Positions 1 to 44,763 of a DNA stretch of 44,763 nt are shown here, piece by piece. Made by a program: the position numbers and the translations under genes. This DNA is from an uncultured Alphaproteobacteria bacterium (lineage in GTDB: Bacteria; Pseudomonadota; Alphaproteobacteria; HIMB59), in NCBI GenBank assembly GCA_902522585.1, contig CABYWI010000004.1:1-44763 (forward strand), read 5' to 3'. Position 1 is the stretch's first letter; each line of letters begins with the position of its first letter. The notes below the pieces were generated by a model that saw only the letters and a program-made list of their open reading frames with translations, searched no databases and was not told the origin of the DNA.

Positions 1-1212
1 TATATGAGGCTTAACTAAATAATTAGCGAGTTGTGTTTTTTTTGGAGAGCCCAAGAGAATGTTAATAGCATTTGTCCCAAGTTCTTCAAGTGGGTGCGAT
101 ATAGCGGTTAATTTAGGATTAGTGAGTGACCCTACGACAGGACCATCAAAAGTAATAATGGAGATATCCTCTCCAATTTTTTTGTTTAATTCTGCACAAG
201 CCTGAATAGCTCCAACACTTGAGTATTCTGTTGAGCATATAATACAGTTTAATCGAGGATTATTTTTAAGAAGATCTATTGTGATTTCTTTAGAAAATGA
301 AGGGTCCTCTAAACTAGTTGTTCGATAAAGAAATTTATCAAATTTTATTTGATATTTTTTCAATGCTTTTTGAAATCCTTTTTTTCTTAAATAAGCAAAA
401 TTATATTTCTCAGAAACATTAATGAAAGCAAACAGCTGATGTCCTTTTGAATGAAGATAGTCAACTATCAGCTCTGTAGCTAGCTCATTATCTAAGTCGA
501 CCCATGAATAATTTATTTTTTTAGATCTACCCCATGCTACAAAATTTATTTTTTTTGAATTTAAATAATCAATACGTTTATCATCAGTTCGAACATTATG
601 AATGATAATGTTTTTAACTTTATTAACTTCTACTAACTTTTTATAAGAGTCCATTTCTTCTTTAGCACTATTTGCAAATAACATATAAAATAAAATATTA
701 TCTTTATTAATTTTATGAGACATTCCAGCAACAAATTTAAAATAAGCAATTTGATTTAAGGTATTGTTATTCAATCCATAAAATTTATCAAAACCAGCTG
801 CATCTTTATAAGTAGATAGATCTATCCAAGACTGAGCTGCTGCATAATTACTTCGAACTAAACTTTCAACATCTGGCCCTAAGGGTTTAAGACATCCTGT
901 AGCTGCAATATTTGCAGCAAGACCAGGCTGTGGGAAAACAGCTATGTCGGGCGGACTACCTGCTTGACAGTCGATATTAATAATTTGTTCAAATTCATCA
1001 GACCCACCGTACTCTACAGTTGCACCAGTTGCGTTTTCGAAAATTGAGATTACATCTCTAAATGACTCATCTTCAGGAGCCATCCAAGGTCCAAGAATAG
1101 TCAAGCTTTCGCCTGATAGATCCGGACCTGAATAAGCGGAACTAGCATTACCAAAGCTTGAAGTAAAAATTGATAATGTAAGTACGCTTATTATTAGTTT
1201 AATGAGTTTCAT
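1..1212 (-). CDS. Chimeric ORF: AglE-type binding-protein N-terminus fused in frame to LacI-family effector domain (3' end outside window)
   Basis: The reading frame is open from the ATG at 1210-1212 (good AGGAGG at 1219-1224) to the window edge, 404 codons. Residues 1-25 are a Sec signal peptide. Residues 30-146 match the N-lobe of alpha-glucoside-binding proteins (AglE), including 'LTILGPWMAPEDESF' and 'SPPDIAVFPQPG'. Directly after 'DKFYG' (residue 146) the protein becomes the ligand-binding half of a LacI-family repressor: 'LNNNTLNQIAYFKF', then 'CIICSTEYSSVGAIQ', 'DISIITFDGP' and near the edge 'KLTAISHPLEELG'. A natural protein would not place a cytoplasmic effector domain behind an export signal. 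The missing LacI DNA-binding domain lies on the other strand at the start of the 1311-2384 gene. The best explanation is an inversion with both breakpoints inside genes, or an assembly error. The segment assignments are strong; the function of the product is unknown. Confidence 0.85.
   Translation of the reverse strand, partial: MKLIKLIISVLTLSIFTSSFGNASSAYSGPDLSGESLTILGPWMAPEDESFRDVISIFENATGATVEYGGSDEFEQIINIDCQAGSPPDIAVFPQPGLAANIAATGCLKPLGPDVESLVRSNYAAAQSWIDLSTYKDAAGFDKFYGLNNNTLNQIAYFKFVAGMSHKINKDNILFYMLFANSAKEEMDSYKKLVEVNKVKNIIIHNVRTDDKRIDYLNSKKINFVAWGRSKKINYSWVDLDNELATELIVDYLHSKGHQLFAFINVSEKYNFAYLRKKGFQKALKKYQIKFDKFLYRTTSLEDPSFSKEITIDLLKNNPRLNCIICSTEYSSVGAIQACAELNKKIGEDISIITFDGPVVGSLTNPKLTAISHPLEELGTNAINILLGSPKKTQLANYLVKPHI
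776..803 (-). repeat. Left copy of 28-bp imperfect inverted repeat (breakpoint of lacI/aglE exchange)
   Basis: Read on the minus strand this block matches 1486-1513 on the plus strand at 26 of 28 positions. It consists of ATGCAGCT, a 3-nt stretch with two differences, then 17 identical bases TTTGATAAATTTTATGG. Flanking bases differ on both sides. It encodes 'AAGFDKFYG' in the minus-strand chimera, in the same codon phase as the other copy. Confidence 0.85.
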
Positions 1213-1258
1213 GAAACTCCTCCTTACATAAATAACTATATAACTATATTAAGATTTT

Positions 1259-1274
1259 ACCAAAACGTTTTGGT
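1259..1274. promoter_or_regulatory. LacI-family operator, perfect 16-bp palindrome
   Basis: ACCAAAACGTTTTGGT is a perfect palindrome with the central CG typical of LacI/GalR-family operators. It sits between the two divergent starts. On the minus strand it is immediately preceded by TTGACA (1275-1280), a consensus -35 box, so a bound repressor would cover that promoter. No well-spaced -10 was found for that box. On the plus strand a TATAAC (1239-1244) lies upstream of the palindrome. This is the only such operator noticed in the window. Confidence 0.75.
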
Positions 1275-1310
1275 TGTCAAACTAAAATTACCCTTTATTC
1301 TATGCATATT

Positions 1311-2384
1311 ATGAATATCATTAAATTAGCAAAGAAACTCAACCTTTCTATCACAACAGTATCAAGGGCTCTTGGTGGATATTCAGATGTAAGTGAAGTT
1401 ACGAGAAAGCGCGTAATGGACTTTGCTAAAAAGCACAATTATAACCCTAACCCATATGCCAGTAATTTAGCTTCTCATAAATCCAATGCAGCTAGCTTTG
1501 ATAAATTTTATGGTGTTTTTTATCGAGTAAACGTAAAAAGTTTAGTTTGGTATTCACCAGATAACTTTGAAGACAATGGTTACGAAGTACCATCTTCAAT
1601 GGAAGAACTACTAGCTTTAACTGATCAAATGGCAGCCGATGATAATACGCCTTGGTGTATTGGTCTTGGATCTGGTGGTGCAACAGGATGGCCAGCAACT
1701 GACTGGATGGAAGATATCATGTTAAGAACACATTCACCTGTCGTGTATGACCAGTGGGTTTCAAATGATATGAAATTTAATGATCCAAGAGTACTTGAAG
1801 CTATGGATTTCTTTGGTTCTATTGCTTTAAATGACTCTTATGTAAATGGTGGAGCTAAAGCAGTTGCTACAACTGATTTTAGAGACTCGCCTAATGGATT
1901 ATTTTCTTCACCTGCTGAGTGCATGATGCACAGACAAGCTAGCTTTATTCCTGCTTTCTTTCCTGAAGGTTTAGAAGCTGGGGTAGACTATGACTTTTTC
2001 TATTTCCCGGCTTATGCTGATAAGGATTTAGGAAAGCCTGTTCTTGGTGGAGGAACTGTTTTAACTGCTACAAATATGAATAGAGTTACAACAGAATTCA
2101 TGAAGTTTTTAATGCACCCAGAAGCTCATGAAAGATTCATGGAAAAAGGTGGATTTTTAACACCTCACACTGGAGTTGATACAAGCAAATATGCTAGTGA
2201 TACTTTCAGAGGTCTCCATGAAATTCTTCAGCAGGCAACCACATTTAGATTTGATGGATCAGATCTAATGCCAGGTTGGGTTGGTGCGGGTTCATTCTGG
2301 ACTGGAATGGTTGACTACACTAACGGCAAATCAGCTCAAGAAGTAGCTGATGCGATCCAGGCAAGCTGGGAAGCTGGCGAATAA
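1311..2384 (+). CDS. Chimeric ORF: LacI DNA-binding domain fused in frame to AglE-type binding-protein C-terminal part
   Basis: Residues 1-60 (counted from the ATG at 1311) are a LacI-type helix-turn-helix and hinge: 'LAKKLNLSITTVSRALGGY' and 'NYNPNPYASNLASHKSN'. After 'FDKFYG' the protein is the remainder of an AglE-type alpha-glucoside-binding protein, with 'VKSLVWYSPDNFEDNGYEV', 'TPWCIGLGSGGATGWPATD' and 'FFPEGLEAGVDYDFFYFP'. There is no signal peptide, so as written the product would stay in the cytoplasm and could not serve the transporter. The ATG at 1302 adds three residues; 1311 aligns better with LacI-family starts. The gene is followed by a hairpin and then by the permease genes, which is where intact aglE belongs. 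Its missing N-lobe is at 776-1212 on the minus strand. Domain assignment is strong; function of the fusion is doubtful. Confidence 0.85.
   Translation: MNIIKLAKKLNLSITTVSRALGGYSDVSEVTRKRVMDFAKKHNYNPNPYASNLASHKSNAASFDKFYGVFYRVNVKSLVWYSPDNFEDNGYEVPSSMEELLALTDQMAADDNTPWCIGLGSGGATGWPATDWMEDIMLRTHSPVVYDQWVSNDMKFNDPRVLEAMDFFGSIALNDSYVNGGAKAVATTDFRDSPNGLFSSPAECMMHRQASFIPAFFPEGLEAGVDYDFFYFPAYADKDLGKPVLGGGTVLTATNMNRVTTEFMKFLMHPEAHERFMEKGGFLTPHTGVDTSKYASDTFRGLHEILQQATTFRFDGSDLMPGWVGAGSFWTGMVDYTNGKSAQEVADAIQASWEAGE
1486..1513 (+). repeat. Right copy of 28-bp imperfect inverted repeat
   Basis: It matches 776-803 (minus) with two mismatches, at 1494 and 1496. It encodes 'AASFDKFYG' in the same codon phase as the left copy, so recombination anywhere inside it keeps both reading frames. 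It contains the odd palindrome ATAAA-T-TTTAT. Confidence 0.85.
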
Positions 2385-2395
2385 TAACTATCTTA

Positions 2396-2429
2396 TTTAG
2401 GGCGAATAATTTTATTTGTTCGCCCTAAA
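2396..2429 (+). terminator. Hairpin between binding-protein and permease genes
   Basis: TTTAGGGCGAA (2396-2406) and TTCGCCCTAAA (2419-2429) form an 11-bp perfect stem with a 12-nt AT-rich loop, 11 nt after the stop of the binding-protein part. There is no long U-run. Such intra-operon hairpins commonly stabilise or partly terminate the binding-protein message so that it exceeds the permease message. A hairpin in the same place occurs in the second transporter operon. Confidence 0.7.
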
Positions 2430-2451
2430 ATTTCGTTACTAATTATTCCTA

Positions 2452-3435
2452 ATGACAATATTTTCTCTAGCTCTCACTGTCCTTATTGGAATATTAGTCT
2501 TTGTTCTATTTTTTCATATATCTAACATTCTTTTGGATTATTTTGGTAAGCGTTCTTCAAAAATATTTAAATTAGAAAATTCTTTTCGTGTAGTAATCTT
2601 TATTGCGCCTGCTTTCATTATTCTATTCGTATTCATTATTTATCCTGTGTTTGAAACAATTCGCTTAAGTTTTTATGATAAAATAGGAAGAGAATTTTTG
2701 GGGTGGTCTAACTATGCTTGGGCTATCAAGGATCCTGATTTTCGTAGAAGTATTTTAAATAACTTTGGTTGGCTTTTAATTGTCCCGACACTTAGTACTT
2801 TTTTTGGTTTAGTCATTGCCAATCTTGCAGATCGTATATGGTGGGGCACGATTGCTAAATCCATCGTTTTTATGCCCATGGCTATCTCTTTTGTTGGGGC
2901 AGGCGTAATTTGGAAATTTATTTATGACTATCGTGGTCCTGGGCAAGAACAAATTGGATTATTAAATGCAATTGTTGTTGCATTTGGATTTGAACCCCAA
3001 GCTTGGCTGACGATCCCCATTTGGAACAATTTATTTTTGATGGCAATTATGATTTGGATTCAAACAGGACTAGCGTTAGTTATATTTAGTGCTGCGTTGA
3101 GAAGTATTCCTAGTGAAACATTAGATGCCGCTCGAATTGATGGCGCCAGTGAATTGAAAATATTTTGGTCCATAATCATTCCTTATCTCCAGCAAACAAT
3201 TCTTGTTATCTGGACTATTATTACAATTTTAGTATTGAAAGTTTTTGACATCATTTACGCTATGACTAATGGTCAATGGCAGACTGAGGTTTTAGCTAAT
3301 CTCATGTATGACTGGATGTTTAGGGGTGGTGGTGATTCTGGTAGAGGAAGTGTGCTCGCTTTCTGTATCATGATTGGTGTTATACCTATCCTTGGTTGGA
3401 ACTTATATCAGCACAGAAAAGATCAAAAAATTTGA
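2452..3435 (+). CDS. aglF: Sugar ABC transporter permease, AglF type
   Basis: Inner-membrane subunit of an alpha-glucoside ABC importer (327 aa). An N-terminal membrane helix (residues 3-25) precedes the MalF-like core, which starts near residue 45. The cytoplasmic EAA loop that docks on the ATPase is visible as 'ETLDAARIDGASELKIFW' near residues 222-239, followed by further hydrophobic helices. It follows the hairpin by 22 nt and its stop overlaps the start of the next permease (TGATG), so the two are translationally coupled. The family call rests on the overall match to AglF and on the neighbours: AglE-type binding protein, AglG with its characteristic insert, and a glycosidase. No Shine-Dalgarno sequence is evident before the ATG. 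Confidence 0.88.
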   Translation: MTIFSLALTVLIGILVFVLFFHISNILLDYFGKRSSKIFKLENSFRVVIFIAPAFIILFVFIIYPVFETIRLSFYDKIGREFLGWSNYAWAIKDPDFRRSILNNFGWLLIVPTLSTFFGLVIANLADRIWWGTIAKSIVFMPMAISFVGAGVIWKFIYDYRGPGQEQIGLLNAIVVAFGFEPQAWLTIPIWNNLFLMAIMIWIQTGLALVIFSAALRSIPSETLDAARIDGASELKIFWSIIIPYLQQTILVIWTIITILVLKVFDIIYAMTNGQWQTEVLANLMYDWMFRGGGDSGRGSVLAFCIMIGVIPILGWNLYQHRKDQKI

Positions 3436-4574
3436 TGAAAAAATTCTCCATCTCTTCAATTTTTGCGCAATTACTTTTGATTGTCTTTGTTTTTGTTTGG
3501 ATAGCACCAACTTTTGGTCTTTTTATAAGTTCCCTTAGAGACAAAGACGTATTGGCAATCAGTGGATGGTGGACCTCTTTTACTACTACTGATGTAAATG
3601 AAATTTATCGAACAAAAGGAATGGAAGCCCAAATTGAAGAAGATGGGTATTTCATAATTAAAGATAAGGTATTTGAAGAAGGAAGCGGAAAAGTTATTTC
3701 TCGATTTGGAATTACTTCTAAAAATATAGATGAATTTATGGTTGGTGAAATTGCGGTATTTAAAGATGGATCTGAAATTTCTATAGATGAAAAAGGGAAT
3801 TATTTTTGGAGATCAAAAGAAAAATTTACAAAAAAGAAAGGAAAACGCATTTTTGTCTCTGCTACTAGTCCACCGATTTTTACATTAGATAACTATAAAG
3901 AGGTTCTGCTAAGAGAAGGACTTGGACAAGCTTTTATTAATACTTTTGCTGTCGCGATACCGTCTACTTTAATTCCTCTAATAATTTGTTCTTTTTTTGC
4001 TTATTCCCTTACTTGGATGAGGTTTTTTGGAAGAGACTTATTATTAGCAACGGTCATAGCAGCACTAGTAGTTCCTTTACAAATGTCATTGATACCTATT
4101 TTGTCAATTTACAATGATATTGGTGCGCTATTTGGAGTAGCGGCAAAATCTTTTCCAGGAATTTGGATGGCCCATACTGGATTTGGCCTCGCTTCGACAA
4201 CATTTTTATTATGGAATTTTTTAAAATCTCTTCCTAATGAAATGATGGAAGCAGCAAGAGTGGATGGAGCTACCCACTATGATACTTTTATGAAAATTGT
4301 GGTTCCTCTCTCAATACCAGCTTTTGCTTCCATTTTTATCTTGCAATTTTTATGGGTTTGGAATGACCTTCTTGTAGGTTTAGTTTTCTTAGATAAACAC
4401 CCAAGTGAAATTATTTTAACTGCAAAGTTAAAAGAGCTACTTGGTTCTCGAGGAGAGAATTGGGAAATACTTACTACCGGTGCGTTCATTTCAATGAGTG
4501 TGCCATTGTTGATCTTCTTTTCTTTGCAAAGATATTTTATAAGAGGATTAGTTGCGGGTTCAGTGAAAGGTTAA
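3435..4574 (+). CDS. aglG: Sugar ABC transporter permease, AglG type
   Basis: Second inner-membrane subunit of the alpha-glucoside importer. The ATG at 3435 overlaps the aglF stop and gives 379 aa; an upstream ATG at 3396 would extend 13 residues into aglF and is less likely. After the first helix (residues 5-30) there is an extracytoplasmic insert of about 100 residues, rich in E, K and G ('FEEGSGKVISRFG', 'KDGSEISIDEKGNYFW'). This insert is a hallmark of AglG and absent from ordinary MalG-like permeases. The EAA loop is 'NEMMEAARVDGATHYDTFMK'. The C-terminus 'RYFIRGLVAGSVKG' is typical of the family. It is followed 16 nt later by the GH4 gene. Confidence 0.9.
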   Translation: MKKFSISSIFAQLLLIVFVFVWIAPTFGLFISSLRDKDVLAISGWWTSFTTTDVNEIYRTKGMEAQIEEDGYFIIKDKVFEEGSGKVISRFGITSKNIDEFMVGEIAVFKDGSEISIDEKGNYFWRSKEKFTKKKGKRIFVSATSPPIFTLDNYKEVLLREGLGQAFINTFAVAIPSTLIPLIICSFFAYSLTWMRFFGRDLLLATVIAALVVPLQMSLIPILSIYNDIGALFGVAAKSFPGIWMAHTGFGLASTTFLLWNFLKSLPNEMMEAARVDGATHYDTFMKIVVPLSIPAFASIFILQFLWVWNDLLVGLVFLDKHPSEIILTAKLKELLGSRGENWEILTTGAFISMSVPLLIFFSLQRYFIRGLVAGSVKG

Positions 4575-4590
4575 AAGAAAGGTAAATAGG

Positions 4591-5907
4591 ATGAGCAATC
4601 GAATAGTAATCATAGGTGCTGGTAGCACAAATTTTGGTTTAGGAACTGTGGGTGATTTCTACAAATCAAAAATCTTAGAAGGATCAACTTTGGTTTTGCA
4701 TGATATTAATGCTGAAACCCTTGAAAACACTAAGAATATAGCTCTTTCTTATAAAGAAAAAATGGGTGTTAATTTCACCGTAGAAGCAACAACCTCTCGT
4801 CCTGATGCACTGAAAGGGGCAGATTTTTGTTTGATCTCTATTGAAGTAGGGAGGAGATTTGATTTATGGGATCAAGATTGGAAAACACCATTACAGTACG
4901 GTATTAAACAGGTTTATGGAGAAAATGGTGGTCCAGGTGGGCTTTTTCATGCCATGCGCCAAATTCCGCCAATCATTCAAATATGTGAAGACATTGAAAA
5001 AATATGTCCAGATGCTTTTGTATTTAGTTATTCCAATCCAATGCAAAGAATTTGTCATGCTTTGACTACTCGTTTTCCAAATTTAAAAATTACGGGTCTT
5101 TGTCATGAAATCAAATCGATGGATCGTCAGCTTCCTACTTTGATGGAAACTGAATTATCTAATATTGATTTTGAAGCAGGTGGATTAAATCATTTTAGTA
5201 TTCTGTTAAATGCTAAATATAAAGACAATGGTAAAAATGGGTATCCATTTATTAAACAAAAATTTCACGATTATTATTCAGGTTTAATTAATGATCATGA
5301 AGGCTTTTACTCAAAACCAGGAGCTGAGCGAGGAGTATTTTTTGAATTATACAATCAGTATGGGTACCTTCCTATTACCACAGACTCTCACTTAGGTGAG
5401 TATTTGGCATGGGCTTACAGTGTAGCAGATCATGATGGAATATTAGACTTTTATGATAACTATAAAAAAAGATGTCTAACTTATTATGATAACGATAGTT
5501 ATCATCAATTCTTTGATATGAATGATTCTGAGCCTCATGAGAGAGTAATACCTATAATCGAAAATATTGTTACTGATGCCAATGCTCTGGAACATGCAGT
5601 CAATATTCCAAATGATGGTTTTATAGAATGTCTTCCGAAAGATATTGTTGTTGAAGTTCCTGCCATCATTAACAAAAGTGGTGTTCATGGAAAAAAACTT
5701 GAAAATTATCCTAAATCTTTTGGCACCCTGCTCAACTCACAGGTTGGGGTCATTCAGATGACCACTGATGCAGTATTATCAAAATCTAAACAAAATGCCT
5801 TTTGTGCACTTCTTGCTGATCCTGTAGTAGACAATGCCAAAACAGCAGCCTCTCTTTTAGATACTATGATCGATAGTCAAAAGGAATTTCTTGGATACCT
5901 TCAATAA
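4591..5907 (+). CDS. GH4 family NAD/Mn-dependent alpha-glycosidase
   Basis: GH4 enzymes cleave glycosides by an NAD-dependent oxidation-elimination-reduction cycle with a divalent metal. The N-terminus has the Rossmann motif 'IVIIGAGSTNFG' (residues 4-15). Metal and sugar-binding motifs follow: 'SYSNPMQR', 'GLCHEI' and 'GGLNHFSI'. The Cys-His pair normally carries a third residue diagnostic of specificity; here it is Glu (CHE), unlike the CHSVQ of MelA in the second operon. In this operon an alpha-glucosidase acting on imported disaccharides is the simplest reading. An alpha-uronidase-like specificity is possible. The stop TAA overlaps the ATG of the ATPase gene by one base. Family assignment is firm; substrate is open. 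Confidence 0.88.
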   Translation: MSNRIVIIGAGSTNFGLGTVGDFYKSKILEGSTLVLHDINAETLENTKNIALSYKEKMGVNFTVEATTSRPDALKGADFCLISIEVGRRFDLWDQDWKTPLQYGIKQVYGENGGPGGLFHAMRQIPPIIQICEDIEKICPDAFVFSYSNPMQRICHALTTRFPNLKITGLCHEIKSMDRQLPTLMETELSNIDFEAGGLNHFSILLNAKYKDNGKNGYPFIKQKFHDYYSGLINDHEGFYSKPGAERGVFFELYNQYGYLPITTDSHLGEYLAWAYSVADHDGILDFYDNYKKRCLTYYDNDSYHQFFDMNDSEPHERVIPIIENIVTDANALEHAVNIPNDGFIECLPKDIVVEVPAIINKSGVHGKKLENYPKSFGTLLNSQVGVIQMTTDAVLSKSKQNAFCALLADPVVDNAKTAASLLDTMIDSQKEFLGYLQ

Positions 5908-6986
5908 TGGCTGATATTTCAATAGAAAATCTCAATAAATCTTACGGCAAAACTCAAGTTATTAGAGATTTTTCACTGAATATTAAGAGTCAATCTTTTA
6001 CAACTTTAGTTGGTCCATCTGGATGTGGAAAATCAACCTTACTCAGAATGATAGCTGGGTTGGAAATTATTACATCTGGAAATATATCAATTGATGGGAG
6101 TCTTGTTAATGACCTCTCCCCTAAAGAAAGAAATATTGCCATGGTATTCCAGTCATATGCTCTTTATCCTCATATGACTGTTTTTGATAATATGGCCTTT
6201 GGGTTAAAATTAGAAAAACGCCCGAAAGAAGAAATACAAGATCGGGTTCAAGAGGCGGCAAGGATTTTGCAAATTGAACAATATCTTCAAAGAAAACCTA
6301 AACAACTTTCTGGGGGTCAACGTCAGCGAGTAGCTATTGGTCGAGCCATTACTAGAAAACCCAAAGTATTTTTATTTGATGAGCCTTTGTCTAACTTAGA
6401 TGCAGCTCTTAGAGTACAAATGAGAATTGAGCTTGCTAAACTTCATGAACATTTAGATACAACTATGGTTTATGTCACTCATGATCAAACTGAAGCTATG
6501 ACACTTTCCAGTGAAATTGTTGTCTTAGATCAGGGTGAAATTTCTCAACAAGGAGAGCCTTTAGATCTTTACAATAAACCTAATAATACATTTGTTGCAG
6601 GTTTTATTGGTTCACCGAAAATGAATCTTATTCCAGCAAAATTTTTATCAAACTCCTCAAATCAAGTTGAGATCAATACTCTAGGATCGAATTTTACTCT
6701 TCCTAAGAAATTGAAAGATAAAAATATAGATGCTGAATTGATTTTTGGAATTCGACCTGAAGATATGCATCTTGGATCAGACAATGATTATCATTGGCAA
6801 AGTAAAGTTTTTGTAACTGAAAAGCTGGGTTCGAGTACTTTTATATATCTAGAGGGGGAGAAAGAGCCAATAGTTATAGAAGTAACCGGGGATGCAACTA
6901 TTAAAGTAGGAGATTTAGTTAAAATAAAACTAGATCTTGAGAAAACTCATTTATTTAATTCCCAAAATTTAAGTATCCTTGAGTAA
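5907..6986 (+). CDS. aglK: Sugar ABC transporter ATPase, AglK/MsmK/UgpC type
   Basis: Cytoplasmic ATPase that powers the AglEFG importer (359 aa). Walker A 'GPSGCGKS' is at residues 36-43. The signature '[14 protein letters not shown]', Walker B 'VFLFDEP' and H-loop 'YVTHDQTEAM' follow in order, and a TOBE/OB regulatory region fills residues 235-359 ('FGIRPEDMHLG'). It starts one base before the end of the GH4 gene (TAATG), and its stop lies inside the TTG start region of the GH1 gene, so the operon is tightly coupled. It is a close paralogue of the ATPase at 8381-9412, with two 29-bp stretches identical at the nucleotide level. Confidence 0.92.
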   Translation: MADISIENLNKSYGKTQVIRDFSLNIKSQSFTTLVGPSGCGKSTLLRMIAGLEIITSGNISIDGSLVNDLSPKERNIAMVFQSYALYPHMTVFDNMAFGLKLEKRPKEEIQDRVQEAARILQIEQYLQRKPKQLSGGQRQRVAIGRAITRKPKVFLFDEPLSNLDAALRVQMRIELAKLHEHLDTTMVYVTHDQTEAMTLSSEIVVLDQGEISQQGEPLDLYNKPNNTFVAGFIGSPKMNLIPAKFLSNSSNQVEINTLGSNFTLPKKLKDKNIDAELIFGIRPEDMHLGSDNDYHWQSKVFVTEKLGSSTFIYLEGEKEPIVIEVTGDATIKVGDLVKIKLDLEKTHLFNSQNLSILE

Positions 6987-8298
6987 TTTATCTATTCTTC
7001 AAGACTTCCCTTCAGATTTTACATTTGGTGTTGCTACTTCATCTTATCAAATTGAAGGTAATTCTTATGGTGGTTGTGGGAAATCAATCTGGGATGACTT
7101 TGCTGAGCGAAGACTAAATGGAATAGATGGCCAAAAGGCCTGTAATCACTACTCTTTTTTCAAAGAAGATATAAAACTAATCAAAGATGCGGGCTTCAAG
7201 GCTTATCGTTTTTCTTTTGCTTGGCCAAGACTATTTCCAGAAAATGATAATCAAATTAATCAAGATGGAGTTAATTTCTATCACCGACTCTTAGATGAGA
7301 TTAATTTAAATGATTTAGAACCCTTTCCTACTTTATATCACTGGGATCTACCAATTCGTTTTATTAAAAACGGGGGCTGGGAAAACAAAGATACCAGTAA
7401 AAGATTTGCAGATTATGCAAATTTCATCTCTAAAAACTTTGGCGATCAATTTAAATCAGTTGCAACCATTAATGAACCTTGGTGTATATCATGGCTTAGT
7501 TACTATTTGGGAGAACATGCGCCGGGAAAGAAGGATCTTAATGCCGCTGTGAATTCCATGCACAATATTTTATTAGCCCATGGTCTCAGTGTTGACTCAC
7601 TAAGATCGGAGCATAATCATCAAATAGGAATTATTTTAAATAATGAGTTTAGTGAGCCTATTGATCAAAGTGAAAAAAATATTCAAGCAGCAAACTTATT
7701 TGATGCCATTTATAATCGTTGGTTTGCTGATGCTATTTTTAAAGGCAAATACCCTCAAATATCTTTAAATTTGTTTGAGCCTTTGATGCCTCAAGATTAT
7801 CAATCTGATCTAAAAACAATTTCTAAACCAATTGATTGGCTCGGTATTAATTACTATACACGCTCACTTATTAAATCAAAAATATCAAAAGATAAAATTA
7901 ACTATGATTGCCTTAGAGGTTCCTTAAAAAAAACTGATATGGATTGGGAATTCTATCCTAAAGGGCTTAGTTATTTTATCAATCGTATTCATAAAGAGTA
8001 TGATGAAAAGATTCCAATTTACATCACTGAAAATGGAATGGCCAATAATGATAGAATGAATTCTAAAGGTGATATTGAAGATCTAGATCGAATTGAATAT
8101 TTTCAGTTGCATCTCCAAGAAATTCTTGAATGTTTGAAAAAAGGAATTCCACTTAAAGGTTATTTTGCTTGGTCTTTATTAGATAATTATGAATGGTCAT
8201 ATGGGTATGATAAAAGATTTGGCCTCATACATGTGGACTACGAAAATTTTTCAAGAAAAACAAAACTTTCTTATAGAGAATTCCAAAAATATTTGTGA
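6979..8298 (+). CDS. GH1 beta-glucosidase
   Basis: Cytoplasmic family 1 retaining beta-glycosidase, 439 aa. The N-terminal motif 'FTFGVATSSYQIEG' is classic. The acid/base Glu is E166 in 'TINEPW' and the nucleophile is E351 in 'ITENGM'. Near the end 'GYFAWSLLDNYEWSYGY' and 'KRFGLIHVDY' form the aglycone/glycone pocket. The start is a TTG at 6979 that overlaps the end of the ATPase gene by 8 nt; no better ATG lies near it. It is the beta-glucoside counterpart to the preceding GH4 enzyme, so the operon appears to handle both anomers. No signal peptide is present, in keeping with hydrolysis after import. Confidence 0.93.
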   Translation: MSNLSILQDFPSDFTFGVATSSYQIEGNSYGGCGKSIWDDFAERRLNGIDGQKACNHYSFFKEDIKLIKDAGFKAYRFSFAWPRLFPENDNQINQDGVNFYHRLLDEINLNDLEPFPTLYHWDLPIRFIKNGGWENKDTSKRFADYANFISKNFGDQFKSVATINEPWCISWLSYYLGEHAPGKKDLNAAVNSMHNILLAHGLSVDSLRSEHNHQIGIILNNEFSEPIDQSEKNIQAANLFDAIYNRWFADAIFKGKYPQISLNLFEPLMPQDYQSDLKTISKPIDWLGINYYTRSLIKSKISKDKINYDCLRGSLKKTDMDWEFYPKGLSYFINRIHKEYDEKIPIYITENGMANNDRMNSKGDIEDLDRIEYFQLHLQEILECLKKGIPLKGYFAWSLLDNYEWSYGYDKRFGLIHVDYENFSRKTKLSYREFQKYL

Positions 8299-8363
8299 AG
8301 TTTTCAGATGCTTTTATTAGTTTTTAGTAAACCGTCTTTAGTGATTGTTTTTTTAAAAAATGC

Positions 8364-8369
8364 TATAGT
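8364..8369 (+). promoter_or_regulatory. Possible -10 element for the second ATPase gene
   Basis: TATAGT lies 11 nt before the ATG at 8381, in an 82-nt AT-rich gap after the GH1 gene. No convincing -35 at normal spacing was found, and no Shine-Dalgarno precedes the ATG. If used, the transcript would have almost no leader. The same hexamer is the -10 of the nrdA promoter. This is weak evidence for an internal promoter. Confidence 0.3.
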
Positions 8370-8380
8370 TTTCAACTAAA

Positions 8381-9412
8381 ATGGCAGATGTAAATCTCAA
8401 TAAAATTAAAAAATCTTATGACAAGACTGAAGTAGTTCACGGGGTTGATTTAGAAATCAAATCAGGAGAATTTGTAGTCTTTGTTGGACCTTCAGGTTGT
8501 GGGAAATCAACCTTACTCAGAATGATAGCTGGTTTAGAAGAAATTACTGAAGGAGAAATTTCGATCGGTGGGGAAGTAGTAAATAATGTTATTTCTGCAG
8601 AAAGAGGTGTGGCAATGGTATTTCAATCTTATGCTCTTTATCCTCATATGACTGTTTTCGAAAATATGTCTTTTGCATTGAAACAAGCAAAAGCCCCAAA
8701 AGATGAAATCCAACAAAGAGTTACTGAGGCAGCTAAAATCTTACAAATAGAAAATTTATTTGAACGATTACCAAAACAACTTTCAGGTGGACAACGACAA
8801 CGAGTTGCTATTGGACGTGCTATTGTTCGAGATCCTAAAGTTTTTTTGTTTGATGAGCCCCTATCTAATTTGGATGCAGCACTTAGAATCCAAACAAGAA
8901 TAGAAATTGCAAAACTTCATAGTCAACTAACTGCCACAATGATTTATGTAACTCATGACCAAGTGGAGGCAATGACATTGGCAGATCGGATTGTTGTTTT
9001 AAATCAGGGTATTATTGAGCAAATTGGAACACCCATAGAGCTTTATAATTCTCCAAAAAATCAATTTGTTGCTGAGTTTATCGGTAGTCCAAAAATGAAT
9101 ATTATTGATGTCAAAAAAGACACAAATCATAATTTGAAAATTATTAACGCTCCTGGTCAGACTTCGAAAATTGGGGTTAGACCAGAGCATTTATTTATAA
9201 CCCCAGAGGGAGAGACCAAAATAAAAGGTAATGTCCGTCACATTGAAAATTTAGGAGAACATCTTCTTTGTTATATCAACATCGGTGGAGAAAATGAAAT
9301 TACAGCTAAATTAGATGTCTCAAGCTCAGCTAGTTTAAATCAAGATATCAATCTTGGGTGGGTTTCAGAAAATACCCACTTTTTTAACAGCACCGGAATA
9401 TCAATTAGTTAA
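8381..9412 (+). CDS. Second sugar ABC transporter ATPase (MsmK/UgpC type), probable partner of the alpha-galactoside importer
   Basis: 343-aa cytoplasmic ATPase with the same order of motifs as AglK: Walker A 'GPSGCGKS' at 36-43, '[14 protein letters not shown]', Walker B 'VFLFDEP', '[10 protein letters not shown]' and a C-terminal TOBE region ('IGVRPEHLF'). It lies between the GH1 and GH42 genes, on the opposite strand to the second importer (17724-20817), which has no ATPase gene. The inference that it energises that importer rests on this gap and on position. ATPases of this class are often shared between sugar importers, so it may serve both. Two 29-bp identical blocks shared with aglK indicate recent duplication or gene conversion. 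Confidence 0.9.
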
Positions 9413-9414
9413 CC

Positions 9415-11361
9415 ATGTCCTCCAGCCCTGAACTTGGAGTTTGTTATTACCCTGAGCACTGGTCTCAGGATCTGTGGATAAGTGATGCTGAAAATATGGT
9501 CAAAACTGGTATCAAATGGGTCAGAATAGCTGAATTTGCTTGGTCTCGTATTGAAAAAAGCCCTGATAAATTTGACTTTGAATGGTTGGATAAGATTGTG
9601 GATATCCTTGGTAAAGCAGGTCTTAAGATTGTTATGTGTACCCCGACTGCCACTCCCCCAAAATGGCTAGTTGATAAAATGCCTGACATGGTAGCTATTG
9701 ATAGCAATGGTCAGCCTCGTAAATTTGGCTCACGCCGACATTATTCATTTTCTCACTCTGGATATTTAGAACAATCAAAAAGAATTATTAAAATTATCGC
9801 TCAACGATATGGGGATAACTCTTATGTGCAAGCATGGCAAACAGACAACGAATACGGGTGTCACGAAACAACTTATTCTTGGTGCCAATCATCAAAAAAA
9901 GAATTTAGATTGTGGTTACAAAAAAAATATTCATCTATAGATAAGTTAAATAAAGCTTGGGGAAACGTTTTTTGGTCTATGGAGTATAATAGTTTTGAAG
10001 AAATAGAATTACCCAACTTAACCGTTACAGAAGCTAACCCCTCTCATAATCTTGATTTTCGACGATTTAGTTCTGATCAAGTAAGAAAATTTAATTTAGC
10101 TCAAGTAGAAATTATTAAAAAATATTCACCTGGAAGATCTATAAGTCATGATTACATGGGTCATTTCACTGAGTTTGATCATCGTGAAGTTTCCCAAGAT
10201 TTAGAAATTGCAGCTTGGAATAGTTATCCATTAGGTTTCCTTCAAAATATGCAAGTGATTGCCCGTGAGGATAAAAAACTTTTACAAGAGTGTTATCGAA
10301 TTGGCGATCCTGACTTTCAAGCCTACCACCATGACTTGTATCGAGGCATGGGTCAGCTGTGGGTAATGGAACAGCAGCCTGGTCCTGTTAATTGGGCTAA
10401 GTACAATCCCATTCCAGTTAAAGGGGCTGTGCGCTTATGGTCGTGGGAAGCTTTTGCTCATGATGCCAAAGTAGTTAGTTATTTTCGATGGAGGCAGGTA
10501 CCATATGCTCAAGAGCAAATGCATGCTGGTTTAATGTACAGTGATAATACTCCTGCTCCAGGTCAAGAAGAAGCAAAACAAGTCAGTGAAGAGTTAAAAA
10601 AAATAGAAATGCCTGTAACTGAACAATCTCCTATAGCTCTTGTTCATGACTATGAAGCATGTTGGATGACTGAGCTTGATGGTCAAACCCATGATTTTCA
10701 TTACACCAGACTCCTATTGGATTTCTATAAGGCCGTAAGAATGAATGGAGGTTCTTTGGATATTGTTGGAAAAAATGCTGATTTTACTGGATATAAATTA
10801 GTCATCATTCCCTCTTTCGTTCAATTTCAAGAAGAGGACTTAAAAAGAGTGATTAAATCTGGTGCTCAAATTTTAGCAGGTCCAAGAACAGGAATTAAAA
10901 CTCAAGATTTTCAACTCCCTCCTGAGCTAAGTCTCGAGGGACTTGGATTTCAGGTTCGACGCGTAGATGCCCTTCCTATAGATTTACCAGTGCCCGTTGA
11001 GTGGAATGGAATTAATGGAAACTTTTCTGTTTGGAGAGAGCATGGATTTACTTCTGGTGTAAGCGAGGGTAAAGCGAGCGATGGTATGGCAGTCCTAACA
11101 AGTGGAAATCAGGGCAGCTATATTTGCGGATGGCCTGATCAAAAGTTATTGAATGCTATTATGAGAAATCAAATGCAACTAGCTGGTCTAGATGTAGTAG
11201 AACTTCCAGAATATTTAAGAGTTCGCCGTAGAGGTAATCTGTTATTCTTCACAAACTACGGATCTCAGGACGTGTCTATACCCGAAGTCTATCAGGGCGA
11301 GCTTCTTATTGGCAAGCGAACTTTATCTCAAGCTGATATTTCTATCTTAAAAATAAATTAA
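9415..11361 (+). CDS. GH42 beta-galactosidase
   Basis: 648-aa family 42 beta-galactosidase. The N-terminal TIM barrel starts with 'LGVCYYPEHW'. The acid/base Glu is E146 in 'TDNEYG' and the nucleophile is E319 in 'WVMEQQPG'. A middle trimerisation domain (about residues 400-590) and a small C-terminal beta domain follow, the usual GH42 layout and length. There is no signal peptide, so it acts on imported beta-galactosides. The gene begins 2 nt after the ATPase stop and its own stop overlaps the convergent iolD stop by 4 nt. Released galactose would feed the Leloir genes of the facing operon. Confidence 0.93.
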   Translation: MSSSPELGVCYYPEHWSQDLWISDAENMVKTGIKWVRIAEFAWSRIEKSPDKFDFEWLDKIVDILGKAGLKIVMCTPTATPPKWLVDKMPDMVAIDSNGQPRKFGSRRHYSFSHSGYLEQSKRIIKIIAQRYGDNSYVQAWQTDNEYGCHETTYSWCQSSKKEFRLWLQKKYSSIDKLNKAWGNVFWSMEYNSFEEIELPNLTVTEANPSHNLDFRRFSSDQVRKFNLAQVEIIKKYSPGRSISHDYMGHFTEFDHREVSQDLEIAAWNSYPLGFLQNMQVIAREDKKLLQECYRIGDPDFQAYHHDLYRGMGQLWVMEQQPGPVNWAKYNPIPVKGAVRLWSWEAFAHDAKVVSYFRWRQVPYAQEQMHAGLMYSDNTPAPGQEEAKQVSEELKKIEMPVTEQSPIALVHDYEACWMTELDGQTHDFHYTRLLLDFYKAVRMNGGSLDIVGKNADFTGYKLVIIPSFVQFQEEDLKRVIKSGAQILAGPRTGIKTQDFQLPPELSLEGLGFQVRRVDALPIDLPVPVEWNGINGNFSVWREHGFTSGVSEGKASDGMAVLTSGNQGSYICGWPDQKLLNAIMRNQMQLAGLDVVELPEYLRVRRRGNLLFFTNYGSQDVSIPEVYQGELLIGKRTLSQADISILKIN

Positions 11362-13202
11362 ATACCTTTTCGTTGTTTTTCTTTTCCATCTTGAAAGTCA
11401 GCTAATGCGTCTTTGTTTTCTTTAGTAATTGGATTTTGCAAGGTTGGAGATTCCCAAAATGCACTTCCCTCTAACCACTCGTAGCCATGCGTTTTAATAA
11501 CAATCAAATATGTTTTATCAGAGTCTTTGGCTCGTTTAAATGCAGCCTCAAGTTCAGATGTAGAATTGACAGTCTCCGCATTAGCCCCCATGCTTTTTGC
11601 ATGATTTTCAAAGTCCACAAACTGTAGATTTTTGGCACGAGCTGCCCGAAGATTACAAATGTACTCTTTTCCTCCCTTGGCTAATTGAAGGCGATTAATC
11701 ACCATGTGGCCTCCATTATCACAAACAACTATGATGAGCTTTTGGTCATATAGAACAGAGCTATAAATATCACTGTTACTTAATAGATAAGAACCATCTC
11801 CCAAGAAAACCACGACATCTTGATCTGGTTTTGCCATTTTAATTCCCAACGCACCACTAATCTCATACCCCATACAACTAAAACCCCACTCAGTTTCAAA
11901 AGTATTAATTTGTTTAGGTTTCCATACTTGAACGACTTCACCAACCAAACCTCCTGCTGCAGTTACAACTATGTCACTAGGATCGGCGTTTCGATAAACG
12001 GCCCCTACTGCATGAGCATAGGATGGCTCTTCTTGGTTAGTTGGGCCACTTTGTTTTTGAACATGGGCTTCCCACTCTGCTCGCTCTTTGATTGCTTTTT
12101 GGTACCAATTATCGGGTGCCTTCCAATCGCCTAATGTTTCTGATAATTGTTGAAGTCCTATTTTTGCATCACTCACAATAGGTGTAGCTAAATGTTTTGC
12201 TGTATCAAATCGAGCTGCATTCAAGGACACTAATTGAAAATTATCACTCTCAAAGTTAGCCCAAGAGCCTGTGGTAAAGTCAGCAAGTCTAGTACCAATG
12301 GCCAAAGCAAGATCAGTTTCTTTTGAAAGGTTATTAGCAGACTTTTCACCTAAGCCTCCTATTCCTCCAATATAGTAAGGGTCATCTTTAGTCATACAAC
12401 CAATACCCATCGCTGTTGCTGTGACAGGGATATTATGTTTTTTAGCAAAAAGAGATAATTCTTCTTCGGCTTCGGAGTATAAAACCCCTCCTCCAGATAT
12501 GATAATTGGTTGTTTTGAATTTTTTAATTTATTAGCTGCAACTTTAACTTGATTAGGGTCAGGATAAATTCTTCTAATTTCATGAACGCGCTCTCCAAAA
12601 AAAGCTTCAGGGTAATCAAAAGACTCACCTTGTACATCTTGAGAGATTGCAATAGTGGCAGGGCCGCAGTCTGCAGGATCTAACATAATTTGAATTGCTT
12701 GCGGTAGAGAATTTAGTATCTGTTCTGGTCTTGTAATTCGATCAAAAAATCGAGAAACTGGTTTGAAGGCATCATTTTGATTTTCAACAGGAGAATTAAA
12801 GTTTTCTACTTGCTGCAATACAGGGTCTGGAAAACGGGAAGCGAATACATCACCAGGTAATAAAAGCAATGGTAGACGATTGCTTAAAGCAACACCAGCA
12901 GCAGTAACCATATTCATAGCACCAGGACCAGAAGAAGAAGTTGCAATAAAAATTTGTTTGCGGCGCATTGCTCTTGCATATCCAATGCCAGATAACGCCA
13001 TACTTTGCTCGTGGTGACCTCGATAACCAGGAAGGTCAGATTGAAACTCCTCCATTGCTTGTCCAAGACAAGCGACGTTTCCATGTCCATAAATAGCAAA
13101 GGCGCCTGGGAATAACGGAACTTTCTTTCCATCAATGATGGTTTTTTGAGCAATTAAAAATTTAAAAAGCGCGTGTGCACAAGATAATCTGACAGTTTTC
13201 AT
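11358..13202 (-). CDS. iolD: ThDP-dependent trihydroxycyclohexanedione hydrolase, IolD type
   Basis: 614-aa thiamine-diphosphate enzyme resembling IolD, which opens the ring of 3D-trihydroxycyclohexane-1,2-dione in myo-inositol breakdown. The N-terminus 'FAIYGHGNVACLGQA' and 'GYRGHHEQSMALSGIGYA' carry the catalytic Glu. The motif 'NRLPLLLLPGDVFASR' and the C-terminal ThDP/Mg motif 'GDGSYLLSNSD' with 'CDNGGHMVINRLQ' are specific to IolD rather than acetolactate synthase. RBS AGGAGG precedes the ATG. No other inositol gene is in the window, so it may work with genes elsewhere or on a related cyclic substrate. It is convergent with GH42 and divergent from a D-2-hydroxyacid dehydrogenase. Confidence 0.85.
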   Translation of the reverse strand: MKTVRLSCAHALFKFLIAQKTIIDGKKVPLFPGAFAIYGHGNVACLGQAMEEFQSDLPGYRGHHEQSMALSGIGYARAMRRKQIFIATSSSGPGAMNMVTAAGVALSNRLPLLLLPGDVFASRFPDPVLQQVENFNSPVENQNDAFKPVSRFFDRITRPEQILNSLPQAIQIMLDPADCGPATIAISQDVQGESFDYPEAFFGERVHEIRRIYPDPNQVKVAANKLKNSKQPIIISGGGVLYSEAEEELSLFAKKHNIPVTATAMGIGCMTKDDPYYIGGIGGLGEKSANNLSKETDLALAIGTRLADFTTGSWANFESDNFQLVSLNAARFDTAKHLATPIVSDAKIGLQQLSETLGDWKAPDNWYQKAIKERAEWEAHVQKQSGPTNQEEPSYAHAVGAVYRNADPSDIVVTAAGGLVGEVVQVWKPKQINTFETEWGFSCMGYEISGALGIKMAKPDQDVVVFLGDGSYLLSNSDIYSSVLYDQKLIIVVCDNGGHMVINRLQLAKGGKEYICNLRAARAKNLQFVDFENHAKSMGANAETVNSTSELEAAFKRAKDSDKTYLIVIKTHGYEWLEGSAFWESPTLQNPITKENKDALADFQDGKEKQRKGI

Positions 13203-13304
13203 TATTCCTCCTCTTAATCAATTGTGTATCTTACATAATCTCTTCAGAATTTGAATGAAAAATCCTTTGAAAATAACGTCTTTTTTACATAGTTTGATAA
13301 TTCA

Positions 13305-14273
13305 ATGAAAATAGGCTTAGTTGGTTCCATTCATGAATTAGGTTGGGAGGTACTTCGATCTCAAGGACTTTCTATTATTGAAGTTGCAGATGATAGCGCG
13401 AGCAACTTGAAAAAAGAATTAGCAGATGTATCAGGGATAGTACTTCGCACTGCACAAATGCCCAATGATGTTATCGATGCCTGCCCTAATCTACAAATTA
13501 TTGCTCGTCACGGTGTTGGTTATGACAACGTCGATTTAAAATATTTAAATAAAAAAAAGATTGCTCTTGGAGTTACGGGTACTGCTAATGCAGTCAGTGT
13601 GGCAGAGCATGTAATGACTTTTTTTTTACAACTGACAAAAAATATACATCTCTCTGATGATCTTACTCGAAAAGGCAAGTTTCAAGAAAAAGGAAATCTT
13701 CCTTCTTTTTTTGAGTTATATCAAAAAAATGTTCTCATTTTAGGCTTTGGTCGAATTGGCCAAGCAGTTGCAAAGCGGTGTTTAGGATTCGAAATGAATG
13801 TTTATGTTTATGATCCCTATGTATCTAAAGATAAGATTGAAAAAATGAATTGTCATTCGATTTTAATTGAAGACGGTTTTAAACTTGCTGATTTTATTAG
13901 TGTTCATCTGCCCTTAAATGATGAAACCAAAAATTTCATTAATGCCAATAGCTTAAAAGAAATGAAAGATAGTTGTATTATTGTTAATACAGCAAGGGGT
14001 GGGATAATTAATGAGCAAGATCTTTATAATGCACTCAAAGATAAACAGTTACGGGCTGCAGGACTAGATGTCTATGAACAAGAACCTCCCCCATCTGACC
14101 ACCCTTTATTTGATTTATCTAATGTCTTATTAACTCCACACAATGCTGCGCTGACTTTAGAGTGTCGAATGAGAATGGCCGTAGAAGTCTGTGAAACTGT
14201 TTCATTTTATTTGAAAAATAAAGAAAAATTAAACTTTCAAAATATTATCAATAGAAAAGAATTAGGAATTTAA
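13305..14273 (+). CDS. D-2-hydroxyacid dehydrogenase (NAD-dependent, SerA/GyaR-like)
   Basis: 322-aa oxidoreductase of the D-isomer-specific 2-hydroxyacid dehydrogenase family. 'IARHGVGYDNVD' lies in the substrate domain. The NAD motif 'GFGRIGQAVA' follows near residue 147. The catalytic Arg is in 'NTARGGIINE', the Glu in 'EQEPPP' and the His in 'LTPHNAALT'. Substrate (hydroxypyruvate, phosphoglycerate or another 2-oxoacid) cannot be fixed from sequence; at this length it lacks the C-terminal ACT domain of long SerA forms. It is divergent from iolD across 102 nt and its stop overlaps the galK stop by 12 nt. Confidence 0.85.
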   Translation: MKIGLVGSIHELGWEVLRSQGLSIIEVADDSASNLKKELADVSGIVLRTAQMPNDVIDACPNLQIIARHGVGYDNVDLKYLNKKKIALGVTGTANAVSVAEHVMTFFLQLTKNIHLSDDLTRKGKFQEKGNLPSFFELYQKNVLILGFGRIGQAVAKRCLGFEMNVYVYDPYVSKDKIEKMNCHSILIEDGFKLADFISVHLPLNDETKNFINANSLKEMKDSCIIVNTARGGIINEQDLYNALKDKQLRAAGLDVYEQEPPPSDHPLFDLSNVLLTPHNAALTLECRMRMAVEVCETVSFYLKNKEKLNFQNIINRKELGI

Positions 14274-15344
14274 TTCTTTAGATATGGTTGTTACTAGATA
14301 GGCTTGAGGACACTCCTCTAAAACTGACTTTGAAACTGATGGTAATTCTTTATTAGCAGTCAATATAACTACGCAACCTCCAAAACCAGCACCAGTAAGT
14401 CTTGCCCCTAGCGCGCCATTTTTATTTGCTGATTCAACTACCTGATTTAATTCATCACTGGAGATCTCATAGTCATCTCTCATCGAATAGTGGCTGGAAT
14501 TCATTAATTCACCAAAAGAGATAGGATCGTCTTGTTCTAAAAATGAAACTGCTTTAAGCACACGATCATTTTCGGAGATAATATGTTTTGCTCTTTTACT
14601 AATAATTGGATCATCGATTTTCATTAATTTATCAATAGTAGCATGACGAAGAGAGGGAACCTCCAAAATCTCTGATGCTTTTGAAGTTTCATTTTTTCGT
14701 TCATTGTATTTACCAAGAGAAAGTTTTCTGGTACTACCTGAATGAATAATGACAAAACTATGATGCGAAAAAACTGGGATGGATTTAGTTTGAAGATTTT
14801 CACAATCTAAAAAAATAGCTTGTCCAAATATGCCACAAGCAGATGCCAGCTGATCCATGATCCCACACTGAGTTCCCACAAATTGGTGTTCAATTTGCTG
14901 GCCTATTTTTGCCATTTCTTGTGAACGAATTGAGATATCTTTTAATTGAGATATTGCCTTCAATAAGGCTATTTCCAAAGCAGCAGAGGAGGAAAGACCC
15001 GATCCAGATGGAATACTTGAACTTACAGCAACATCCATTCCTTTGATGGAGGGTGATATTTTTTGACAAAAATAAATTGCGCCTCTAACAAAATCTAACC
15101 AAGTTCCATCATTTGACGAAGAAATTGAAGATTGAAATTCACCAAATTCGCTTGAAATTCCAATAATTTTATCATCATCTCTGAGGCTAATGCTTACTTG
15201 TAATGATTGGGGAATAAGCGAAGGTAAGACAAAACCGTTATTATAATCTGTGTGTTCTCCGATTAGATTTACTCGTCCATGAGCAGAAGTTGTAATCGAG
15301 GGTTCTTTTTGAAAAAAAGAATGAAATAGCTGAGCACTACTCAT
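14262..15344 (-). CDS. galK: Galactokinase
   Basis: GHMP-family kinase phosphorylating galactose at C1, first committed step of the Leloir pathway (360 aa from the chosen ATG). The galactokinase signature 'GRVNLIGEHTDYN' is near the N-terminus. The ATP-binding glycine-rich loop is 'SSIPSGSGLSSSAALE' and the third GHMP motif is 'GARLTGAGFGGCVV'. The ATG at 15344 overlaps the galT stop by 8 nt and places the signature at the normal distance. An upstream ATG at 15398 would add 18 residues inside galT and is unlikely. It is the last gene of the galE-to-galK unit. Confidence 0.95.
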   Translation of the reverse strand: MSSAQLFHSFFQKEPSITTSAHGRVNLIGEHTDYNNGFVLPSLIPQSLQVSISLRDDDKIIGISSEFGEFQSSISSSNDGTWLDFVRGAIYFCQKISPSIKGMDVAVSSSIPSGSGLSSSAALEIALLKAISQLKDISIRSQEMAKIGQQIEHQFVGTQCGIMDQLASACGIFGQAIFLDCENLQTKSIPVFSHHSFVIIHSGSTRKLSLGKYNERKNETSKASEILEVPSLRHATIDKLMKIDDPIISKRAKHIISENDRVLKAVSFLEQDDPISFGELMNSSHYSMRDDYEISSDELNQVVESANKNGALGARLTGAGFGGCVVILTANKELPSVSKSVLEECPQAYLVTTISKELNS

Positions 15345-16392
15345 CAGGTTGCTCTTCGCCTCGAAGAATTCTTGCTGAACGTTCAGGTGGGAGATCAACT
15401 AAATAAAAACCAGTAATCTGTTCCACACCGGCCAAATATTTTAATTTTGTCTTAGACCGTTTAATAGGCTGAAAACACCAATGCAGATGATGGCTATCCT
15501 GATATCCCTTCGGTGCTAATTGCCAAGCAAGTGTATAAGGCATTGGTTCATCAAAGACTTTATCTAACATTTTGGAAGACTCTAATAAAAGACGAGATAA
15601 ATTTTTTATCTCCTCATTATCTAGATCATAAACTTGTGGTACACGACGATGGGGAACAACCCAAATTTCAAAAGGATATCTACTCCAACGAGGTACAAAA
15701 CAAATACCTGATTTATTTTCATGCAAAATTAATTCTTTTGGAATATGAGCAATTGTTTCTAATAAGGGATTTTGTATTTGATTTTCTGATTGTCTTTTTA
15801 TTATCTCAGGAATATGTCCAAAACTATAAATCTGTCCATGTGGATGTTCCAGCGTAACGCCGATTTCTTTACCTTTATTTTCAAATGGAAGTACATACTC
15901 TATATGAGAGTTATTTAAGAGTTCTTTGCTTCTATGAGCTACAGCTTTTAAAATCAACTCAATGCGTTCTTGTGATAATTCAGAAAATTGGTCTTTATGG
16001 TTTGAACTGTAAGAGATAACATCACATGTACCAGTAGCAGATTGTGTAGGTATTTCTAATTCAGGAACATGGGTTTCTTCCATACGGAGAGAGCTGAAAC
16101 GATTAGTAAAAATAGCAACTTCATATTTATCTACAGGAATATCACTTGCCTTTTCCTCAGAGTCCATCGGACATAAGGGACACTCCATTGCATTTGGAAG
16201 AAATGTTCTATTTTGCCTTGAAGTAGAATAAGCCACCCATTCTGAGCGGGTGGGATGAAATCGAAGGTGGGTTTGATTGCCCTCTAATGGTGGTAATCCT
16301 GAAAAAGTTTTATATTTAGCTTTATTTTGACTATAAAGATGAAGCTTTTTTCCATCTCCACGATCAATTGTCTCTATAAATAGTTTACTCAT
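15337..16392 (-). CDS. galT: Galactose-1-phosphate uridylyltransferase
   Basis: 351-aa HIT-superfamily nucleotidyltransferase exchanging UMP between UDP-glucose and galactose-1-phosphate. The uridylylated-His motif 'HPHGQ' occurs in 'LEHPHGQIYSFG'. A zinc-type 'CPLCP' pair is near residue 73. 'RFHPTRSEWVAYS' and 'LHWCFQPIKR' are conserved GalT segments. It starts directly after the melA stop and overlaps galK by 8 nt, so melA, galT and galK are translationally linked. It supplies the middle step between GalK and GalE, both encoded in the same unit. Confidence 0.95.
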   Translation of the reverse strand: MSKLFIETIDRGDGKKLHLYSQNKAKYKTFSGLPPLEGNQTHLRFHPTRSEWVAYSTSRQNRTFLPNAMECPLCPMDSEEKASDIPVDKYEVAIFTNRFSSLRMEETHVPELEIPTQSATGTCDVISYSSNHKDQFSELSQERIELILKAVAHRSKELLNNSHIEYVLPFENKGKEIGVTLEHPHGQIYSFGHIPEIIKRQSENQIQNPLLETIAHIPKELILHENKSGICFVPRWSRYPFEIWVVPHRRVPQVYDLDNEEIKNLSRLLLESSKMLDKVFDEPMPYTLAWQLAPKGYQDSHHLHWCFQPIKRSKTKLKYLAGVEQITGFYLVDLPPERSARILRGEEQPDE

Positions 16393-17721
16393 TTAAGATA
16401 ATTTGGGGAGCATTGAACCGTGAGCTTCAATTAACTCATCCACCATTTTCCATATTTGATCAAGACTTAACTCTCCTGCAGTATGAGGGTCAAGCATAGC
16501 AGCATGATACACGGTTTCTTTTTTTTGAGACTTTAAAGCTTCAACTGTTAATTGTTGAACATTGATATTTGTCTGAATGAGATTTGCTAAATGCATTGGA
16601 AGAGGCACGACCGATTGAGGAACTAATTCATTTTTTCTTGTAAGACAGGGAACTTCCACACAACTATTGGAAGGAAGATTAGGTATCAAGTTTGCGTTCA
16701 AGATATTTCCATAAATGAGATCTTCTTTACCTGTCACCATACTAAGAATAATTCTAGAAGCATATTCAACCGACTTCTTGCAAACTAACTCCTTATTACT
16801 GAGCAATTGTTGTTCTTGATCATCCCATTCTAGAATTTGTTTTTCACAACGACGGATATATTCATTAATGGGAATATTAAAATCTTTTAATAATCCTTGT
16901 TGATGATTTTTAATGAACCAAGGAGTATACTCAGCGAAATGTTCTGAAGACTCAGTTACAAAATAACCAAGTCTTTTTAAAATCTCATAGCGAACATGAT
17001 TGGTACAGCCATCCCAATTAGGTCCAAAAGAACCTTCTTTGCCAACTTGATGTATTTGAGGGTATAGGTCTTGGGTTGACCCATCTGAAAGTTTTTTTTC
17101 AAACTTAGTATAAAAAGCCATATGGTTAATTCCTGAGCACTCATAGTGAATTTGATTGATATCTTCACCAATGTCTCTTGCTAAATCTGCTGCAGTCCCT
17201 TGCACAGAGTGACATAAGCCAACATATTTTAGCTCAGGTACAAAATGAGAGAGACCTAGGCAGTTTATAGCCATAGGGTTTACATACTGAAGCATTAATG
17301 CTTGAGGACACAACTCCATCATGTCTTTTGCTATATCAACAAGAACTGGAACTGTTCTTAATCCTCTCATAATTCCTCCAATGCCGAGAGTGTCCGCAAT
17401 TGTTTGTTGAAGCCCGTATTTAGCAGGAATCTCAAAATCTATAACAGTCGAGGGTTTGTAGCCACCCACTTGGATCATAACTATAACAAAATCAGAATTT
17501 TTGAGTGCCTCTTTGCGGTCTGCTATGGTTTTAATTTTGGCTGAGGTTCCAATTGCCGATGATACTTTCTCAGCAACTAATTGAGAGGTTTGGAGTCGTT
17601 TATCATCAATATCGTGAAGGATAATATGTGATGATTGAAGTTCTGGCTCTAACAAAACATCAGTTAAAATATTTTTCATAAAAACTGTACTGCCGGCTCC
17701 AATAAATACTATTTTTGTCAT
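16393..17721 (-). CDS. melA: GH4 alpha-galactosidase (melibiase)
   Basis: 442-aa NAD/Mn-dependent alpha-galactosidase close to E. coli MelA. The Rossmann motif is 'IVFIGAGSTVF' and the downstream 'IADTLGIGGIMRGLRT' is strongly MelA-like. Metal and substrate motifs are 'QYVNPMAIN', 'GLCHSVQGTA' (the CHSVQ of alpha-galactosidases) and 'GINHMAFY'. It releases galactose from melibiose- or raffinose-type sugars and feeds galK-galT-galE. It follows the permease gene after 2 nt. Compare the first GH4 enzyme (4591-5907), which has CHE instead. Confidence 0.94.
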   Translation of the reverse strand: MTKIVFIGAGSTVFMKNILTDVLLEPELQSSHIILHDIDDKRLQTSQLVAEKVSSAIGTSAKIKTIADRKEALKNSDFVIVMIQVGGYKPSTVIDFEIPAKYGLQQTIADTLGIGGIMRGLRTVPVLVDIAKDMMELCPQALMLQYVNPMAINCLGLSHFVPELKYVGLCHSVQGTAADLARDIGEDINQIHYECSGINHMAFYTKFEKKLSDGSTQDLYPQIHQVGKEGSFGPNWDGCTNHVRYEILKRLGYFVTESSEHFAEYTPWFIKNHQQGLLKDFNIPINEYIRRCEKQILEWDDQEQQLLSNKELVCKKSVEYASRIILSMVTGKEDLIYGNILNANLIPNLPSNSCVEVPCLTRKNELVPQSVVPLPMHLANLIQTNINVQQLTVEALKSQKKETVYHAAMLDPHTAGELSLDQIWKMVDELIEAHGSMLPKLS

Positions 17722-17723
17722 AA

Positions 17724-18575
17724 CTAACCCTTACTCGCACCTAAAGTTAAACCTGCAATAAAATGTTTTTGCATTAAGAAAAACATCATCACAGGTGGAA
17801 TTGCGGCCATAATCGATCCGGCTGAAAGAAGATGATAAGCAGATATCCACTGACCATTGAGTGATTTTAATCCTGCAGTAACTGGCATTGCATGTTGGCC
17901 TTGAATAAGAACTGTTGCCCAAAAATAATCATTCCAAATAAATGTGAAAATTAAAACACATAGAGCTGCTATCGCAGGACGAGTAAGAGGAAGTACTATT
18001 TTTAAAAAAATATTAAATTCGGAAGTCCCATCAATTCTTGCAGCTTCTAAAAGCTCATGGGGAAGGGCTTTAATAAAATTTCTCATAAATAAAGTACAAA
18101 ATCCTGTTTGGAATGCGACATGAAATAAAACCAAACCTGTGATTGTATCATATAGGCCCATTTGAAAAGTTAAGTCTCTGACAGGTATCATTAAGATTTG
18201 AAAAGGAACAAAGTTTCCTGCAATAAAAGTAAAAAAGATAAATAAATTTGCTTTGAATTTATAGGCAGCTAAAGCAAACCCTGTCATACAACTTAGTGCG
18301 ACAGCGCCAATCATTGTAGGAATAGTAATTTTAAAACTATTTATAATGTATGAGAGCATGGGAGTATTTTGAAATACATCTGCCATATTGCTAAAAAATA
18401 AAAACTCTGATGGAGTGCCCCAAAGGTTTCCAGCTGTGATATCACCTAAACCTCGAATAGAAGTCATCATTATGCCCGCTAAGGGCACCAACCAAATAGC
18501 TAAAGAGAACGGAACAAGGATTTTATATGAGACTTGATTGAAAAAAGGCCTTTTTTGGATGGGAGTGGGAAACAT
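17724..18575 (-). CDS. Sugar ABC transporter permease, MalG-like
   Basis: 283-aa inner-membrane permease of the second importer. Six hydrophobic segments are evident, beginning around residue 18 ('ILVPFSLAIWLVPLAGIMM'). The EAA loop is 'HELLEAARIDGTSEFNIFLK'. The C-terminal 'KHFIAGLTLGASKG' is typical of carbohydrate permeases of the CUT1 class. It is 4 nt downstream of the partner permease and 2 nt upstream of melA, which suggests alpha-galactoside substrates. It lacks the periplasmic insert seen in AglG. Confidence 0.9.
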   Translation of the reverse strand: MFPTPIQKRPFFNQVSYKILVPFSLAIWLVPLAGIMMTSIRGLGDITAGNLWGTPSEFLFFSNMADVFQNTPMLSYIINSFKITIPTMIGAVALSCMTGFALAAYKFKANLFIFFTFIAGNFVPFQILMIPVRDLTFQMGLYDTITGLVLFHVAFQTGFCTLFMRNFIKALPHELLEAARIDGTSEFNIFLKIVLPLTRPAIAALCVLIFTFIWNDYFWATVLIQGQHAMPVTAGLKSLNGQWISAYHLLSAGSIMAAIPPVMMFFLMQKHFIAGLTLGASKG

Positions 18576-18579
18576 GGAT

Positions 18580-19512
18580 TTATAAGCCTTTTTTTTCGTT
18601 TTGATACATTCGGTAGATGAAGAAAACGATATAAAACATCATTATCGTAAACAGAATAGCTGCAATAGCAGATCCGTATCCCATTCGATAACCATATTCG
18701 CTCAAAGCTTGTTCAAACATATAGTACGCTAGAACATTAGTAGAGCCCCACGGCCCACCTTGGGTCATAATGGCAACCATATCAAAACTTCTCAACGCAC
18801 CTATCACAGTTACAACAATAGCAAGAAAAGTAGCTGGTCTTAATTGGGGTAAAACTATATTCCAAAATAGTGAAAAGCTCTTAGCGCCATCCATTCGACC
18901 CGCCTCAATTTGATCAGAATTAATATTATTTAATCCTGTTAAATATAAAATCATACAGTATGCAATTTGTGGGTATAATCCTGCAAAAATAATTCCATAA
19001 GTGGCATAATCTTCATCTGCTAAAATAGACCATCCCTCTAGGCCAATAAAATTCAAAAAAGGTGCAATCGCTCCATAGTCAGGACGATAAAACCACGTAA
19101 AGATTAAACCAATAACTACTTGAGAAATTACAAAGGGAAAGAAGAAGAGAGATTTGACTACGCGTATACCAAAGATAGTTTGATTTAAAAAAATAGCTAA
19201 GCCCAAACCTACTGGAACAGCTAACATAAAACAAACTAACCATTTAACATTATTCCAAAGAGCTACATAAAAATATTCATCATCAAAAAGCATAATGTAA
19301 TTTTCGAGGCCAATAAAAGTTTTAGGGGACAAACCATCCCATTGATAAAGAGAAATTGTTAAGGAACTAAGAATTGGCCAGATTACATAAACTACAAAAA
19401 ATAATAGACCAGGTGTTAAAAAAATTATTGGTGTAAGTTTTTGTTGATGCCTCTTCCACCAGGAAGATTGACGAATTGTTCTAGTTGAAATTGAACTGGC
19501 AGCTTGGCTCAT
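18580..19512 (-). CDS. Sugar ABC transporter permease, MalF-like
   Basis: 310-aa inner-membrane permease. A short cytoplasmic N-terminus precedes the first helix at about residues 27-49 ('ITPIIFLTP...' onward). The EAA loop is 'SDQIEAGRMDGAKSFSLFW' near residues 217-235. 'AIMTQGGPWGSTNVLAYYMF' is a conserved CUT1 segment. It is separated from the upstream binding-protein gene by 60 nt containing a strong hairpin. Substrate is inferred from the neighbours melA, galT, galK and galE. Confidence 0.9.
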   Translation of the reverse strand: MSQAASSISTRTIRQSSWWKRHQQKLTPIIFLTPGLLFFVVYVIWPILSSLTISLYQWDGLSPKTFIGLENYIMLFDDEYFYVALWNNVKWLVCFMLAVPVGLGLAIFLNQTIFGIRVVKSLFFFPFVISQVVIGLIFTWFYRPDYGAIAPFLNFIGLEGWSILADEDYATYGIIFAGLYPQIAYCMILYLTGLNNINSDQIEAGRMDGAKSFSLFWNIVLPQLRPATFLAIVVTVIGALRSFDMVAIMTQGGPWGSTNVLAYYMFEQALSEYGYRMGYGSAIAAILFTIMMFYIVFFIYRMYQNEKKGL

Positions 19513-19536
19513 TTTTAAAATTGAAAAATTAATTTA

Positions 19537-19559
19537 GGCAGCCTAATTAATAGGCTGCC
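19537..19559 (-). terminator. Hairpin between binding-protein and permease genes of the second importer
   Basis: GGCAGCCTA and TAGGCTGCC form a perfect 9-bp stem around a 5-nt AT loop, 13 nt after the binding-protein stop. No U-run follows on the minus strand. It sits in the same operon position as the hairpin at 2396-2429, so a role in differential expression of the abundant binding protein is likely. Confidence 0.7.
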
Positions 19560-19572
19560 CTTAAATATTAAG

Positions 19573-20817
19573 TTACTTATAAACTCTTTGGCGTACTTTT
19601 TCTAAACGCTCAAGAATTTTTTGTCTTCTATCAGGATTTGACATGTATTCCTGAAAACCCTTCATGCCCTCGGATGCCATTTCTGCTGGTGCATCTCTGT
19701 CATAGAATTGCGCCATAGCATATGCATTGTTTAACATATCAAGACCAGCGGCTAAGAAAGGATCTCCTTTTTTTACGCCAGATTTACTATTAATCGGAAG
19801 CTGACCTAGCATTTTGTTTACTTCCTCTTGAACATCTGCACGTGACATAAAGATCAAGAATCGCTTCGCATCAGTCTTGTTTTTAGCCATAGATGGAATA
19901 TGAACAGTATCTGTAGGGGCTTCTTCTGCCATTGGGATACCTGGAGTAATTTCAGGGAACTGGAAGAAACCTAAATTTGAGTCACTTAAACCAGCTTCTT
20001 TTAATGGAGCAACAGCAAAGTTACCCATTACATACATCGCTGCTTCACCGTTAACCATCGGAGCTAAAGCTTCTTGCCAACTAAGAGCTGCGTGATTTTC
20101 TAGGAAGTAACCTGGCTTCACAAGCTCATCCCATTTATCAAATACTGCCTGCACTTTTGGATCTGTGTAAGGAACTTTACCTAATGTTAAATCCATGTGG
20201 AACTCATAACCATTTGTTCTAAGATTTAAGTAATCAAAAACACCTGCTGTTGTCCAAAGATACTTTGAACCAATAGTGATAGGTGTAATTCCTGCTTCCT
20301 TTAAAGTAGCGCATGCTGCAACGAATTCATCCCAAGTTTTAGGTACTGAGATGCCATTCATAGTAAATAAATCTTTTCTGTAATACACACCCCACTGATA
20401 ATAAGTGTAAGGGATACCCCACTGCTTACCACCAATAGTCATAGATTTTTTGGCATGCTCCATATTTTCAGTAAGGTTACCGTCTACCCATCCTGAGTCT
20501 GCCCAAATGTCAGACACATCTTCAAATAAACCTGCTCTTACAAATGGTAACATTCTATTTCCAGCGTACCAGTTTGCGACATCAGGCGGGTTGGTGTTTA
20601 AAAAGTTTCTAATTGATTGTTTGTAACCCTCGTGGTCAAAAAGATTCCACTCAACAGTTACATCTGGGTTTTCTTCTTCGAATTTATTAATAATCCATTC
20701 AAAAGCTGCTTTTGGTGCAGGATCAGAAGTATCAGTATTGATGACTAAAGTACCAGCAAAAGCAGAAGAATAACCCAAGCTTGCTATAGCGATTAACGTA
20801 GCTAAGATTTTTCTCAT
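19573..20817 (-). CDS. Extracellular sugar-binding protein of ABC importer (CUT1)
   Basis: 414-aa periplasmic binding protein. A Sec signal peptide is visible with probable cleavage after 'SSAFA' (residue 21). The mature part has the type-1 extracellular solute-binding fold: 'AAFEWIINKFEEENPDVTV', 'NPPDVANWYAGN', and 'WGIPYTYYQWGVYYRKDLF' in the hinge region. RBS AGGAGG lies 9 nt before the ATG. Genes for two permeases, melA, galT and galK follow, so alpha-galactosides such as melibiose or raffinose are the likely ligands. It is intact, unlike the binding protein of region 1. Confidence 0.92.
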   Translation of the reverse strand: MRKILATLIAIASLGYSSAFAGTLVINTDTSDPAPKAAFEWIINKFEEENPDVTVEWNLFDHEGYKQSIRNFLNTNPPDVANWYAGNRMLPFVRAGLFEDVSDIWADSGWVDGNLTENMEHAKKSMTIGGKQWGIPYTYYQWGVYYRKDLFTMNGISVPKTWDEFVAACATLKEAGITPITIGSKYLWTTAGVFDYLNLRTNGYEFHMDLTLGKVPYTDPKVQAVFDKWDELVKPGYFLENHAALSWQEALAPMVNGEAAMYVMGNFAVAPLKEAGLSDSNLGFFQFPEITPGIPMAEEAPTDTVHIPSMAKNKTDAKRFLIFMSRADVQEEVNKMLGQLPINSKSGVKKGDPFLAAGLDMLNNAYAMAQFYDRDAPAEMASEGMKGFQEYMSNPDRRQKILERLEKVRQRVYK

Positions 20818-20860
20818 GTTTTTTTCCTCCTAAAATGCTAAATTGAGATATATAGCATTT

Positions 20861-20876
20861 ATTTAGTTATATAACT
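20861..20876 (-). promoter_or_regulatory. Possible -10 element / small palindrome upstream of binding-protein gene
   Basis: Within the 98-nt gap after galE, AGTTATATAACT (20865-20876) is a 12-bp perfect palindrome. Read on the minus strand, ATATAACTAAAT (20861-20872) is identical to a block 43 nt upstream of ahcY (32190-32201), here 44 nt upstream of the ATG. TATAAC could be a -10 box. No clear -35 was found. The binding protein may therefore have its own promoter besides read-through from galE. Confidence 0.35.
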
Positions 20877-20915
20877 TTCTTTAATATAAAGATTATTTGG
20901 ATAAGTTTCGAGTAA

Positions 20916-21896
20916 TTATTGGTTAAATGTAAGTAGTTTTTGTTCCCATTGCCAAGCAGATGAAATAATTTTATCTAAATCAGAATGTTTAGCTGTCCAA
21001 TTTAATTCCAACTTTATTTTTTGATTATCTGCAATTAATTCAGCTGGATCTCCCTTTCGTCTACTTTGAATTTCAATATCGATTTTTTTATTAGTGATTT
21101 TTTTAGCTACCCCAATAATTTCTTTAACGCTAAAACCCTCATTATTACCTATATTGTAAACATCAGATAATTGGAGTTGAAATAATCTATCTAAAGCTAA
21201 CAAATGTGCTTCAGCTAAATCCATTACGTGAATATAATCTCTAACACAAGTGCCATCTTTTGTTGGATAATCATCGCCATATATAGTTATTTTATTTTTT
21301 CTACCAGAGGCCGCTTGAAGGATTAATGGGATTAAATGAGTTTCAGGATCGTGCCTCTCGCCAATAGTTCCATCTGAGTGAGCCCCGCAAGCATTAAAAT
21401 ATCTAAGACTAATAGATTTTAAGCCATAGGCATTGTCATAATTTTTCAAAATATTTTCTACTATTGCTTTAGTATGGCCATATGGATTAACCGGAGTCAT
21501 TGGATGAATTTCAGAAACAAGATTTGATTTTGGTTCTCCATACACAGCTGCGGTAGAAGAAAAAACGAAATTAAGTATCTTTAAATCAACCATACAATTT
21601 AGAAGATTCAAAGTATTAATAACATTATTTTCGTAATATTTTTGTGGATTAATATAAGATTCACCTACATTGATAAAAGATGCAAAGTGCATTACTAAAT
21701 CAAATTTATTTTTTAAAATTGAATAAACCTGTTCTCTATTTGAGAGATCACATTTATGTAATGGGAAATCAAGACAGTTTGTTTCAAATCCAGTAGACAA
21801 GTTATCCAAAACCTCTACTTCATGGTTTGTGTCTTGAAAGCGTTTTAACATATGTGAGCCTACATAACCGGCACCACCGATAACTAAAATTTTCAT
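20916..21896 (-). CDS. galE: UDP-glucose 4-epimerase
   Basis: 326-aa short-chain dehydrogenase-type epimerase interconverting UDP-galactose and UDP-glucose with bound NAD. The N-terminal 'VIGGAGYVGSHM' binds NAD. The catalytic Ser/Thr region 'FSSTAAVYGEP' and the YxxxK motif 'PYGHTKAIVE' are intact. 'LRYFNACGAHSDGTIGE' and 'VRDYIHVMDLAEAH' are typical of GalE. It is the first gene of the galactoside unit and completes the Leloir set with galT and galK. No galM is present in the window. Confidence 0.95.
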   Translation of the reverse strand: MKILVIGGAGYVGSHMLKRFQDTNHEVEVLDNLSTGFETNCLDFPLHKCDLSNREQVYSILKNKFDLVMHFASFINVGESYINPQKYYENNVINTLNLLNCMVDLKILNFVFSSTAAVYGEPKSNLVSEIHPMTPVNPYGHTKAIVENILKNYDNAYGLKSISLRYFNACGAHSDGTIGERHDPETHLIPLILQAASGRKNKITIYGDDYPTKDGTCVRDYIHVMDLAEAHLLALDRLFQLQLSDVYNIGNNEGFSVKEIIGVAKKITNKKIDIEIQSRRKGDPAELIADNQKIKLELNWTAKHSDLDKIISSAWQWEQKLLTFNQ

Positions 21897-21951
21897 CTCT
21901 TAGAATTATACTTAAATTAATTAATATTTACTTTAACTTTTCTTTAAATAA

Positions 21952-22119
21952 TTAGGGTTTAAGAACATAAAGACTTGAATCAGATTCATAAGCTATAAGT
22001 AAAACATCACCATTAGCGTTAATTTCAATATCCCTAACTCGTCCGATTGTATTTTTAAATATTACTTCCTCTTCAATGAAATTATTATCCTTTCTGTGAA
22101 GGATAGATAAGTACTCTTA
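21952..22119 (-). pseudogene. C-terminal remnant of a soluble aldose sugar dehydrogenase (YliI/PQQ-type)
   Basis: The minus strand from about 22119 to the stop at 21952-21954 encodes about 55 residues without a start. They include 'LSILHRKDNNFIEEEV', 'IGRVRDIEINANGDVLL' and the terminal 'SDSSLYVLKP'. This is the typical C-terminal blade of YliI-like beta-propeller sugar dehydrogenases, where 'RIRDV..GPDG' and a final 'L' strand recur. The rest of the gene (over 300 residues) is missing, and an in-frame stop lies just upstream. The 379-nt interval 21897-22275 holds only this remnant and the next one. Confidence 0.65.
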
Positions 22120-22218
22120 CAGAAAACATATGGTCAATTAGACGGTAAAATTAATGCTGTTTCAAAAACATTAAATATTTCTCGGACTACTGTTTACAAA
22201 CACATTCAAAAGAAATAA
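22111..22218 (+). pseudogene. C-terminal helix-turn-helix remnant of a transcription regulator
   Basis: The plus strand from 22111 to the stop at 22216-22218 encodes 35 residues without a start codon, after an in-frame stop at 22108-22110. 'GKINAVSKTLNISRTTVYKH' looks like the C-terminal Fis-type helix-turn-helix of an AcoR- or NtrC-like activator. The match is short, so the family call is tentative. The remnant meets the 5' end of the sugar dehydrogenase remnant at about 22110-22119. Both genes have therefore lost their N-terminal parts at the same point. Confidence 0.45.
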
Positions 22219-22275
22219 TAAATTTGATCTGAAATTCTGTATCAGCGAAGAAAACTGATAAACAGGAGAGATTTT

Positions 22276-22521
22276 ATGTCAAAACCAAATATTGCCCAAA
22301 AAGGATCTTATGTTGTGGAAGTCCAAGAGGGCAAAAAATACTTTTGGTGCGCATGTGGATTAAGCAAAAAACAACCTTTTTGTGATGGTTCTCATAAATC
22401 AACTGGATTTTCCTGTATTCCTTACGCCGCTGAGGCAACCAAAAAAGTTTATTTTTGTGGATGTAAGCATAGCAATAAAAAACCACTTTGTGATGGAACA
22501 CACAATAGACTCGAGGACTAA
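22276..22521 (+). CDS. CDGSH iron-sulfur domain protein (two motifs)
   Basis: 81-aa protein with two CDGSH [2Fe-2S] motifs: 'CACGLSKKQPFCDGSH' (residues 25-40) and 'CGCKHSNKKPLCDGTH' (residues 61-76). Each has the three Cys and one His that bind the cluster. No membrane anchor is present, so it is soluble, like bacterial type III CDGSH/MitoNEET-like proteins implicated in electron or cluster transfer. 'GGAGAG' about 7 nt upstream is a plausible RBS. It ends 1 nt before the convergent ferredoxin-NADP reductase gene. Confidence 0.93.
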   Translation: MSKPNIAQKGSYVVEVQEGKKYFWCACGLSKKQPFCDGSHKSTGFSCIPYAAEATKKVYFCGCKHSNKKPLCDGTHNRLED

Positions 22522-22522
22522 T

Positions 22523-23557
22523 TTATTTTACACCTAATTTTTTCTGAATATCTTTAGAAGAAGTCGTATAACGAAAAACGTATTTCTTATCATTATGACA
22601 ATAATGAAACATTTTCTTTGCAGCTAAAGCAGCCTCATGAAAACCGCTTAAAATCAATTTTAACTTACCGGGATAGATACAGATATCTCCAATAGCAAAA
22701 ATTCGAGGAGTGGATGTTTCAAAGTTTTCTGTATTCACCGAGATTAAATTATTTTCTAAATTTAAACCCCATTCTGCAATTGGTCCTAATTCGATCTTTA
22801 ATCCAAAAAAAGGAAAGATAGCATCAATGCCATCAATAACAGTGTCATCGTCTAAAGTAACATCAACTTGACCTTTTCCATTGTCTATAATTTTTTTAAC
22901 TGTGCCCATATTGAATTTTACTTCTCCTTTATCAACTAGGTTCATTACTTTGTTCACAGAGTCTTGAACGCCTTTAAATTCTTTGCGACGATGAATTAAT
23001 GTAATATCTGAGGCAATTTGATGAAAGCCCATTACGTAATCTAAAGCAGAGTCTCCACCACCTGCGATTAGAATTTTTTTTCTTTCAAAATCTGCTCTAT
23101 TTTTGACTGAGTAGAAAATATTTTTATTTTCAAACTCATCTATGTTTGGAACAGGTAATTTACGGGGAACAAAACAACCAGAACCAGCAGCAATCACTAA
23201 AGACTTACATTTGATGACGGTATCTAAATTAGTAGTAACTTCAATATAATCATTTTGAACATCAATTTTGGAAGTCAATTGATTAAGATGATAAGTGGGC
23301 TCAAAAGGCTCAGCCTGAGTGATTAAATCATCGGTTAATTTTTGACCTGTAATAGCTGGTCGAGACGGAATATCGTAGAGGTTTTTATCAGGATACAGTT
23401 CTGAACATTGCCCTCCAATTTTATCTAAATTATCGATTAAATGGGCCTTCATATCTAAAAGTCCTAATTCAAATACTTGAAATAAACCACAAGGTCCGGC
23501 ACCTATAATAACAACGTCTGTATCATGCTGGTTTCCTGGTTCTACAATATTACTCAT
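22523..23557 (-). CDS. Ferredoxin/flavodoxin-NADP reductase, thioredoxin-reductase-like
   Basis: 344-aa flavoprotein of the TrxR-like ferredoxin-NADP reductase family. FAD motif 'VVIIGAGPCGLFQ' is near residue 15, 'GGQCSELYPDKNLYDIP' follows, and the NADPH motif is 'ILIAGGGDSALDY'. 'RIFAIGDICIYPGKLKLI' is the conserved C-terminal FAD contact. The CxxC redox pair of true thioredoxin reductases is absent, which separates it from TrxB. It lies 35 nt downstream of the MDR gene and in line with the Rieske oxygenase, so it may supply electrons to that oxygenase through a ferredoxin-like carrier. Confidence 0.9.
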   Translation of the reverse strand: MSNIVEPGNQHDTDVVIIGAGPCGLFQVFELGLLDMKAHLIDNLDKIGGQCSELYPDKNLYDIPSRPAITGQKLTDDLITQAEPFEPTYHLNQLTSKIDVQNDYIEVTTNLDTVIKCKSLVIAAGSGCFVPRKLPVPNIDEFENKNIFYSVKNRADFERKKILIAGGGDSALDYVMGFHQIASDITLIHRRKEFKGVQDSVNKVMNLVDKGEVKFNMGTVKKIIDNGKGQVDVTLDDDTVIDGIDAIFPFFGLKIELGPIAEWGLNLENNLISVNTENFETSTPRIFAIGDICIYPGKLKLILSGFHEAALAAKKMFHYCHNDKKYVFRYTTSSKDIQKKLGVK

Positions 23558-23592
23558 GACTTATTATATACTATATTTTGTTCTCACAGGAT

Positions 23593-24678
23593 TTATGGTA
23601 TTAATACAATTTTTCCAATGAATTTCTTCTCCATAAATACTTTTTGAGCTTTATGAATCTCTTTTAAAGGAAATGATTGGGCTACCAAAGGTTTAATTTG
23701 TCCCTCTTCAATATAACGAATAACATTTTCAAAAACGAAGGGATCATTGACTGTCGATCCATATAAAGTGAGATCTTTTAAATAAAGACTTCTTAAATCA
23801 AGGTCCACAATGGGACCTGCAATAGCCCCTGAAGTCACATATTTACCTCCAGGTTTAATTATATCTAATAGTTGGGACCAACTAGAACCCCCAACTAAAT
23901 CAACTACTACATCAACTGAATTTTCACCTAATACTCTAACTAAATTATCTGATCGATTAACAGTTTGGTTGGCACCTAAGTCTTTTAAAGAACTTGCCTT
24001 GTCAGGAGCACATTTAGCAATGATTGTTGCCCCTCGAATTTTTGCTAATTGAATTGCAGCAGAACCCACTCCCCCTGATGCGCCTGTTATCAAAATTTTT
24101 TCATTTTCAATATCTGTTCGGTAAAGCATACCCTCAGCAGTGGAATAAGAGATCGGAATAGATGCTAGTTCGATATCACTCCAGTCACAATTTATAGGAA
24201 ATGACTCTTTTGCCTTAGCCACACAATATTGAGCAAAACCTCCGTCAACCTCAGAGCCCATTGTTTGCATCTCTAAAGGATTATTTGAAGTTGGATTATT
24301 TTGCATTGATCGAACTATGGTACGAGTACCAATTCGATCTTGCTCTACACCTTCGCCCACTTGCACAATTATCCCGCAAATATCTCCACCTTGAATTCTT
24401 GGAAACTTTAATGGAACCCCAGTCCATGATGCATCACTATCATCGACTTCGGACAAACCCTCAGTGCCGCCAGCATTAGTATCACTGGTCACTTTTTTTG
24501 AATACCAACCAAGTCGCGTATTGATATCTGTGTTGTTGACACCAGCGCCTTTTACTTCGATTAGCACTTCTCCAACTCCTGGCACAGGAGTAGGAATATC
24601 TTCTTGATAAACTAATTTTTCTAGTCCACCGTGCCCAGTTAAGTAGACACCTGACATTACCTTAGGAATGGGTTCCAT
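23593..24678 (-). CDS. MDR-superfamily alcohol dehydrogenase/quinone oxidoreductase-like protein
   Basis: 361-aa medium-chain dehydrogenase/reductase. The N-terminal GroES-like fold has 'EVLIEVKGAGVNNTDINTR' and 'FPRIQGGDICGIIVQVGEGV'. The NAD(P) motif is 'ITGASGGVGSAAIQLAK'. The catalytic-zinc Cys of classical alcohol dehydrogenases is not seen, so it probably acts as a zinc-free reductase. Substrate is unknown. It lies 33 nt after the Rieske oxygenase and 35 nt before the reductase gene, all on one strand, which suggests a shared pathway. Confidence 0.85.
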   Translation of the reverse strand: MEPIPKVMSGVYLTGHGGLEKLVYQEDIPTPVPGVGEVLIEVKGAGVNNTDINTRLGWYSKKVTSDTNAGGTEGLSEVDDSDASWTGVPLKFPRIQGGDICGIIVQVGEGVEQDRIGTRTIVRSMQNNPTSNNPLEMQTMGSEVDGGFAQYCVAKAKESFPINCDWSDIELASIPISYSTAEGMLYRTDIENEKILITGASGGVGSAAIQLAKIRGATIIAKCAPDKASSLKDLGANQTVNRSDNLVRVLGENSVDVVVDLVGGSSWSQLLDIIKPGGKYVTSGAIAGPIVDLDLRSLYLKDLTLYGSTVNDPFVFENVIRYIEEGQIKPLVAQSFPLKEIHKAQKVFMEKKFIGKIVLIP

Positions 24679-24711
24679 GGTAAATAAGATTATCTAGGAG
24701 ATAGAAGATTA

Positions 24712-25905
24712 TTAAAAGCCATTTAATATTTTTCTTGCATACCAGTCGTGAAATACATGCGTGGGTTCATCCATCACTGGGGAAAATCGACCACCATCAA
24801 ATCCTTTTGCATATCGGCCTTTTTGCATTCCCTCGACAACAAAAATGTCCTCTTCAAATACAGTCTTCCATAATTTGGCATTTTCCTGGCGAGTTTCTTT
24901 ATATTCATCAGCTAATAAAAAAGGGTCTGAGTAATAAAGTTCAATATGCTCTCGAATTTTATTTGGCGCTAGTGGCTCAATAATAAGATTAAAAATATGG
25001 TCTTTTTGAACACCTAAAATTAAGTTTGGAAATAAAACTATATACTCACCTTTTGTATCCCACTCTGGTCCTAAGTTTTTAAAATTAGTGAATTGTTTTC
25101 CGGTGGCGTACTGAGGAATGTACTTGTAACTAATTTGACCTGCATAATGTCCATACTCCACAATATTTTCATGATCTTCTAATTTAGAGTAGCTATTCAA
25201 ACCAGGGTGAACCCAAGGCAAATGATAAGACTCTAAATAATTTTCTACTGCTAATTTCCAGTTTCCATTTACTTCTAATTTAAAAGAAGAGTCGCTCATA
25301 TCAGAATATATCGGCTGCTCAAAAACAGACCAACGGTCTAATAAAGGTTGATGAACTTCTTCAAAAGGAGGGGCCATTCCATCAGGGTTGACGAATATCA
25401 CATCACGCCAAATATGGGATCGTACTTCTAATAATGAGAGTTCACTTTTATTGATACCTGAGTGATAGTTATAACCTGGACCTCCAATATGTGGAGTGGC
25501 TACTACTTCACCAGTTTGTTTATAGCACCATGAATGGTAAGGACAGCGGATTGCGCCTTTTAAAACTGTGGGTTCTTCAATTAGAATCATACCACGATGT
25601 CGACAAACATTTTGAAAGACTCTGATTTTTTCATCTTGTTTACTTCTAACAATTAATAATGGATTATTAAAATAATTTACAGGAACAGCAGAGCCAAGCT
25701 GAGGCAGATCTTTTACAAATCCAACAGCAAACCATCCTTTATTAAATAAATGTTCTCCCTCCATCTCAAAACATTCTGAGCGGATATAGTATTCGTTAGG
25801 AACCCCATGTGCTTTGTGGATGGGATTTGTGCATCCCTGTAATTGATGACGTTTTGGAATAAATAAATCTTCGTGAGATAACTTTTGCAAATCTACCTTT
25901 TCCAT
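24712..25905 (-). CDS. Rieske non-heme iron oxygenase, alpha subunit (quaternary-amine/ring-hydroxylating type)
   Basis: 397-aa oxygenase. The Rieske [2Fe-2S] ligands are C101 and H103 in 'VCRHRG' and C121 and H124 in 'RCPYHSW'. The mononuclear iron triad is H228 and H233 in 'ESYHLPWVH' with D353 in 'EEDIFVVEGMQKG'. This layout fits the group of choline/betaine/carnitine monooxygenases better than typical aromatic dioxygenases, and no beta subunit gene is adjacent. Substrate is not determined. RBS TAGGAG precedes the ATG. It is divergent from the dddP-like gene and heads the oxygenase-MDR-reductase unit. Confidence 0.88.
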   Translation of the reverse strand: MEKVDLQKLSHEDLFIPKRHQLQGCTNPIHKAHGVPNEYYIRSECFEMEGEHLFNKGWFAVGFVKDLPQLGSAVPVNYFNNPLLIVRSKQDEKIRVFQNVCRHRGMILIEEPTVLKGAIRCPYHSWCYKQTGEVVATPHIGGPGYNYHSGINKSELSLLEVRSHIWRDVIFVNPDGMAPPFEEVHQPLLDRWSVFEQPIYSDMSDSSFKLEVNGNWKLAVENYLESYHLPWVHPGLNSYSKLEDHENIVEYGHYAGQISYKYIPQYATGKQFTNFKNLGPEWDTKGEYIVLFPNLILGVQKDHIFNLIIEPLAPNKIREHIELYYSDPFLLADEYKETRQENAKLWKTVFEEDIFVVEGMQKGRYAKGFDGGRFSPVMDEPTHVFHDWYARKILNGF

Positions 25906-26016
25906 ATCCTACTCCTAAATAGTAATTATTAGTTCCGTTTAAATGAAAGTATTTTTTTAGTCAATCATAAAAATCTATTTCGAAATGAGTCAAAAAATGA
26001 TTAGAATTCAATAAAA
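25906..26016. promoter_or_regulatory. Divergent intergenic region between Rieske oxygenase and dddP-like gene
   Basis: This 111-nt AT-rich gap must hold the promoters for both directions. No clear palindromic operator or consensus -35/-10 pair was recognised. The dddP-like ATG at 26017 lacks an obvious Shine-Dalgarno, while the oxygenase has TAGGAG. Shared regulation is possible but not shown. Confidence 0.4.
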
Positions 26017-27300
26017 ATGAGGAATTTTACTAGTAAATTTGCCAATAGAAAAATTGGGCCTAAATTCTCAGAGGTCATCAATCAAAATGTCGGCACTCAG
26101 CAGTACAAGCCTTATTTATATGAAGATCAAATTAATTTTGACCGGCTAAGGATGTATCGTCTTAATAGAATAATTGAACAACTTCAAAAAAACGATGTAG
26201 GGGCTTGTATTTTATTTGATCCTATCAATATTCGTTATGCAACAGATAGTAGAAATATGAGTTTATTCACAATGCACGAATTAGTTCGGTTCGTCTATAT
26301 CAGCGCTGGGGGTAAGGTAATTTTATTTGATTACCCCAAAAGTGAACATTTATCTGAGAATCTTTGCACTATTGATGAAATTCGAAATGTTATCAGTTGG
26401 GATTTTTTTTCTGCAAATAATTATGTAGATAAAAATGCAAAACAATGGGCAGGTATGGTTCATGATTTAATGAAAGAACACTCTCCTAATAACCGATTAG
26501 CTATTGATGTTTCTGATCCAGTTGGCATTCAAATGCTGCTCAAACAATTTAATGTTGAGTTATTAAATGCACAAAAATTTGTTGAAACTTCTCGCTCCAT
26601 TAAATCTGAAGATGAATTAGTTTGCATGAAAGCATCAATTGAAACTGCGGAAAAAGGGATGTGGTTAATGAAAGATATGCTTCAAGCAGGGATGACTGAG
26701 GAGGAACTCTGGTCCTATATGCATAAAACTAACATTGAAAATGGTGGTGAGTGGTTTGAAACTCGGCTGTTAGTTTCAGGGCCGAGAACAAACCCTTGGT
26801 TACAAGAATGTAGTAACAGGGTGATTGAGTCAGGTGATTTAGTTGCCTTTGATACAGATATGGTCGGTCCATATGGTTATTGTGCAGATATTTCGAGAAC
26901 ATTTGTTGAAGGAGGAAAATTCAGTGACGAACAAAGAAGACTTTACTCCCTCGCAACAGAACATATTCAACACAACAAAGAGCTTATCAAAACAGGTACA
27001 AGTTTTAGAGAATTTGCTGAAAAAGCCTGGGTATTACCAGACAATTGTTATGATAATCACTACCCATGCATAATTCATGGAATCGGATTATGCGATGAGT
27101 GGCCTTTTATTACTTATCCTAATAAAGATTTTTCAAATGCGGACTTCTCAGGTCACTTCGAAGAAAATATGACTATTTGTGTTGAGACATATATTGGTGA
27201 AGTAGGTGGCAAAGAGGGTGTCAAACTTGAAGATCAATATCGTGTTACAGCTAGTGGGCTTGAGCAGCTCAGCTCTTTTCCTTTAGAACGGCTAACATAA
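26017..27300 (+). CDS. dddP: DddP-type DMSP lyase (M24 peptidase-like fold)
   Basis: 427-aa M24-family protein closely resembling DddP, which cleaves dimethylsulfoniopropionate to DMS and acrylate. Metal-ligand candidates are D279 and D281 in 'FDTD', D291 in 'CADISRT', H354 in 'IHGIGLCDEWP', E390 in 'CVETYIGE' and E405 in 'KLEDQ'. Their spacing is nearly the same as the iron ligands known for Ruegeria DddP (D295, D297, D307, H371, E406, E421). D360, six residues after the His, matches the proposed catalytic Asp. 'GGEWFETRLLVSGPRTNPW' is also DddP-like. A related M24 aminopeptidase or amidohydrolase with another substrate cannot be excluded. Divergent from a Rieske oxygenase; ends 3 nt before trxA. 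Confidence 0.82.
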   Translation: MRNFTSKFANRKIGPKFSEVINQNVGTQQYKPYLYEDQINFDRLRMYRLNRIIEQLQKNDVGACILFDPINIRYATDSRNMSLFTMHELVRFVYISAGGKVILFDYPKSEHLSENLCTIDEIRNVISWDFFSANNYVDKNAKQWAGMVHDLMKEHSPNNRLAIDVSDPVGIQMLLKQFNVELLNAQKFVETSRSIKSEDELVCMKASIETAEKGMWLMKDMLQAGMTEEELWSYMHKTNIENGGEWFETRLLVSGPRTNPWLQECSNRVIESGDLVAFDTDMVGPYGYCADISRTFVEGGKFSDEQRRLYSLATEHIQHNKELIKTGTSFREFAEKAWVLPDNCYDNHYPCIIHGIGLCDEWPFITYPNKDFSNADFSGHFEENMTICVETYIGEVGGKEGVKLEDQYRVTASGLEQLSSFPLERLT

Positions 27301-27303
27301 AAT

Positions 27304-27630
27304 TTAAAGGTGAGTATTAATCCAGCTTTTTAAATCTGTCTCAGAGCTTAGCCCTATTTTAGTATCTGCCACTGATCCATTTTTAAACATGATTATTGTC
27401 GGGATACTTCGGATACCAAAATTTGCTGGAGCTTCAGGATTTTCATCTATATTAATTTTTTTTACTACTACTTTACCATCAAACTCTGATGCAATATTTT
27501 CTAATATTGGGCCTAAAGCTTTACAGGGGCCACACCATTCTGCCCAAAAATCGACTAAAACCGGTTGATTATTGGAACTTTCTATTACGCTTTGCTGGAA
27601 ATCAGCATCTTTGATTTGTTCTATTGCCAT
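27304..27630 (-). CDS. trxA: Thioredoxin
   Basis: 108-aa cytoplasmic thioredoxin with the active site 'WAEWCGPCKAL' (CGPC) and the cis-Pro segment 'IRSIPTIIMFKNG'. It reduces disulfides, including those of ribonucleotide reductase and methionine sulfoxide reductases. It lies 16 nt after murU at the end of the adoK-to-trxA unit. In many alphaproteobacteria addB and addA separate murU from trxA; here they do not. Confidence 0.96.
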   Translation of the reverse strand: MAIEQIKDADFQQSVIESSNNQPVLVDFWAEWCGPCKALGPILENIASEFDGKVVVKKINIDENPEAPANFGIRSIPTIIMFKNGSVADTKIGLSSETDLKSWINTHL

Positions 27631-27646
27631 TCTTTATATATGGGAC

Positions 27647-28291
27647 TCAGTTCGTGTATTTCAAATATAAATCTTTTGTACCGATGTGGGTGTTTTCTGT
27701 TGTTGTCAAAAAGTTAAATAGTTTTTTTTCTTTGGAACATTTATCCCAGTAGGTAGAGATATTAAAAATTTCTGGATACTCCTCTAAAGCCCCTTTTCGA
27801 ATAATATGGCAACCTTGAAATTGAACATTACAATTATTTGATGGAAATTGAATAGACTGATCAGGTAAAATTTCTAAATCGTGAAAATCTCTATTAGCTT
27901 TAGTTAAAAGTAAATTATCGATATTTTGATTATTTTGAAAAAACTCCCAAGCTCTTTTTATCTCCTGAGAAAAATGTTGATGCCAAATATTATCAGTATT
28001 TAAAACAAGGAGATCATTCTGGTGAATTTTTTTTATACCCCCGCCCGTTCCTAAAATCTCTGGTTCCATAGAGATTTTAATATTTTCATAATTCTTTTTT
28101 ATATGTGATTGAATTAGATCTGAATGATAATGCGTATTGACAAAAATATTTTCTTTCTGCAACGGTTCAATTAAATCAAAAGCATAATCGATAAGGGGCT
28201 TTCCTTTAACGGACAATAATGGCTTAGGAAGAGTTTTGGTTAAGTCTTCCATTCTCTTACCCAACCCTGCAGCTAAAATTAATACATCCAT
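27647..28291 (-). CDS. murU: Nucleotidyltransferase, MurU type (MurNAc-1-P uridylyltransferase)
   Basis: 214-aa sugar-phosphate nucleotidyltransferase. The N-terminal 'LILAAGLGKRMEDLTKTLPK' is the nucleotide-binding motif, followed by 'PLLSVKGKPLIDYAFD' and the metal site 'LLVLNTDN'. In the usual alphaproteobacterial arrangement it works with AmgK in peptidoglycan recycling, making UDP-MurNAc and bypassing de novo synthesis. It abuts the amgK-like gene. Another NDP-sugar product is possible, but the pairing supports MurU. Confidence 0.85.
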   Translation of the reverse strand: MDVLILAAGLGKRMEDLTKTLPKPLLSVKGKPLIDYAFDLIEPLQKENIFVNTHYHSDLIQSHIKKNYENIKISMEPEILGTGGGIKKIHQNDLLVLNTDNIWHQHFSQEIKRAWEFFQNNQNIDNLLLTKANRDFHDLEILPDQSIQFPSNNCNVQFQGCHIIRKGALEEYPEIFNISTYWDKCSKEKKLFNFLTTTENTHIGTKDLYLKYTN

Positions 28292-29260
28292 TTATTTGGT
28301 TTTATTGTAAATTTCTTCAAATAATTCTCTTAAATCCCAGAAACGAAGATGCTCAACATGTTTTAAAATTTGCAGCCATGTATTTTTTCGATATTTTTTT
28401 AGATACTGAGTTTTTCCTGAACGGTATAAATTTACCCAGTTTCCTAAAATACGAAGATTTCGGGCAAGACTTACCAAATGGACATTAGATCGAAAATCAA
28501 TTAGAGAAAGATTAAATTTCTTTGCATAGTTTCGAATTAAATTGTCCTCTATTTGAGATGAATACAATCGTCGAGCATCAAATATCAGCGAGGCAATATC
28601 GAGAAAGGGATGATTATAATGAAGATCTTGATGGTCGATAAGGTAGAGATCTTTTTGATAGTAAATGAAATTCTCCAGAAAAAAATCACCATGCGTGAGA
28701 GTGGGTTTGTATTTGTTCAATGAAATCAGATTATTTTTCAATGATTTTTGAATAAGTCTATTGAGATAGTAGCCTATTTGAATTTTATAATCGAAGTATT
28801 CAATATAAGTCTCAATTCCCTTTGAGGCGTTTCTTGTGAGATTATTAAAAGGTTTGGTAGGGACTCCGGAAAATCTTTTTCTTGGTTGTTGTAGAAGTTT
28901 TAAGGTTTTAATTGCTTGAGGGAAAATATTTTTTAATTCCTCTTTTTTATAATACTTTGCAGCATTGTTGATTGGAAAATATTCCATTAATAAATATTTG
29001 TGAGTAGGGTTTTTTTCAATAATAGAGGGTGTGAGAACTCCCTGTGAATTCAGAGCATGATCGGCTCTTAAATATCTTTGATATTCCACTGGATTGTTTT
29101 GAAGTGACAATAAAAGAAATGTTTTTTTTCCTGTTTTACAAAGTTGAAAAATTTTATTTGAGGCATCAGGATTAAACTTAAGCGGGCCACCTGTTTTAAT
29201 ATTCTTATTTAATAATTGCTTTTTTACTTTTGATAAGTTTAATTTTTTTAAGGAAGCCAT
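28292..29260 (-). CDS. amgK: Aminoglycoside phosphotransferase-family sugar kinase, AmgK-like
   Basis: 322-aa APH/choline-kinase-fold protein. The catalytic loop 'THGDFFLENFIYY' carries the HGDxxxxN motif and the metal motif is 'LIDHQD' a few residues on. 'YLLMEYFP' is the hinge. In this conserved position between tsaE and murU the family member AmgK phosphorylates MurNAc/GlcNAc at C1. The N-terminus is diverged and Lys-rich and I see no clear P-loop, as is usual for the fold. Its start overlaps the tsaE end by 13 nt. Function is assigned mainly by context. Confidence 0.78.
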   Translation of the reverse strand: MASLKKLNLSKVKKQLLNKNIKTGGPLKFNPDASNKIFQLCKTGKKTFLLLSLQNNPVEYQRYLRADHALNSQGVLTPSIIEKNPTHKYLLMEYFPINNAAKYYKKEELKNIFPQAIKTLKLLQQPRKRFSGVPTKPFNNLTRNASKGIETYIEYFDYKIQIGYYLNRLIQKSLKNNLISLNKYKPTLTHGDFFLENFIYYQKDLYLIDHQDLHYNHPFLDIASLIFDARRLYSSQIEDNLIRNYAKKFNLSLIDFRSNVHLVSLARNLRILGNWVNLYRSGKTQYLKKYRKNTWLQILKHVEHLRFWDLRELFEEIYNKTK

Positions 29261-29691
29261 TTGGGGTTTTGTGAACTTATCTCAATTATACGACTTTGGT
29301 CTTTTACACTAATCTTAATCAACATCGCATCAGGAAGATATCTTTTTTTTAAATCTTCTAAAGGCCATTCGATTAATAGGCAGTTATTCATAAAATAATC
29401 CTCTAAATCAACATGAGTTTTTTTATCAACTTGATAAAAATCAAAATGAATAAGATTGAGTTTTTTTAAATTATAATGATGTTCTCGCTGGTAGGTGGGA
29501 CTACCCAAAAAATGAAGATCTTGATTATTTTTTAAAGCTAAAGACTTTAGTAAATGTCTTATAAATGTGGTCTTCCCTGATCCGACTTCACCTTCAAAAA
29601 AAAGTATTTGTTGGTGTTGTAAAAGAGGAGATAATTTATCTACAAAATATGTAAGTTCAGACTCTTGGTTAATAGTAGAATTGAAACTCAA
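29248..29691 (-). CDS. tsaE: tRNA t6A biosynthesis ATPase TsaE
   Basis: 147-aa P-loop ATPase needed for threonylcarbamoylation of A37 in ANN-decoding tRNAs, with TsaB, TsaC and TsaD. Walker A is 'GEVGSGKTTF' (residues 35-44), the switch region 'SPTYQREHHY' follows, and the late motif 'LLIEWPLE' is typical. The start is TTG at 29691, immediately after the metK stop; no ATG is better placed. Length is normal for the family. Confidence 0.92.
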   Translation of the reverse strand: MSFNSTINQESELTYFVDKLSPLLQHQQILFFEGEVGSGKTTFIRHLLKSLALKNNQDLHFLGSPTYQREHHYNLKKLNLIHFDFYQVDKKTHVDLEDYFMNNCLLIEWPLEDLKKRYLPDAMLIKISVKDQSRIIEISSQNPKWLP

Positions 29692-30864
29692 TTACGCGAG
29701 TGACTTAAAGTCAGAAACCAAGTCTAAGGCTTCCCAAGAAAATGCCCCTGAACCACTGTCATGTTTTCTTCCAAAATGACCATAAGCGGCTGTTTGTTCA
29801 TATATAGCCTTATTTAATTGGAGTTTTTCACGTATTCCTTTAGGAGATAAATTCATAATATCTGGGATAGCTGCTTCAATTTTCGCTTCATCGACTGTAT
29901 TCGTTCCTTGGGTGTTAACATAAATAGACAAAGGCTTTGCCACACCGATAGCGTAAGATAATTGAATAGTGCACTGGGCACTGAGACCCGCAGCCACGAT
30001 ATTTTTAGCAAGGTATCGAGCAGCGTATGCTGCAGAGCGGTCAACTTTAGTTGGATCTTTTCCAGAAAAAGCACCACCACCATGAGGAGCAGCTCCACCA
30101 TAAGTATCGACAATAATTTTTCTTCCGGTTAACCCCGTATCACCATCAGGTCCACCAATTACAAAGTTGCCTGTCGGATTGACATAGTATTCACTATCGG
30201 AAAGACCGTCGAGTAAATTTGATGGAATTGACTCTTTTAATACAGGAGTAGCTATTTCTTTTACATCTTCAGGTGAGAGGCCTTCTGCATGCTGAGTCGA
30301 AATAACAACTGAAGTAACAGCATTTGGTTGACCGTTAACATATTTTAAGGTTACCTGACTTTTTGAGTCGGGTTCGAGTCCTTTTAGAGAACCATCTTTA
30401 CGTCCCTTTGCCATTAGTTCTAAAATTTTATGAGAATAATAAATTGGAGCTGGCATCAATTCAGGGGTTTCTGTGCAAGCATAACCGAACATAATTCCCT
30501 GATCTCCTGCACCCTCATCTTTATCTGCTGAAGAGTCAACGCCCATTGCGATATCAGCAGATTGGCCATGAAGTAAATATTGGACATCTGCATTTTGCCA
30601 ATGAAAGCCCTCTTGCTCATAACCAATATCTTTAATGCAGTCTCTTACCTTAGATATGATTTCATCTTTATCTTCTTTAACCGGTCCTCGAATTTCTCCC
30701 GCTAGTACGACCTTATTAGTAGTAGTGAGAGTTTCACAAGCCACTCTTGCGAAAGGATCCTTAGCTATGAAATGGTCAACAACCATATCCGAGATACGGT
30801 CAGATACTTTATCGGGGTGTCCTTCGGAAACGGACTCAGAAGTAAAAATGTAATCTTTTCTCAT
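29692..30864 (-). CDS. metK: S-adenosylmethionine synthetase
   Basis: 390-aa methionine adenosyltransferase. Motifs in order are '[16 protein letters not shown]' near the N-terminus, '[12 protein letters not shown]' (ATP binding) and '[19 protein letters not shown]' (P-loop). Length and order are normal. It starts 2 nt after the ahcY stop, so SAM synthesis and SAH removal are encoded together. No SAM riboswitch could be recognised upstream of the unit. Confidence 0.97.
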
Positions 30865-30866
30865 AT

Positions 30867-32147
30867 TTAATACCTGTAAGTTTCTTTCTTAAATGGTCCT
30901 TGCTGCTCAACGCCAATGTAATCACTTTGATCTTTCGACATTTTGGTTAATTTCGCCCCTACTTTTTTAAGGTGGAACATAGCTACCATTTCATCGAGTT
31001 TTTTTGGCAAAACATAGACTTTGTTTTCATAATTTTGATGATTTTTCCAAAGCTCCATTTGTGCCAATACCTGATTGGAAAAAGAAGCGCTCATCACAAA
31101 ACTAGGGTGACCAGTTGCATTTCCTAGGTTCACCAAACGACCTTTAGAGAGAATAATTAATTTTTTACCATCAGGAAAAGTTACTTGGTCCACTTGAGGT
31201 TTAATCTCTTCCCATTTATAATTTTGAAGAGAGTCAATTTGAATTTCATTATCGAAGTGGCCAATATTAGAAATAATTGCCCGATCTTTCATTTCTCTCA
31301 TATGATCTTGGGTGATAATATCTTTATTCCCTGTGGCCGTGACAAAGATATCAGCATACTTACAAGCATCATCCATGGTCACTACTTCATAACCTTCCAT
31401 AGCAGCTTGTAAAGCACAAATTGGATCTACTTCTGTTACTTGGACACGAGCACCAGCACCGCGTAAACTTGCAGCACTTCCTTTGCCAACATCGCCAAAG
31501 CCAGCTACGACAGCTACCTTACCTGCCATCATCACATCTGTACCACGACGAATACCATCCACTAAACTTTCTTTACATCCATAAAGATTATCAAACTTAC
31601 TTTTTGTAACAGAGTCATTAACATTAATAGCTGGAACTTGCAGCGTTCCTTTTTCCACCATCTGCTCTAATCGAAGAACACCTGTGGTTGTCTCTTCGGA
31701 TAAACCTTTAATATTTTCTAAAAGCTCAGGATACTTTTCATGCATGCGTAAAGTTAAGTCACCGCCATCATCTAGGATCATGTTGGGCTCCCAACCATCA
31801 GCTTTAATAGTTTGATCAATACACCACCAAAATTCCTCTTCGCTCATACCCTTCCATGCAAACACGGGAGTACCACTTTGGGCAATAGCTGCCGCAGCAT
31901 GATCTTGGGTTGAATAAATATTACAAGAACTCCATCGACACTTTGCTCCCAACGCAACAAGTGTCTCAATTAAAACAGCTGTTTGTATAGTCATGTGTAA
32001 GCAGCCCATAATGTTTGCTCCAGCCAGAGGTTTTGAGTCGCCGTACTGTTCTCGGATGGCCATTAATCCTGGCATTTCAGTTTCGGCTATTTCTATTTCT
32101 TGTCTCCCAAAAGCATGCTGAGAGATATCTTTTACTTTATAATCCAA
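30867..32147 (-). CDS. ahcY: S-adenosylhomocysteine hydrolase
   Basis: 426-aa NAD-dependent hydrolase splitting SAH into adenosine and homocysteine. '[11 protein letters not shown]' (substrate site), '[11 protein letters not shown]' (NAD binding) and 'GHFDNEIQ' are conserved, and the protein ends in '...YRY' as in the family. A strong AAGGAGG precedes the ATG. It lies between the adenosine kinase gene (57 nt upstream) and metK (2 nt downstream), so the unit covers SAM formation, SAH cleavage and adenosine disposal. It is the short form without the roughly 40-residue insert found in some bacterial AhcY. Confidence 0.97.
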
Positions 32148-32189
32148 TGCGTCCTCCTTTTTTGGCTAGATTAATAATGATAAAACACG

Positions 32190-32201
32190 ATTTAGTTATA
32201 T
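32190..32201 (-). promoter_or_regulatory. Possible -10 element upstream of ahcY
   Basis: On the minus strand ATATAACTAAAT occurs 43 nt before the ahcY ATG and overlaps the end region of the upstream gene's intergenic gap. The same 12 bases stand 44 nt before the binding-protein ATG at 20817. TATAAC may be a -10 box; no -35 was recognised. The evidence is the coincidence of sequence and spacing only. Confidence 0.3.
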
Positions 32202-32204
32202 TTT

Positions 32205-33155
32205 TCAATGTCTTTTTATTCTGGGTCCTAGCTGTTGAATAACCTCTCCGGCACGAGCATTACCTTGGGCTAAAGCCTCATCAATTGTTTTGTCTGATAA
32301 ATATTGATCAAGAAATCCAGCTGCAAAATTATCACCTGCACCGGTTGTATCAATTACTTGTTCAATGTTTTGAGCTGGTTGATGAGCAACAGTTTCTCCA
32401 TGGAAAAAATAAGCACCCTCAGCACTTGCGGTCATTGCAATTTTCTTTCCAAAGGATTGGAAGAAAGCAGAGACATCAGCCATGGTCTCATTTTGTGCAA
32501 ACATTTTAGCTTCATCAAAATTACAAAAGACAAGGTTAACATATTCCTCAATAAATTCTTTCAGTTCATCGCGATGACGGTCAACGCAAAAAGGATCTGA
32601 AAGAGATAATGAGGTTTCAATGTTCATTGTCTTTGCGATCTTTCCTACTTTTTTTAAAGTTTGTTTTGTTAAATCATGGTCCCACAAATAAGACTCCATA
32701 TAAATATGATTAATACCTTGAAGGCTATCTTCAGTTAGCTCTTTGGGATGAAGTTGAGAGCCGATGCCAATGTGCGTTGCCATTGTTCTCTCTCCATCTG
32801 GAGAGACAAGAATATTACAACAGCCGGTTGGAAGATCATTTTGTTTGATTACTCCCTTATAAGCAATGTTTGCTTTCTCTAAATCTTGGATAAATGCCTG
32901 TCCGTATTCATCCTCATTCACCTTGCCATAAAATGCTGCCTCATGAGAGGTATAATTTAATTCATGGATAGTATTGCAAACTGACCCGCCAGAGGTAATA
33001 AGGGGACTTTCAAAATGAGAACGAATTTCTTGAATTTGAGACTCCTCAATTAACGTCATAGAACCTTTGATAAGATTGAGGGTAGATATAGTTTTATCTT
33101 CCACTTGGCAGATAACATCAACAAGGGCTGTGCCCACTCCTAATATTTTTTTCAC
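32205..33155 (-). CDS. Adenosine kinase (PfkB family)
   Basis: 316-aa PfkB/ribokinase-fold kinase. The C-terminal anion-hole motif 'DTTGAGDNFAAGFLDQ' with catalytic Asp is intact, and 'GGSVCNTIHEL' lies in the N-terminal substrate site. Sequence style and position upstream of ahcY and metK point to adenosine kinase, which removes the adenosine released by AhcY. Another PfkB sugar kinase is possible but less likely here. It starts the minus-strand unit that runs to trxA. Confidence 0.85.
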   Translation of the reverse strand: MKKILGVGTALVDVICQVEDKTISTLNLIKGSMTLIEESQIQEIRSHFESPLITSGGSVCNTIHELNYTSHEAAFYGKVNEDEYGQAFIQDLEKANIAYKGVIKQNDLPTGCCNILVSPDGERTMATHIGIGSQLHPKELTEDSLQGINHIYMESYLWDHDLTKQTLKKVGKIAKTMNIETSLSLSDPFCVDRHRDELKEFIEEYVNLVFCNFDEAKMFAQNETMADVSAFFQSFGKKIAMTASAEGAYFFHGETVAHQPAQNIEQVIDTTGAGDNFAAGFLDQYLSDKTIDEALAQGNARAGEVIQQLGPRIKRH

Positions 33156-33410
33156 CCGATGAAAATAATAGTTTCTTCATAGAGTTCCAATGAAAAATGA
33201 TCATAAAATAAGCGAAAATTTTTATATATAATTGACGAATCGGTCCAAAAATTTTGCCTGATTTTATTAATTTTTTATGTCGATTAATCAAATATTCGGT
33301 CTGCTAAAAAAAATTGATAAAAACCTGTGAATATTTATTTAATAAGTCTTAGCTGAAGCATCAAATTCCATTTGAATTTGCTAGCTTTTGAGAATTTAAT
33401 ACAAAATAAA

Positions 33411-33440
33411 TTGACTATCTTTGTCTATAGATTGTATAGT
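33411..33440 (+). promoter_or_regulatory. Sigma-70-type promoter of the nrd operon
   Basis: TTGACT (33411-33416) and TATAGT (33435-33440) are separated by 18 nt, a good -35/-10 pair. Transcription would begin near 33447, just ahead of the NrdR-like palindrome and about 59 nt before the nrdA ATG. Confidence 0.55.
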
Positions 33441-33454
33441 CACTAAGCGAAAAG

Positions 33455-33468
33455 CACTAGATCTAGTG
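33455..33468. promoter_or_regulatory. NrdR-box-like palindrome
   Basis: CACTAGATCTAGTG is a perfect 14-bp palindrome fitting the NrdR-box pattern CACwATATATwGTG at all but two central-flanking positions. It lies immediately downstream of the predicted start site, where a repressor would block transcription. NrdR boxes usually occur in pairs; a second good copy was not found upstream. Confidence 0.6.
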
Positions 33469-33505
33469 TTTTTATGCGAGGATATACACGAACTTGGTAG
33501 GTAGA

Positions 33506-36244
33506 ATGGAAACAAATAACGCAGAAAACATAGAGAATTCAACTAAAAATACAGTCGTCAATAAACAAAACGAAGAGATAAATCTGCTGAGTTTAAGTGT
33601 TGTAAGACGTGATGGCTCAATTACCCCTTTTAAATCAGATAAAATCGCCAACGCTATTAGAAAAGCATTCCTTGCTCAAACTGATATTCGTGACAATGGC
33701 AAAATTGATCAAACAATTAATGATATTACCGAAACGGTAACTGGCGCCTTAACTAGACGTATCGCTAACGGCGATATGATTCACATTGAGGATATCCAAG
33801 ATCAAGTGGAATTGGCTTTAATGCGTGGTGAACATCATAAAGTAGCTAGAGCCTATGTGCTTTACCGTGAACAGCGTGCTAAACAACGATACAAGACAGC
33901 CAAACTAAACGAACAAGTTGGTGCCAAAGTTTCAACAATGGCAGTCACCAAAAGAGATGGCAACAAAGAAGATATTTCTTTAGAAAAAATTACAAATCGA
34001 ATTTCCGTTCTGTCTAATGGGTTAGAGATTGATCCCATTACCATCGCTCAAAAAGCAATCCAAGGTTTGTATGATGGTATTACTACAAATGAAATTGATA
34101 CATATTTAGCAGAAACTGCTGCCGCTTTAACAGTGGAACATCCGGACTACTCTTATTTAGCCGGTCGAATTAAAGCCAACGCCCTTCATAAAGAAACACC
34201 CGGCTTTGTCATTGCGACTAAAAACTTATTTGAAGATGGTCTTCTACGTGAAGAGTACCATCAAAAAGTTATAGCCAACGCAGAAGAGATTGAAAAAATT
34301 ATCGACTACGATCGCGATTACCTCTTTGATTATTTTGCTCTAACTACATTGTTTAGAGCCTACCTCTTACAATTTAATAGTAAAGTCATTGAGCGCCCAC
34401 AAGACCTATGGATGCGCGTCGCGCTATGTGTATCTGGAGATAAATTTGATTTCTATCAGGTAAAAAAAACATACGATAGTCTCTCTCAAGGCCTCTACAC
34501 TCACGCCACTCCTACACTCTTTAACAGTGGTTTAAAAATGCAACAACTCTCTTCTTGTTTTTTGATTGGAATGGAAGATGACTCCATCGAGGGTATTTTT
34601 AATACAGTCAAAGATTGTGCGCTTATCTCGAAGACAGCTGGTGGTATTGGTCTACATGCTCATAATGTGCGAGGAGGCGGTAGTCGCATCAAATCTACTA
34701 ATGGAAAATCTAATGGTCTTATTCCTTTCTTGAAAATTTTTAATGAAACCGCTCGATCTGTTGATCAAGGAGGCGGTAAAAGAAAGGGTTCTTTTGCAGT
34801 CTATTTAGAACCTTGGCATGCTGATATTGAGGCCTTTTTAGAACTTCGTAAAAATACAGGCGCTGAGGAATTCCGCGCCAGAGATCTATTTTATGCTTTG
34901 TGGATCCCTGATTTATTCATGCAACGTGTAGAAGAGGATGGTGAGTGGACACTAATGAGTGAACATGAGTGTCCAGGTTTATCTAATACTTATGGCTCTA
35001 AGTTTGTGGAGCTATACACCAAATATGAAAAAGAAATACCTGATCTGAAAAAAGTTAAAGCACGATCGCTCATGTCAAAGATTATTGAAGCTCAAATTGA
35101 AACAGGCCAGCCTTATATGCTATACAAAGACTCAATTAATAATAAGTCTAACCAAAAAAATATTGGTGTGATTAAGTCTTCCAATTTATGTGCGGAGATC
35201 GTCGAGTATTCTGAAAAAGATGAGACTGCTGTTTGTAATCTAGCGTCTATTGCTCTTCCTAAATTTGTGACTGATGAAGGCAAATATGATTATCAAGATC
35301 TTTATCAGGTAGCAAAGTTGGCCACCAAGAACTTAGATCAAGTCATTGATATTAATTTCTATCCAACTGACAAAACAGAAAATTCTAACAGTCGTCATCG
35401 TCCTATTGGTTTAGGTATTCAAGGATTAGCAGATGTATATTTTAAGATGAATATCCCTTATGATTCTGTTCAAGCCCAAATCATCAACAAACAAATTTTT
35501 GAGACTATTTATTTTGGTGCACTCGAAGCATCTATGGAACTAGCAGCAGACAAAGGTGCTTATTCCACTTTCCAAGGCTCACCTTTATCTCAAGGACAAT
35601 TCCAATTTGATCTTTGGGATGTAAAACCTTCGAACATGTGGGACTGGAAAGGTTTAATGGAAAAAATTCAAAAGCATGGTGTTCGTAACTCATTGACCAC
35701 TGCTTGCATGCCTACTGCTTCTACTGGAATTATCTTGGGTAATACCGAAACATTCCAAGTCCAAACATCTAACATTTATAAAAGACAAACTCTTTCAGGT
35801 GAATTTTTATTAGTTAATCGATACCTAGTTAAAGAACTGATGAAACGAGATCTTTGGAGTAAAGAGTTAAGGGATCAAATTATTTTAGAGAATGGATCTG
35901 TTCAAAATATTGAAGGTTTCCCTGAAGATTTGAAAGAAACCTACAAAACAGTTTGGGAGACATCGCAAAAAACAGTTATTGATATGGCTGCAGATCGTGC
36001 TCCATTTATCGACCAAACCCAGTCAATGAATTTATGGCTAGCAACTCCGACATTTGGAAAAGTGAATTCTATGCATATGTATGCTTGGAAGAAAGGCCTT
36101 AAAACTGGGATGTATTACTTACGTAGTCGCTCTGCCGTTGATGCAGTCAAAGTCACTGTTTCATCGGAGAAAAAAGCAAAAGAATCATATGTAAAAGAGG
36201 CACAATCAAACGAACCTGAAGATTGTTTAACTTGTAGTGCCTAA
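33506..36244 (+). CDS. nrdA: Ribonucleoside-diphosphate reductase class I, alpha subunit
   Basis: 912-aa catalytic subunit making dNDPs. Two ATP-cone domains precede the barrel: the first around residues 25-120 ('VVRRDGSITPFKSDKIANAI'), the second around 140-225 ('VTKRDGNKEDISLEKI'). Two cones are common in alphaproteobacterial NrdA and mediate allosteric control by ATP/dATP. Active-site segments are 'LSSCFLIGMEDDS', 'SSNLCAEIVEY' and 'AVCNLASIALP'. The C-terminal redox pair is 'DCLTCSA'. The ATG at 33506 is preferred; a TTG at 33494 would add four residues. NrdB, a glutaredoxin and a DUF924 gene follow. Confidence 0.96.
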   Translation: METNNAENIENSTKNTVVNKQNEEINLLSLSVVRRDGSITPFKSDKIANAIRKAFLAQTDIRDNGKIDQTINDITETVTGALTRRIANGDMIHIEDIQDQVELALMRGEHHKVARAYVLYREQRAKQRYKTAKLNEQVGAKVSTMAVTKRDGNKEDISLEKITNRISVLSNGLEIDPITIAQKAIQGLYDGITTNEIDTYLAETAAALTVEHPDYSYLAGRIKANALHKETPGFVIATKNLFEDGLLREEYHQKVIANAEEIEKIIDYDRDYLFDYFALTTLFRAYLLQFNSKVIERPQDLWMRVALCVSGDKFDFYQVKKTYDSLSQGLYTHATPTLFNSGLKMQQLSSCFLIGMEDDSIEGIFNTVKDCALISKTAGGIGLHAHNVRGGGSRIKSTNGKSNGLIPFLKIFNETARSVDQGGGKRKGSFAVYLEPWHADIEAFLELRKNTGAEEFRARDLFYALWIPDLFMQRVEEDGEWTLMSEHECPGLSNTYGSKFVELYTKYEKEIPDLKKVKARSLMSKIIEAQIETGQPYMLYKDSINNKSNQKNIGVIKSSNLCAEIVEYSEKDETAVCNLASIALPKFVTDEGKYDYQDLYQVAKLATKNLDQVIDINFYPTDKTENSNSRHRPIGLGIQGLADVYFKMNIPYDSVQAQIINKQIFETIYFGALEASMELAADKGAYSTFQGSPLSQGQFQFDLWDVKPSNMWDWKGLMEKIQKHGVRNSLTTACMPTASTGIILGNTETFQVQTSNIYKRQTLSGEFLLVNRYLVKELMKRDLWSKELRDQIILENGSVQNIEGFPEDLKETYKTVWETSQKTVIDMAADRAPFIDQTQSMNLWLATPTFGKVNSMHMYAWKKGLKTGMYYLRSRSAVDAVKVTVSSEKKAKESYVKEAQSNEPEDCLTCSA

Positions 36245-36277
36245 AAAAATTAATCAAATTATACTAAGGAGCCAATT

Positions 36278-37267
36278 ATGATATCAAAAGGATGTAAATC
36301 TATTTTTCCAATTCAACACCAAGAGATCTGGGATCGTTATAAACAACACGTACAAGCGTTCTGGACACCCGAAGAGGTTTCTCTTCAGGACGATCTTCGT
36401 GATCTCAAAACCCTTAACGAAGGTGAAAAGCACTTTATTAAACACGTTCTCGCATTCTTTGCTAACTCTGAAGCCATGATCAATGAGAACTTAGCTTCTC
36501 GTTTCTATAATGAAATTTTAATCCCTGAGTCTCGACTCTTTATCACCATGCAGATGCTCAATGAATCTATTCACGCAGAAATGTATGGTCTTCAAATCGA
36601 AGCATATGTCGAAGACCCTGCTGAAAAAGATAAATTATTTTCTGCCATTCAAAATGTTCCCTGTATTAATAAAAAAGCACAGTGGGTTTCCAAATGGCTT
36701 AACGGTAAACAAAATCTTCTAACTCGACTGATTGCTTTTGGGCTAGTAGAAGGATTATTTTTTGCTGGCTCATTCTGTGCTATTTACTACTTCAGAAAAA
36801 GAGGTCTACTTCCAGGTCTGGCATTATCAAATGACTGGATTGCAAGAGATGAGGGAATGCACTTTAGCTTCTCCGCTTTGATGTTTAAAACATTAAGCTC
36901 AAAATTTAATAATGGAACTCTCTCAGACGAAGATATTAAATCAATGGATTTAATTCCTAATTTAGTTTCTCAATCAGACTTTGAAGAGATTGTCAGAGAG
37001 GCAGTAGAATTTGAAAAAGAATTTGTCACTGATGCACTTCCCGTTGATCTCATTGGAATGAACAAAGAGATGATGTGTATGTACATTGAAGCCGTCTCTG
37101 ATCGTATTGCCGATCTTTTTGGTTTTGAACATGTCTATGGCACAGAAAATCCATTTGATTTTATGAGAGCACTTGATGTTCAAAACGTCACTAACTTTTT
37201 TGAAAAGCGTGTATCGGAGTATCAGCGACCAACCGATCGCTCACTCTCCTTTGACGAGTCATTTTAG
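36278..37267 (+). CDS. nrdB: Ribonucleoside-diphosphate reductase class I, beta subunit
   Basis: 329-aa radical-generating subunit. Metal ligands appear as E65 ('NSEAMINENL'), E96 and H99 ('NESIHAEMY'), E158 ('VEGLFFAGSF'), E192 and H195 ('RDEGMHFSF'). The radical tyrosine is Y103. The first ligand is Glu where E. coli and mouse have Asp; Glu at this place is known from Mn/Fe (class Ic) proteins such as that of Chlamydia, which however lack the Tyr. The metal cofactor is therefore uncertain. AGGAG precedes the ATG. Stop TAG abuts the GTG of the glutaredoxin gene. Confidence 0.95.
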   Translation: MISKGCKSIFPIQHQEIWDRYKQHVQAFWTPEEVSLQDDLRDLKTLNEGEKHFIKHVLAFFANSEAMINENLASRFYNEILIPESRLFITMQMLNESIHAEMYGLQIEAYVEDPAEKDKLFSAIQNVPCINKKAQWVSKWLNGKQNLLTRLIAFGLVEGLFFAGSFCAIYYFRKRGLLPGLALSNDWIARDEGMHFSFSALMFKTLSSKFNNGTLSDEDIKSMDLIPNLVSQSDFEEIVREAVEFEKEFVTDALPVDLIGMNKEMMCMYIEAVSDRIADLFGFEHVYGTENPFDFMRALDVQNVTNFFEKRVSEYQRPTDRSLSFDESF

Positions 37268-37507
37268 GTGGACGCTACAATCTACACGAAAGAAAATTGT
37301 GTTTTTTGTACAAGAGCCAAAACCTTATTAGAGCCTTATAATCCAAAAATTTTAAAACTGGATGAAGACTTTAATCGAGAACAATTCTTTGATGTATTTC
37401 CAACAGCTAAAACCTTCCCTCAAATCATTATTAATGGAGAGAAAATTGGTGGTTTTACTGAATTAGAGCAGTGGATGGCTTTTAATAAACCTGACGATAG
37501 CTTTTAG
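37268..37507 (+). CDS. Glutaredoxin
   Basis: 79-aa thioredoxin-fold protein with the dithiol site 'CVFC' (residues 11-14), cis-Pro in 'TFPQIIINGEKIGG' and the glutathione-type 'GGFTEL'. Placed directly behind nrdB, it is the likely electron donor for the reductase. The start is GTG at 37268, which follows the nrdB stop with no gap. Its own stop overlaps the next GTG by one base. Confidence 0.92.
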   Translation: MDATIYTKENCVFCTRAKTLLEPYNPKILKLDEDFNREQFFDVFPTAKTFPQIIINGEKIGGFTELEQWMAFNKPDDSF

Positions 37508-38070
37508 TGTCACTACAAAAATACCAAGAGGTACTTGATTTCTGGTTCAAAGAGTCTAGTCCCAAAGATCATTGGGCTAAAAATGATGAATACGATCAAA
37601 AAATAAGAGATCGGTTTTTAGGAGATGTCGAGAAAGCAATCAAGAATGAATATGATGGTTGGCAAGATGAAGCTAAAAGTAGTCTAGCCCTAATAATTCT
37701 TCTTGATCAATTTTCGAGAAACTTATTTCGCAACGACTCCAAATCTTACTCTCAAGACACCAAAGCAAGACTCCTGGTGACTGAGGGAGTTGATCGACAA
37801 TATTTAGATGAACTTGATACATCTGAAAAATTTTTCTATCTACTTCCCTTAATTCATAGTGAAGATTTGCAAGATCATATTTATCTTCATCAATTAGGTG
37901 AGGTTTTTTTAAAAGATAATCCTAATTATGAGCATATTCAAAAATCATGGAATGATCATACAGTGGTGATCAAAAAGTTTGGAAGATACCCTCATCGAAA
38001 TGAAATTCTCAATCGAAAATCGACACCAGAGGAAATTGAATTTCTTAAAGAGCCTAATTCTTCTTGGTAA
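37507..38070 (+). CDS. DUF924 family protein
   Basis: 187-aa soluble, all-helical protein of the DUF924 family, recognised by 'VLDFWFKES' at the N-terminus and 'ILLDQFSRNLFRNDS' in the middle, followed by 'FFYLLPLIHSEDLQDH'. No biochemical function is established for the family as far as I know. The GTG start overlaps the glutaredoxin stop (TAGTG), so it is co-translated with the ribonucleotide reductase operon. That coupling is the only functional hint. Confidence 0.9.
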   Translation: MSLQKYQEVLDFWFKESSPKDHWAKNDEYDQKIRDRFLGDVEKAIKNEYDGWQDEAKSSLALIILLDQFSRNLFRNDSKSYSQDTKARLLVTEGVDRQYLDELDTSEKFFYLLPLIHSEDLQDHIYLHQLGEVFLKDNPNYEHIQKSWNDHTVVIKKFGRYPHRNEILNRKSTPEEIEFLKEPNSSW

Positions 38071-38074
38071 CAAC

Positions 38075-38096
38075 TAGTATTAAGTAATTAATACTA
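38075..38096. terminator. Inverted repeat between convergent DUF924 and polA genes
   Basis: TAGTATTAA and TTAATACTA form a 9-bp perfect stem with a GTAA loop. It overlaps the polA stop codon. No U-run follows on either strand and the stem is AT-rich, so it is at best a weak bidirectional terminator. Confidence 0.4.
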
Positions 38097-40772
38097 ATGG
38101 GCCTGTCCCCAATTTGATCCACCTCCAAAATCAACTTTAATAGGAGTATTAAAAGATTTATATTTTTGATGTGAAGTTTCCATCAATTTTGCAATTTTAG
38201 GAATAAGATCTTTTTCTTTTTCATGTATTTCAAATAGAAGTTCATCGTGAACTTGAGAGGTCATTTTAGATTTACATTTATTTTGTTGTAAATAATCTTG
38301 AATATCGAGCATTGCTATTTTGATTAACTCAGACGCAGTGCCTTGAATAGGAGCATTAATAGCCTGTCGTTCTGCAAAAGATCTAAGCATAAAGTTTTTA
38401 GCATTGATATCTTTAATATGAGATTTTCTTCCAAAAAGGTTTTCTACGTATCCTAATTTTTTTGCCTTATCGACGGTGGATTTCATAAAGTCATTGATGT
38501 TAGGAAATTTTTGAAAATAATTATCGATAAATAACTTCGCTTCAGCATTACTGACTCCTAATTGTTTTGCAAGACCATACTGGCTTATACCATAGATAAT
38601 TCCAAAATTAATTATTTTGGCCATTCGGCGATCATTATCATTGATTTTCTTTTTATTGAAGACTAGCTGTCCGGTACTTTGGTGAATGTCTTGGTCTTCT
38701 TGAAATGCTTTTAATAAATTAGGATCCTCACAAGCCTCACAAAGAACTCGAAGCTCAATTTGAGAATAATCAAAACTGTATAATTCATTGTCTTTTTCAG
38801 CAATAAAAGCAGTTCTGATCTTCTTTCCTATATCTGTTCTAATGGGAATATTTTGAAGATTAGGCTCGGAGGAGCTTAATCGTCCAGTGATCGTGGCAGC
38901 GATATTAAAAGTGCTATGAACTCGATCATTATTATCAGCGTGTTCAGCCAGAGATGAAGTGTAGGTCGAGACAAGTTTGGAGTACTGTCGCCACTGTAAA
39001 ATATGAGAGGCGATTTCAACGCCCTCAGACTCTAATTGTTCAAGTACTTTGACATTGGTCTGAAAATCTCCTGCTTTTGTTTTTTTGGTCACTTTGACTT
39101 CGAGTTTTTTAAATATTTCAGTTAATTGCTTTGGCGAGCCAATATTAAATTCCTCTCCTGAAATTTTGAAAATCTTTTTTTCGATATTTTCGATTTCTTT
39201 ATTTAGGTCTTTTTCTAGCTTCGTTAAAAATTTTAAATCAATTTTACATCCATTGCTTTCTACTTCTTGGAGAACTAAGCTAAGTTTTTTATCGATATCA
39301 TAATATATCCAACTATCAGAAGCTTCTGAAATTTGTAATTGAAGGGCTTCATATAATTTATGAGTCGCATAAGCATCATGTGCAGCATAGTTAGTGGCAG
39401 CTTGCAAAGGTACTTCAGAGAAATCTTTATAATTTCTTTTAGACTCATTTTTAATGACATCTTTAAATTTTTCTTTTTCCTCACCAAAGTAATAGTAGTA
39501 CAAATCCTCTAAATTATGTTTGGTCAGACCATTGTTAATAAAAAAAGACATTAACAATGTATCTTGAAATGAAACTGTATTTACATGAAAGCGTTTTAAA
39601 ATAACACTATCGTATTTAGCATTATGAAAAATTTTTAAAATTGAAGGGTCTTCACATAAAATGTTGAGTTCTTTTAAAATTTTTGTTTGATCTTTAGAGG
39701 ACATTTCATTTTCAGGAGATTTAAAAGGAATATAATTCGCCTTATCTGTATTTGATAAGGATATGCCAATAATATTTGCCTGATTAACATCGAGACTGTC
39801 TGTTTCGAGATCTATCGCGAGTGTTCTTTCTGATTTAAGGCTTTGTAGATATTCTATGATCTCTGGTGTATTAATGAGTGATTTAAATTCTATGTCTTTT
39901 TTTGCAGAATGAGGTTTTGTTTCATTAGCACTAGTTCTGATGAGCGATTTAAATTCATATTTTTTAAAAAAATCATTTAACTTTGGAGAGTCATCAAAGT
40001 CTTTTAATTTTTCTATTTGAATGGGCAGTTCAAGGTCATTTTTTAGGATGACCAACTGATAGCTAATTTTAGCTGACTCCTCATGGTCATGAATGAGATT
40101 TTTAATACGAACATTAGAGATTTGATCTTTTTTTTCTAAAAGTTCTTCAAAAGTACCGAATTCATTAATTAATTTTGCAGCTGTTTTAGGTCCGATTCCA
40201 GGAACACCTGGGATATTATCAACACTATCTCCAATCAGTGCTTGAACATCAGTGATTTTATCAGGACCGACGCCAAACTTATCCATGACTTTGGCTTTAT
40301 CAATTTCTACATTTTTCATGGGGTCCATAATGCGGGTATTGGCAGAAAGAAGTTGGAATAAATCTTTATCCGAACTAAAGACAGTTGTTGGAATTTTATT
40401 TTCTTCACCGTAGCGAACATAACTGGCAATAATATCGTCAGCCTCAAAATCTTTTTTCTCAATAACGTCTAAACCAAAAGCATCAATCGCTTCACGAATA
40501 ATTCCAAATTGAGGAATAAGATCCTCTGGAGCTTCACTGCGATTGGCTTTGTATTCAGAATAGAGAGTATTGCGGAAAGTATTTTTACCCGCATCTAGAA
40601 TAATTAAAATTTTATCATTAGGATGTTCATCAATCAGACGTAACATCATGTTACAAAAACCATAAACAGCGTTGGTAGGAATGCCTTTGGAATTATTCAT
40701 AGGGGGGAGCGCATAATATGCTCTGAAAATATAACCTGAACCGTCCACAAGAATTAATCGTGACTCAGACAT
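38094..40772 (-). CDS. polA: DNA polymerase I
   Basis: 892-aa repair and replication polymerase with all three domains. The N-terminal 5'-3' exonuclease covers about residues 1-280 ('LILVDGSGYIFRAYYALPP', 'GDSVDNIPGVPGIGPKTAAK'). The 3'-5' exonuclease keeps its acidic residues in 'AIDLETDSLD', 'HNAKYDS' and 'YAAHDAYATH', so proofreading appears intact. The polymerase domain has motif A 'DYSQIELRVL', motif B 'RRMAKIINFGIIYG' and motif C 'QVHDELLFE'. It is 32 nt downstream of regA on the same strand. Confidence 0.96.
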   Translation of the reverse strand: MSESRLILVDGSGYIFRAYYALPPMNNSKGIPTNAVYGFCNMMLRLIDEHPNDKILIILDAGKNTFRNTLYSEYKANRSEAPEDLIPQFGIIREAIDAFGLDVIEKKDFEADDIIASYVRYGEENKIPTTVFSSDKDLFQLLSANTRIMDPMKNVEIDKAKVMDKFGVGPDKITDVQALIGDSVDNIPGVPGIGPKTAAKLINEFGTFEELLEKKDQISNVRIKNLIHDHEESAKISYQLVILKNDLELPIQIEKLKDFDDSPKLNDFFKKYEFKSLIRTSANETKPHSAKKDIEFKSLINTPEIIEYLQSLKSERTLAIDLETDSLDVNQANIIGISLSNTDKANYIPFKSPENEMSSKDQTKILKELNILCEDPSILKIFHNAKYDSVILKRFHVNTVSFQDTLLMSFFINNGLTKHNLEDLYYYYFGEEKEKFKDVIKNESKRNYKDFSEVPLQAATNYAAHDAYATHKLYEALQLQISEASDSWIYYDIDKKLSLVLQEVESNGCKIDLKFLTKLEKDLNKEIENIEKKIFKISGEEFNIGSPKQLTEIFKKLEVKVTKKTKAGDFQTNVKVLEQLESEGVEIASHILQWRQYSKLVSTYTSSLAEHADNNDRVHSTFNIAATITGRLSSSEPNLQNIPIRTDIGKKIRTAFIAEKDNELYSFDYSQIELRVLCEACEDPNLLKAFQEDQDIHQSTGQLVFNKKKINDNDRRMAKIINFGIIYGISQYGLAKQLGVSNAEAKLFIDNYFQKFPNINDFMKSTVDKAKKLGYVENLFGRKSHIKDINAKNFMLRSFAERQAINAPIQGTASELIKIAMLDIQDYLQQNKCKSKMTSQVHDELLFEIHEKEKDLIPKIAKLMETSHQKYKSFNTPIKVDFGGGSNWGQAH

Positions 40773-40804
40773 CTAGATAAGATAGCAGAGAATAAAAGGA
40801 GATA

Positions 40805-41362
40805 CTATTCTTTAGGAGCGTGTTTATTTAAAATTCGCTGTAAAGTTCTTCTGTGCATTTTTAATCTTCTTGCTGTTTCAGAGACATTACGATTACACTG
40901 AGTAAAAACTCTTTGAATATGTTCCCAACGAATTCGATCAGCGGACATTGGATTTTCCGGTGGTGGTGGAAGGGAAGAAGCCGTAGAGGACATTAATGAT
41001 TTTTCGATATCATCAATGTTTGCTGGCTTGGTAAGATAATCATCAGCACCCAATTTAACAGAAGATACAGCTGTTGCAATATTACCGTAGCTAGTCAGCA
41101 TTACTGTTCGACACTCAGGATTTTTTTCCTTGATGACTTTAATCACATCTAATCCAGAACCATCACCGAGACGAAGATCAACGATTGCATAGTTAAAATC
41201 ATTTTGGGTTAAAACTTCTAATGCTTCTTTTTTATTAGCGGCGGCAGTTACAACGAAATCTTTACGTTGAAAAGAGGTGGTTAAGCGCTCACGAAAAGGC
41301 TTGTCGTCTTCAATAATAAATAGTGTTTTTTCTTTTTCAGTGTTTTGTTCTAAATCTGCCAT
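40805..41362 (-). CDS. regA: Redox response regulator RegA/PrrA/ActR
   Basis: 185-aa response regulator. The receiver has acidic residues D19-D20, phosphoacceptor D62 ('AIVDLRLGDGSG') and Lys in 'YLTKPAN'. The linker is the family's proline stretch 'LPPPPENPMSADR', and the C-terminal Fis-type helix-turn-helix 'NVSETARRLKMHRRTLQRIL' is nearly invariant in RegA orthologues. It regulates energy and redox metabolism with RegB. The start overlaps the regB end by 13 nt. Confidence 0.95.
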   Translation of the reverse strand: MADLEQNTEKEKTLFIIEDDKPFRERLTTSFQRKDFVVTAAANKKEALEVLTQNDFNYAIVDLRLGDGSGLDVIKVIKEKNPECRTVMLTSYGNIATAVSSVKLGADDYLTKPANIDDIEKSLMSSTASSLPPPPENPMSADRIRWEHIQRVFTQCNRNVSETARRLKMHRRTLQRILNKHAPKE

Positions 41363-42600
41363 GTTAATATTACTTCTGCTCCATCATTATTTTGTACTGA
41401 AATTTCGCCATTTAGATTTTCAATCATTTGTTTAGTTATAAACAAGCCAAGGCCCATATTTACCCCTTTTTCAGGTCGGCTAGAATAGAATGGTTTTCCA
41501 AAATTAGCTATAAACTTCTTATCAAAACCGGGCCCATCATCACGGATTTTGATGAAATATTTCTCTTCAGTTGCTTCTGCGATTACTAAAATCTCATTAT
41601 AGGCAAAGCTGATAGCATTTTTGATAATATTGTTCATTGCAATATTAAGTTCAGGGGTAATTTGAATATTGATCGATTTTGATTTTTCATCTGAGCGATA
41701 ATCTAAATTAATAGCTCGATAGTTCCCTGAAAATTGATCACACATAGATTGAGCATAGGCGTCTAATGACATGTTACTTATCTCAGAGGAGAGTTCTTTA
41801 GACTCAGGGTTAGTAGAAAGTTCTTTTAATATGGCCTTACATCGCTCTAACTCGATTTTTAAAGTATCAATATCTTCTCGATATTTTTTCTTTAACTCTT
41901 GATCTTGATCAAAATCTCCAACAATTAAATTAATAGTGTTAAGAGGAGTTCCGAGTTCATGAACAGCGGCGGCGGCAAGCCCTCCTACTTTTAAAAGTTC
42001 TTTCTCATCTTGAAGTTGTTTGCTCGCAAGTTCATACGCAGTTTGAGTACTTTTGTAATTTAAAGAGAAGTAATACAAATAAAAAACCAAGAAAATACTA
42101 CTAATAAATAATGATATCATTATAGCAAAACTGTAATTGATATTGATATCCGGACGAACAGATAATGGGAGTTCAATATAAAAATTAAAGATCAATGCAA
42201 AGCAAATTAGAGATAAGCTTAGAATAACTAAAATTCTTTCTATCGTAAGATAAGAAGCTGCGATTGCAATGGGCGCTAAAATAATAAAGATAAAAGGGTT
42301 GGTATATCCTCCATTAAGCCCAATAAGCAATGATATTTGCAAGATATCAAAGCATAAAAAAAGAAAGATTTGTCGCTCAGATAAAATCTTATCTCCGCGA
42401 TTCAACAAGTAATACGCTAGTCCAACGCTCAAAAGAAGTAAGATTGCTATTGCCCATGATGAATAGGTTACAAATTCCGTTACATCAAAAAAATATTGTG
42501 AGACACCTAAAGTAATACTTTGTCCAATAAAGGCAATTAAACGAATAAGTAAAAAATCTGAGGAATTTACAAAAAGAAATTTATTTTTTTTCTTATTCAA
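41350..42600 (-). CDS. regB: Redox sensor histidine kinase RegB/PrrB/ActS
   Basis: 416-aa membrane kinase. About six hydrophobic segments span residues 15-180. The quinone-binding motif 'GGYTNPF' is at 97-103. The phosphoacceptor is H214 in 'AVHELGTPLNTI'. The redox-active cysteine of RegB is kept as C254 in 'LERCKAILKEL'. ATP-binding boxes follow: 'NNIIKNAISFA', 'IRDDGPGFD' and 'GLGLFITKQM'. All sensory residues are therefore present. It starts 1 nt after the gyrB stop and overlaps regA, so the three are probably co-transcribed. Confidence 0.95.
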   Translation of the reverse strand: MNKKKNKFLFVNSSDFLLIRLIAFIGQSITLGVSQYFFDVTEFVTYSSWAIAILLLLSVGLAYYLLNRGDKILSERQIFLFLCFDILQISLLIGLNGGYTNPFIFIILAPIAIAASYLTIERILVILSLSLICFALIFNFYIELPLSVRPDININYSFAIMISLFISSIFLVFYLYYFSLNYKSTQTAYELASKQLQDEKELLKVGGLAAAAVHELGTPLNTINLIVGDFDQDQELKKKYREDIDTLKIELERCKAILKELSTNPESKELSSEISNMSLDAYAQSMCDQFSGNYRAINLDYRSDEKSKSINIQITPELNIAMNNIIKNAISFAYNEILVIAEATEEKYFIKIRDDGPGFDKKFIANFGKPFYSSRPEKGVNMGLGLFITKQMIENLNGEISVQNNDGAEVILTWQI

Positions 42601-42601
42601 C

Positions 42602-44763
<2,162 letters not shown>

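Follow-up and report, generated by a model that had tools for sequence, protein, structure and literature searches.

The locus analysed here raises the question of whether a gene that carries the metal-binding and catalytic residues of the DMSP lyase DddP in a HIMB59-order alphaproteobacterium encodes a DMS-producing enzyme or one that acts on another substrate. The window, by which we mean the whole stretch of DNA analysed (44,763 nucleotides of contig CABYWI010000004.1, assembly GCA_902522585.1), comes from a genome (G000) of 863 kb in 59 contigs that is 54% complete and belongs to a one-genus family, and its host lineage is taken to be HIMB59/AEGEAN-169. The G+C content is 33-37% along the length of the window, which agrees with the original prediction of a low-G+C alphaproteobacterium. 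Among the relatives, G001 is near-complete and consists of a single contig of 1,410,127 bases. The gene and the codons at issue are the following.

26017-27300, plus strand: DddP-like M24-fold protein of 427 aa with an ATG start (open reading frame, Creatinase_N and Peptidase_M24 domains, sequence and fold matches)
26800-26802, plus strand: codon of L262, at RlDddP F278, a departure from the DddP clade (alignment, numbered via W261)
26851-26853, plus strand: codon of D279, at RlDddP D295, metal ligand (alignment)
26857-26859, plus strand: codon of D281, at RlDddP D297, metal ligand (alignment)
26887-26889, plus strand: codon of D291, at RlDddP D307, metal ligand (alignment)
27061-27063, plus strand: codon of Y349, at RlDddP Y366 (alignment)
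27076-27078, plus strand: codon of H354, at RlDddP H371, metal ligand (alignment)
27094-27096, plus strand: codon of D360, at RlDddP D377, the proposed catalytic base (alignment)
27184-27186, plus strand: codon of E390, at RlDddP E406, metal ligand (alignment)
27229-27231, plus strand: codon of E405, at RlDddP E421, metal ligand (alignment)

Alignment to RlDddP confirmed that D279, D281, D291, H354, E390, E405 and D360 are all present, so that the query has all six DddP ligands together with the equivalents of Tyr366 and Asp377. Counted from the first Asp, the His and the two Glu follow at 75/111/126 residues, a pattern found in 25 of the 165 proteins measured; the commonest is 76/111/126 (95 rows), and the predicted deviation of at most one residue is thus correct. 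One position outside the original list differs, in that Leu262 of the query occupies the site of RlDddP Phe278. From the alignment and from the corresponding E. coli aminopeptidase P histidine, we take Phe278 to be the site of one of the replaced M24 histidines. According to the available text of one report, the two M24 histidines are replaced in DddP by an Asp and a Phe (PMC5395565); if F278 is the Phe meant, the query has the Asp and lacks the Phe.

When searched against the PDB with phmmer, the query is closest to RlDddP (4rzy, E = 8e-88) and RdDddP (4.5e-81), and the next M24 entry follows at 6e-15. The curated DddP model NF043017 matches it at 2.5e-109 with 366 bits, which misses the cut-off of 600 bits. 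An AlphaFold model built with 21 aligned proteins (mean pLDDT 77.9) has the predicted fold of DddP; with VIA-align it superposes on RlDddP at Z 41.7 and rmsd 2.6 over 402 residues with 36% identity, as compared to Z 33.0 for a prolidase, which is the best non-DddP match, Z 31.7 for the ectoine hydrolase DoeA (6yo9) and Z 30.9 for creatinase (1kp0). The gene is also widespread among relatives. It occurs in 42 of the 52 genomes of its family (39 copies near full length and three partial), in eight of the ten family genomes with at least 90% completeness and at most 5% contamination and, as a match to NF043017, in 54 of 150 genomes of the order, none of which exceeds 600 bits (0/150). Thus, a DddP-like gene is common in the HIMB59 order and not universal. 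The notion that the conserved signature is a product of chance or of annotation, with no homology to DddP behind it, has practically no chance of being right; it is refuted by the RlDddP match, by the spread of orthologues and by the fold match at Z 41.7, and nothing was found that speaks for it.

We examined how far the residue signature extends by collecting 249 DddP-like open reading frames. Removal of proteins of <380 aa, of exact duplicates and of HIMB59 near-copies in excess of eight left 166 alignment rows including RlDddP. These rows comprise 35 from the DddP clade, 22 from HIMB59 and 109 other DddP-like proteins. The six ligands are kept in 35/35, 22/22 and 105/109 rows of these groups, respectively, and the six ligands plus Tyr366 and Asp377 in 35/35, 22/22 and 79/109. 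Because the eight-residue set is common to 79 of the 109 rows that belong to neither the DddP clade nor HIMB59, it is not diagnostic of DddP. The original prediction of a strong DddP candidate with every position conserved therefore stands as regards the fold, the dimetal site and the Asp/Tyr pair, but the step from family-wide conservation to DddP identity does not follow, and the score is 366 bits against the required 600. Two approaches were rejected in the course of this analysis, namely assignment to DddP from key residues alone, as these residues are family-wide, and a two-way comparison with RlDddP alone, which hides the DddP-like paralogues.

Other positions separate the groups more clearly. 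A103 is present in 35/35 rows of the DddP clade and in about 2% of the 109 others, with Tyr or Phe in the HIMB59 rows (Phe in the query). G282 is likewise found in 35/35 rows of the DddP clade and in 22/109 others, with Ser or Asn in HIMB59 (Ser in the query). L129 is a DddP-clade marker that occurs in 6% of the others and is Thr in the query. W95 is kept in 35/35 DddP-clade rows and in 72/109 others and is Phe in 22/22 HIMB59 rows. The F278 site is Phe in 33 and Tyr in two of the 35 DddP-clade rows, Leu in 11, Phe in 10 and Met in one of the 22 HIMB59 rows, and Phe in 82/109 others. In this alignment, A103, L129 and G282 mark the DddP clade best. A separate observation is that Gly occupies the Asp377 site in 21/109 other DddP-like rows, among them a subclade (L214, L193, L205, L184, L191, L196, L198 and L218) that keeps the six ligands and, with Gly at this site, cannot use the proposed DddP base.

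DddP-like genes are also found well beyond the order. The DddP model had matches at E<=1e-40 in 79 of 385 alphaproteobacterial genomes, 12 of them over the cut-off, and in 41 of 398 genomes of the phylum, 17 of them over the cut-off. Several genomes have at least four such matches each, and the true number can be higher; genome G234 has five DddP-like genes within one 19-kb stretch. A search for related loci in viral contigs gave no match. Nine rows of the DddP clade itself, at 509-592 bits, fall under the NF043017 cut-off, and a score below it does not by itself prove exclusion from that clade.

Clade placement was addressed with a careful tree of 103 of the 166 rows, in which RlDddP is the only activity-tested enzyme that is a named row (Oceanimonas DddP2, HWgs001 and the fungal DddPs being outside the set) and in which 11 HIMB59 rows were flagged for odd amino-acid composition. 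In this tree the DddP clade (100/99) and the HIMB59 clade (100/100) are separate, with HIMB59 outside the DddP clade, the kind of placement that the original prediction had itself named as counting against it. A branch with 98/95 support joins the DddP clade to seven other rows and excludes HIMB59, which groups with L161 at a modest 80/83. HIMB59 also falls outside in a FastTree phylogeny rooted on another M24 protein, where support near the root is weak. When HIMB59 and the DddP clade were forced together, the AU test on the same rows gave p = 0.057 with a log-likelihood 41.7 lower, which is not rejected at 5%. The separation of HIMB59 from the DddP clade is thus likely, and not final.

Several individual sequences deserve mention here. 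The gene at L058:86-1372, from a MAG labelled Gammaproteobacteria bacterium TMED225, is an 83% identical HIMB59 orthologue, which indicates that the label or the binning is probably wrong. In L073 the frames of the DddP-like, Rieske, homocysteine S-methyltransferase, metK and ahcY genes are all broken, and the DddP-like match at G007:C1 has eight internal stops; both look like assembly error and not gene decay. G001, a HIMB59-type genome, also encodes another, only distantly related DddP-like M24 protein (L242:898-2184, 104 bits to NF043017), flanked by open reading frames that resemble, by eye, a short-chain dehydrogenase and a dehydrogenase E1.

These placements bear on the possibility that the gene encodes a working, divergent DMSP lyase that functions as DddP, by which HIMB59 would form DMS and acrylate in addition to using DmdA. 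Its nearest solved relatives by sequence and by fold are DddPs, and the ligands, Tyr366 and Asp377 are kept in every HIMB59 row; against this stand the missed NF043017 cut-off, the best tree, which keeps it apart from the DddP clade, the absence of A103, W95 and G282, and the Leu at the F278 site. There is some indication that the activity is not confined to that clade. In the available text of its report, HWgs001 is a tested, active DddP with ligands at D263/D265/D275/H339 (PMC10989825); this four-ligand numbering equals that of L115 and L150, both of which lie outside the DddP clade, so that DMSP lyase activity may reach beyond it.

The metabolic setting gives a divided answer as well. DmdA, the DMSP demethylase, is over its cut-off in 121/150 genomes of the order, the window's own genome included, which suggests that the lineage probably uses DMSP. 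In one genome, G002 (L227), the DddP-like gene is divergent to an adjacent dmdA (493 bits, cut-off 410). On the other side, AcuI, a usual acrylyl-CoA reductase of the DMSP cleavage route, was matched at E<=1e-60 in 0/150 genomes of the order, as compared to two of 14 control genomes (one over the cut-off); an AcuI relative that matches less strongly, or a different route for acrylate, may serve in its place. The DmdA of HIMB59 has already been published (PMC7487153), and a dddP gene in HIMB59 is not named in the available text of the literature searched, which included PMC10308909, PMC10734472, PMC12421898, PMC7487153, PMC5069961 and PMC7440811. The main text of PMC10308909, on AEGEAN-169, has no occurrence of 'dimethyl' or 'sulfonio'. 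We regard a DMSP lyase as possible and, on balance, doubtful, and the neighbouring genes, the most informative of which are of the betaine or carnitine type, count further against it. In the window these neighbours are the following.

24712-25905, minus strand: alpha subunit of a Rieske oxygenase, divergent to the DddP-like gene and 111 bp apart from it (PF00355 and PF00848)
23593-24678, minus strand: zinc-type MDR dehydrogenase/quinone oxidoreductase, 45 bits to the AcuI model (cut-off 440) (profile matches)
22523-23557, minus strand: thioredoxin-reductase-like flavoprotein (profile matches)

The Rieske gene does face the DddP-like gene, as had been predicted, and its best solved match is the carnitine monooxygenase CntA (6y8j, 100 bits), followed by 3vca (78) and 4qup (77), which we take to be proline-betaine demethylases. 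With its Rieske and ring-hydroxylating alpha domains and a best solved match in that group, the protein has the traits of the CntA/GbcA/Stc2 group; it scores 106 bits against the glycine betaine monooxygenase (GbcA) equivalog NF058607, below the cut-off of 670. The thioredoxin-reductase-like flavoprotein could possibly be the ferredoxin reductase of the Rieske enzyme. Elsewhere in the window, positions 16393-20817 hold a carbohydrate locus adjoining galE, with a family 4 glycosyl hydrolase and a sugar-type ABC transporter (substrate-binding protein and two permeases).

Relatives within the order show a similar catabolic setting in part. We compared the 40 loci that are at least 81% identical to the query (f1) with those of another family of the order (f2). 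A Rieske gene lies in the fetched flanks of 10/13 f2 genomes and 14/40 f1 loci, in differing layouts; of the three f2 genomes with no nearby Rieske gene, two have the locus on contigs of <4 kb. A homocysteine S-methyltransferase is near the gene at 14/40 f1 loci. The linked use of methylated osmolytes that had been suggested often finds support in relatives, but 25/40 f1 loci, some of which lie at contig ends, have neither of these two genes in the flank that was fetched. Further neighbours in the order include DHDPS-, DAO- and ALDH-family genes; all three occur in the L053 segment, together with an enolase-superfamily protein whose PDB matches include 4e8g (515 bits) and 2pmq (492 bits). These two entries are hydroxyproline-betaine epimerases, and from its PDB matches the L053 protein is probably one too. 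The DAO-type neighbour had no match in the PDB at 1e-10. In f2 there are carnitine-dehydrogenase-like (362 bits, cut-off 592) and gamma-butyrobetaine-dioxygenase-like (343 bits, cut-off 415) neighbours as well as large OYE-type genes. One of the latter, of 680 aa, has an OYE family as its best NCBIfam match, below the cut-off, and presumably resembles N-methylproline demethylase.

A gene for a 362-370-aa protein (L032:7892-8986 and equivalents) lies 5' of the DddP-like gene on the same strand at 33/40 f1 loci and in many of them overlaps its start by eight bases; it is absent from this place in the window. For the 364-aa form, neither Pfam (at 1e-5) nor NCBIfam (at 1e-15) gave a match, and its predicted structure has a mean pLDDT of 53.8. 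The protein contains a stretch, FDAGTGDG, that looks to us like a methyltransferase motif.

Beyond the order, demethylation-type neighbours were found at 24/80 DddP-like loci, as compared to 6/55 control stretches drawn from the genomes concerned (Fisher p = 0.011), in tests that count related loci as independent and that use query families taken from HIMB59 loci, with the MttB query taken from one test locus. Specifically, DMGDH-type genes occur at 15/80 loci versus 2/55 controls (p = 0.009), PhyH-type genes at 9/80 versus 1/55 (p = 0.048), MttB-family genes at 12/80 versus 2/55 (p = 0.044) and Rieske genes alone at 8/80 versus 1/55 (p = 0.08). ALDH (5/80 versus 4/55) and DAO (4/80 versus 1/55) genes were not enriched at the DddP-like loci. 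An MttB gene adjoins the DddP-like paralogues at L156:3752-6930, L141, L142, L148, L149, L151, L157, L158, L165, L174, L180 and L194, and an MttB-family neighbour was seen at none of the HIMB59 loci fetched.

The enrichment of DMGDH-type demethylases also speaks for a hydrolase in the manner of creatinase, ectoine hydrolase or prolidase, one that uses the DddP-like scaffold for C-N hydrolysis of a small osmolyte or of an N-acyl or prolyl betaine and has no lyase activity. Creatinase and DoeA, both small-osmolyte hydrolases, share the pita-bread fold. However, by sequence and fold the query is nearer to DddP than to creatinase, DoeA or prolidase, and one M24 histidine site is Asp360 as in DddP, a change proposed in the available text of PMC5395565 to abolish peptidase activity. 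We consider such a hydrolase unlikely.

The explanation that we tentatively favour, while stopping short of calling it probable, is that of a dimetal enzyme with the DddP fold that belongs to a large DddP-like family and, on the best tree, is placed apart from the DMSP-lyase clade. Its most likely role would be in degrading a methylated zwitterionic osmolyte, more probably of the quaternary-ammonium (betaine or carnitine) type than DMSP. In the available text on RdDddP, the two metals may attract the substrate carboxylate while Asp377 (or Tyr366) takes the alpha proton (PMC4108388). As every residue named for that mechanism is present in the query, it is naturally read as an enzyme that binds a carboxylate and abstracts a proton. 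In the HIMB59 enzyme the substrate carboxylate would be bound by the two metals, while Asp360 could, with the help of Tyr349, abstract a proton and so drive loss of an onium group or closely related chemistry. It is the neighbours, with their betaine and onium catabolism in part of the relatives, that favour a quaternary-ammonium osmolyte as the substrate; the adjacency to dmdA in G002 points to DMSP and counts against this explanation. A broader proposal, which we hold to be a serious possibility without thinking it likely, is that DddP is one twig of a large DddP-fold family acting on quaternary-ammonium osmolytes, that the HIMB59/AEGEAN-169 enzyme would be an undescribed betaine- or carnitine-type lyase, and that part of the ocean dddP counts would belong to this nitrogen branch.

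The distinction matters for such counts. In the available text of one coastal isolation study, HIMB59 is listed with the taxa that are abundant at salinities above 12 (PMC7440811), and most genomes of the family carry the gene. An ocean survey, from the portion of its text available, used hmmsearch at 1E-30 for DddP (PMC8520302). With 2.5e-109 to NF043017 the query would very likely pass this threshold and be counted as dddP; its identity to DddP-clade rows is 35-47%, which may or may not pass the survey's second criterion. The survey's residue check would keep the gene, as the eight residues are kept family-wide and key-residue checks would not remove it. The same available text lists Pelagibacterales under the DddD/DddK/DddP/DddQ cleavage pathway (PMC8520302), and part of that entry may be the HIMB59 lineage. 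Whether or not the gene produces DMS bears on estimates of oceanic DMSP cleavage, and if its substrate is a nitrogen osmolyte it would represent an unassigned step in betaine turnover. On its present signature the gene is best described as DddP-like and should not be counted as a DMS maker.

In comparison with known systems, the query shares with DddP (RlDddP 4rzy, RdDddP 4b28, NF043017) the predicted fold, the domain layout, the six ligands and the equivalents of Tyr366 and Asp377. It is 38% identical to RlDddP over aligned columns and departs from it by F278L, W95F, A103F and G282S, and the match to the DddP profile starts at position 50 for the query as compared to 1-17 for the DddP-clade rows listed. 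Its nearest relatives outside the order are the alphaproteobacterial DddP-like paralogues L161, L152, L146 and L156, which are 47-50% identical, have the same eight residues and, like the query, fall below the NF043017 cut-off (402-416 bits); they differ in that HIMB59 forms its own clade (100/100) and in that some paralogues, such as L156, have MttB neighbours that the HIMB59 loci lack. Creatinase and the ectoine hydrolase DoeA/EutD have the pita-bread fold in common with the query at 16-18% identity and a Z of about 31, versus 41.7 for DddP, and both act on small zwitterionic substrates.
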